From positions 1-42,132 of the forward strand of contig JABMNT010000101.1 of assembly GCA_013203595.1 (NCBI GenBank): a stretch of 42,132 nt of DNA. The letters run 5' to 3'. Positions 1 through 42,132 of the stretch are shown in pieces. The DNA is from Rhodospirillales bacterium (GTDB taxonomy: Bacteria > Pseudomonadota > Alphaproteobacteria > Rhodospirillales > Casp-alpha2). The notes beneath the pieces are model-generated. The model saw nothing but the letters and a program-made list of their open reading frames with translations. It was not told the origin of the DNA and did no database searches. The position numbers and the translations under genes are program-made. The stretch's first letter is position 1, and each line of letters begins with the position of its first letter.

Positions 1-143
1 AAGGTGATATGCGCCTGCTGCCAATCCAGATCGGTTTTCAGCAGTTCGAAAATCTCTGCGCTTTCATCCGCCGAATAGGCCTGAGGGAAACAGAAAATAT
101 CGGCTTGTGGGGCGGGGTACTGAATTGGGTTTGTATCGGGCAT
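1..143 (-). CDS. AlkB-like 2OG-Fe(II) dioxygenase, N-terminal fragment
   Basis: The first 47 codons of a minus-strand gene are visible, starting at ATG 143 and running off the left edge. The translation begins MPDTNPIQYP and contains a stretch of the type FPQAYSADESAEIFELLKTD followed by LDWQQAHIT. This resembles the N-terminus of AlkB-family dioxygenases, where a short strand is followed by a helix (xEADxLFxxL) and a W-Q-Q segment; family members oxidatively remove alkyl groups from DNA or RNA bases. The catalytic HxD...H residues lie outside the window, so the assignment rests on N-terminal pattern alone. It reads in the same direction as the sec genes, but a 145-base gap suggests its own promoter. 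Confidence 0.5.
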   Translation of the reverse strand, partial: MPDTNPIQYPAPQADIFCFPQAYSADESAEIFELLKTDLDWQQAHIT

Positions 144-288
144 TTTATATTCCAAACATACTCTGAGTGAATCGCCCCGAATTTCCTGTCTGAAAAAGCG
201 GTCCGGTTTGTGGCTAACAGCGGGCAATTTTCAACGTCAATAAGACATTTCCCACATTCTGTGAGAACCAGCCGCTGACCTGCCGCCT

Positions 289-672
289 TCAGTCAACCGC
301 GATCAGTGCCGCCATGACCTGGCGTTCTTCGTTGAGCAGGACATTCAGGGTCCGGCAGGCAGCCCCGGTATCCATCCATTCCAGCACCGCCCCCTGCGCC
401 TTCAGGCCGGCCCGCAGGTCCTTTGGCGGGGCGGTGAATTTGGCACCGCAACCGATCAGCACGATACCCACCGGAAATTCATCGGCGAACAGCGGCTGCA
501 GGCTTTCCAGGGTGATGTCCGCAGGCCGGGTAACCGGCCAGGCCACAGAGCTTTCGGCCATGACCAGGACCGAGGACAGAAAGGAGATCCCGGCAATGCG
601 AAAGCCGCCGCCGCCATATCTCTGGATGACCTGACGGCCGGGCGCGGTAACCGGGGTAATATCCAGCGACAT
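289..672 (-). CDS. Mth938-like (DUF498) protein, NDUFAF3 family
   Basis: A 127-residue soluble protein starting at ATG 672, six bases after the secF stop and so almost certainly translated from the sec mRNA. It has the single-domain Mth938/NDUFAF3 layout: an early IQRYGGGGFRIAG segment, a central strand-turn, then VGIVLIGCGAKF followed by a helix and an EWMDTGAACRTLNVL segment ending in a helix. In mitochondria the homologue NDUFAF3 helps assemble respiratory complex I; the bacterial role is not established. Genes of this family commonly follow secF in alphaproteobacteria, which supports the call. Length is normal for the family. Confidence 0.8.
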   Translation of the reverse strand: MSLDITPVTAPGRQVIQRYGGGGFRIAGISFLSSVLVMAESSVAWPVTRPADITLESLQPLFADEFPVGIVLIGCGAKFTAPPKDLRAGLKAQGAVLEWMDTGAACRTLNVLLNEERQVMAALIAVD

Positions 673-678
673 GACCGG

Positions 679-1620
679 TTACGGCGTTTTCGGGGCGTCT
701 TCTACGGTTTCGCCGACCAGTGTACCGCGGCGTTGAATGTTCAAATTCAAAAGGATCGGCACGGCCAGGCAAATCGATGAATAAGTGCCGATCAGGACAC
801 CCCAGATCATGGCAAAGCTGAAATCGCGGATCACCGCGCCACCCAGAAAATACAGAGCCAGCAGGGCGATCAGGGTGGTGACCGAGGTGATGACGGTGCG
901 CGACAGGGTTTCGTTGATGGAATTGTTGAGGATTTCCGGCAATGGCATCTTCTTGTATTTGCGCAGATTCTCACGCACCCGGTCGAACACAACCACCGTA
1001 TCATTGATTGAATAGCCGGCGATGGTCAGCACTGCCGCCACGGTCGACAGGTTAAACTCCAGCCCGAACAGGGCGAAGATACCGATTGTTGAAATCACAT
1101 CATGGCCGAGGGCGACAACGGCTCCGAAACCAAACTGCCATTCAAAGCGGAACCAGATGTAGACCAGAATGGCGAGAATCGCCAAACCGACAGCCATCAG
1201 GCCATCCACGAACAGTTCGTTGGAGACCTTGGGACCGACAAATTCCGTGCGTCGGTATTCAACACCGGCACCGAGCGCCTGTTTGACCTGGGCAACGGCC
1301 TCCTGCTGGGCTTTTTCGTCGCCATCCTGACGCTGGATGCGGATCAGCACGTCGGTCGGCTGGCCAAATTCCTGCAGCGCAATCTCACCCAGTCCCAGAT
1401 CACCCAACTGCTTGCGCATGGCGGCAATGTTGGCGGCCTTTTCGGTGCGCACCTCAAGCATGATGCCGCCCTTGAAATCAATGCCGTAATTAAGCCCCTT
1501 GCCCATAAACAGGACGATCGAGGTCAGCACCAGCAGGATGGAGAAGGCAAAGAACAGCTTCCGTTTGGGAATGAAGGCCAGGTTTACGTCTGCCGGTATC
1601 AGGTTCAAGCCACGCAGCAT
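679..1620 (-). CDS. secF: Protein translocase subunit SecF
   Basis: SecF pairs with SecD in the inner membrane and uses the proton gradient to pull proteins through SecYEG after SecA-driven translocation. The protein has an N-terminal membrane helix, a periplasmic P1-like domain opening with GIDFKGG, and five further helices in the C-terminal half, including the conserved AGYSINDTVVVFDRVREN segment. I place the start at ATG 1620 (MLRGLNLIP), seven bases after AGGAG; a second ATG at 1623 and a longer open frame upstream overlap secD without a better ribosome site. The product is 313 residues, normal for SecF. It begins 10 bases after the secD stop, so the two are cotranslated. Confidence 0.96.
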   Translation of the reverse strand: MLRGLNLIPADVNLAFIPKRKLFFAFSILLVLTSIVLFMGKGLNYGIDFKGGIMLEVRTEKAANIAAMRKQLGDLGLGEIALQEFGQPTDVLIRIQRQDGDEKAQQEAVAQVKQALGAGVEYRRTEFVGPKVSNELFVDGLMAVGLAILAILVYIWFRFEWQFGFGAVVALGHDVISTIGIFALFGLEFNLSTVAAVLTIAGYSINDTVVVFDRVRENLRKYKKMPLPEILNNSINETLSRTVITSVTTLIALLALYFLGGAVIRDFSFAMIWGVLIGTYSSICLAVPILLNLNIQRRGTLVGETVEDAPKTP

Positions 1621-1630
1621 CATCTTACTC

Positions 1631-3199
1631 CTATATGGGCAGTTCTTTGGGGTTGGTCCGGCGCAGCCAGATGATAACAAACAGGCGGGTCAGCATGATT
1701 GCGGTAAACATCGAGGTCACAATACCTATCCCGAGCGTCACGGCAAAACCCTTGATCGGGCCGGAGCCAAATACAAACAGCAGGGCTGCGGCAATCAAAG
1801 TGGTCACATTGGCGTCGATAATCGTTGTCAGGGCGCGGCTGTAACCGGCATCAATGGCCGATACCGGTCCCCTGCCCAGCCGCACTTCCTCACGGATGCG
1901 CTCGAAAATCAGCACGTTGGCATCAACCGCCATGCCGATGGTCAGCACAATGCCGGCAATACCCGGCAAAGTCAGGGTCGCCTGCAGGGCCGACAATCCG
2001 CCGAGGATCAGGATCATATTGATGATCAGTGCGGCGTCGGCCATCAGGCCAAACCGCCCATAAGCAATGGCCATGAAGACAACAACCAAAATCATGCCCA
2101 GAATACTGGCGATTTTACCGGCGGAAATGGAATCCGCACCCAGTCCCGGTCCGACCGAACGTTCTTCCAGAATAGCCAACGGTGCAGGCAGTGCACCGGC
2201 GCGCAGCAGCAGCGCCAGGTCGGTCGCCTCCTGAAAGGTGAAGTTGCCGCTGATCTGGCCACTGCCGCCCAAAATAGGCTCGCGAATGACCGGATCACTG
2301 ATCACCTTGCCGTCGAGGACAATGGCAAACGGGCGGTTGACGTTGGCTGCGGTTGCGGCGCCGAATTTTTTCGATCCGCGCGAATTAAAGCGGAAGGTGA
2401 CAACCGGCTGGCCGGACTGGCTGTCGGTACTGGGTTGCGAATCCACCAGATCCTCGCCCGATACCATAACCCGCTTCTTGATCAGGACCTGGCCAAATCC
2501 CTGGGTCGGGTCAACACGGGGCAACAAACTGGCACCCGGCGGCACCCGCCCCCGGATCGCGTCATCGAGGCGGTCATCGGTCAAATGGAAGCTCATCTTG
2601 GCGGTCTTGCCAAGCAGGGCCTTGATCCGTTCCGGGTCCTTGACGCCCGGCAGCTGAACCAGAATGCGGTCATCTCCCTGGCGCTGGATGGTCGGCTCGC
2701 GGGTTCCGGTTTCGTCGATGCGCCGGCGCACGATCTCGACGGACTGCTGCATCGCTGCGTTGCGGCGATCGGCGATTTCCCGGTCGGTCATCTCCACAAG
2801 AATTGTATTGTTGTCCACGGACACGTCAGACTGGGCGGCGATGGCGCGCACCAGGGTGCGGGCCTGGTCAGTTTCATCGGCCTTGCGAATGGTCACCTTG
2901 ACGGCACTGGTGCCACTGACACCCAGACCCGTGTAGTTGATTTTGGCTTTACGCAGTTCAATACGGACATCGTCAACCAGAGTTTCCAACTGCTCTCTGA
3001 TCACCGCATTGATTTCCACTTCAAGCAAAAGGTGTGATCCACCCTGCAGATCGAGGCCCAGGTTGACATGTTTGTGGGGCAACCAGTCGGGCAAGGAGGC
3101 GAGCGTGCTTTCCTTGAAAAAGTTAGGCAACGAGAAGGCAAGGCCGAACAGACATACCAGCAGTACCATAATTGTTTTCGTTTTGGAAAAATAGACCAT
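1631..3199 (-). CDS. secD: Protein translocase subunit SecD
   Basis: SecD forms the SecDF complex that assists export of unfolded proteins. The 522-residue product has a first membrane helix (about 9-26), the diagnostic LGLDLQGGSHLLLEV segment (about 47-61), a large periplasmic domain with the P1 head, and five helices after residue 350, including an AVDANVLIFERIREE motif typical of the SecD/SecF RND fold. The ATG at 3199 has AGGCGAGGG upstream. It lies between yajC and secF, the classic order. Its length is somewhat shorter than E. coli SecD but usual for alphaproteobacteria. Confidence 0.97.
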   Translation of the reverse strand: MVYFSKTKTIMVLLVCLFGLAFSLPNFFKESTLASLPDWLPHKHVNLGLDLQGGSHLLLEVEINAVIREQLETLVDDVRIELRKAKINYTGLGVSGTSAVKVTIRKADETDQARTLVRAIAAQSDVSVDNNTILVEMTDREIADRRNAAMQQSVEIVRRRIDETGTREPTIQRQGDDRILVQLPGVKDPERIKALLGKTAKMSFHLTDDRLDDAIRGRVPPGASLLPRVDPTQGFGQVLIKKRVMVSGEDLVDSQPSTDSQSGQPVVTFRFNSRGSKKFGAATAANVNRPFAIVLDGKVISDPVIREPILGGSGQISGNFTFQEATDLALLLRAGALPAPLAILEERSVGPGLGADSISAGKIASILGMILVVVFMAIAYGRFGLMADAALIINMILILGGLSALQATLTLPGIAGIVLTIGMAVDANVLIFERIREEVRLGRGPVSAIDAGYSRALTTIIDANVTTLIAAALLFVFGSGPIKGFAVTLGIGIVTSMFTAIMLTRLFVIIWLRRTNPKELPI

Positions 3200-3228
3200 C
3201 GCCCTCGCCTTTTCTTCAGTCTTTTTAG

Positions 3229-3801
3229 TTATTTGTCGTCGTTTGCGGGCGCCGGAGCATCGCTTGACCCGGCACTCTCGGGACCATCATTTGATGCCGG
3301 CGCTTCTGGTGCTGCCGGTTTTTTCCGGGCCCGTGCGGCCCGCGGGGCTTTTTTCGGGGCTTCCTCGGCTTCGGCCTCGGGTGCGGTTTCTGCAGCCGGT
3401 GCCTGTTTGCTGCCAAAAAATCCGCTTAGCATGCCGACAATACCGGTGCTTTTGCTGACACCGGCGTCATTGGCTGCGGCTGAAACCGGGCCTGTTTTAT
3501 TGAGAACTGCCGAGACCAGTTCGCGCCGCACTTTGACTTTGACGTCTTTGGCGATCTCGACCGTGACGATATGATCGTCATCGACCTTGGATATGGTGCC
3601 CATGATGCCACCGCCGGTGACGATCTTGTCACCGCGGCGAATATCGGCGAGCATCGCCTTGTGATCCTTCATTTTCTTTTGCTGCGGACGAATCAGCAGA
3701 AAATAGAAAACCACGAAAATCAGAACCAGTGGCAACAACGCTTCGAGACCGCCGCCGCCAGTGGCGCCGCCGGCTCGTGCATATGCAGGTGAAACAAACA
3801 T
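3229..3801 (-). CDS. yajC: Preprotein translocase accessory subunit YajC
   Basis: YajC is a small membrane protein found with SecDF. A single helix (about residues 19-37) ends in the diagnostic LLIRPQQKKMKDH, followed by the soluble domain with GDKIVTGGGIMGTI. ATG 3801 is chosen because AGGAG lies six bases upstream; a TTG at 3804 is in frame but too close to that site. The product is 190 residues, well above the usual 100-120, because of a C-terminal tail rich in Ala, Pro, Lys and Glu from about residue 130 on, probably disordered. It is the first gene of the sec operon and has a promoter-like sequence just upstream. Confidence 0.95.
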   Translation of the reverse strand: MFVSPAYARAGGATGGGGLEALLPLVLIFVVFYFLLIRPQQKKMKDHKAMLADIRRGDKIVTGGGIMGTISKVDDDHIVTVEIAKDVKVKVRRELVSAVLNKTGPVSAAANDAGVSKSTGIVGMLSGFFGSKQAPAAETAPEAEAEEAPKKAPRAARARKKPAAPEAPASNDGPESAGSSDAPAPANDDK

Positions 3802-3851
3802 CAAAAACTCCTAAATCCGGGCCAACGGGCCGCCTGAAAATTCCGTTGCGG

Positions 3852-3879
3852 ACTATACCTGTCGCGCCCCAAGTTGCAA
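3852..3879 (-). promoter_or_regulatory. Candidate sigma-70 promoter of the yajC-secDF operon
   Basis: Reading the minus strand, TTGCAA (3879-3874) and TATAGT (3857-3852) are separated by 16 bases. The start site would fall about 45 bases before the yajC ATG. Both hexamers are close to consensus and there is no competing gene in this 209-base divergent gap. Confidence 0.5.
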
Positions 3880-3973
3880 TCGTAAACAATCCGTATACCG
3901 CCTTCTCTTCCATATGGCAGCGAATTTCAGGACTGCCAGCACCGATATTCTCAATGCCGTCGACTTCTATCGA

Positions 3974-4002
3974 TTGACGATGCCGCTCCGGGTGCCTAAT
4001 CT
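3974..4002 (+). promoter_or_regulatory. Candidate promoter giving a near-leaderless mRNA for the DUF815 ATPase
   Basis: TTGACG (3974-3979) and TAATCT (3997-4002) are 17 bases apart. Transcription would start at about 4008-4011, on or next to the ATG at 4011, and no Shine-Dalgarno sequence is present before that ATG. The sequence therefore suggests a leaderless or nearly leaderless message. Confidence 0.45.
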
Positions 4003-4010
4003 CCGCCGCC

Positions 4011-4877
4011 ATGACTGATACTGATAAACTTATTCCCTTGTTGGAACGCATTGCCACCAGCCTCGAACGGATGGCCCCGGCAGTCACGCAACCGTCTGAT
4101 CTCAATGCAGCCGACGCCTTCGTCTGGCATTCCGATCCTGATTTTCTGGAACCGATCGCGGCCGTCAACCGGGTCGAACTGGCGCTGCTCAAGGGCATCA
4201 ACCGGCAAACCGATCTGCTGGCCGACAATACGCAGCGCTTTGCCGATGGTTTTGCCGCCAACAATGCCCTGTTGTGGGGGGCCCGCGGTACCGGCAAAAG
4301 CTCGCTGGTGAAGGCGGTTCACGCCGATATCAATGAAAAATCTCCGGGAATTCTGGCCCTGGTCGAAATTCACCGCGAAGATATCCCTTCCCTGCCGCGA
4401 CTGCTGTCGCTTTTGCGCAAATCAGACCGCCGCTGCCTGCTGTTCTGCGACGATTTATCCTTTGATAGCCAGGATGACACCTATAAATCTTTGAAAGGTG
4501 TGCTTGAAGGCGGCATCGAAGGCCGCCCGTCCAACGTCTTGTTTTATGCCACATCCAACCGCCGCCACCTGATGGCGCGGGACATGATCGAGAATGAACG
4601 CTCAACCGCGATCCATACTTCCGAGGCGGTTGAGGAAAAAGTATCGCTGTCGGACCGCTTCGGCCTGTGGCTTGGCTTTCATAATTGCGACCAGAACACC
4701 TATTTTGCGATCATCGAAGGTTATGCGGAGCGCTTTGGCCTGAACGATCCGGCCATCGATCTGCGGGCCGAAGCCCTCGAATGGACAGTGACCCGGGGCT
4801 CGCGGTCCGGGCGGGTGGCCTGGCAGTATATCCAGGACCTGGCCGGGCGTCTGGGCAAGAATCTGGAACTGGGCTAA
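4011..4877 (+). CDS. DUF815-family AAA+ ATP-binding protein
   Basis: A 288-residue P-loop ATPase of the DUF815 type, a family found next to yajC/secDF in many alphaproteobacteria but with no settled function. Walker A is GARGTGKS (90-97), Walker B is CLLFCDD (142-148), and an arginine-bearing ATSNRRHL segment (180-187) matches the sensor-1 region of AAA+ proteins. [10 protein letters not shown] segment (215-223) and a C-terminal helical lid with RSGRVAWQY (265-273) follow. The N-terminal 85 residues are helical and include [11 protein letters not shown], possibly a short coiled coil. It leads the plus-strand operon with nadB eight bases downstream. Its substrate or partner cannot be told from the sequence. 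Confidence 0.85.
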
Positions 4878-4885
4878 GGCATGTG

Positions 4886-6493
4886 ATGACCCATTCAAAC
4901 CGCTTTGATGTGTTGGTAATCGGCAGTGGCGCTGCCGGTCTGGGGGTTGCCCTGGAACTGCCATCGCATCTGCGGGTCGGGGTGCTGACAAAAAATGCCC
5001 TGGAGGAAAGCAATACCTATTACGCTCAGGGCGGTATTGCCGCGGTCCTTGATGAAACCGATAGCGTCGATGCCCATGTCGCCGACACCCTGGTTGCCGG
5101 TGCCGGCCTGTGCGATGAAGCGGCGGTGCGGTTTATCGTTGAACATGGGCGTGCCGCAATTGAGCGGCTGGTTGCCTTTGGTGTCGGTTTTTCCCAGGAG
5201 GACGGCCCGGACGGCGGCCAGATCCCGCATCTGACCCAGGAAGGCGGCCATTCGCACCGGCGCATCGTCCATGCCGCTGATGCCACCGGCAGGGAAGTTG
5301 AAATGACTCTGGTGGAACGGGTCAGGGAGCGCCCCAATGTTGAAATTCTCGAGCAACATATTGCCGTCGACCTGATCCGCGAAACCCTGCCCAGCGGCCG
5401 CCGTGGCCGCTGCATCGGTGCCTATGCCCTGAACACCCGCGAAGGAACTGTTCATACCTACAGTGCCCGCTCAACGGTTATTGCGTCGGGCGGCGCCTGC
5501 AAGGTTTATCTCTATACTTCGAATCCCGATGGCGCCACCGGTGACGGGGTGTCCATGGCCTGGCGGGCCGGCTGTCGGGTCGCCAACATGGAATTTACCC
5601 AGTTTCACCCGACCTGCCTGTTTCATCCCGATGCCAAGTCCTTTTTGATCACCGAAGCGGTGCGCGGCGAAGGCGGCAGATTGTTGCTGCCCGACGGCAC
5701 GCGGTTCATGGATCAGTTCCATGCCCAGGCGGAACTGGCGCCGCGCGACGTTGTTGCCCGCGCTATCGACCATGAAATGAAACGGCTCGGTGTTGACTGT
5801 CTGTATCTGGACATCTCCCATAAGCCGGAAGCCTTCATTCTCGAGCATTTCCCGACCGTCCATGGCCGTTGCCTGGAGTTTGGCATCGATATGACCAAAG
5901 AGCCGCTGCCGATCGTGCCGGCGGCGCATTACAGCTGTGGCGGGGTGATGACCGACCTGCACGGGCTCACCGATATCGAGGGGCTGTATGCGGCAGGCGA
6001 AGTAGCCTATACGGGCCTGCACGGGGCCAACCGGATGGCGTCCAACTCGTTGCTGGAATGTCTGGTGCTGTCGACCGCCGTGGCCCAGGATATCGTCTCG
6101 AAACTGCCCGAAACCCCGGAACCGCCGGCCATCCTGCCGTGGGATGACAGTTGGGTCCGCGAAGCCGACGAGGAAGTGGTGGTGTCCCATAACTGGGAGG
6201 AACTGCGCCGCTTCATGTGGGATTATGTGGGCATTGTGCGGACCACCAAGCGGCTGGAGCGGGCGAAACACCGGATCGATCTGCTGCTTTCCGAAATTAC
6301 TGAATACTACAGTAACTTCCAGATCACCGGCGACATGCTGGAACTGCGCAATCTGGCCGTTGTCGCCGACCTGATCATCCGCTCGGCGATGATGCGGACC
6401 GAAAGCCGCGGCCTGCATTTCACCCTGGATTATCCCGATATCGACAAGTCGCGGCCGCCACAGGCAACGATTTTAACGCCGTCGCGGCGTTGA
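4886..6493 (+). CDS. nadB: L-aspartate oxidase
   Basis: NadB oxidises L-aspartate to iminoaspartate with FAD, the first step of de novo NAD synthesis; NadA then makes quinolinate. The 535-residue protein begins with the dinucleotide fold VIGSGAAG (11-18) and carries the flavoprotein and substrate-site segments [34 protein letters not shown] and [13 protein letters not shown], ending with the helical C-terminal domain found in NadB and succinate dehydrogenase flavoproteins. I use ATG 4886; a GTG at 4883 is also possible, while a longer open frame upstream only overlaps the ATPase gene. nadA and nadC are not in the window. It forms an operon with the ATPase and the dioxygenase genes. Confidence 0.95.
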
Positions 6494-6503
6494 CGTGCAG
6501 GCC

Positions 6504-6878
6504 ATGCCGACACCGTCCGTCAACAGCCGGGCCAGCGGCGACAGGCTTCCCGAAACGCCGCTGTTTGACCGCAACCGCGCGCTTGCCGGCTACGCCCTCA
6601 ACAAGATGGCCAACGGTTTGTCAAAACCGGCGAACCGCCAGGCCTTCACGGATGATGAGGCGGCCTATCTGGACCGCTTCGCGCTGACGCCCGAGCAGAA
6701 GACCGCGGTGATCGCGCGGGACTGGAACGAAATGATGCGGCTCGGCGGCAATCTGTTTTATATGCTCAAAATCTCGGCCGTTGATCCCGTCGCCATGACT
6801 CGGATCGGCGCCGCGCAGGCCGGCATGGAGCATGACGATTTTTTGCGCAGGCGACTGGGAAAGACGATAAATGGCTGA
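6504..6878 (+). CDS. LigA-type alpha subunit of an extradiol dioxygenase
   Basis: A 124-residue helical protein of the LigA family, the small subunit that caps the active site of protocatechuate 4,5-dioxygenase (LigAB). Diagnostic features are LAGYALNKMANGLSKPANRQAF, which I shorten to the YALNKM and KPANR pieces, then LTPEQKTAVIARDWNEMMRLGGN and a C-terminal DFLRRR. The start is uncertain: ATG 6504 is used here, with a GTG at 6495 as the alternative; neither has a strong ribosome site, which fits coupling to nadB ten bases upstream. It overlaps ligB by eight bases, as expected for subunits made in equal amounts. Confidence 0.88.
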   Translation: MPTPSVNSRASGDRLPETPLFDRNRALAGYALNKMANGLSKPANRQAFTDDEAAYLDRFALTPEQKTAVIARDWNEMMRLGGNLFYMLKISAVDPVAMTRIGAAQAGMEHDDFLRRRLGKTING

Positions 6879-7722
6879 GATCATCGGCGGCCTCGGCACC
6901 AGCCATGTGCCATCGATTGCGGCGGCCATCGACAAGGGGCTGGCCGATACTGCCGAATGGAAACCGTTCTTTGACGGCTACCTGCCCGCCCGACAATGGA
7001 TGCTCGACCACAAACCCGACATTGCGGTGGTGATTTTCAACGATCATGGCAATGCGTTTTTCCTTGATAAAATCCCGACCCTGGCGGTCGGCGTCGCCGA
7101 CAGCTACCCGCCCATCGATGAAGGCTGGGGGCCGCGCGCCCTGCCCGACTTTGCCGGTGCCCGGGACTTTTCCTGGCATCTGGTCGATCAGCTGGTGGAA
7201 AATCACTTTGATCCGCTGGTCTGTCGGGAACTGGAGGTTGACCACGGCCTGCAGGTGCCCATGGAGCTGTTTTTTGGCCGTCCGGAGGTCTGGCCGGTGC
7301 AGGTGGTGCCCATTCTCGTCAACACGATCCAGTATCCGATCCCGACACCGCAGCGGATGTGGGACCTGGGCCGGGTACTGCGCGGGGCCATCGAAAGCTG
7401 GGCAACCCATGAAAAGGTCGTGATCCTGGGAACCGGCGGCCTGTCGCACCAGTTGCAGGGCAGCCGCGCCGGCTTTATCAACCGGCAAGCCGATCGCGCC
7501 TGGCTCGCCGAAATCGGCCCCCATCCGGACAAGTATCTGGCCATGAGCCGGGAAGACTATGTCGAGGTGTTTGGCTCCGAAGGCGCCGAACTGATCATGT
7601 GGCTGGTGATGCGCGGTGCCCTCTCGGAAACCGTCCGCACTGTGCACAGCCATTACTGCGCGCCGGTATCGATGACCGGGGCTGGTATGGTGATTCTCGA
7701 GAATGCGGTGGCCGGATCGTAA
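6871..7722 (+). CDS. LigB-type catalytic subunit of an extradiol dioxygenase (protocatechuate 4,5-dioxygenase family)
   Basis: A 283-residue class III extradiol dioxygenase that would open an aromatic diol ring next to the hydroxyls using non-heme Fe(II). The Fe ligands known in Sphingobium LigB (His12, His61, Glu242) correspond to His12 (GTSHVP), His59 (NDHGN) and Glu240 (SEGAEL), and the catalytic His195 to His193 (GGLSHQ); the constant two-residue offset makes the match convincing. The substrate may be protocatechuate, gallate or another catechol. No other genes of the 4,5-cleavage pathway (ligC, ligI, ligJ) lie nearby, so the pathway is open. It ends the nadB operon, convergent with the next gene. 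Confidence 0.88.
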   Translation: MAEIIGGLGTSHVPSIAAAIDKGLADTAEWKPFFDGYLPARQWMLDHKPDIAVVIFNDHGNAFFLDKIPTLAVGVADSYPPIDEGWGPRALPDFAGARDFSWHLVDQLVENHFDPLVCRELEVDHGLQVPMELFFGRPEVWPVQVVPILVNTIQYPIPTPQRMWDLGRVLRGAIESWATHEKVVILGTGGLSHQLQGSRAGFINRQADRAWLAEIGPHPDKYLAMSREDYVEVFGSEGAELIMWLVMRGALSETVRTVHSHYCAPVSMTGAGMVILENAVAGS

Positions 7723-7743
7723 TCCGCCAGGCCCTCAGGCGCT

Positions 7744-8121
7744 TCAAAGCTGATGGGTCGTAAACATCACGAAGCCTAGTGCCATCATCGCCAGCCAGAC
7801 TGTGTTCATCAGATAAATCAGGGTCTTGCGCATGCGGCGGTCGTGCGCATTCTGAGCCCGGTCGTGATCGCCGGCCAGCCGCTGCTGTTCGATCTGCAGG
7901 GCCAGCATCCGCACCGATGAGGCGCCGTAATCAAAATCGGCGACTGCATTGCCATCGTTGAGATCAATACGGGTCGAGACATAAAGCCCCATCAGCCCGA
8001 CCAGTGCGATGCCCAGCCAGCCGACGAAGACAAAGGCCAGCGCCGCGGCCACAACCACCAGCCCGCCAATGACGACAACGGCAAAAACCATGGAATGCAG
8101 TAATCTGCTAATGACATTCAT
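7744..8121 (-). CDS. Small membrane protein of unknown function
   Basis: A 125-residue protein I do not recognise. It has two adjacent hydrophobic segments near the N-terminus (about 11-32 and 33-48), a soluble middle of about 50 residues with the charged helix QIEQQRLAGDHDRAQNAHDRRMRKT, seen here only in part (LALQIEQQRL and HDRRMRK), and a final hydrophobic segment (about 101-121). Codon use resembles the neighbours, so it looks real. It is convergent with ligB (21 bases apart) and lies 107 bases downstream of nhaA on the same strand. Confidence 0.65.
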   Translation of the reverse strand: MNVISRLLHSMVFAVVVIGGLVVVAAALAFVFVGWLGIALVGLMGLYVSTRIDLNDGNAVADFDYGASSVRMLALQIEQQRLAGDHDRAQNAHDRRMRKTLIYLMNTVWLAMMALGFVMFTTHQL

Positions 8122-8228
8122 TTTTCATACCTGTCCCTGGACCCTCAATGCCAGTGGCGGGTGAAGCCGGGCTTTATCCATTGCCTTCCGCGGTTCGCCC
8201 CACCAGCCCGTAAACCTTTGCCCAGGTG

Positions 8229-9416
8229 CTAGCTTTGGCTTTGCGATAAACTGTAGCGAAGCCAGAAAAAGCCGGCGAAGCCGGAAACAAGAGATCCGGT
8301 CAGGATGGCGACGCGACCCATTTCCAGACTGCCGTTTCCGGAAAAAGCCAGGGAATTGAAGAACAGCGCCATGGTGAAGCCCATCCCGCCCAGCAGAGCG
8401 ACGCCGGTCATCAGCCGCCAGTTCACATGATCTGCCAATGTGGTCAGGCCGATCGCGTTCGACAGCCAGGCAAAGCCGAGAATTCCGACCGGTTTGCCGA
8501 TAACCAGCCCGACCATAATCCCCAGAGTGACCGGCGATCCCAGGGTCTTTATCGAGGTGTCGCTCAAATCGATACCCGCATTGAAAAACGCGAACAGCGG
8601 GACAACAAAAAAGGCAACCCAGAAATGCAGGCCTTTTTCCACAAACAGCAGCGGAATATTGGCGCGTGGCAGATCAAGCCGCAGCGGTAAGGCCAGACCG
8701 ACGGCAACACCTGCGATGGTTGGATGAATGCCGGATTCCTGAAACGTCAGCCACAAAAAGAATCCGATAACCATGTAGAGCGAGGCCCGGCTTACCGCGA
8801 ACCGGTTGAGGACAAACAAGCCAACAATGCCCAACAGCGATAAAACAAGAATACCCAGGGTCAACTGGCTGCCGTAGAACAGCGCGATAATGAGGATGCC
8901 GCCCAAATCATCAAAAATCGCCAAAGCGGCCAGAAACAGCTTCAGCTCCAGCGGAACCCGGCTGCCCAGCAAGGACAGGATGCCGAGGCTCAGTGCAATA
9001 TCGGTCGCGGTGGGGATCGCCCAGCCATGCATCAGCTCCGGGGTGTTCTGATTGATCATCAGATACATCCCTGCCGGTACCATAATGCCGCCGATGGCGG
9101 CAATGACCGGCAGCAGCATTTGCCGGGGGCCGGATAAATGGCCTTCCAGAACTTCGCGCTTGATTTCAAGGGTGACCGACAAAAAGAAGAACGCCATCAA
9201 TCCTTCATTGATCCACTCGAGCAACGACTGGTGCAGAACAAAATCGCCGAAACTGACAACAACCTGTGTATGCTGAAACAGATCATAGGCCGGTTTCAGG
9301 GGCGAATTGACACAAAACAGGGCAAATCCCAAGGCGGCGATCATCATCAGGCCGGCCCACTGATCTGCACTGGCGGTTTTGCCCGCGACAACAAAATAGC
9401 TTAACCGCTTTGACAT
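8229..9416 (-). CDS. nhaA: Na+/H+ antiporter NhaA
   Basis: NhaA exports Na+ in exchange for two protons and protects against salt and alkali. The 395-residue protein has about twelve membrane helices and the family's essential acids: Asp139 in TATDIALSLG and Asp169-Asp170 in LAIFDDLGG, equal to E. coli Asp133, Asp163 and Asp164. ATG 9416 is preferred because AAGGAG lies five bases before it; an in-frame GTG at 9422 overlaps that ribosome site. It appears to be a single transcription unit. Its presence is compatible with a marine or brackish habitat but does not prove it. Confidence 0.95.
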   Translation of the reverse strand: MSKRLSYFVVAGKTASADQWAGLMMIAALGFALFCVNSPLKPAYDLFQHTQVVVSFGDFVLHQSLLEWINEGLMAFFFLSVTLEIKREVLEGHLSGPRQMLLPVIAAIGGIMVPAGMYLMINQNTPELMHGWAIPTATDIALSLGILSLLGSRVPLELKLFLAALAIFDDLGGILIIALFYGSQLTLGILVLSLLGIVGLFVLNRFAVSRASLYMVIGFFLWLTFQESGIHPTIAGVAVGLALPLRLDLPRANIPLLFVEKGLHFWVAFFVVPLFAFFNAGIDLSDTSIKTLGSPVTLGIMVGLVIGKPVGILGFAWLSNAIGLTTLADHVNWRLMTGVALLGGMGFTMALFFNSLAFSGNGSLEMGRVAILTGSLVSGFAGFFWLRYSLSQSQS

Positions 9417-9554
9417 GGGCACTCCTTCTTCGCATGTCCTGTGGGCTTTAAGTCTTTATACCGGAAGCAAGGACAAATCCACCCGGCTTGCGCCTTGTTC
9501 TCTGCGCGGCGGCCCCCCTGCCCGCCTGCACTGAACACCACTGCCATGGGCTGC

Positions 9555-10643
9555 TCAGGCGGCGCCGCGCAGCAGCTTGCTGGGGTCGCGGGCCTTGTTG
9601 CCACGGCGAATTTCGAAATGCAGCTGCGGTGAGCTTACATTGCCGGTCGAGCCGATGGTGGCGATTTTCTGGCCGCGCTTGATCTTGTCGCCGCGTTTGA
9701 CCAGAAGTTGCTCGTTATGGGCATAGGCGGTGACCCAGCCATCGGCGTGCTTGATCAGCAACAGATTGCCAAATCCCCGCAGTTCGTTGCCGGCATAGGC
9801 GACAATGCCGTTTTCGGCGGCCCGGACCGAATGGCCCCGTTTTGCCTGGATGTTGATACCATCGTTGTGCAGGCCCTTTGATTTGGCGCCATAGGTCGAG
9901 ATGATCTTGCCGCGTACCGGCCATAAAAACCCTTTCCGGCTGGTCGCCGGCGGCTTGTTCAGGGTCTGGCGTTGGCGCGGCGCAAAGGCCTTGCTGGTGC
10001 TGGCGGTTTTCAGTTTGGGCGGGGCCACCCAGGCCGGCGTTGGCGGCTTTTCCCGGTCAGACGATGCCTGCGCCGGCGATGCTGGCGCCGGTGCCGCTGG
10101 CGCCTGCGCCACTGGCGCCTGCGCCACTGGCGCCTGCGCCGGAGCGTTTTTGGCGATCACCCGGGTCGGCGTCTCCGTGATTGCCGGGGTGTCTGCGGGC
10201 ATGACCAGTGAATCGCCGACATGGATCACATAGGGTTCATTCAGGCCATTGATCCGGGCCAGTTCAAAGGCGTTGACGTCATAGGTATTGGCAATGCCGA
10301 ACAGGGTGTCGCCACGGACGATTTTGTGGGCATTGACGCGCGGCAGTTGCAGCTGCTGGCCGATATACAGAACGAAGGGGGCCTGCAGATTGTTGGCTTC
10401 GATAAAGGCGCGCATGGGAACCTGGTGACGCCGCGACAGGCCATAAACCGTATCGCCCTTGCCAACGATGATGGCGCCGCCGGTGTTTGCGGCGGCGCTG
10501 CGGGTTGTGCGTTGACTGCCCGCTGCGTTGATGTCGCGTGGCGCGGATTCCCGGGGTGGCCATTCGGCATAACCGCAGGCCGTGACCAGGCCGAGGACCA
10601 GAACCAGCGAAATCACGTGATATTTTTTGAGCGGCAGCTGCAT
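9555..10643 (-). CDS. nlpD: NlpD-like LysM/M23 murein hydrolase activator lipoprotein
   Basis: A 362-residue envelope protein. The signal peptide ends in a lipobox VTAC (Cys23), so it should be a lipoprotein. Two LysM peptidoglycan-binding repeats follow (about 55-105 and 106-155, with GDTVYGLS and GDTLFGIA), then a Pro/Ala linker, and a C-terminal M23 domain. The M23 site is degenerate: the expected HxGxD is replaced by HNDGIN, and the last HxH by QLH, as in NlpD/EnvC-type proteins that activate amidases rather than cut peptidoglycan. Position after surE-pcm matches the surE-pcm-nlpD order of other proteobacteria. ATG 10643 is preferred over an in-frame TTG at 10679. Confidence 0.9.
   Translation of the reverse strand: MQLPLKKYHVISLVLVLGLVTACGYAEWPPRESAPRDINAAGSQRTTRSAAANTGGAIIVGKGDTVYGLSRRHQVPMRAFIEANNLQAPFVLYIGQQLQLPRVNAHKIVRGDTLFGIANTYDVNAFELARINGLNEPYVIHVGDSLVMPADTPAITETPTRVIAKNAPAQAPVAQAPVAQAPAAPAPASPAQASSDREKPPTPAWVAPPKLKTASTSKAFAPRQRQTLNKPPATSRKGFLWPVRGKIISTYGAKSKGLHNDGINIQAKRGHSVRAAENGIVAYAGNELRGFGNLLLIKHADGWVTAYAHNEQLLVKRGDKIKRGQKIATIGSTGNVSSPQLHFEIRRGNKARDPSKLLRGAA
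10096..10140 (-). repeat. Three tandem 15-base units inside nlpD
   Basis: Three copies of a 15-base unit (10096-10110, 10111-10125, 10126-10140), differing only in their first base, encode repeats of VAQAP in the Pro/Ala linker between the LysM and M23 domains. The unit keeps the frame, so copy changes would only alter linker length. Confidence 0.85.
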
Positions 10644-10709
10644 GGGCGGAATTATCGCCAACCCGGAGTCATGGCGCAATCAAAGATCACAGGGATTTGC
10701 AATTTAGGG

Positions 10710-11348
10710 TTACTTGTCGGCAATCCCGGGCAGCAGGGGAACAAAGCGAACGGCGCCCATATCCTCGGTTTCCGCGCCCTCTGCGGTCCGGGTCACCCGC
10801 ATCAGGCGCTGATCGTGTTCGTCAACGCCGATCGGGATAATCATCAGGCCACCGATGGCAAGCTGATTGAGCAGCACCATGGGCACATCTTCGGCGGCGG
10901 CGGTGACAATGATTCGCTCGAACGGCGCCTGTCCGGGCCATCCGGCGGAGCCGTCGCCGATAATCGCTGTGATGTTGGTCAGGCCCAGCCGTCTGAACCG
11001 GGATTCAGCCTCGTCATGGAGTTGCGGGTGGCGTTCAATGGAATAGATGCGGCGGCACAAGGGCGACAGCACAGCCGTCTGATAACCGGATCCGGTACCC
11101 ACCTCCAGCACCTTGGTGCGGTCGGTCAGCTCCAGAGCCTGGGTCATCAGGCCGACGACCAGCGGCTGGCTGATGGTCTGGTGACGGCCAATGGGAAGGG
11201 CCACGTTTTCATAGGCCCGGGCCTTGAACGGCTCTGAGACGAAAATTTCGCGCGGCACGCCCTCAATGGCGGCCAGCACAGCCGCATCGGTAACCCCGCG
11301 TTCGCGCAATTCTGCGATCAGGGGCCCGATCCGGGGATCGTCATTCAC
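10710..11348 (-). CDS. pcm: Protein-L-isoaspartate O-methyltransferase
   Basis: Pcm methylates abnormal isoaspartyl residues with S-adenosylmethionine so that they can return to normal aspartate. The 212-residue product shows VPREIFV near the start, the acceptor-site segment ALPIGRHQTISQP, and SAM motif I VLEVGTGSGYQTAVL. The start is GTG 11348, whose GTGA overlaps the surE stop by four bases with a GAAGG site about ten bases upstream; a longer open frame only overlaps surE. The surE-pcm overlap and the downstream nlpD indicate one operon. Confidence 0.94.
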   Translation of the reverse strand: MNDDPRIGPLIAELRERGVTDAAVLAAIEGVPREIFVSEPFKARAYENVALPIGRHQTISQPLVVGLMTQALELTDRTKVLEVGTGSGYQTAVLSPLCRRIYSIERHPQLHDEAESRFRRLGLTNITAIIGDGSAGWPGQAPFERIIVTAAAEDVPMVLLNQLAIGGLMIIPIGVDEHDQRLMRVTRTAEGAETEDMGAVRFVPLLPGIADK

Positions 11349-12112
11349 GAGAATGCGGCCTTCATTTTGCGGAGCGTCGCCTGATGGGTAAGATCGAGAC
11401 TGAGCGGAGTCACCGAAACGGCGCCACGGCTGATGGCTTCCAGATCGGTGCCTTTGGCGGCCCGGTCCTCTTCGCGTTGCGGGCCGATCCAGTAATAACG
11501 CTCGCCCCGGGGGTCGGTGCCAGGCGTGATGCCGCCACCGATTTTGCGGTGGCCCTGGCGAACACATTCAATACCGCTGACCGTATTGGCGTTGACTGGT
11601 GGAAAATTGACGTTCATCAGGATATCTGTCGGCCAGTCGACGGTTGCCAGGGCTTGCAGGACGTTCGGGATCCAATGCTCTGCCGTTGCCCAGTGGACGG
11701 TGCGGCTGTCCGAATAGACCTGACTGAGAGCAATCGAGCGGACGCCCAGCAAGGCGCCTTCCATGGCGGCTGCAACGGTGCCCGAATAGGTCACGTCTTC
11801 GCCCATATTGCCGCCCCTGTTAATACCCGACAAGACCATGTCCGGGCGGCAGTCCTTCATCACTTGGGAGATCCCCATCAGCACACTGTCGGTGGGGGTG
11901 CCATCGACCGCATAGCGCCGTTTCGAAATTTTGCGAATACGCAGGGGCTGGCGCAGGGTCAGGGAATGGCTGGTGGCGCTTTGCTCGGTTTCCGGGGCGA
12001 CCACCCATACTTCCTTGACCAGTGGTTTAATGGTCCGCTCCAGGACCTTCAGGCCGGCTGCTGAAATTCCGTCATCATTGGACAGCAGAACGCGTGCGTT
12101 TTTTAAATCCAA
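11345..12112 (-). CDS. surE: 5'/3'-nucleotidase SurE
   Basis: SurE is a metal-dependent nucleoside monophosphatase linked to stress survival. The core shows VLLSNDDGI (the Asp pair binds metal), SHSLTL, VDGTPTDSV and SGINRGGNMGEDVTYSGTV, all typical of the family. The start is uncertain: TTG 12112 gives MDLKNARVLLSNDDG and 255 residues, normal length; an ATG at 12142 would overlap the end of serS by 26 bases. The gene is coupled with pcm by a four-base overlap. Confidence 0.92.
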   Translation of the reverse strand: MDLKNARVLLSNDDGISAAGLKVLERTIKPLVKEVWVVAPETEQSATSHSLTLRQPLRIRKISKRRYAVDGTPTDSVLMGISQVMKDCRPDMVLSGINRGGNMGEDVTYSGTVAAAMEGALLGVRSIALSQVYSDSRTVHWATAEHWIPNVLQALATVDWPTDILMNVNFPPVNANTVSGIECVRQGHRKIGGGITPGTDPRGERYYWIGPQREEDRAAKGTDLEAISRGAVSVTPLSLDLTHQATLRKMKAAFS

Positions 12113-12116
12113 GGTC

Positions 12117-13397
12117 TTAATTTTCCACCGCAGCGATGACATCCAGCCCACCCATATAGGGTTGCAGGGCTTTCGGGATATGGATCGAGCCATCGGCCTG
12201 CTGATAATTTTCAAGCACGGCGATCAATGTCCGGCCGATCGCCAGTCCGGAACCGTTCAGGGTATGGACAAACTTAAGATCGGTTTCTCCCTTTTCCCGG
12301 TAGCGGGCTTTCATGCGCCGGGCCTGAAAGTCACCGCAGTTGGAACAGGATGAAATTTCCCGATAGGCATTCTGGCCCGGCAGCCAGACCTCGATGTCGT
12401 AGGTTTTGCGGGCACCGAAGCCCATATCACCGGTCGCCAGAACGACCGTGCGGAACGGCAGTTCCAGGCGCTTTAATATCTCTTCGGCACAGCCGGTCAT
12501 GCGTTCCAGTTCGGCCGAAGACTCCTCTGCTTTGGTAACCGATACCATTTCGACCTTGCTGAACTGGTGCTGGCGGATCATGCCCCGGGTATCGCGGCCT
12601 GCGGCGCCGGCTTCCGAACGAAAACACCAGGTCATGGCGGTGTAGCGGCGCGGCAGGTAGGTGTCGTCAAGAATGTGTCCGGCAACAATATTGGTGAGCG
12701 GGACTTCGGCTGTCGGTATCAGCCAGTAGCCGTCCTCGGTCTTGAACAGATCATCGCCGAATTTCGGCAGCTGCCCGGTCCCGTACATGGTCGTGTCATT
12801 GACAAGGGCCGGCGGATTGACCTCCGTATAGCCGTGCTCTTCGGTTTGCACATTGAGCATGAAATTGCCCAATGCGCGTTCCAGCCGGGCCAGTGCGCCG
12901 GACAGCAGAACAAACCGGGCGCCGGCAAGCTTGGACGCGGTTTCGAAGTCCATCAGGCCCAGGTTTTCGCCCAGGTCAAAGTGTTCCTTTGGCGCGAAAT
13001 CAAAGTGCGGGATGGCGCCCCAGGTGCGGACCTCTACATTGTCGGACTCGTCATTGCCGACGGGAACGTCTTCAAAAGGCAGGTTTGGCAATGCCGAGAG
13101 GGCCTTGTGCAGATGCCCGTCGGCTTCCGATTGTTCAGCTTCGGCCTCGGCCTGCGCGGTTTTCGACTGGGAAACCCGGGCGATAATCGCGGACGCATCC
13201 TCGCCCTTTGCCTTGGCCATACCAATCTGTTTCGACAAGGCATTGCGTTCGGTCTGGATTTGCTGGGCACGCCCCTGGGCCTGGCGGCGGGTCTCGTCAA
13301 GGGCGATCAGGGCTGCGGCTTGCGGGGCCAGCCCGCGTTTGCCCAAGCCGGCGTCAAATGCCGTCGGGTTTTCCCGAATCCACTTCATATCAAACAT
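12117..13397 (-). CDS. serS: Seryl-tRNA synthetase
   Basis: SerS charges tRNA-Ser (and tRNA-Sec where present). The 426-residue class II enzyme has the N-terminal two-helix coiled-coil arm (about 30-100) that grips the long variable arm of tRNA-Ser, then the catalytic domain with motif 2 ([13 protein letters not shown] and [10 protein letters not shown]) and motif 3 ([19 protein letters not shown], positions near 380-400), plus the [15 protein letters not shown] segment. ATG 13397 ([10 protein letters not shown]) is the usual start. Its stop overlaps the likely surE start region. Confidence 0.97.
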
Positions 13398-13440
13398 CTG
13401 TAGACATCGCTTTCGTAATCAAAAGATATGTTGTTTGTGC

Positions 13441-13460
13441 GATTTATAGGAGAATAAATC
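13441..13460. repeat. Perfect 7-base inverted repeat between tatC and serS
   Basis: GATTTAT and ATAAATC flank a six-base loop AGGAGA. It sits in the 116-base gap ahead of serS. It has no U-run typical of a terminator, so it may be an operator, a leader hairpin or chance. Confidence 0.35.
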
Positions 13461-13513
13461 TGTCGATGAAAGGGCCAGTTATCGGCACCCGGACGCAACA
13501 CAGCCGCGGGCGC

Positions 13514-14485
13514 TTACGGCCCTTCAGAATCCGTGGGATCGATTTTCGGGGTGCGTTTTAATTTTTCGGCCCGGTCCGGCTCCGATTCCAAGTCATAGTC
13601 GTCCTCGAATTCGTCCTTGTCGAAGTCTTTGGCTTCCGGCGCGTCGTCGATATCGGGGTTGTCATCCGGGTCATCATCATCATCGTCATCGTCATCGTCA
13701 TCGTCATCATTTTCGGCGTCGCCGCGCTTCTTTTCGATCAGGCGCACCGATATGATGGAAATTTCGTATAACAGGATTGTCGGCAGGGCCAGACCGATCT
13801 GACTGATCGGATCCGGCGGTGTCAGAATGGCGGCGGCAACAAACGCCAGCACAATCGCATATTTGCGTTTTGCCTTCATACCCTTGGAATTGATGATCCC
13901 GACCCGGCCCAGCAGAGTCATCACCACCGGCAGCTCGAAACAGATACCGAAGGCAAAGATCAGGCGCATGACCAGTGACAGATACTCGTTGACCTTGGCT
14001 TCCAGCTGAATGGGCATGCCATTGACGCCGCCGGCCGATTCAAAACTCAGGAAAAACTTCCATGCAACGGGCAGAATATAGTAATAAACCAGTGACCCGC
14101 CCATGAAAAACAGGATCGGGGTGGCAATCAGGAACGGCAGGAATGCGGACTTTTCATGCTTGTACAGGCCGGGTGCGATGAACATCCATACCTGCATGGC
14201 AATGAACGGGAAGGATACAAAAATCGCCGCAAAAAACGCCACCTTGATATAAGTGAAAAAGGCTTCGTGCAGGGCCGTGAAAATCAGCCGGCGGTCGCGA
14301 CCGGTTTCGGTCATGATGTCGGCCAGGGGCTGCACCAGAAAACCGTAGAGGTTTTCGGCGAAGTAATAAAAGAAGAAAAACAGGATGATGACACTTACCG
14401 CCGACCATAACATCCGCTGGCGCAGCTCAATCAGGTGATCAAGCAGCGGCATTTTCGCTTCTTCGATGCTATCGGTTTCTGCCAC
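13514..14485 (-). CDS. tatC: Twin-arginine translocase subunit TatC with long acidic tail
   Basis: TatC binds twin-arginine signal peptides and, with TatB and TatA, moves folded proteins across the inner membrane. The N-terminal MPLLDHLIELRQRML and the central FELPVVMTLLGRVGI and ILTPPDPISQ segments identify it; six membrane helices end near residue 252. The product is 323 residues against the usual 250-260. The extra C-terminus is strongly acidic and contains 13 consecutive Asp residues followed by more Asp/Glu, facing the cytoplasm by the usual topology. The run is encoded by mixed GAT/GAC codons. Order tatA-tatB-tatC is normal, with tatB five bases upstream. Confidence 0.96.
   Translation of the reverse strand: MAETDSIEEAKMPLLDHLIELRQRMLWSAVSVIILFFFFYYFAENLYGFLVQPLADIMTETGRDRRLIFTALHEAFFTYIKVAFFAAIFVSFPFIAMQVWMFIAPGLYKHEKSAFLPFLIATPILFFMGGSLVYYYILPVAWKFFLSFESAGGVNGMPIQLEAKVNEYLSLVMRLIFAFGICFELPVVMTLLGRVGIINSKGMKAKRKYAIVLAFVAAAILTPPDPISQIGLALPTILLYEISIISVRLIEKKRGDAENDDDDDDDDDDDDDPDDNPDIDDAPEAKDFDKDEFEDDYDLESEPDRAEKLKRTPKIDPTDSEGP
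13670..13708 (-). repeat. GAT/GAC trinucleotide tract encoding 13 Asp in tatC
   Basis: Thirteen successive Asp codons, nine GAT and four GAC. The partly alternating pattern makes slippage possible, always in frame, so tail length may vary between strains. Confidence 0.9.
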
Positions 14486-14490
14486 TTTGA

Positions 14491-14931
14491 TTACCCGCTT
14501 GCTTTGGAAGTGGACTCAGACGGCGGTTTGATCGCCTCTGGCGTTTTTTCGACGGCTTTTTCCGGTGCCGTCTCGATTGCGCCTTCGGTGGTAACCGGGT
14601 CCTCGTTCATGGCCTTGGCCGAATCCTGGATGGCGCCCTGCACGTCACTCATGTCCAGGCTTTCCTTGACGGATCCGGTTGGGTCAACGGCTTGCTTGAT
14701 TTCCTTGTCGAGATCCATATGGGCGATTTTATTGGCTTCCTGGCGGATGTCATCAAGCTCGACTTCCCGGGCCACTTCATCGATGCCGTTCTGAAAATCG
14801 CGGGCCATGCTTTTGGCCTTGCGAATATAGGACATCACCGTGCGCAGCGTGCTCGGCAACTCGCGCGGGCCAACAACGATCATGGCCAGCACAGCAACAA
14901 TGAATAATTCCTGCCATCCGATATCGAACAT
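14491..14931 (-). CDS. tatB: Sec-independent translocase protein TatB
   Basis: TatB works with TatC as the receptor for twin-arginine signal peptides. The 146-residue product begins MFDIGWQELFIVAVLAMIVVG, shortened here to the FDIGWQEL and VVGPRELPSTLR pieces that mark TatB, with one N-terminal membrane helix and an amphipathic helix next to it. The rest is a charged tail rich in Glu, Lys, Pro and Thr, likely disordered. It lies between tatA and tatC. Confidence 0.94.
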   Translation of the reverse strand: MFDIGWQELFIVAVLAMIVVGPRELPSTLRTVMSYIRKAKSMARDFQNGIDEVAREVELDDIRQEANKIAHMDLDKEIKQAVDPTGSVKESLDMSDVQGAIQDSAKAMNEDPVTTEGAIETAPEKAVEKTPEAIKPPSESTSKASG

Positions 14932-15024
14932 GGCGGATTTTGACTCCAGACGTTAGGCGCAAAAATGAAAGGCGAAGCTCAGAAAACGAGGACTGCCGGA
15001 TATACCAAACCCGGCAACCTGAAA

Positions 15025-15264
15025 TTAACTGGCAGCTTTGTCTTTATCCGACGCCTGATCGGTGGCCTTCGCCGATTCCGATTTTAGAGTTTTGGGCTCT
15101 TCCGTCGCGTCTGCTTCGCCGTCCTCTTCTTTCATGCCTTTCTTGAACGACTTCAAGCCCTTGCCGAAATCACCCATGAGCCGCGAGATTTTCCCGCCGC
15201 CACCGAAAAGCACCAGAACGACGACCAGAACGATCAGCCAGTGCCAAATACTAAATGCACCCAT
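15025..15264 (-). CDS. tatA: Sec-independent translocase protein TatA
   Basis: TatA forms the oligomer that lets folded proteins cross during Tat export. The 79-residue protein has the short membrane helix after [18 protein letters not shown], then the [21 protein letters not shown] hinge and amphipathic helix, given here by the pieces GGGGKI and [14 protein letters not shown]. The polar tail is Lys/Glu/Ala rich. A 93-base gap separates it from tatB, and a 217-base gap separates it from scpB upstream, so it may have its own promoter. Confidence 0.95.
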
Positions 15265-15481
15265 ACTCTTTTCCCGTTTTCATTATAGATTATAAAGTTG
15301 CCGGATAATGGCAGATTGGCGCGGCAGGGGCAATGCATGGTGTGGCCCGCACAGCGATTTTAATGGCCGCTGTTTTTGCCCTCTTGAAACCACGCGGCGC
15401 ATCGCCCTCATTCAACAGTCTGGTACCGGCCTGACCGGCGAAACGGCAATGGTATCAGGTGGATAGAGCAGGAAACCCGGT

Positions 15482-16201
15482 TTACAGCTCGTCCGGTTCC
15501 AGCGGCTCAATCGGTTCGTCAGCTTCTTCCATCAGCGCTTCGGGCGGTAATTCGGCGCTGTCTTCATCGGCCATAACGAGCTGCAGTTCCTCGTCCGGTT
15601 CCTCTTCGGCCTTCAGGCCGCTGCCTTTGGCACCGATCGAGCCGCGTGATGCGTAGGCGTTGATGGCTGGACCGGATTCCAGCAGGCCGGCGGCTTTCAG
15701 GTCTTCCATGCCGGGCAGGTCGCGGATGTCAGTGAGGCCGAAGTGATCGAGAAAGGCGTCCGTTGTGCCCCAGGTCACCGGCCGGCCCGGCGTCTGGCGA
15801 CGGCCGCGCGGTTTGATCCAGCCAGCCTCAAACAACACATCGAGGGTCCCCTTCGACAGACTGACGCCGCGGATTTCTTCGATTTCGGCGCGGGTGACCG
15901 GTTGATGGTAGGCGCAGATCGCCAGCGTCTCGATGGCTGCCCTCGACGGGGCGCGCCCGACCTCAACTTCCTTGTTGAGTAACCCGGAAACATCCTCAGC
16001 CGTGCGAAAGGCCCAGGACTTCCCTGCCCGGATCAGATTGACTCCGCGCGCCTGGTAATGGCTTTGCAACTCAGCGAGAATCTCCGCCAGTTTCGTGCCT
16101 TCCGGCAAGCGGCCCTCGAGCGCCCGTTCGGAAACTGGCTCGGCGGAGGCGAAAATACAGGCCTCGATGATGCGCAGGTGCTGCAGGTCAATGTCACTCA
16201 T
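15482..16201 (-). CDS. scpB: Segregation and condensation protein B
   Basis: ScpB binds ScpA in the SMC-kleisin complex that compacts and separates chromosomes. The 239-residue protein has two winged-helix domains: the first around LRIIEACIFASAEPVSE, the second with LETLAICAYHQPVTRAEIEEIRG, recognised by the pieces AICAYHQPVTR and EIEEIRGV, followed by RGRRQTPGRP. A C-terminal acidic tail of about 50 residues is extra compared with shorter homologues. The start overlaps the scpA stop by four bases. No smc gene is in the window. Confidence 0.94.
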   Translation of the reverse strand: MSDIDLQHLRIIEACIFASAEPVSERALEGRLPEGTKLAEILAELQSHYQARGVNLIRAGKSWAFRTAEDVSGLLNKEVEVGRAPSRAAIETLAICAYHQPVTRAEIEEIRGVSLSKGTLDVLFEAGWIKPRGRRQTPGRPVTWGTTDAFLDHFGLTDIRDLPGMEDLKAAGLLESGPAINAYASRGSIGAKGSGLKAEEEPDEELQLVMADEDSAELPPEALMEEADEPIEPLEPDEL

Positions 16202-17061
16202 TCGTCTTCATCTTCATCTTCGTTTGGCGCGGGCGGCTGGTCCGCTGTATTGTCGGCATCGTTCGCCGGCTCGTTGTTGCGAATTCCCGGCTTGATATGG
16301 ATCGCCCCGTAGGTTTCTGTCTGACGAACGCTGAGACGTCCCTCCTTTGCCAGTTCCAGACTGGCGGCAAAGGTCGAGGCCACGGCGGAACGGGTAATCA
16401 GGCCGTCTTTAAGGCCTTCGGGCAGAAAACTCCACAAGTTTTGCCATGCCGGGATCGGGCCCAGTAATTTACGCAGGCGCTGCAGGGCATCCTCAACCGT
16501 ATAAATTTCGAACGACGCAATCTGCATGGCCCCGGTGCCTTCCTTGCGGCGCTTTTGTTCGCCATAGGCTTTCAGGAGTTCAAACAGGGACAGCTCATAG
16601 ATGGTGTTGACGCTGGTTCTGAACTTCTCGACTTCGCCGCGTTTGAAAAAGTCCTTTCCAAGGCGTGATCGCTTGACCAGATGGCTGCCGGCGTCCTGCA
16701 TGGACTGCAACCGGCGCAGTTGAAACTGCAGGGCTGCAGCCATTTCATCGCCCGTCGGCTCATCCTCATTGCCCATGTCCGGCAGCAGCATCTTTGATTT
16801 CAGATAAGCCAGCCAGGCCGCCATCACCAGATAATCGGCGGCCAGCTCCAGGTTTTGCCGACGGGCTTGTTCGACGAACTTGAGATACTGATTGGCCAGC
16901 GCCAGGATCGAGATATGGGCAAGATCGACTTTCTGGTTACGGGCCATCCCCAACAAGACATCGATCGGCCCTTCAAAGCCCTCCAGATCAACGATGAACG
17001 CGTTGTCACCGGATGGTGTCTCAAATGCCTGGCCGTCTTCAAAGTCTTCCGTCGGTTCCAT
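16198..17061 (-). CDS. scpA: Segregation and condensation protein A (kleisin)
   Basis: ScpA is the kleisin that bridges the SMC heads. The 287-residue product contains the family's N-terminal FEGPIDVLLGMARNQKVDL segment (pieces FEGPIDVLL and QKVDLAHI), a helical LVMAAWLAYLKSKMLLP segment, and a C-terminal winged helix around TRSAVASTFAASLELAKEGRL (pieces SAVASTF and LELAKEG). The last 20 residues are strongly acidic. It overlaps scpB by four bases, showing translational coupling. Confidence 0.94.
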   Translation of the reverse strand: MEPTEDFEDGQAFETPSGDNAFIVDLEGFEGPIDVLLGMARNQKVDLAHISILALANQYLKFVEQARRQNLELAADYLVMAAWLAYLKSKMLLPDMGNEDEPTGDEMAAALQFQLRRLQSMQDAGSHLVKRSRLGKDFFKRGEVEKFRTSVNTIYELSLFELLKAYGEQKRRKEGTGAMQIASFEIYTVEDALQRLRKLLGPIPAWQNLWSFLPEGLKDGLITRSAVASTFAASLELAKEGRLSVRQTETYGAIHIKPGIRNNEPANDADNTADQPPAPNEDEDEDE

Positions 17062-17090
17062 TAAGTGGCCCTTGCCCTGTCACACAGCAT

Positions 17091-17786
17091 TTAGTTAAAG
17101 CCAAACAGGCTCAGTATCAGTCCCCTAAGATACTCCGTAGGGATACCGACGAGCCAGCGGAAGATGTTCAAATCGATGCCAAATTGTTCGCCCACATAGG
17201 GCAGGACAAATATGGCACCAATCAAAATCACGAAACCGAAGCGTTCAAGCCGGGCAAAGCGGATCGCGATGGCCGCCGGCAATAGACCAACGGCGACCCG
17301 GCCGCCATCCAGAGGCGGCAGAGGTATCAGATTAAAGACACAGAGTAACAGATTGATCCATAACGCATTTACCAGATTTATGGTGACCCATTCGCGGAAG
17401 TCGCCGTCGAGATAGATCGTGGCATGGATCAACGCCGTTGCCACCAGGGCAATCAGCAGATTGCTGAGCGGGCCGGCCAGAGCGACCAGCACCATGTCGC
17501 GACGCGGCTTGAACAACCGTGAGAAATTGACGGGAACCGGCTTGGCAAAGCCGAACATCATCCGCCCGCCGGAACCAAGCAGCATCAGCACCGGCAGTAA
17601 AATCGTGCCAACCGGATCGATATGTTTGAGCGGGTTGAAGGTGACACGACCCAGTTGATAGGCCGTGTCGTCGCCCAGTCGCCAGGCGACCCAGCCATGG
17701 GCTGCTTCATGCAGGGTGATCGCTATGAGCACGGGCAGTGCCCAGACCGACGCCGTATAGGCAATGGTTGTCAGATCAAAATCCAT
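17091..17786 (-). CDS. Site-2-protease-type M50 zinc metallopeptidase
   Basis: A 231-residue intramembrane protease of the compact M50 subgroup. The zinc motif is HEAAH (26-30), with the third ligand probably Asp160 in NLIPLPPLDGG. There are five to six hydrophobic segments. Members of this short group, often annotated as YwhC or FtsX-neighbour proteases, have no general assigned substrate. The gene is five bases downstream of nagZ and upstream of scpA in the same run, a position it also takes in related genomes as far as I recall. Confidence 0.87.
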   Translation of the reverse strand: MDFDLTTIAYTASVWALPVLIAITLHEAAHGWVAWRLGDDTAYQLGRVTFNPLKHIDPVGTILLPVLMLLGSGGRMMFGFAKPVPVNFSRLFKPRRDMVLVALAGPLSNLLIALVATALIHATIYLDGDFREWVTINLVNALWINLLLCVFNLIPLPPLDGGRVAVGLLPAAIAIRFARLERFGFVILIGAIFVLPYVGEQFGIDLNIFRWLVGIPTEYLRGLILSLFGFN

Positions 17787-17791
17787 GATTT

Positions 17792-18838
17792 TTATGCCTG
17801 TTCGCCAGTCAGGCCCTGCAGGCGCAACATGGCATCATCCACGTTAAAGGGCTCTTTCGAGACCCCATTTAGCCTTTTGACCTCACCGCGAATAACCCGC
17901 GCTGCCGCAGGTTCGCTCAAAACATCGGTATGGTCGGCCACTTCTCGCATTTCTTCCATTTTGCCGTTGCAATGCAATACGATATCACATCCGGCGCTAA
18001 TGGCACGCGCCGCCCGCTCGCCGATTGTTCCCGACAGGGCATTCATGCTGACGTCATCGGACAGCAGCACACCGGCGTAGCCGAAATCCTTACGGATCAG
18101 GCCGCGTAAAATCATTGATGAATGGGTTGCCGGATTATCGCGGTCGAGAACGTTATAGATCAAATGCGCCGTCATCGCCCAGGGCGTGTCATTGAGCGCG
18201 CGGAAAGGTGCAAAATCAACGGCTTCCAGTTGATCCCGGGATGCTGTCACGATGTCGAGCGACGTATGGCTGTCGGCCATGGCCCGGCCATGGCCGGGAA
18301 TATGTTTCATGACCGGCAAAACGCCGCCCTGCAGCAAGCCTTCGCAAACCGCCTGGCCAAGGCGCACCGTCTGTGCGGTGCCGCCGCCAAAGGCACGGTC
18401 GCCAATCACATCGTGCGATCCCGGCTGCGGTATGTCGAGGACCGGCAGACAATTGACGGTAATGCCCAAGGCGCTTAACTCATGGGCCAACAGCCGGGCA
18501 TTGAGGCGAACCGCCTCGGCAACCCGACCCGGATCATTGGCTTCCACCGCCTGCACGAGGCTGCGTGCAGACATGGCTTTTCGCCAGTGTGGTGGTGTCA
18601 ACCGCTGGACCCGCCCGCCTTCCTGATCGATAAGCACCGGCGCATCCGGCCGCCCGACTGACTGGCGCAACTGGGCTACCAGGTTTTTTACCTGATCCGG
18701 CGTTTCGCAGTTGCGGGCAAAAAGAATAAACCCGAGGGGATCAGCGCTTTCGAAAAACGATTTTTCCGTTTCGGTTATCTGCGGGCCTTCGCATCCAAAT
18801 ATAACGGCTCCTGGCCGATGCGGCATGTCACGTGTCAC
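17792..18838 (-). CDS. nagZ: Beta-N-acetylhexosaminidase NagZ
   Basis: NagZ is a cytoplasmic family 3 glycosidase that removes GlcNAc from anhydro-muropeptides during cell-wall recycling; its product controls AmpC induction in some bacteria. Key segments are LIDQEGGRVQRL, the catalytic loop KHIPGHG with Asp-His nearby (ADSHTSLD), and the nucleophile region LLSDDVSM. The product is 348 residues, normal length. The start is either GTG 18838 (used here) or ATG 18826; neither has a strong ribosome site. Confidence 0.94.
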   Translation of the reverse strand: MTRDMPHRPGAVIFGCEGPQITETEKSFFESADPLGFILFARNCETPDQVKNLVAQLRQSVGRPDAPVLIDQEGGRVQRLTPPHWRKAMSARSLVQAVEANDPGRVAEAVRLNARLLAHELSALGITVNCLPVLDIPQPGSHDVIGDRAFGGGTAQTVRLGQAVCEGLLQGGVLPVMKHIPGHGRAMADSHTSLDIVTASRDQLEAVDFAPFRALNDTPWAMTAHLIYNVLDRDNPATHSSMILRGLIRKDFGYAGVLLSDDVSMNALSGTIGERAARAISAGCDIVLHCNGKMEEMREVADHTDVLSEPAAARVIRGEVKRLNGVSKEPFNVDDAMLRLQGLTGEQA

Positions 18839-18868
18839 GATATATAGGTTCCAAAATTCGCTGTGGCT

Positions 18869-19840
18869 TTATTTGCCGGGCCGTACGACCAGGCACCCGA
18901 TCTTGCGTGTGGCCAGTTCCTTGCAAAGGGCGCGGGCCTGCTGGTCGCCCGCTAACGGACCGGCCCGCAGTCGGTAAAAAATACCTTTTGTGCCACCCAG
19001 ATCGATCTTGGTAACGCTTAATCCCAGATCACCGAGAACATCCAGATTTGCGCGCCGCAGGCGATCCCATTCCTTGCGTGCGGCTTCTGCCGTCCGTGCC
19101 GCAGCCAGCTGCACCCGGTAGACATTTTCAGAAGGGTTGGCGGCTGACGGAGCACCTGACGCAGGCGGCTCAGCAGCGGCCTGCACCGGCTTCGGGACCG
19201 GCACCGCAGGAATGGCCGATTGCGGGGCAACGGTTGGTGCGGGCGGCGGTGCCGGTGCCGGTGTTTCCGGCATGGGATTCCTAGCCAGACGTGTGGGCGC
19301 GCCGTTGGTACTGCTGCTCAGCGATGACGGCTTGGCCTGCTTCGCCTCGGGAACAGCGGCAGCAGTCGGTGCCGGGGCCGGCTTAACGGCGGCTGTGACG
19401 TCGGAAACCTCTGGTGTGTCGGCTATGGGGGCCGCTGATGGCGGTACCGCGGCGGGTTTGGATTGGGGCACCGGCAGTGGAGTCTCCGGCGGCGGCAACA
19501 GGCGCTCGACCGTCGCCCGGCCTTCGCCGTTGCCACCGTTCAGAATGCGGTCGTATACCAGCTTGTCGCGATCTGGAACCTGCAGGCCGCCGGGGTTTTC
19601 GGGGCGCACCTTGATCGGGCTTATATCGGCGCGGATAATCGGAATATCGTCCTCCGCATTACCGAACATGGCCATCATTTGCTCACCATAATAGGCCCAT
19701 CCACCGGCACCGACAAAGATAGCGATAATGGCAAACAACAGAGTTTTGATCACGCCTCCCCCTTTGCGAACTTTTGGTGCGACGGCTTCAAATTCAAGCG
19801 CGTCTGAAGCCGTAACTTTTATTCCCGACCGGTCGGCCAT
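18869..19840 (-). CDS. SPOR-domain membrane protein
   Basis: A 323-residue bitopic protein: a cytoplasmic head, one membrane helix (about 31-50), a long periplasmic Pro/Ala linker (about 100-235), and a C-terminal SPOR domain starting near VYRVQLAAARTAEAARKEW and ending in KIGCLVVRPGK. SPOR domains bind glycan strands stripped of stem peptides and bring proteins to the division site. The position between dgt and nagZ fits the SPOR gene that in related genomes follows argS. Its exact role in division is not known from sequence. Confidence 0.88.
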   Translation of the reverse strand: MADRSGIKVTASDALEFEAVAPKVRKGGGVIKTLLFAIIAIFVGAGGWAYYGEQMMAMFGNAEDDIPIIRADISPIKVRPENPGGLQVPDRDKLVYDRILNGGNGEGRATVERLLPPPETPLPVPQSKPAAVPPSAAPIADTPEVSDVTAAVKPAPAPTAAAVPEAKQAKPSSLSSSTNGAPTRLARNPMPETPAPAPPPAPTVAPQSAIPAVPVPKPVQAAAEPPASGAPSAANPSENVYRVQLAAARTAEAARKEWDRLRRANLDVLGDLGLSVTKIDLGGTKGIFYRLRAGPLAGDQQARALCKELATRKIGCLVVRPGK

Positions 19841-19916
19841 TTATCGCGTGCCTTTCTCAAATCTGCATGCGCCCTGCGAATCGTTCTATTATACCACTTT
19901 TTCCCGCTCGCAAGTG

Positions 19917-21110
19917 TTAGGAGATTCTGGACTGTAAATCGAAAAGTCTCCGGTGCTCGTCAAGGGCAAATCGATCGGTCATGCCACCGACGAAATCCGC
20001 GATAAGTTGAGCTGTTGCCGCCTTGTCGGAGCCATCGACTTTTTTCTGCCATTCGGTTGGTAAACAACCCGGTTCATCAAGCAAAAGCGAGAACAATTCC
20101 TTAACCACACGGCGCCCCTTGGAGGTCATCCGGTTCAATTTGTAATGCCGGTACATGTTCTCGAACAGGAATTTCTTGATCTCTGCATCGTTGGAACGCA
20201 TATCTTCGGAAAACCCGGCAACGGGTTGGTTGTGCTGACGGATGTCCGTAGCTGAAGCCGGGTTGAGGGCGGCGATTCGGCGTTGGGTTTCGGCGATCAG
20301 ATCATTGACCATGGCGCCGATCAGGCGACGCACGGCTTCGTGGATGCGCCGCGATTCGTCAACGTCGGGGTATTCGCGCGCCACATCGGCAAATATAGGA
20401 CCGACCAGGGGGACATCGCGCAGGTCCGAAATTTTGAACAGGCCGGCCCGCAGGCCATCGTCAATGTCGTGGTTGTTATAGGCAATATCGTCGGAAATGG
20501 CCGCAACCTGGGCTTCCGGTCCGGCGTAGCTGTCAAGTTCAAGGTCATGGATTGTTGCATATGCGGCGATGGCCCGGGGCAAACGTTTTTGCCCTTCCTT
20601 ATAGACCAGGGGTCCGTTGTGCTTGACCACCCCTTCCAGGGTTTCCCAGGTCAGATTTAGGCCATCAAAATCCGTGTAGCGGGCTTCCAGATGGGTGATA
20701 ACCCGCAGGGACTGGGCGTTATGATCAAATCCGCCGTAGGGCGCCATCAGTTCCTTCAGGGCGTCCTCGCCAGCATGGCCAAAGGGCGGATGCCCCAGGT
20801 CATGGGCCAGAGCAAGGGCTTCGCCCAGGTCTTCGTTCAGTTGCAGAAAGCGGCAAACGGAACGGGCGATTTGCGCCACTTCCAGGGTGTGGGTCAGGCG
20901 GGTGCGAAAAAAATCGCCCTCGTGATTGACGAAAACCTGGGTTTTATAGGCCAGACGGCGGAACGCGTCGGCGTGGATGATGCGGTCGCGGTCGCGCTGG
21001 AAGCAGCCGCGCGTGGCACTTTCGGTGCTGGCATAGAGGCGACCGCGGCTGTCTTCTTCGCTGCAGGCATAAGCAGCCAGCTGGCGTGGCGGTATCCAAA
21101 TATTCTTCAT
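19917..21110 (-). CDS. dgt: Deoxyguanosinetriphosphate triphosphohydrolase-like protein
   Basis: An HD-domain enzyme that splits dNTPs into deoxynucleosides and triphosphate. The 397-residue product has the family segments CFQRDRDRIIHADAFRRL, FFRTRLTHTLEVAQIAR with metal ligand His74, and ALAHDLGHPPFGHAGE with His103-Asp104. Its length matches the short type-2 dgt-like proteins common in alphaproteobacteria. It is transcribed away from erpA. A GGAGG lies 13 bases before the ATG, rather far. Confidence 0.92.
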   Translation of the reverse strand: MKNIWIPPRQLAAYACSEEDSRGRLYASTESATRGCFQRDRDRIIHADAFRRLAYKTQVFVNHEGDFFRTRLTHTLEVAQIARSVCRFLQLNEDLGEALALAHDLGHPPFGHAGEDALKELMAPYGGFDHNAQSLRVITHLEARYTDFDGLNLTWETLEGVVKHNGPLVYKEGQKRLPRAIAAYATIHDLELDSYAGPEAQVAAISDDIAYNNHDIDDGLRAGLFKISDLRDVPLVGPIFADVAREYPDVDESRRIHEAVRRLIGAMVNDLIAETQRRIAALNPASATDIRQHNQPVAGFSEDMRSNDAEIKKFLFENMYRHYKLNRMTSKGRRVVKELFSLLLDEPGCLPTEWQKKVDGSDKAATAQLIADFVGGMTDRFALDEHRRLFDLQSRIS

Positions 21111-21193
21111 GGCCCGAACCTAACCTCCGAGCAGCATTCAGGCAATGCAGGTTTTTGTGGATCGGGCAGTTTGTCCTGAAAAACCGCGGGCCA

Positions 21194-21222
21194 TTGACAT
21201 CGCCATTGCCGGGACTACATAA
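21194..21222 (+). promoter_or_regulatory. Candidate sigma-70 promoter of erpA
   Basis: A perfect TTGACA (21194-21199) is followed after 17 bases by ACATAA, or after 16 bases by TACATA (21216-21221). The start site would lie about 35 bases before the erpA ATG in the gap divergent from dgt. Confidence 0.45.
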
Positions 21223-21264
21223 GCCATGTAAAATAAGACCATACTTATGGAGTTGGAGTTGGAT

Positions 21265-21621
21265 ATGCCGGAAGCTGGCGGAGCAGAACCTGTCGAGACA
21301 TTGTCGTTGACCGACAATTGCGCAAAACGACTGAGCAAGCTCAGGGAAATGGAAAACAATCCGAAGCTGATGCTGCGGTTGACGGTGCTGGGTGGCGGAT
21401 GCTCCGGCTTCCAGTACAAATTTGGCCTTGATGACACCATCAACAGCGACGACAAAACCTTCACCCACAATGGCACACAGGTTGTCACCGACCAAGTCTC
21501 CCTTGAATTGCTGGGTGGTTCGGTTGTTGATTTCAAGGAAGATTTGGGCGGTTCCTACTTTTCCATTAACAATCCCAACGCGACGGCAAATTGTGGCTGT
21601 GGTGTGTCATTTAGCATCTGA
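21265..21621 (+). CDS. erpA: A-type iron-sulfur cluster insertion protein (ErpA/IscA family)
   Basis: A carrier that delivers [4Fe-4S] or [2Fe-2S] clusters to target enzymes. The 118-residue protein has the three conserved cysteines Cys46 (GGGCSGFQY), Cys110 and Cys112 (NCGCGVSF). The start is taken at ATG 21265 because GGAG lies six bases upstream; an earlier in-frame ATG at 21247 has no ribosome site. ErpA rather than IscA is suggested by the lone position next to dgt, but A-type proteins are hard to separate by sequence. It ends in a clear terminator. Confidence 0.88.
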   Translation: MPEAGGAEPVETLSLTDNCAKRLSKLREMENNPKLMLRLTVLGGGCSGFQYKFGLDDTINSDDKTFTHNGTQVVTDQVSLELLGGSVVDFKEDLGGSYFSINNPNATANCGCGVSFSI

Positions 21622-21644
21622 CAAAATCGCCAGGTATGATATGT

Positions 21645-21672
21645 AAAAGGCCCGTACGTTACGGGCTTTTTT
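21645..21672 (+). terminator. Rho-independent terminator after erpA
   Basis: A stem of GCCCGTA pairing with TACGGGC around a CGT loop, extended by a G-T and four A-T pairs, and followed by a run of six T. It lies 24 bases after the erpA stop and just before the xthA ribosome site. Confidence 0.85.
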
Positions 21673-21688
21673 ATTGCAAGGAATCCCC

Positions 21689-22477
21689 ATGAAAATAGCG
21701 ACCTGGAACGTCAATTCGATCAAGGCCCGCCTGCCCCGCGTTGTTGACTGGTTGCAGGAATTCAATCCGGATGTGGCGCTTTTGCAGGAAATCAAGTCCG
21801 TCGAGGAAACCTTCCCGTTCATGGAAATCGAGGATCTGGGTTATAACGTCGCAGTTTCCGGACAAAAAAGTTACAACGGGGTGGCCATTCTTTCCAAGTT
21901 TCCTCTGGAAATCGACGCGGTGCGGCTGCCGGGCGAAGATGCGGACGACCAGGCCCGTTATATTGAAGGATTTACCGGCGGTGTCCGCGTTGGCTCCATA
22001 TATCTGCCCAATGGCAATCCGACCCGTAACGAAGATGGCAGCGACAGCGACAAGTATCTTTATAAGCTGCGCTGGATGGAACGCCTGCGCAGGCATGCCG
22101 AAACCCTGCTGAGCCAGGACGAAATGTTTGTTCTGGGGGGAGATTATAATATTTGTCCCAAGGATACGGATGTCTATGACGCGAAGGCCTTCGCCGATGA
22201 TGCCCTGTGTCGCCCGGAAAGCCGCGCGCGTTTTCGCAGCCTCATGAATCTGGGGCTGACCAACGCCTTTCGGGTGTTTGATACGGCACCCCATGTCTAC
22301 AGTTACTGGGATTATCAGCGCGGTGCCTGGCAAAAGGACAACGGCTTGCTGATTGATCATTTGCTGCTGTCGCCGCAGGCTGCGGACAGACTGACCGCTG
22401 CCGGTATTGACAAAACGCCCCGTGGCAAGGAGAAGGCCTCTGACCATACGCCCGTCTGGTGTGAGCTGGACGTTTAA
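21689..22477 (+). CDS. xthA: Exodeoxyribonuclease III
   Basis: Mg-dependent AP endonuclease and 3'-5' exonuclease of base-excision repair. The 262-residue protein begins MKIATWNVNSIKARLP and shows the catalytic set: Glu in LLQEIKS, Tyr/Asp-Asn in GGDYNICPKDTDVYD, and the final SDHTPVW with Asp-His. ATG 21689 follows AAGGA by seven bases; a TTG fifteen bases upstream is not needed. The erpA terminator lies immediately before it, so transcription either reads through or starts in that short region. Confidence 0.95.
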   Translation: MKIATWNVNSIKARLPRVVDWLQEFNPDVALLQEIKSVEETFPFMEIEDLGYNVAVSGQKSYNGVAILSKFPLEIDAVRLPGEDADDQARYIEGFTGGVRVGSIYLPNGNPTRNEDGSDSDKYLYKLRWMERLRRHAETLLSQDEMFVLGGDYNICPKDTDVYDAKAFADDALCRPESRARFRSLMNLGLTNAFRVFDTAPHVYSYWDYQRGAWQKDNGLLIDHLLLSPQAADRLTAAGIDKTPRGKEKASDHTPVWCELDV

Positions 22478-22522
22478 CCGGCGCGCATTTACGTCTGTTC
22501 ATATTTTAACCGATTCAATCTG

Positions 22523-22551
22523 TTGTGATGGTCCGCTAATATCCATACTAT
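22523..22551 (+). promoter_or_regulatory. Candidate promoter of the FliL-like gene
   Basis: TTGTGA (22523-22528) and TACTAT (22546-22551) are 17 bases apart, leaving a leader of roughly 65 bases before the ATG at 22626. Confidence 0.4.
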
Positions 22552-22625
22552 AGTCCCGTTCGCCCCCACTCACCCGCCGATCGGCAGACGCCGTGCTGTA
22601 AGCCGCACAGAACAGAGATTTTTGA

Positions 22626-23171
22626 ATGGTTTTGTTTCCCACTGCCGTTGCCCCGAATAAATTGACAGGTGCACGCGTTGTGTCGCTGGCTTTGCTGTCA
22701 TTTGCGCTTTCTGGTGCCGGTGCCGCCAGCGGCGCGGAAAAAGACAAAGACGATCCGCTGGCCTGGGTGCCACCAACCCATGTGCAGATGATTCCGATGA
22801 TGGTACCCGTCGGCAATACGACAGTTCCCATCACTTTTGTTCTGGAGGCCGTCAAGCGCAAGCAGACCGAAGGCATCTGTAAACGCATGCCGCTGGTGCG
22901 GGACGCCATTCTGACGGTTTTGTCGCGGGAACCGATTCCGGTTAAGGGCCGCAAAATCGTCACCAAAGGTGTTGATGTCCGGATTTTGAACCCCATAAAC
23001 GAGGCGGTCGGCCATACCTTCATTAAAAGAATTTATATTACCCCGGGTGCCGTGAAGATGGGAACCGCAAAGGTTAAACGCAAACCCTATGCGGTAATAG
23101 CGGGATGCGACAATATTCTGCGCTCGGAGAAGGCCCGCGATCAGGCCCTGAAAGCGGCTCAGGACCATTAA
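22626..23171 (+). CDS. Exported protein with FliL-like domain, function unknown
   Basis: A 181-residue protein with an N-terminal signal sequence (about 17-37, ending near GAASGAE), then a domain of about 110 residues. The pattern VPVGNTTVPITFVLEA, CKRMPLVRDAILTVLS and NPINEAVGHTFIKRIYIT recalls FliL, where a strand is followed by PxIRDxILxxLS and an INxxL...VYFT ending. FliL sits at the flagellar motor, but this protein ends in a different Lys/Arg-rich tail and has no flagellar neighbours, so I regard it only as FliL-like. Two cysteines (near 85 and 162) could form a disulfide. It stands alone, convergent with the chemoreceptor gene. Confidence 0.6.
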   Translation: MVLFPTAVAPNKLTGARVVSLALLSFALSGAGAASGAEKDKDDPLAWVPPTHVQMIPMMVPVGNTTVPITFVLEAVKRKQTEGICKRMPLVRDAILTVLSREPIPVKGRKIVTKGVDVRILNPINEAVGHTFIKRIYITPGAVKMGTAKVKRKPYAVIAGCDNILRSEKARDQALKAAQDH

Positions 23172-23301
23172 GTCCGGGAGGACTGGTCAAAAAATGGGTG
23201 ATTTCTCGACGTGCAACGAATCCCACCGAATATCTGGCAGATAACACGGCGCCAGTGACGCGACCCGCCATCCGTATCATCGACCAATTCAGATCATCAA
23301 C

Positions 23302-24984
23302 TTACTCATTGATGGCCTTCAAAAACTTCTCGATTTCCGTCCGCATGAGTTCAGCACGTTCCGCCAGAACGCCGGCCGCGGTCATCACCCCTTCTGAAGC
23401 ACCGCCGGTTTTTTCTGCGCATTCACTGGCGTGGCGGATATTGGTTTCAACGTTGAGGGCGCTGGTGGATGTGTGGGTAACACTTTCCGCAATCTCGCGG
23501 GTGGCACTGCGCTGCTCACCGATGGCCGTTGCGATGGTCATGAACACTTCTTCGACGCGGTCCACCGTTTGCCCAATATTCCTGATGACGTCAACGGAAC
23601 CACTGCTTGCGTTCTGAATGTTCTGGATATGCAGGTTTATTTCTTCGGTTGCCTTGGCCGTTTGGCTGGCCAGGTTTTTCACTTCGCTGGCGACCACGGC
23701 AAAGCCCTTTCCGGCTTCGCCGGCTCTCGCCGCTTCGATGGTTGCATTCAGGGCCAACAGGTTGGTCTGGTTGGCAATATCGTTGATCAGCTGGACCACT
23801 TCGCCGATGCTCTGGGCGGCGATTTCGAGACCGCCCACCTGCTCATTGGCCTGGCGGGATTCTTCCGAGGCCTGGCGGGCGATTTCCGTCGATGAGGTAA
23901 CCAGCCGGTTGATTTCCTCAATCGACATCGACAGTTCCTCTGCCGCCGAGGTCACGGTCTGGATACTGGTCAAGGCTTCCTGTGCGGCACCGGAAGCGGC
24001 GGAATTCTCGGATTTTGTCAGGGTTGCCGCATCCATGAGCATTGTTGCTGTTTGCTTGAGTTCGCGTGATGATTCATCAACCGAGGAAACCGCCGACATG
24101 GCAGTCGCGTCAAAAGCCTTGGTGAGCGCCGATATTCTTTCCGCCCGTTTCTGTTTTTCAGCCCGCTCGGATTCCTGGATTGCAACATGTTTTTCGGCTT
24201 CCTGGCGCTGCCCCCGAAAACGCTCAATGGCTGTCGCCATGTCACCAATTTCGTCTTCGCGGTTCATGGCCGGCACTTCGAAGCTGTAATCACGGTCTTC
24301 CAGTTGCCGGATACAGGCGATAAGGCTTGGCAAAACTCCAATCGCCCATTTCGATATAGCCAGGGATACAAGGACGGCCAGAATAATTGCGATAACGCCA
24401 CCAACTGCGGCGATTGAAATCGCCGTATTGGTCTCTGTCTTGGCTTTTTCACGGAATGTGAAGCCGGTCCCTGCCATTAGCTCAATGATGTTTTCTATAC
24501 CACCACCAAGTTCTTCGATGATCTGTGTCTTCGCGTCGAGCAGATCTTGAATTTCTGACTGTTTCGGCATATTGCCGCGGGATTGTTCAATCGTGGTTTT
24601 TATGTCACCAACATAGGCTTCAAATTGATCGATTTTTTCGACACTGGCTTCGACAATTTCCGTGGTTTTTTCATCCGGATTGCGTTCACTGACAACGTCC
24701 ATGTCGTCGCGCAAATCGGAAATCAGATCTTCGAGATCTTCCAGGGCCGAGAGGGCCTCGTCCGGAGTCTCCATACTCAGGACTTTTCTGGTGGAAATGT
24801 CGATCCGCATCAGGTTGGTCATGGCACTTTGCGCGGAGGTACCTGAAATCAGGTATTTGTCAAAAATCACATTGGCGATTTTACTGATGTCATAAATCAG
24901 ATAGGTCGCACCTGCGATCCCTATACCGGTCAAAAAGATAACGAGTGCGTAACCAATAAGGATCTTCGAACTAAGTTTCTTCAT
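23302..24984 (-). CDS. Methyl-accepting chemotaxis protein
   Basis: A 560-residue chemoreceptor. Membrane helices are at about 8-32 and 186-208, enclosing a helical periplasmic sensor domain of about 150 residues of the four-helix-bundle type. A HAMP domain follows (about 209-270, with NREDEIGDMATAIERFR), then the long signalling coiled coil with the conserved hairpin pieces GKGFAVVASEVKNLA and QTAKATEEI. There is no C-terminal CheR-binding pentapeptide. The ligand cannot be told. It lies 198 bases from the cupredoxin gene and shares its direction, so it might sense redox state or respiration by-products, but that is a guess from position. Confidence 0.93.
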   Translation of the reverse strand: MKKLSSKILIGYALVIFLTGIGIAGATYLIYDISKIANVIFDKYLISGTSAQSAMTNLMRIDISTRKVLSMETPDEALSALEDLEDLISDLRDDMDVVSERNPDEKTTEIVEASVEKIDQFEAYVGDIKTTIEQSRGNMPKQSEIQDLLDAKTQIIEELGGGIENIIELMAGTGFTFREKAKTETNTAISIAAVGGVIAIILAVLVSLAISKWAIGVLPSLIACIRQLEDRDYSFEVPAMNREDEIGDMATAIERFRGQRQEAEKHVAIQESERAEKQKRAERISALTKAFDATAMSAVSSVDESSRELKQTATMLMDAATLTKSENSAASGAAQEALTSIQTVTSAAEELSMSIEEINRLVTSSTEIARQASEESRQANEQVGGLEIAAQSIGEVVQLINDIANQTNLLALNATIEAARAGEAGKGFAVVASEVKNLASQTAKATEEINLHIQNIQNASSGSVDVIRNIGQTVDRVEEVFMTIATAIGEQRSATREIAESVTHTSTSALNVETNIRHASECAEKTGGASEGVMTAAGVLAERAELMRTEIEKFLKAINE

Positions 24985-25093
24985 AGAATCATCATCCTGG
25001 TTTGAACTGCACTGGCCTTCCTGCGTTGCCTAACATTCATGCTATAAAATTATTCTTAAAATGTATTGGGAAAATGCAACGGAACGGAGGTGC

Positions 25094-25135
25094 GCAGGAC
25101 AGCAAGGAGGCATCCACTGAGTCTGCCTGTCCTGC
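25094..25135. repeat. Nine-base inverted repeat downstream of the cupredoxin gene
   Basis: GCAGGACAG (25094-25102) and CTGTCCTGC (25127-25135) are perfect complements around a 24-base loop. It lies between the cupredoxin stop and the chemoreceptor start. It may end the cytochrome operon, although no clear T-run follows on the minus strand. Confidence 0.4.
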
Positions 25136-25181
25136 CGTCACCGCGCAATTCCATAATTTGCCCTTACAAGGCGTTGCAAAC

Positions 25182-25502
25182 TTATTCGACGGTAACCCGC
25201 AGCTTCATTTTTGGATGAATTGCACATCGCGCCGTGAACTTTCCTGCCTTGTCGACTTTAATGGCATATTTGGCTCCTGGCTCCATCACGCTTGAATCGA
25301 AGACACTGGCACCTTTCTTGGAGTACAGGTTATGCGTCGTATCGTCCTCGTTTAGAAATGTGATCTGGTCACCGACCTTGACGGTAATCTTCGATTCCGT
25401 AAACTTCTTGTCCTTTTGCGCAACGGTTATTTCTGCTGCTGACGACGTTCCCGCCAGCAACAGCAAGGCACTAGTTGCACAGATAAGTTTACTATAGTTC
25501 AT
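25182..25502 (-). CDS. Small periplasmic cupredoxin (plastocyanin/pseudoazurin type)
   Basis: A 106-residue blue copper protein with a signal peptide (cleavage near SSAAE, residue 23). The four type 1 copper ligands are in place: His57 (TTHNLY), Cys93, His96 and Met99 (ARCAIHPKM), with the short C-x2-H-x2-M loop of plastocyanin-like proteins. It should carry single electrons in the periplasm. It is the last gene of the cytochrome c', P460, peroxidase operon, 48 bases after the peroxidase, and is the natural electron donor candidate for it. Confidence 0.88.
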   Translation of the reverse strand: MNYSKLICATSALLLLAGTSSAAEITVAQKDKKFTESKITVKVGDQITFLNEDDTTHNLYSKKGASVFDSSVMEPGAKYAIKVDKAGKFTARCAIHPKMKLRVTVE

Positions 25503-25550
25503 TATTGGATTTCCTTATTTTATAATTACACGATTTACTTTTGATGGATT

Positions 25551-26678
25551 CTAGCGGGGCAGAATGGGCACGGTAACCGCCGGATCATTGCTCACCAGAG
25601 TTAACAGGAATGACTTAATGTCTTTCGCCTCGTCATCGGTCAGCGCCAGCGGCTTCATCGACCTGGAAAGACTTGGACGTTTGTAGCCACCGGTATTGTA
25701 ATGACTGATGACATCTTCCAGGCTGTGCAGGGATCCGTTATGCATGAACGGAGCTCTGGCCGGCAGGTTTCTCAGACCGGGGGTTTTGAAGGTATACTGC
25801 AGAGCCGGATTGTCCTTGAAAAACTCGCCCCGACCAATATCACCTTCAATTTTGATCATTGACCCATCCGCTGCTTTTTCTTCGCGTGCGTCATTGGGCA
25901 AGCCGATGTCATGCAAGCTGTCATCCGTGAAATTCCATCCGGAATGACACTCGCTGCAACGGGCTTTCGTATTGAAAAGCTCAAACCCACGCTTTGCCGA
26001 TGCGGAAATAGCGTCCTCGTCACCACCGACCCAAAGGTCAAAGGGGGCGATTGAGGAAATGACCGTGCGCTCGAATGTCGCAATGGCATTGGCTATGTTA
26101 TCAAGCGATATACCGGTGCCGGGGAAAGCGATGTTAAAAAGAACCTGATATCCTTTGACCTCTTCCAGCTCGGCGACCAGGGTTTCCAGATTCTGTGCCA
26201 TTTCCACACCGGCACCAACAGGGCCGAGGGCCTGCTCCTCGAGGGTATCAAAGCGACCGTCCCACATCAGAGGCTCGCTCCAGGCGAGGTTTAGAATTGT
26301 CGGAGTACGTCGACCCAAACGCCCCATTCCGGCGCCGAATCCCAATGAATGGCCGTCGCCCCAGCCCAGGCTCGGGTTATGGCAGAATGCACAGGTCAGC
26401 TGATTATTGCCCGACAGGCGCGGATCGAAAAACAGTTTCTTTCCCAATTCCGCCTTGTCCACTGAATAGGGATTGTCTTCCGGATAGGGCACCGATGTTG
26501 GCCGCTGATACTCGGCCTTCATTTCCGCCAGGGTTTTTGCGTTGGCCACCAGAGGTGAAGCCAGCGAACCGACACCGAAAGCCAGGGCCAGGAATCCGCC
26601 GATGCAGGTTCTGGTCAGGCGACCCGATACGGAGGTGATCTGCGTGTCGGGGGTTGTAGAGAATAAATTATCAAACAT
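25551..26678 (-). CDS. Diheme cytochrome c peroxidase (CcpA/MauG family)
   Basis: A 375-residue periplasmic protein with a long N-terminal export signal and two c-type heme sites, CAFCH (96-100) and CSECH (241-245). Family segments are ELGKKLFFDPRLSG, RRTPTILN, MWDGRFDTLEEQ, FKTPGLRNLPARAPFMHNG and HYNTGG. Most members reduce hydrogen peroxide to water with electrons from small cytochromes or cupredoxins; MauG instead modifies a partner protein. The WDGRFDTLEEQ context is shared by both groups, so the reaction is not certain. GGGAGA lies eight bases before ATG 26678. The start of its signal is longer than usual. Confidence 0.9.
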   Translation of the reverse strand: MFDNLFSTTPDTQITSVSGRLTRTCIGGFLALAFGVGSLASPLVANAKTLAEMKAEYQRPTSVPYPEDNPYSVDKAELGKKLFFDPRLSGNNQLTCAFCHNPSLGWGDGHSLGFGAGMGRLGRRTPTILNLAWSEPLMWDGRFDTLEEQALGPVGAGVEMAQNLETLVAELEEVKGYQVLFNIAFPGTGISLDNIANAIATFERTVISSIAPFDLWVGGDEDAISASAKRGFELFNTKARCSECHSGWNFTDDSLHDIGLPNDAREEKAADGSMIKIEGDIGRGEFFKDNPALQYTFKTPGLRNLPARAPFMHNGSLHSLEDVISHYNTGGYKRPSLSRSMKPLALTDDEAKDIKSFLLTLVSNDPAVTVPILPR

Positions 26679-26754
26679 AACTTTTGTCTCCCTAAGTTAA
26701 AATTCTGAGTCGAAACTTTCTGCGAAAGCTCCCAAAAAGTCATAAGGGCGCAGG

Positions 26755-27501
26755 CTAGTATTGCATGCGATAGTCATCGGGCAGGAACATGACACTGTCG
26801 GTTTTTTCGCCGTATTCCCGGTGGCATTCCATACAGAGCTGCTCGGAAAACTTTGCGTCACTGAAACCCGCTTTGGTAAATTTCCGGTTCGGGTGCACCA
26901 TGGTATAGCGCCAGTCACCGGTTTCTTTACGTGACCCATGTTTCAGCTTTTCCATGACAAAAGCCGGAGCAATGTCCACGCGCCCGCCATCACCATTAAC
27001 AACCAGACTGTACTTGATCAGAATGGCACCTTCCGGCATGACACCCGCTTCCTCATATTTCTGATATGATTGTGCCTTCTCGTTGGCAAAGTTCATGACG
27101 TAAATGGATTTGGCACTCAGGTCTTCGATAAATCGGTTGACGTGCGCCGATCGAAAGGGAGCCGAGCTGTAGTTTTTCCACTCCTTGAATGCGGTGCTGA
27201 CAAGCGGTCCACCATTGGTGAAGGCGGCCTGCATCAGGTCCTGTGTAAGACAGTTCCATACTCTGGTGGAATCTTTCATGCCAATTTCGGGCTCGTAATC
27301 TTCCACGTCCTCGCAAAAGGGAAGGTCGCCATCCTTTTCACATTTTGCGGCCTGATTCTGAATTTTCAGATATTCCGCCGCCAGTTTTTCCGATGAACAA
27401 TCGGCACTGGCTTCTGCGGCAATGCTACTGATCGCCAGCGCGGCGACTGTGAACAGAGCCAGTTTTTTTGAAGCCAGATTCTTTTTCAGAAACAACGACA
27501 T
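26755..27501 (-). CDS. Cytochrome P460-like monoheme c-type cytochrome
   Basis: A 248-residue exported protein with a signal peptide (about 1-33) and one heme motif near the C-terminus, CMECH (223-227). The arrangement HVNRFI, MNFANEKAQSYQKYEEAGVMPEGAILIKY, seen as pieces FANEKA and MPEGAILIKYS, and GDWRYTMV before the heme site is like cytochrome P460 and the related cytochrome c'-beta. P460 oxidises hydroxylamine and NO in ammonia oxidisers; c'-beta binds NO. Four extra cysteines (35, 54, 63, 84) in the N-terminal part may form two disulfides and are not a standard P460 feature. The crosslinking lysine of P460 cannot be assigned with certainty. Confidence 0.65.
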   Translation of the reverse strand: MSLFLKKNLASKKLALFTVAALAISSIAAEASADCSSEKLAAEYLKIQNQAAKCEKDGDLPFCEDVEDYEPEIGMKDSTRVWNCLTQDLMQAAFTNGGPLVSTAFKEWKNYSSAPFRSAHVNRFIEDLSAKSIYVMNFANEKAQSYQKYEEAGVMPEGAILIKYSLVVNGDGGRVDIAPAFVMEKLKHGSRKETGDWRYTMVHPNRKFTKAGFSDAKFSEQLCMECHREYGEKTDSVMFLPDDYRMQY

Positions 27502-27567
27502 TCCTAATCCCTTATACTATTTGACCATGAGCAACTTGTGAGGTCGAAATCCACATGCAGCGGGCGG

Positions 27568-28128
27568 TTACTGAGTCCCGTGCCTGAGGGCCACGGGGGG
27601 TTGTACGCCGGGGCCGGATTTCCGGTATTTCTGATGACAATTGGAGCAGGATTCCGTGACTTCCAGGTACTGGCCCAATATTTCCGATTTCTCGCCGTCG
27701 GCGCGGACCAGTTTGTAGAGGTCCTGGGTTTGTGCGTAGGAAAGCGCGGAGAGCTTCTCGAAATCATCCCAATTTGACCAGATATCGGCTTTCGCCTCGC
27801 TCGGCGGAGTCATATCCTTATTTTCAAACCACTTCACAATAAACCGGTTGGTGATTTGCAGGGCATCTGCATAGGCTTTCGCCACATTCTTATTATATTC
27901 CATCTTGCCGCGAAGCATGTCGCCCAGGTTTTCATGGGCCCGCGCCATGGACTGCATATTGTCCACACGCGCCCTGACCGCACCGGTTGCCATCTCGGCA
28001 GCGGCCGTCGGGGATGGCTGCACGAACGATGCAATGCCAAACGTCCATGCAAATAGAACAAGTGCGGTTTTTACCAACAGCACTTTTTTGAGTTTTGCCT
28101 TAAAAGAATTTGGTCGAATATTAGACAT
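27568..28128 (-). CDS. Cytochrome c' family protein
   Basis: A 186-residue exported protein with an N-terminal signal or anchor (about 16-44) and a four-helix-bundle body ending in the heme site CSNCHQKYR (161-169). This single C-terminal heme after three to four helices is the layout of cytochrome c', which binds NO, CO or, poorly, O2 and is tied to NO resistance. The C-terminal extension beyond the heme (about 17 residues) is a little longer than usual. It is the first gene of the second redox operon, with a strong GGGAGG ribosome site. Confidence 0.82.
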   Translation of the reverse strand: MSNIRPNSFKAKLKKVLLVKTALVLFAWTFGIASFVQPSPTAAAEMATGAVRARVDNMQSMARAHENLGDMLRGKMEYNKNVAKAYADALQITNRFIVKWFENKDMTPPSEAKADIWSNWDDFEKLSALSYAQTQDLYKLVRADGEKSEILGQYLEVTESCSNCHQKYRKSGPGVQPPVALRHGTQ

Positions 28129-28157
28129 TCTTCCCTCCCGAGGTTAAAACTTGATAG

Positions 28158-28176
28158 GGCGGAAGCATGTTCCGCC
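28158..28176 (-). promoter_or_regulatory. Leader hairpin before the cytochrome c' operon
   Basis: GGCGGAA and TTCCGCC pair perfectly around a five-base loop, about 25 bases upstream of the ribosome site. It would form in the 5' leader of the mRNA and could affect stability or translation. Confidence 0.5.
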
Positions 28177-28180
28177 AAGA

Positions 28181-28186
28181 AGTATA
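28181..28186 (-). promoter_or_regulatory. Candidate -10 box of the cytochrome c' operon
   Basis: TATACT on the minus strand inside TGATTATACT. No good -35 hexamer is found 16-18 bases upstream, so the promoter may need an activator. Confidence 0.35.
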
Positions 28187-28354
28187 ATCAAATGTCATCT
28201 CTTTAACGTGGACATCTTTCTTCAACATACGTATTTATGCAATATATCTAAAGTTATAGATAAAAAATTTAAAGTTGAATAAAGCGCTATATATTTTCAT
28301 TAATTTATATCTAATGCATTGAAAAATAAGAATATTTTTTGTGTCGGGTGAGAT

Positions 28355-28372
28355 TTGATTCCGTTGAATCAA
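28355..28372. promoter_or_regulatory. Perfect 18-base palindromic operator-like site
   Basis: TTGATTC and GAATCAA flank a CGTT centre. The half site starts with the TTGAT of FNR boxes, but the spacing between TTGAT and ATCAA is eight rather than four bases, so it is not a standard FNR site. It lies about 170 bases upstream of the -10 candidate for the cytochrome c' operon. Confidence 0.45.
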
Positions 28373-28464
28373 TTTGTTTCAAGATGTTTCAGTGTGTTAC
28401 AAAACGCAACAATTATGACAATTTGTTCGTTTCAGACGGGCAATTGGAGATAGAAGTAAAAGTA

Positions 28465-28510
28465 ACATAGTTAGCGGGGCTACCCTCACCTCTTCTTTAG
28501 GTTACTATGT
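28465..28510 (-). terminator. Inverted repeat after the decaheme gene, possible terminator
   Basis: ACATAGT (28465-28471) and ACTATGT (28504-28510) are perfect complements enclosing 32 bases, 32 bases after the decaheme cytochrome stop. On the minus strand a few T residues follow (TTACTTTTACTT). It is a weak terminator candidate. Confidence 0.35.
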
Positions 28511-28541
28511 ACTACTTAAATTACATCTAAAATTACATGAG

Positions 28542-30791
28542 CTACCTGGGTAAACCGCCAAACTGAACTTTCGGGACAACCGCCGTACCATGGTATCGAT
28601 GGCATGAAACGCAATCTGCACCCGCCTTCTCCGGCTGATGACAATCCAGGCAGATCGCCTTTTCAGGCTTGGCCATCTCCGATCGGATGGTTTGCATAGG
28701 TGTTGCCGACGCGACCTGGGGATCAGGAATGGCCTTGTTCAGGGTATGGCAGCTTCCGCATGTGCGTTTCTCGCCGACGCCCACATGCGGGCCATGGGCG
28801 AAATGGATCAGCTGGTCCCGGTTGCGGGTTGGCAGCGGAAAGGCGGTTGATGACGATTGCCACTGGCTGGCAAGGGGCCCCTGTGTGCCATGGCACTTGA
28901 GGCATTGGCCTGGTGCGCCCTTGTCAGCCAGTTGCTGGTGAAGGAACTGAGTCCATGGGGGTTGCGCGTCATTGGGGGGACCGGCAAGGGCAGCCAGCCA
29001 GGCCATGAAAAAACCGTCTTTGTGGGATGCCGGCCGGTAGCGAACCGCGTTGTCATGGAAATACCAGCCCTGATCCGGTTCCGCCAAAATGCTGGCTGCC
29101 TGAACCTGATCTGGTATGTCGCCCTGGATCGCCGCCCCGATCGTTGATTTTGTGTCACCGGGCAGCGCGCGTTCGGCAAACCACTTTTCCATGGCAGCCT
29201 CGATGTCCCGAATTTTCTGTTCATCGAGGATTGGTCCCCTCGCCTCACCCGGTTCCTCTGCAACGGCTGGCTCAGGCGGGACGGCGCTGACTTCGAGGAC
29301 GCTTTGCCGATCGGCATAATCCAGTTGCACCACATCTCCGGCGCGGTGGCGCCTGACTTCGTCTTGCAGATCAGGAAACCACACGGCAGTGGCCGCACGC
29401 ACCATATCACGGGGTGGCAGGCCGGAATGCGCGTTGCCGGCTGGTGTCGACCCGTCGCTTCCAGGGAACTGGTTTTGCAGGTGTTGGCGCTGGCTTGATA
29501 TGTCCATTAAATCCGCAAGAAGATATTTGATTGACCAGACAAGGGTCGTCACATCTTTGATTTGTGAGCTGTCGGCGTTCTCAAGATCGTTCAAAACCCG
29601 TCCGTCAAGCCGGTCCAGGCTATCGGCGACGCGTGAACTGCGCGACAACAGCGCCCGCATTACCGGCGGGAGGGTTAAGGTATCCGTTTGCGGCCACCAG
29701 CCAATGGCCGCGTTGTGGTCAGCCAGACTCTGCAAATCCAGCTCCGGAATCGCCAGAACCTCCAGCCCTTTCGGTCCCTGGATCAGATTTTCGGCGGTAA
29801 TCTGTTCAAGATGGCAGGATGCGCAGGACGAATCGAAGGGCTTGACGGTCATATCTTTGCCGGACGGCTGCAGGCTATGGCACTGACCGCAATTTTTCGG
29901 TTGCGGGTTTTTCGTGTGTTCCTGAAAGTGTTTTGTGAAATGCGAGCGGTGGTTAAACAGGGCCAGGGGATTTTCCTGGTTTACCCAATCAAATTCCGGA
30001 TGACCATCGGCAAAGGAGAGGAACGGCCTGGCGTGACAGGTCTGGCACTGGCCATCGGAAAAGGCGGTGAGCGTGCGCCTGCTTGCCCGGTGTTCCTTGT
30101 GGCAGGTGGCACAGGCGACCCCTTCCCGATCCGTAACATAGGTTGTAAACGGGGTTCGCCGAAAGCCGGCCCCCTGGCTGGCTGGGGCGCTGGCAAGCAG
30201 ATCCGCCGTCACCTTTTCCAGATTGGCGGCGGGCAACCCGTGTGGTCGCTCCGCGTTCACACCGGCATCGTGACAGGACTGGCATTTGGCGTTGGTATGG
30301 GCCACGGTGACGTCCTGGAAGGCGGCCTTTAGCCAGCCGAGGGGGCTTTCCAGGGAAACCGCGTGACAACTGATGCAGGTGTCAATGGTTGCATGGGACG
30401 GGCTTAACGGGGATGGCAGCAAAAGCGCCCCCCGGTCCTTCACAATAAAAATCAGTGACACACACAACAGGCTTATGAGCGTCGCCAGACGAACGACTTT
30501 GCCACGCATGCGCCGGCGCGAACGCACTGGCATGCAAGGGGGAACCGCCCGACAGCAGGTGCCGTCCGGCAGCGGGCCCGCGTCACAGACGCCGCCTGCC
30601 GATTCCGGCCGTGTGCAGCGCCAGCGCTCATTGATTTTTACCGGATCACATTCGAACCGGGTTTGGCAGTGACCGCCGCCATCGGGCCCGGACAGGCAGG
30701 CGTTGCCGGATGCCGCATAGCCGCATACCCAGTCCCTGTTGGGGCGATCATATCCGGTCCTGGAATTCGGGGCGGAAGCGTTGCCTGCCAT
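28542..30791 (-). CDS. Membrane-anchored decaheme c-type cytochrome with Cys-rich cytoplasmic head
   Basis: A 749-residue protein with ten CxxCH heme sites, starting at residues 139, 170, 227, 249, 301, 323, 630, 678, 714 and 727. Six lie in an N-terminal cluster and four in a C-terminal cluster, separated by about 300 heme-free residues that are largely helical. Before the single membrane helix (about 99-117) is a head of about 95 residues with nine cysteines (23, 32, 42, 48, 59, 69, 79, 80, 86) and a basic RSRRRMRGK stop, which by the positive-inside rule stays in the cytoplasm. The hemes would then be periplasmic. It is the last gene of the five-gene redox operon; its ATG overlaps the cytochrome b stop by one base. 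I know no named function for this architecture. Confidence 0.88.
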   Translation of the reverse strand: MAGNASAPNSRTGYDRPNRDWVCGYAASGNACLSGPDGGGHCQTRFECDPVKINERWRCTRPESAGGVCDAGPLPDGTCCRAVPPCMPVRSRRRMRGKVVRLATLISLLCVSLIFIVKDRGALLLPSPLSPSHATIDTCISCHAVSLESPLGWLKAAFQDVTVAHTNAKCQSCHDAGVNAERPHGLPAANLEKVTADLLASAPASQGAGFRRTPFTTYVTDREGVACATCHKEHRASRRTLTAFSDGQCQTCHARPFLSFADGHPEFDWVNQENPLALFNHRSHFTKHFQEHTKNPQPKNCGQCHSLQPSGKDMTVKPFDSSCASCHLEQITAENLIQGPKGLEVLAIPELDLQSLADHNAAIGWWPQTDTLTLPPVMRALLSRSSRVADSLDRLDGRVLNDLENADSSQIKDVTTLVWSIKYLLADLMDISSQRQHLQNQFPGSDGSTPAGNAHSGLPPRDMVRAATAVWFPDLQDEVRRHRAGDVVQLDYADRQSVLEVSAVPPEPAVAEEPGEARGPILDEQKIRDIEAAMEKWFAERALPGDTKSTIGAAIQGDIPDQVQAASILAEPDQGWYFHDNAVRYRPASHKDGFFMAWLAALAGPPNDAQPPWTQFLHQQLADKGAPGQCLKCHGTQGPLASQWQSSSTAFPLPTRNRDQLIHFAHGPHVGVGEKRTCGSCHTLNKAIPDPQVASATPMQTIRSEMAKPEKAICLDCHQPEKAGADCVSCHRYHGTAVVPKVQFGGLPR

Positions 30792-31612
30792 CAGGGCGTT
30801 CCCATGGAAAAGGCGTAAACGATCAGGATGTGGGTCAGGGAGAATACCATCAACGCAAACACCGACGATAAATGGATAAACAACCAGCCACGCAAAATGA
30901 CCTGGCGGCGATACTGGGCATCAAGGGTCCCGCGGGCCGCGATCAAGGTCCGGAGCCGGTTCAGGTTTTCCCGGTCGCCAGCACCGAGGCTCACGGGTGT
31001 TGCATCCAGGTGAGCAAGCAATTCAGTGGCCGTCGGCCGGCGTACAAACAAGGCTGACCATTGATTAAGGGGCTGGCTGAAAAAACCGTACCATTCGGTC
31101 TGGTAGGCGTTCAGAAATTCCCGGTCACCGGTCTCTTCGATAATCTTTAAAACCAATGCGTCGACATCCTTTGCCAGTTGTTTTCTGGCCACGGGAAATT
31201 CGCTGAACAGGATCCGCCCGTTTTCCTGATCAAGCTGCGCCGGCAGTGTGCGGGTCATCAGCCAGCCAAGCACGCCGCTCAGGGCAGTCACGACAAAGCT
31301 TGTCCATGCCGCCCCTTCCAGCCATCCGGAAGGCAGGCCGGTTCCTGCGTGAAAGAGAAAGACAACCACGGATATCAGCCCGACGACAAGGTGGGCAAGG
31401 CGCCAGAACCTGGCATCAATGAGCGGCAGCACCCGCAGTGATTTGCGGATGAAAAAGAACCCGAGAAAAATCAGGGCAACGGCCAGTATCCAACCGTCGT
31501 AATAATAGACGCCGCGCAGAGACTGGCTGGTTTGTCCGTGAAACCACACGAACGCAGTTAACAAAAGGGCCGTACAACCACTGACCAGAAGGATTTGCAG
31601 GTATCTGTTCAT
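30791..31612 (-). CDS. Diheme-type membrane cytochrome b
   Basis: A 273-residue integral membrane protein with about five helices (near 5-24, 40-57, 68-90, 99-118, and 242-268) and a soluble loop of about 115 residues between the fourth and fifth. Two helices each carry a pair of histidines 14 residues apart: HLVVGLISVVVFLFH and HLSSVFALMVFSLTH. That spacing is the classic way two b hemes are held across the membrane. It should pass electrons between the cytoplasmic iron-sulfur proteins and the periplasmic cytochromes. The start is ATG 31612, four bases after the upstream stop; a longer open frame only overlaps that gene. I recognise no named family beyond the general cytochrome b fold. Confidence 0.8.
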   Translation of the reverse strand: MNRYLQILLVSGCTALLLTAFVWFHGQTSQSLRGVYYYDGWILAVALIFLGFFFIRKSLRVLPLIDARFWRLAHLVVGLISVVVFLFHAGTGLPSGWLEGAAWTSFVVTALSGVLGWLMTRTLPAQLDQENGRILFSEFPVARKQLAKDVDALVLKIIEETGDREFLNAYQTEWYGFFSQPLNQWSALFVRRPTATELLAHLDATPVSLGAGDRENLNRLRTLIAARGTLDAQYRRQVILRGWLFIHLSSVFALMVFSLTHILIVYAFSMGTP

Positions 31613-31616
31613 GGCC

Positions 31617-33437
31617 CTACCGGAAAAGGTTGCCGACCTGGTCGGGCCGGTGCAAGTCAACGCGACTGAGCGCTCCGGTGGGACAGGCACGCACGCAGGC
31701 AGGCCCGCCTGATTTTCCCGTACATAAATCACATTTGGTCGCCCGCATTTCCTGGCTGCCGTCGGCTTTTAACAGGCGGTTTCCCTGGGAATCGTTGACC
31801 GCGACCATCTCGATATTTCCATAAGGGCAGGCATTGGCGCAGGTGCTGCAGCCAATACAACTGGCGTCCTCAATCAAAATCGCGCCACTCTCGGTGTCTC
31901 GGGAAATCGCCCCCGTGGGGCAACCGATAAGACAGACCGGATCAATGCAATGCATACAGGCGTTGGCGACCAGGAATGGCCCGTGGTTCTCTCCTTTTCG
32001 GACAAACCGCGGGTTGTTATCGTGGTTTTGCGCACAGGCGATCACACATTCGTCACATTCGACGCATTTTCGGTTATCGATCAGCATCGCCTGGGTGCCG
32101 TTTATCAGGCGTTTATCCACCAGGAAATCAAGCAGCGAGAAATTGCCGGCGGTCCCCTTTGTTCGGGGGGCCAGACTGGCCAGCTGCTGGCTATCCATGT
32201 TCGACAGGGTCTCCAGCAGCGGATCCACCGGAATCCGCAAAATGTCCGCATAGCCGAGTGCCCGGTAACTGTTTTGCCAGCTAAGCGCCGTTCCCGATTC
32301 CAGGTATTGGCGAATTTCGGCGCCACCGACAAAATCGTTTTTGCCTAAGTAGCCGACGGTTTGTTGGTGCCCGTCGCGGGTTTCAACGACGCGTACGAAG
32401 CCCGAGCGAATCAGACCGATTTCGTTGACGGCGGCGCCCTGCAAATAGATATCCTGCTCCAAGGGGGGGGGATTACCGGCCGATTCCTTGCCCTGTGATT
32501 GCCGCTGAAAGGCGGCTGTCCATTCGAAATTGCCATAACTTCCGTATTGAATATGGGCGATCAACCGCTGCAGGGAGGGCCCGTCCAATCCTTTGAACAG
32601 GTGGTTTTCAGCGACCTGAATTTCCAGGCCCCGCTCGCGGTACAGTTTATCCACATAAGCGCAAAAATAGCTGGACCAGCGCCTGAGTTCACGCAGGCCC
32701 TGCCAGCGCAGTTCAAAGACCTCGACCATGGGGCTGGCAACAAAAACGGTATTCTGTCGGGACGTCCGAGTCAGGGCGGCAATTTCTCCGAAAATGTCGC
32801 CCGGGCCGAGACAGAAGGTATCCTGATTTGCAATGACCTCGGCCACATCGGGCAGCATCCTGACCAGGGATTTACTTGCTTTTCTGGTGGCTTGACGCCG
32901 GTCCGGCCCCTGATAGGGGGACGTCGCTTGCCGGGTGCGCCGGTCCTGGCGCTTGCGGCGGGGCTGGTTTGCCCCTTTTTCCAGGATTGCGGTTTTCAGG
33001 ATGGAATCGCGACCATTGCCGTGATCTTCAATCCGGCCTGACTGGCGGCGTTCCGTGATTCTGGCATTTTGCCACAATTGTGCCAGGGACTTGAAGAAAG
33101 TAATCATTGTCTGCTGTTTTCGAACGGCGCTGCGCACTCGCCCCTGTCCGGGCGCCAGTCCTCTCAATTCGCCACTGAGAATAGCGAATACGGAGTGCCC
33201 GTAATCACCTTCCATGACGATCATTTCGCCCTCGAAAAACCTGCGAATTCGACCATGGTAGGCGAGGATGGATGCCAGGGGCGTTGTTGATGGAAACTCC
33301 GCGGGGTTTATGTCTTTGAACACCGGCGCCGCCAGCAGGCGCTCTATCTGCCCGGCGTCCAGCAGGCGGTCGCCAAAGGGATGGCCTCCCAGAACCACAG
33401 AATTCTCAGGTGAATTATCAGTCAGGATCCTGTTCAT
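31617..33437 (-). CDS. Cyclic-nucleotide-binding-domain / four-cluster ferredoxin fusion protein
   Basis: A 606-residue cytoplasmic protein with no signal or membrane helix. Residues about 55-255 form a first cyclic-nucleotide-binding-type domain, split by an insert of about 110 residues (95-205) rich in Arg, Lys and Gln; its phosphate cassette reads IFGEIAALTRTSRQNT, with Glu218 and Arg227 where cNMP binders need them. Residues about 275-415 form a second such domain whose cassette is degenerate (DFVGGAEIRQ). The C-terminal part (455-590) is a ferredoxin of the HycB/DmsB type with sixteen cysteines in four groups (458-468, 494-506, 527-537, 569-585), enough for four [4Fe-4S] clusters. It overlaps the c554 gene by four bases. 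The likely role is an electron relay whose activity responds to a nucleotide. Confidence 0.88.
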   Translation of the reverse strand: MNRILTDNSPENSVVLGGHPFGDRLLDAGQIERLLAAPVFKDINPAEFPSTTPLASILAYHGRIRRFFEGEMIVMEGDYGHSVFAILSGELRGLAPGQGRVRSAVRKQQTMITFFKSLAQLWQNARITERRQSGRIEDHGNGRDSILKTAILEKGANQPRRKRQDRRTRQATSPYQGPDRRQATRKASKSLVRMLPDVAEVIANQDTFCLGPGDIFGEIAALTRTSRQNTVFVASPMVEVFELRWQGLRELRRWSSYFCAYVDKLYRERGLEIQVAENHLFKGLDGPSLQRLIAHIQYGSYGNFEWTAAFQRQSQGKESAGNPPPLEQDIYLQGAAVNEIGLIRSGFVRVVETRDGHQQTVGYLGKNDFVGGAEIRQYLESGTALSWQNSYRALGYADILRIPVDPLLETLSNMDSQQLASLAPRTKGTAGNFSLLDFLVDKRLINGTQAMLIDNRKCVECDECVIACAQNHDNNPRFVRKGENHGPFLVANACMHCIDPVCLIGCPTGAISRDTESGAILIEDASCIGCSTCANACPYGNIEMVAVNDSQGNRLLKADGSQEMRATKCDLCTGKSGGPACVRACPTGALSRVDLHRPDQVGNLFR

Positions 33438-34489
33438 TTTGCTGCCGGTCCAGCGGTTGCGGGCGCTTTGATTGTTGGCTGGAAAACCTGTCCCCGATAC
33501 GCCGCAGGTTTGGGCAGGAACCGATCCATCCGCTCAAATTCGCCGATTTCATCCTTCAAGTCCATGGCCTCCATCAGTTCGGCCACCCGGTCCGCCGCCG
33601 CCAGCAGCGGGATCTGGTTGTCAAAGATCAAAAGCTCGCTGGTTACCGCGTTTGCGACCGTCTGCATTTCCGGGATGCCCGGAAACGCCCCTGCCAGCAA
33701 TTCTATTTTTTTGCGCGATGCGACAATCCGCTCCGCCAGGCGGCTGGCATAGGGACCTGAGGCGCGGGCCTTGGCGAGGGCGCGTAAAGACATTTCAAGT
33801 TCCAGAACCAGGCCGGTTACAAACATTTTTCGAAGTAAATCGCCGTCGGCGGGCGGATTGGCCAGACCTCGGTTGTACCACAGATTATGGCGCACCTCGC
33901 CCTGACTCCAGGCCACCAGTTCAAACCGCCGGTCATCGGGGTGGCCTCCCTGGTTGATTAGTTTTTCGTCGTCAATGACATGGCATTCATAGCAGCGCCG
34001 GGTCCAGGATCGGATCGCATAGGGGCGTATCATGCCTTTGGCTTCCGCAGTCTGCCATCTGCTGATCGCTTCCTGCATGGATTCCGTATTCGATTTTTTG
34101 CCACTGTAACTGTTATGGACCTTAATCCAATCTGCTGCCGGGTTATGGCACGATTCACAGGAGACGCCGGCGATCGGTAACAGGATATCCCCCCATGCCT
34201 GATGGGTGGTATGGCAGGAACCGCAAAGTTTCGCGGTTTTGATCTTCTTGATATTGAGCTTTTTTGCAATTGCCAATGCCTTGTCGCTGCTTGGTAATTC
34301 GCTAAAGGATTTCGCATGGCGCGAGCCTTTCCAGGCTTTTGCCAGTTCAACATGGCATTCGGCGCAGGCGTTGGGGCCCTTTATCCTGGCAGAATCAAAT
34401 TGCGGAGCGGCTACTGCGATCTGTTGACTTGCCACCATTGACCCGACCATCAACAGGGCAACGCACAGCGGCTTGCTCAGATTACGCAT
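33434..34489 (-). CDS. Tetraheme cytochrome c554-type protein
   Basis: A 351-residue periplasmic protein with a signal peptide (about 1-28) and four CxxCH sites: CAECH (42), CGSCH (89), CESCH (111) and CYECH (166). The opening GPNACAECHVELAKAWKGSRHAKSF, given by pieces CAECHVELAKAW and SRHAKSF, is typical of the cytochrome c554 family, whose Nitrosomonas member takes electrons from hydroxylamine oxidoreductase. A helical C-terminal half of about 170 residues follows. No hao gene is present. ATG 34489 overlaps the reductase stop by eight bases (ATGCGTAA); a GTG at 34504 is in frame but less likely. Confidence 0.87.
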   Translation of the reverse strand: MRNLSKPLCVALLMVGSMVASQQIAVAAPQFDSARIKGPNACAECHVELAKAWKGSRHAKSFSELPSSDKALAIAKKLNIKKIKTAKLCGSCHTTHQAWGDILLPIAGVSCESCHNPAADWIKVHNSYSGKKSNTESMQEAISRWQTAEAKGMIRPYAIRSWTRRCYECHVIDDEKLINQGGHPDDRRFELVAWSQGEVRHNLWYNRGLANPPADGDLLRKMFVTGLVLELEMSLRALAKARASGPYASRLAERIVASRKKIELLAGAFPGIPEMQTVANAVTSELLIFDNQIPLLAAADRVAELMEAMDLKDEIGEFERMDRFLPKPAAYRGQVFQPTIKAPATAGPAAK

Positions 34490-35753
34490 CGACGACAATA
34501 TCACCGACCGGAAAAGCCACGCAGGCCAGGCAGGTTCCGGTTTCCGGCTTGAAGCCGGGCGGTCGCAAATATTCGACGCGGCCCTCTTTCAGGGTGGTAA
34601 CGCAAGTGCCACAATTTCCGGCACGACACCCGACCGGGATTTTAATGTTACCGGCTTCGGCAAGTTCGAGCACGGTGCCGTCCCCTTCCTGCCAGTTCAA
34701 TAATTGTGCCGAACGGGAGAAACGGACACCGCATGCAGCGCCCTGGGATTCCTGCAGGCGCGAACGCAGCGCCTTGAGCAGGTCCTGGTTGAAGGCCTCG
34801 TAATTGACGTCGGCCTTGGGTACCCCCCAGTCATACAGCCCGGGGATGATCTTTTCCATGAGCCCGGACGGCCCGCACACATAGAACTGGTAATTGGTTG
34901 AGCCAAGCTGTTCCTGCAGCGTCTTGATGGACAGATGACGGGACGTGGTGGAGGCTTCATCGGTTGCCTGGCTTAAGACCATGGTGACATGAATTTGCGG
35001 ATGCAGCTCAGCCATTTCCTGCAATTGCCGGCTCCATATCTGGTCGTCTTTGTTTCTGGCACAGTAAAAGAGATGGGTCTGGCGTATCTGGGTGGCCTCG
35101 GCCACCTGATGAAGCATACTCATTAACGGTGTGATGCCGACCCCTCCGCCAATAAGGACCAGAGGCTTTTCAGAAATTTCATCGAGCGCAAATGCACCTG
35201 TAGGAGCAATCACATCGACAATATCGCCAACTGCCAGGTTATGCATAAAGCCCGATGCTGTCGGTACTTCCTGACCGTCGGCATCGCGGTGCGGTGCCAG
35301 CTTTTTAACACTGACCTGGTAAAAAGCACGATTCCCCGGACTGCTCGAAATCGAATAGCATCTGACAACCACGCCACGTCCCGGCACGCGAAGCACGAAC
35401 GTCAGATACTGACCGGCTCTGAAAGGCGGTATGGATTTACCGTCATGGGGCACCAGCTGGAACGAACAGATAGAGCCGCTGGCGTTTTCAACGGCTTTAT
35501 CAATAATCCGAAACTTACGTTTTCCGACCCAGGTCTGGGCCGCCTGTTCGCGTCTTTGCTGCTCGAACTGAATGAGCGTTTCGGCTTTTGCCTGAAAAAC
35601 ATTGAGCTCGAGATCGCGCCGTTGGCGGGCAACGCGAAACCGGGATATCTCCCGGATGGCCGAAAAACAGACCTCCGCAGCAATGGCGACGAAAACGACA
35701 GCTGCCCCGATTTCAAAAATATCCAGCACGTTTATTCCTGCATCAATTCGCAT
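34482..35753 (-). CDS. Membrane-anchored NAD(P)H flavin reductase with C-terminal [2Fe-2S] ferredoxin domain
   Basis: A 423-residue oxidoreductase. One N-terminal helix (about 10-32) anchors it, followed by a charged coiled-coil-like stretch (33-75). The FAD domain shows RCYSISSS (131-138), the nicotinamide domain GGGVGITP (202-209) and CGPSG (293-297), and the C-terminal ferredoxin has Cys376, Cys381, Cys384 and Cys408. This is the layout of the hybrid-cluster-protein reductase / phenol hydroxylase reductase group, plus an anchor. It would take electrons from NADH or NADPH to its iron-sulfur cluster and pass them on; a reverse flow to NAD is also possible. It is first in the five-gene operon, 155 bases after the OmpA-type gene. 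Confidence 0.9.
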   Translation of the reverse strand: MRIDAGINVLDIFEIGAAVVFVAIAAEVCFSAIREISRFRVARQRRDLELNVFQAKAETLIQFEQQRREQAAQTWVGKRKFRIIDKAVENASGSICSFQLVPHDGKSIPPFRAGQYLTFVLRVPGRGVVVRCYSISSSPGNRAFYQVSVKKLAPHRDADGQEVPTASGFMHNLAVGDIVDVIAPTGAFALDEISEKPLVLIGGGVGITPLMSMLHQVAEATQIRQTHLFYCARNKDDQIWSRQLQEMAELHPQIHVTMVLSQATDEASTTSRHLSIKTLQEQLGSTNYQFYVCGPSGLMEKIIPGLYDWGVPKADVNYEAFNQDLLKALRSRLQESQGAACGVRFSRSAQLLNWQEGDGTVLELAEAGNIKIPVGCRAGNCGTCVTTLKEGRVEYLRPPGFKPETGTCLACVAFPVGDIVVDA

Positions 35754-35908
35754 TTCGCCTGCATACTATCATATTTTTTAGCATTGGGTAGATAGTCTTT
35801 TTTATAGTCATATCATCATCTTGTCGTCTTCCCACGAACGGGTCAATAACCTGATCCATGGGGCATTGCCGGCAACAGAGGACAGAATACAAGACCGGAC
35901 GGGTGGCT

Positions 35909-36505
35909 TTACCAGATGGTGATTTCGACCCGTCGGTTCTCCGGTTCGTCAACGTTGTCCACTGTCTTGACGATCAGATCCTTCTCACCATGCGAGCGGG
36001 CGTCGATGCGCTCGGCATTCAGACCTGCCGCGATGATTATCTTTCGGATCTCTTCAGCACGCAGCAAGGCCAGCCGGAAATTTACATCCGCGTCGCCGAC
36101 GGTATCGGAATGACCAATAATTGTCGCCCGCGCCTGCTTGCGGTTGGCGAAGGATGCGGCAATTTTGCCGATCTCGGCCCGGGACTCTTCTGTCAGGGTC
36201 GATGTTCCTGTCAGGAAGTACAGGAGGAAGCGTTCAGGCGGCACAGGAGCCGCATCAAGGGCCTTTCCGAAGGTGGCGCGAATTTGTTCCTGTGAAATGG
36301 CCTTTGGCGGGGTTGGCGGTGACTCCTGATTGAGCACGTTAACGCCTGTATTCGCCGTCTCCAGTACCTGGGAACCGGCGGCAGTGGAGACAACAATGCG
36401 ACCAACGCTGCCGTCTGCTTCGTCGAGCAGGACAACCAGGTTCCCTGGCTCCGGAATAAATACGGCAGCGGCAAGCCAGAGCAGGAAAAGGCTTATCGGT
36501 TCCAT
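35909..36505 (-). CDS. OmpA-type peptidoglycan-binding protein
   Basis: A 198-residue protein with a short N-terminal hydrophobic segment (about 4-17), a linker, and a C-terminal OmpA-like domain (about 85-198). Diagnostic pieces are GHSDTVGDADVNFRLALLRAEEI, seen as HSDTVGDADVN and LLRAEEIRKI, then HGEKDLIV and the ending ENRRVEITIW. The Asp and Arg that hold diaminopimelate in OmpA have counterparts here. It would tether a membrane complex to the cell wall. It follows the FecR-domain gene by nine bases, so they are an operon, and precedes the redox operon in the same direction. Confidence 0.88.
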   Translation of the reverse strand: MEPISLFLLWLAAAVFIPEPGNLVVLLDEADGSVGRIVVSTAAGSQVLETANTGVNVLNQESPPTPPKAISQEQIRATFGKALDAAPVPPERFLLYFLTGTSTLTEESRAEIGKIAASFANRKQARATIIGHSDTVGDADVNFRLALLRAEEIRKIIIAAGLNAERIDARSHGEKDLIVKTVDNVDEPENRRVEITIW

Positions 36506-36514
36506 GATACCCTC

Positions 36515-36979
36515 CTATTCAGCGACTTGGATCAGAAGGCGCGTGCCTCTGATGCCGATGGTTGCCAGAGGGGTGGAGATCTTGACATCTTCAGGCGACA
36601 GCTTGGCGATACGCCCCGACAAATACATGGCGGTTCCTTTCAGAAAATGAACAGCAAACCCCAGTTTTTCGTCCTGTGGTACAAAGATGAACGCGTCGAT
36701 TTCCATGTAGCTGTCAGAACCCAGTGACAGGGTGCTGCCATCAATAAATGTAATCCCCACTGCGCCCTGGCTGTCGGTTTCGAACTCATCGCCCTGAAAA
36801 ACGATGCCGCCCAGTGCAGCGCTTTCGCGTGCATCGCCGCGAATCACAAAGGTCCCCGCATCCAGCGTTTTTATCTCGCCTATGCCACCGTCGGGTAATT
36901 CTGCGTGAGCGCTATTAATGTCGCCAACCAGCATCACAGGAACAAGGAACAGGGCCATCAGGGTTCGAATCATCGTCAT
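36515..36979 (-). CDS. Exported FecR-domain protein
   Basis: A 154-residue protein with a signal peptide (about 1-27, cleavage near AHAE) and a FecR-type domain: a GTFVIRGDARESAALGGIVFQGD segment, ending with pieces VFQGDEFETDSQG and ITFIDGSTLSLGSDS, then VKISTPLATIGIRGT. In FecR itself this domain relays an outer-membrane signal to a sigma factor; single-domain exported versions like this have no membrane helix or anti-sigma part, and their role is unknown. The ATG has AGGTGGG eight bases upstream. It leads the OmpA-type gene. Confidence 0.82.
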   Translation of the reverse strand: MTMIRTLMALFLVPVMLVGDINSAHAELPDGGIGEIKTLDAGTFVIRGDARESAALGGIVFQGDEFETDSQGAVGITFIDGSTLSLGSDSYMEIDAFIFVPQDEKLGFAVHFLKGTAMYLSGRIAKLSPEDVKISTPLATIGIRGTRLLIQVAE

Positions 36980-37338
36980 TTTCCCACCTATAATTTTTGA
37001 TTACCAAGATTGGGCCGGTGCCAGAGGGGAGCTTTGCAGTTAATCCGAATTTCTATTGGTATTCAATCGTCCAGTAGATAAAGCGGACCGGGGGAACAGG
37101 CAGAATGCAGGTGCGCAGCATTGCCAATGCTCTGCGATCAGTCTGCAAGGACCCGCCTCGCCTGCCAATAAGGTGAGCCCCATCGTCGCTGGGAGGTCCG
37201 GGCCAGGGAAAGGTGCGGGATATCCCGCATATTCGCTTCGGCACCAGGCGTCAGATCCGGTCTGAGGGCACCCGGCTATACCACCGGAAACCCGCAGATC
37301 AGACCTGAGCAGGTTCATCTAAGCAGGTGGGGCCACTG
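36980..37338. other. 359-base noncoding gap with dense inverted repeats, possible structured RNA
   Basis: No gene is seen between the FecR-domain gene and ilvD. From about 37110 on it is GC-rich and holds several independent hairpins: CGCAGCATT/AATGCTCTGCG (37114-37136), a perfect 16-base palindrome TGCGGGATATCCCGCA (37214-37229) nested in GGTGC...GCACC (37212-37245), and GGTCTGA...TCAGACC (37259-37305) with an inner CCGG...CCGG. This could be a structured RNA or the 3' leader/terminator region of ilvD. I do not match it to a known RNA family, and the strand is unclear. Confidence 0.5.
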
Positions 37339-39201
37339 TTAACCGGCGGCCTGTTCCTTGAACCTGTTTTTTGGCTCAAAGCCGGTGTGCGTGGCCTCTC
37401 GCGGTTCACTCACCCAAAGCATTCTGTCCGGATGCATGCCGGCGCCAAACACCGCGGATACGGCGGAGCATCTCATCCGGTTCAAAAGCCGGGTGTCGGC
37501 CAGGCCCACGGACGGGTGGGTTCCCTTGTTGCCTTCGACAGCCGCCGACCATTTCGCCTTGCGTGCCGCGTGGATTTTCGGATCCTTCAACTGTTCACAG
37601 TTGATTTCGTTCTGGGTCAGATCGACGGTGATATCGTCGCCCTCTTCAATCAGTCCAATGGGACCGCCAATGGCAGCCTCCGGACCCACATGACCAATCA
37701 CCAGGCCGACGGAGCCACCGGAAAACCGGCCATCGGTCATCAGGGCAACCACAATATTGCGCTCGCGGCACAGCGTTGTGATGCGCGATGTGGAATCCAG
37801 CATTTCCGGCATCCCCGGGCCGCCGACGGGGCCTTCGTAGCGGACAACCACCATATCGAAATTTTCGAACATATCGGGCGAAGCGTTCAGGGCCTCCAGC
37901 AGTTTCTGTTCGCCGTCAAAAACCTTGGCTTTGCCGGCAAACAGATTGTTTTCCAGCCCGCCTTCAACACCGGCAAGCTTCAGAACAGCGCTGAACTCGG
38001 GTGACAGGTTACCGCCGAGGACGCGCAGACCGCCGGTTTCCTTAAAGGGCTTTTGCACGCTGTAAATAACGTCGCCATCCGGGTCCGGTGGCGACAATCT
38101 CTCAATTTGCTGGGCCAGCGTCTCGCCGGTGCAGGTCAGCACGTCGCCATTGAGCAGGCCGGCCTTCATCAGATCCTTGACGATAACCTGGATACCGCCC
38201 TTGGCGTCGATGTCGACCATGGAATACTTTCCAAAGGGCCGAGCATTGACAACCACCGGGATGACATTCTCCGACAAATGGTTGAATTCTTCGGCGCTCA
38301 TGATGTCTTTTGCGAAGTCCTTGTAGCCGGCGGCCCGGGCAATTTCCGGCGCATGCAACATCACATTTGTTGAGCCGCCCACAGACATGGCAACAATAAT
38401 CGCATTGCGGATCGAATCCCGGGTCACGATATCGCGTGGCGTGATGCCGTCCTTCAGCATTTTTGCCAGGTAATCGATAAGCTGATCAGGGAACTCCTGT
38501 AACCGGCGCTCGTCCTGGGACGCGGGCGAGACCATATGCAGCGGCTGCATGCCGACCACGGCAATGAAGGTTTGCATGGTGTTATAGGTGAACATGCCGC
38601 CGCAGCTGCCGAAGCCGGGGCATGACTCGAGGGCGATGCGGCGTTTCATGGCTTCATCAGTGCTGCCGGCCAGTTGATAGCTGGTCACAAGATCGATGGC
38701 TTCGCCGGTTTTCGAATCGACACCCGGCCGGATTGAGCCATCGGACATGATAATGGCCGGCCTGTTGTGCTCGAGAATGGCGGCCAGGGTACCGACCGGC
38801 GGTTTGTCACAGGCGACAACGGCGATCACGCCTTCCAGACCGGTCGCACTGAGATGTTCACAAAGCGTGTCGTTGGTGACTTCGCGTCCGATCAGGGAAT
38901 AGCGCATTTCCTTGGTGCCATTGCGCATGCCGTCCGAGGTGGCGACGGTGAACTCCGGCTGGACCAGCCGCATGGCCAGTTTGCCCGGTTCCGTGCCGAT
39001 CCGGTTGCGCAGGGCGTCGTGAATAATGCCGACTTTCTGGCCGACACCAAAATAACACTGCGAGTCGCCCTTGTTGCCAACAACCCCGATTGACGGTTCG
39101 TGAATGAGGTCAACATCGGTGCCCAACTCACGGGCGATGCCGTAGGTTTGGCAGTTGCGGCCGGGATTATTGTCAATTAACACAGTCTTTGAATTTTTCA
39201 T
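37339..39201 (-). CDS. IlvD/Edd family dehydratase, probably dihydroxy-acid dehydratase
   Basis: A 620-residue iron-sulfur dehydratase. In branched-chain amino acid synthesis IlvD turns 2,3-dihydroxy-3-methyl acids into 2-keto acids; other members act on sugar acids. Cluster cysteines appear to be Cys49 (GDSQCYFG), Cys131 (CDK, with the Mg-site Lys133) and Cys194 or Cys200 (SCPGFGSCGGMFT). Later family segments are GGSTNVMLH, RYEGPVGGPGMPEML and TDGRFSGGSVGLVIGHVGPEA, cut here to GRFSGGSVGL. The N-terminal third departs from E. coli IlvD (CDKPPVGTLAA in place of CDKITPGML), so the substrate is not secure. ATG 39201 is used; a TTG farther up is weaker. Confidence 0.8.
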   Translation of the reverse strand: MKNSKTVLIDNNPGRNCQTYGIARELGTDVDLIHEPSIGVVGNKGDSQCYFGVGQKVGIIHDALRNRIGTEPGKLAMRLVQPEFTVATSDGMRNGTKEMRYSLIGREVTNDTLCEHLSATGLEGVIAVVACDKPPVGTLAAILEHNRPAIIMSDGSIRPGVDSKTGEAIDLVTSYQLAGSTDEAMKRRIALESCPGFGSCGGMFTYNTMQTFIAVVGMQPLHMVSPASQDERRLQEFPDQLIDYLAKMLKDGITPRDIVTRDSIRNAIIVAMSVGGSTNVMLHAPEIARAAGYKDFAKDIMSAEEFNHLSENVIPVVVNARPFGKYSMVDIDAKGGIQVIVKDLMKAGLLNGDVLTCTGETLAQQIERLSPPDPDGDVIYSVQKPFKETGGLRVLGGNLSPEFSAVLKLAGVEGGLENNLFAGKAKVFDGEQKLLEALNASPDMFENFDMVVVRYEGPVGGPGMPEMLDSTSRITTLCRERNIVVALMTDGRFSGGSVGLVIGHVGPEAAIGGPIGLIEEGDDITVDLTQNEINCEQLKDPKIHAARKAKWSAAVEGNKGTHPSVGLADTRLLNRMRCSAVSAVFGAGMHPDRMLWVSEPREATHTGFEPKNRFKEQAAG

Positions 39202-39416
39202 CACTGAACCAACGCTCTTTATTGTAATAATCAGGGTCAAATACTTAATACATTTGAAGTCGACGGGCAAGCCATTGACCGAAAGCTGGTGACGCCGTTT
39301 GCCGGGTTTTTATTTTATTTGGGATAAGGTTGTTCGAGAGGTTTTGGGTGATGTTTTCTTGCCAGCAATCCTAATCACCCCTACCTTACGGGTTCACACA
39401 GGCAGGCAGGAAATCC

Positions 39417-39722
39417 ATGGTCTTTCATTTTGACAATCTTCGTGAACACGAACGCAAGGGCGTTTTATTTTCTACGGAAATTGTATTTGGCGACAAGACA
39501 ATTTCCTGCGAGGTCACTGACGTCTCAAATGGCGGTATTCGTGCGCGGGCCGCCTGGGCATTGCCGCGGGGCGAGCGGGTGCGCCTGAAAATGGATAAAC
39601 TGGGTGATTTTTCGGCAATCGTGGTCTGGGTTCGCGACGGTGAACTGGGCCTGAAATTTGATGACGACCCGGAACGGGTGGCCAATATGATGATGATGAT
39701 CGCCACCTATGGCGGCAATTGA
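39417..39722 (+). CDS. Single-domain PilZ protein
   Basis: A 101-residue protein made of little more than a PilZ domain. The c-di-GMP motifs are present: RxxxR as REHER (residues 9-13) and D-x-S-x-x-G as DVSNGG (about 35-40), followed by the beta-barrel with VVWVRDGELGLKF. Such proteins bind c-di-GMP and act on partner proteins in motility, polysaccharide or cell-cycle control. ATG 39417 has AGGA six bases upstream. It is 28 bases from the aminotransferase gene and may be cotranscribed with it, but a functional link is not evident. Confidence 0.85.
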   Translation: MVFHFDNLREHERKGVLFSTEIVFGDKTISCEVTDVSNGGIRARAAWALPRGERVRLKMDKLGDFSAIVVWVRDGELGLKFDDDPERVANMMMMIATYGGN

Positions 39723-39750
39723 GATTTTCATTTTAATCGAGGACAAATAA

Positions 39751-40992
39751 ATGACCGATTCCATAAAGCTGGACCTGGACTATGTGCGCGCCCAGTTTCC
39801 CGAGGCGTGCTGGGATTGGGCGTTTTTTGAAAATGCCGGTGGCGCCTTTGTTCCCGAAAGCGTAATCCGGCGCATGACCAGTTATATGAGCGAGTGTCAG
39901 GTACAGCCGGGCTACCCCTTCCCGCTTTCCCATAAAGCCCAGGAACGGATCGACCTGGGGCATCATTTGATGGCCGATATGATCGGTGCGGATGGCGACG
40001 AAGTTGTGATCTCGGCATCCACATCGATCAATGTCTATGTGCTGGCCCAGGCCCTGCGCCCGCTGTGGCAGGCCGGCGATGAAATTATCATAACCAACCT
40101 CAACCACGAGGCCAATTCAGGGGCCTGGCGGCGGCTCGCGGAATTCGGTCTGAAAATTGTTGAATGGCCGGTCCACCCCGATACCGGGCAGCTGGAAATT
40201 GACCTTCTGGATCGCCTGCTCAGTGAGAAAACCCGGCTGGTCGCCTTCCCGCATGTCTCGAACATCACCGGTGATATCAATGATGTGGTACAGATAACCG
40301 ATAAGGTTCACGCGGCGGGAGCCATGGTCTGTGTTGATGGCGGCGCCTATGCACCGCACCGCCATGTCGATGTCAAAGCCTGGGATGTGGATTTTTATCT
40401 GTTCAGTTTCTACAAGGTGTTCGGCCCCCACATGGGCTGTCTGTACGGCAAGCGGGCACGGCTTGTTGAAGCCACCAACCAGTATCATTATTTCATCGCC
40501 AACGACGACACCACCCATAAACTGAACCCGGCTGGCCCCAACCATGAATCAATTGCCGCCCTGGCCGGTATTGCCGACTATTTTGATGCGCTCGCCGTTC
40601 ATCATTTCCCGTCCAGTTCGAACACCCTATTTGACCGGGTCGGCTCGGTCTATGAAATCGCCTCCAGACATGAAGAGGTTCTGGCCGGAAAGTTTGTTGA
40701 TTTCATCACCTCAAAACCGGGAGTTCGCCTGTTGGGTCGCCAGACCGGGGATCGTGAAGCGCGCTGCGCGACCTTTGGTTTTACCTCGGACAGGCTTGCC
40801 TCGGCCGAGATCGCCGGTCTGGTCGGTGCGCACAAAGTCGCCATCGCCAATGGAAATTTCTATGCCAATCGTTTGCTTGAGGCACTGGGGATCGCCGATA
40901 TTGAGGACGGTGTTGTTCGCTGTTCGATGGCGCACTACAACACCGAAGATGAAGTTGATCAGCTGATCCGGGTCCTGGATTCGATTTTATAA
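39751..40992 (+). CDS. Class V aminotransferase-fold PLP enzyme (cysteine desulfurase-like)
   Basis: A 413-residue PLP enzyme of fold type I. The probable Schiff-base lysine is in FSFYKVFGPHMG, with the PLP-binding Asp in CVDGGAYAPH and a His-bearing NLNHEAN segment typical of the cysteine desulfurase/selenocysteine lyase subfamily. The catalytic cysteine loop of true desulfurases is not recognisable, so a transaminase, lyase or isopenicillin-epimerase-like reaction is possible. AGGA lies eight bases before ATG 39751. The next gene, a hydroxypyruvate isomerase type, suggests metabolism of small hydroxy or keto acids. Confidence 0.82.
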   Translation: MTDSIKLDLDYVRAQFPEACWDWAFFENAGGAFVPESVIRRMTSYMSECQVQPGYPFPLSHKAQERIDLGHHLMADMIGADGDEVVISASTSINVYVLAQALRPLWQAGDEIIITNLNHEANSGAWRRLAEFGLKIVEWPVHPDTGQLEIDLLDRLLSEKTRLVAFPHVSNITGDINDVVQITDKVHAAGAMVCVDGGAYAPHRHVDVKAWDVDFYLFSFYKVFGPHMGCLYGKRARLVEATNQYHYFIANDDTTHKLNPAGPNHESIAALAGIADYFDALAVHHFPSSSNTLFDRVGSVYEIASRHEEVLAGKFVDFITSKPGVRLLGRQTGDREARCATFGFTSDRLASAEIAGLVGAHKVAIANGNFYANRLLEALGIADIEDGVVRCSMAHYNTEDEVDQLIRVLDSIL

Positions 40993-41024
40993 CAGGGATC
41001 CAGGCATTGATCAGCCGCTAACGG

Positions 41025-41056
41025 CGATGTAACGACAGAGACGATATAACGACAGA
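41025..41056 (+). repeat. Two 15-base direct repeats just before the hydroxypyruvate isomerase gene
   Basis: CGATGTAACGACAGA (41025-41039) and CGATATAACGACAGA (41042-41056) differ at one base and have a 17-base period. They end a few bases before the AAGGA ribosome site, so they could be an operator or simply a slipped duplication. Confidence 0.6.
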
Positions 41057-41071
41057 TAAAAGGACAGACGG

Positions 41072-41848
41072 ATGCCCCGCTTTGCTGCCAATTTGACGAT
41101 GATGTTCAATGAAGTTGAGTTTCTCGCGCGTTTCGACGCTGCCAAAACCAATGGTTTTGATGCCGTTGAATTTCTCTTTCCTTATGCCCACAAGGCCGAG
41201 GTTATTGCTGAAAAGCTGGAGAAAAACGGCCAGGAACTGGCCCTTTTCAACTTGCCGCCCGGTGACTGGGAAGCCGGCGACAAGGGCATGGCGGCAATTC
41301 CGGGGCGCGAGCAGGAATTTCAGGACACCGTCGGTGTCGGCCTCGAATACGCCCGAGTCTTTGGCAACAAAACCGTGCATATGATGGCCGGCATCCTGCC
41401 GGGCGCGGTGACCGTCGAGAAGGCCTTCGAGACCTATGTGACCAACTATCGCTATTGTGCCGATGCCTTTGCCGAGATCGGCGTGACAGTTATCATCGAG
41501 CCCCTCAATACCCGTGATGTTCCGGGCTATATGATTTCGCAAAACGCCGGCGCACGGGCTGTTATTGCCGCTGTTGACCGCCCCAACACCGGCCTGCAGT
41601 TTGATTTTTACCACGTGCAGATTATGACCGGTGACCTGGCTACCCGGTTCGAGCTGGATCTGGATATAACCAAACATGTGCAAATCGCCGGTGTGCCCGA
41701 ACGGTTCGAGCCGAATGTCGGTGAAATCAACTATCCCTATCTGTTCGCTCTCATGGACCGGCTTGGTTATGAAGGCTATGTGGGTTGCGAATACCGGCCG
41801 CAAAACGGCACCGAGGCCGGGCTCGGCTGGCTTGACGGGCTGCGCTAG
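41072..41848 (+). CDS. Hydroxypyruvate isomerase-like TIM-barrel protein
   Basis: A 258-residue member of the xylose-isomerase-like TIM-barrel family, nearest to Hyi, which interconverts hydroxypyruvate and tartronate semialdehyde. Segments typical of the group are RFAANLTMMF at the start, VEFLFPY, FNLPPGDWEAGDKGMAAIPG, cut here to LPPGDWEAGDKG, then IIEPLNTRDVPGY with the metal Glu, and CEYRP near the end with the second acidic ligand. ATG 41072 is preceded by AAGGACAGACGG. 2-oxo-tetronate isomerase (OtnI) belongs to the same group, so the substrate is not fixed. Confidence 0.86.
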   Translation: MPRFAANLTMMFNEVEFLARFDAAKTNGFDAVEFLFPYAHKAEVIAEKLEKNGQELALFNLPPGDWEAGDKGMAAIPGREQEFQDTVGVGLEYARVFGNKTVHMMAGILPGAVTVEKAFETYVTNYRYCADAFAEIGVTVIIEPLNTRDVPGYMISQNAGARAVIAAVDRPNTGLQFDFYHVQIMTGDLATRFELDLDITKHVQIAGVPERFEPNVGEINYPYLFALMDRLGYEGYVGCEYRPQNGTEAGLGWLDGLR

Positions 41849-42132
41849 GCGGCCGGCATAAACCATTCAAGTTTGCGACCAGACGTTTTTAACCCCAGAA
41901 CCCGCATCCCGGCCCCTGGCCTTTGGCAGCCGTGGCCTGTTCTGGAAGAATAATAAGTGAATATCGGTTCTGCGGGATTCATAACCAGGCTGGCTCTACA
42001 AGGCTTCCGCAAGTGGGACAGTGCGGACTCTTGCTGTGAGGGGTTTACTAGTTTTGTTTAATCCCATTAGCGGACATGCAGGACATGACATTGGATCTTA
42101 GGTAATCACCACTCCAATATTGGCGTGAACAT
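41849..42132. other. Right-end noncoding stretch, no supported gene
   Basis: No open frame of credible length is seen in these 284 bases. It contains a perfect inverted repeat CCAGAAC (41895-41901) / GTTCTGG (41939-41945) with GGCC pairs inside, which may end the hydroxypyruvate isomerase mRNA, though no T-run follows. A gene may start beyond the window. Confidence 0.55.

Follow-up and report, generated by a model that had tools for sequence, protein, structure and literature searches.

Five adjacent genes in the window (the whole 42,132-nucleotide stretch of DNA that was analysed) form what, judged from sequence, is a porin-less derivative of a PCC4-type conduit, PCC4 being a putative porin-cytochrome cluster that was described in silico (He, Barco, Emerson & Roden, 2017, Front Microbiol 8:1584, PMC5566968). 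We hold, with moderate confidence, that they encode the inner-membrane half of such a conduit, which would link NAD(P)H to periplasmic partners by electron exchange, without a porin. The genes lie on the minus strand from 28542 to 35753 and all of the ORFs are intact. Listed 5' to 3', the genes, and a segment of the last one, are:

34482 to 35753, minus strand: membrane-anchored NAD(P)H:FAD/[2Fe-2S] reductase, 423 aa (assigned by Pfam, a hydrophobic segment and Cys positions); 8-base overlap with the tetraheme gene
33434 to 34489, minus strand: secreted tetraheme cytochrome of the c554 type (Cytochrome_C554, 1.2e-13; four CxxCH); ATG start, with GTG at 34504 as a possible alternative
31617 to 33437, minus strand: cNMP-binding-type domains fused to a four-[4Fe-4S] ferredoxin (16 Fer4 Cys); 4-base overlap with the tetraheme gene
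30791 to 31612, minus strand: five-TM cytochrome b, the "IMP" of PCC4 (two WX3HX13H motifs and SGXXG); ATG start, 273 aa, after a 4-base gap behind the cNMP/FeS gene
28542 to 30791, minus strand: inner-membrane-anchored decaheme cytochrome (Cys-rich N-terminal segment, TM at residues 99-117, ten CxxCH); 1-base overlap with the cytochrome b gene
30531 to 30755, minus strand: Cys-rich segment of the decaheme protein (about residues 13-87; C23, C32, C42 and C48, then C59, C69, C79 and C86)

The overlaps of 8, 4 and 1 bases and the single 4-base gap given in the earlier note match the recomputed coordinates, and its five domain sets agree with Pfam matches and motif counts, the cytochrome b being recognized by conserved motifs. 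None of the five proteins has a curated name because all NCBIfam matches fall below the cut-offs. A longer cytochrome b ORF starting from GTG 31732 was rejected because it runs into the cNMP gene and the alignment with homologues begins at ATG 31612.

Upstream of the operon, which lies inside the contig and away from its end, are OmpA-domain and FecR genes. Genes for c', P460-like and MauG-like cytochromes adjoin it at 25551-28128. These neighbors were left out of the system because they are not conserved beside the cluster: the c', P460 and MauG genes have zero matches next to any relative's cluster, and FecR and OmpA have one distant match each.

The reductase matches NAD_binding_1 (6.5e-19), Fer2 (7.8e-12) and FAD_binding_6 (1.9e-5). 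It has an N-terminal hydrophobic segment (TM, residues 15-33) and the cysteines of a plant-type 2Fe-2S center (Cys 376, 381, 384 and 411). Flavin reductases of this type take a hydride from NAD(P)H and release single electrons to the 2Fe-2S center. The tetraheme protein matches cytochrome c554 among PDB sequences (1bvb, 6e-7). In the third protein, cNMP_binding (6.9e-19) was found in two stretches, together with Fer4_11 (PF13247, 4.8e-12); ferredoxin-type proteins with four [4Fe-4S] clusters relay electrons at the membrane face. The phosphate-binding cassette of the first cNMP domain is intact and that of the second is degenerate. In an alignment of 18 homologues the cassette residues G217, E218, R224 and R227 are invariant, so ligand binding by the first domain, and with it nucleotide regulation, is plausible. 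The built-in regulation proposed in the earlier note thus stands as a plausible feature. The FeS cysteines of this protein are likewise invariant in its aligned homologues.

The cytochrome b motifs are W70-H74-H88, W243-H247-H261 and S112-G113-G116, and among 74 homologues W70, H74, H88, G113, G116, W243, H247 and H261 are invariant. Cytochrome b proteins with paired HX13H motifs carry two hemes across the membrane. The AlphaFold model (pLDDT 91) places the ligand histidines on helix 67-89 and on the last long helix (211-268), with a long helical insert before the latter. No accepted Pfam match was identified for this protein, the PDB sequence search returned no usable solved structure, and Foldseek with the model gave nothing significant. 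In the structural ranking STEAP1 scored Z 9.1 (rmsd 4.1, 152 aligned residues), similar to the helical-bundle background, and we did not assign a family from matches within that background.

Are the five genes a unit? Searching 289 same-class genomes with the cytochrome b gave 37 matches, and in the fetched neighborhoods the order c554-cNMP-cytochrome b-decaheme is fixed. The class is probably Alphaproteobacteria, as its locus L035 has the same sequence as L056, a named alphaproteobacterial contig. Most of these also carry the reductase, a 5-heme protein of ~600 aa and a protein of ~500 aa with a signal peptide. Scanning the N-terminal cNMP part against 84,980 species genomes identified 300 stretches encoding a relative; the best 80 of the 300 are from Alphaproteobacteria, Gammaproteobacteria, Planctomycetota, Verrucomicrobiota, Nitrospinota, Nitrospirota, SAR324, Zixibacteria, Latescibacterota, Poribacteria, Omnitrophota, Elusimicrobia and others. 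In 90 distinct loci, chosen by cNMP or cytochrome b, we counted cNMP in 90, cytochrome b in 86, decaheme in 83, reductase in 75, c554 in 73, pentaheme in 49 and porin in 46, all of them minimum numbers, since truncation affects many of the contigs. Adjacent pairs are cytochrome b-decaheme (82), cNMP-cytochrome b (77), c554-cNMP (69) and pentaheme-porin (44). One cultured bacterium with the full cluster is Ferruginivarius sediminum WD2A32 (L076). Of the 46 copies of the ~500-aa porin protein, 40 have a C-terminal Phe, the usual signature of an outer-membrane barrel. This was the useful sign, as a hydrophobic-moment analysis aimed at beta barrels was uninformative and a PDB sequence search with the porin gave nothing usable.

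Recurrence of the set across many phyla rules out an origin by chance or artefact. The earlier note had taken the genes for one translation unit and had named scattered homologues as a refutation; the homologues instead occur together in dozens of loci from many phyla, with ~300 matching stretches, and the further partner that it predicted, an outer-membrane porin-cytochrome pair, is present in most relatives. By this co-conservation the operon is a real, co-inherited electron-transfer unit, and the five proteins may assemble as one complex. A tblastn search against plasmids returned zero matches.

The earlier note knew of no described complex with this set, but the set had been reported as the putative PCC4. 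According to He et al. (2017, PMC5566968), the PCC4 IMP has five TM segments, two WX3HX13H motifs and SGXXG, and the usual cluster includes tetraheme, decaheme and pentaheme cytochromes with an outer-membrane porin. In Subgroup II, an Fe-S (PF13247) gene is upstream of the IMP and a redox gene is upstream of the tetraheme gene. The window agrees in its tetraheme and decaheme cytochromes (4 and 10 CxxCH), in a five-TM cytochrome b with both WX3HX13H motifs and SGXXG, and, as in Subgroup II, in its upstream genes, with PF13247 ahead of the IMP and the reductase ahead of the tetraheme cytochrome; this comparison draws on heme counts, motifs, domains and gene order rather than on the PCC4 sequences themselves. 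It differs in that its genome has no detected pentaheme or porin. Thus, having searched for both and found neither, we describe the set as a variant related to PCC4 and not as a member. The PCC4 name has hardly been used since 2017, a single further paper having it in the literature searched.

The window's genome (estimated completeness 100%, 288 contigs) yielded no match to the pentaheme or to the PCC4-type porin in single sequence and profile searches. The outer-membrane searches covered the PCC4 pair and the MtrB/PioB family; for the latter (PF11854) the genome also has no match, in a search that matched only 1 of 14 genomes of the control set. The pentaheme profile was run on 21 whole control genomes, three with a local copy as positive controls (G265, G107, G229) and 18 without a pentaheme at the fetched locus. 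It matched 20 of the 21, two of them weakly; among the 18, the match elsewhere in the genome is strong in 15, weak in two (G299, G304) and missing in one (G300). The pentaheme was found in all three genus mates, in a family mate (G309) and in an order mate (G331), and the cluster is complete in these genomes as far as the contig reaches. The 99% complete genome G343, from the same order, has a divergent copy with only reductase, cNMP, cytochrome b and decaheme genes and no pentaheme in its genome, and G552 has the five genes without the pentaheme/porin pair at the locus, the part of that genome considered. The porin-less state of the five-gene unit is apparently new. The window's genome may encode an outer-membrane partner that belongs to some other, unrelated family.

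It is very unlikely that the pentaheme and porin are present in the organism but fall inside an assembly gap. The 288 contigs, and the presence of a pentaheme elsewhere in most of the other genomes without a local one, would fit such a gap. Against it are the estimated completeness with nothing found in either kind of search, the position of the operon within its contig behind the OmpA and FecR genes, and the likewise divergent, pentaheme-free G343. A complete route to the cell surface is unsupported, as the searches of the window's genome did not detect the outer-membrane half.

Starting from the observed gene content, intactness, ligand conservation, gene co-conservation and lack of a detected pentaheme or porin, we infer from the protein families an electron path with NAD(P)H coupling, regulation and a periplasmic end. 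Followed from the NAD(P)H end, and for flow in either direction, the path would run through FAD and the [2Fe-2S] center in the anchored reductase to the cNMP protein with its four [4Fe-4S] clusters at the cytosolic face, and across the inner membrane through the two b hemes of cytochrome b. Beyond the b hemes would come the anchored decaheme protein in the periplasm and then the tetraheme c554-type carrier; multiheme cytochromes spread electrons in the periplasm. Binding of a cyclic-nucleotide-like ligand to the first cNMP domain probably acts as a gate for the FeS protein. Most relatives would extend the route to the pentaheme cytochrome and the outer-membrane barrel. In the window organism, where no pentaheme/porin pair was detected, the periplasm is the most likely end of the chain, which would serve soluble redox partners there. 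The c', P460-like and MauG-like cytochromes encoded at 25551-28128 are candidates, although not conserved neighbors.

Clusters of other alphaproteobacteria (L051, L205-L207, L209, L210) encode FAD-cNMP-4Fe4S, cytochrome b and FHA-decaheme proteins, with homologous cNMP-FeS, cytochrome b and 10-heme parts in the same order. L206 differs from the window in a protein that joins a flavin/NAD module to the cNMP-FeS part, with the homologous cytochrome b and decaheme genes next. Because this sister system joins flavin, cNMP and FeS modules, we read NAD(P)H as the cytosolic partner. By analogy, the fusion, distant as it is, supports NAD(P)H coupling and the cytosolic order of the modules, and it strengthens the NAD(P)H link drawn in the earlier note.

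That link contrasts with the published model, in which the PCC4 IMP is a quinone-active cytochrome b (He et al., 2017, PMC5566968). If the window's cytochrome b exchanged with the quinone pool, the reductase and FeS protein would be a side branch or would feed that pool. In addition to the published model, this is consistent with two heme-b motifs like those of the bc1 cytochrome b and with a weak structural match to cytochrome b6 (1q90, Z 8.9, inside the range that the tool calls unspecific for helical bundles). We consider it rather improbable, given that 75 of the 90 loci include the reductase and all 90 the cNMP-FeS protein (loci partly selected by cNMP), and that the flavin-cNMP-FeS fusion points to NAD(P)H. 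Operation in reverse, from a periplasmic or extracellular donor to NAD(P) as in lithotrophic uptake, is compatible with the inner-membrane, NAD(P)H-linked reading that we prefer, and we give it a similarly low likelihood. In principle electrons could run through the chain either way, with the cNMP gate as a possible control of direction, and PCC4 was found in Zetaproteobacteria and other iron-oxidizer settings with the flow drawn inward (He et al., 2017, PMC5566968). However, the uphill step to NAD(P) needs energy coupling and the cluster has no ion-pumping subunit. Many hosts also come from groups whose known members are mainly heterotrophs (Opitutaceae, Planctomycetes).

The window's copy has diverged strongly. 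Its branch is among the three longest in the cNMP tree (2.73, with 1.62 for locus L163 and 1.82 for L208; median 0.51), and in the cytochrome b tree window and L163 have the two longest (2.38 and 1.51), with L208 at 1.44 (median 0.66). These long branches belong to the copies of the window, G343 and G552, none with a neighboring pentaheme/porin pair. A single clade of window, L163 and L208 is compatible with the trees (not rejected, AU p 0.87 and 0.80), but long-branch attraction may equally have drawn the copies together. Such branches could mark a remnant that has lost its outer-membrane half and is decaying under relaxed selection. We find this unlikely, as the five ORFs are intact and tightly overlapping and the cofactor ligands are nearly all retained: window and L163 keep all heme motifs, heme-b ligands, FeS cysteines and the eight segment cysteines, and L208 keeps the heme, heme-b and FeS ligands and the eight cysteines, with W70, E218 and a few reductase residues changed (the reductase residues are otherwise kept in both). 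This retention is not expected under decay, and fast change with ligands kept is more in keeping with a changed partner than with decay, though relaxed selection may still be at work. Tentatively, and with low confidence, the conduit could have been reduced to its inner half and put to new use as an NAD(P)H-linked, nucleotide-gated exchanger with partners in the periplasm, evolving fast as the need to fit the outer-membrane partner was dropped, with the eight-Cys segment binding metal or FeS and docking the decaheme protein to the cytosolic modules.

Like MtrCAB, MtoAB and PioAB, which connect the cell with its exterior, the five-gene set is of a conduit type that includes a decaheme cytochrome. 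It differs in that its decaheme protein is anchored in the inner membrane, no MtrB/PioB porin was found, and the partner is a di-heme-type cytochrome b with FeS and flavin modules instead of CymA. The cytochrome b shares HX13H pairs on two helices with ferric-reductase-type and cytochrome b TM domains, and STEAP1 and cytochrome b6 are among its structural matches, but these are at helical-bundle background, there is no accepted Pfam match, and the long helical insert sets it apart. Unlike NrfD, ACIII and Qrc-type menaquinol modules, the set has no match to an NrfD-type subunit: in Pfam and NCBIfam the cytochrome b shows no NrfD match and carries two heme-b motifs instead. The NAD(P)H module and nucleotide-binding gate are absent from textbook routes of extracellular electron transfer. 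The occurrence of the PCC4 architecture across many phyla goes beyond one tentative cluster description of 2017 (PMC5566968), and a natural porin-less version parts the inner-membrane from the outer-membrane half, so that entry, gating and direction are testable without a surface conduit.

The earlier note described the decaheme protein correctly in its ten hemes and missed the TM anchor at 99-117 and the Cys-rich segment. All heme motifs are invariant and the eight segment cysteines at least 90% conserved in 72 homologues. D-D-L-L repeats, apparently new, occur in the decaheme linker and at the pentaheme N-terminus in many complete clusters. Their co-occurrence (Fisher p 2e-4) reflects only four changes of each trait on the tree and was not accepted as independent.

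The two 4-Cys repeats of the Cys-rich segment are present in about 80 loci. The segment has no match in PDB sequences or Pfam, and Foldseek with the decaheme model (pLDDT 77, moderate; mostly 76-94 in the segment) gave nothing significant. It is probably cytosolic, because a charged stretch (RSRRRMRGK) directly precedes the TM anchor, as predicted by the positive-inside rule. In L206 an FHA domain takes its place, which hints, by analogy, at a position for docking or regulation and not for obligatory electron transfer. The accessible description of PCC4 (He et al., 2017, PMC5566968) makes no mention of this segment, and the conserved eight-cysteine segment on the decaheme protein is apparently new.

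Short, acidic repeats of the form D(D/S/E/G)(L/I)L, often as DDLLGG, occur at two sites in the relatives of the window operon: the linker between hemes 6 and 7 of the decaheme cytochrome, and the N-termini of the pentaheme cytochromes. Both are enriched in the repeat (108 observed vs 36.5 in shuffled sequences, and 85 vs 8.9, respectively). The carrier loci include L032, L034, L076, L077, L102, L103, L108, L115 and L118, and the co-occurrence of the repeats in the two proteins may reflect shared ancestry on the tree. In the other cluster proteins the repeat is no commoner than in shuffled sequences, apart from the reductase and the cNMP/4x[4Fe-4S] protein, where it is enriched about twofold. 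The repeats are possibly a tether between the inner-membrane and outer-membrane cytochromes. The repeat count gave zero in the window's own decaheme linker.

The N-terminus of the decaheme cytochrome carries a second repeat, located in the window at:

30531-30755, minus strand: Cys-rich segment of the decaheme cytochrome, two tandem four-Cys repeats ahead of the transmembrane helix

The pattern, C-x8-C-x9-C-x5-C-x-P twice in tandem, is found at the decaheme N-termini of approximately 80 loci, and Pfam has no domain for this segment. Only one repeat is present in L131, the repeats are partly lost in L036, and L107 and L121 are without them.

Genes flanking the window operon are:

35909-36979: FecR-domain and OmpA-domain genes, directly upstream of the operon
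25551-28128: consecutive genes for cytochrome c', a P460-like monoheme protein and a MauG-like diheme peroxidase

The place of the FecR/OmpA genes is occupied by the pentaheme and porin genes in a genus mate (G307) and a family mate (G309). The cytochrome c' row follows the decaheme gene on its downstream side after a gap of 413 bases; none of the row's three genes was seen adjoining relatives' clusters in the fetched neighbourhoods.

In a cluster variant with a decaheme linker of only ~99 aa (L075, L083, L089, L095, L096, L097, L122, L123, L132), most loci have a divergent 3-heme gene on the opposite strand. Within this group, the pentaheme profile search found no pentaheme in genome G300 and only a weak match in G299. 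The record of L096 is titled Klebsiella, yet the locus groups with Verrucomicrobia, and is probably a mislabelled bin. Sister clusters (L051, L205, L206, L207, L209, L210) combine a ~800-aa cNMP-FeS protein, cytochrome b and a 10-heme protein. In L206, a flavin/NAD module is fused onto the cNMP-FeS protein and the decaheme protein includes an FHA domain; in the vicinity lies a gene for another decaheme protein, which bears LVIVD repeats. One genome (G287) encodes two PCC4-type (putative porin-cytochrome) clusters, L043 and L044, the latter with a divergent c554-porin-pentaheme set on the opposite strand.
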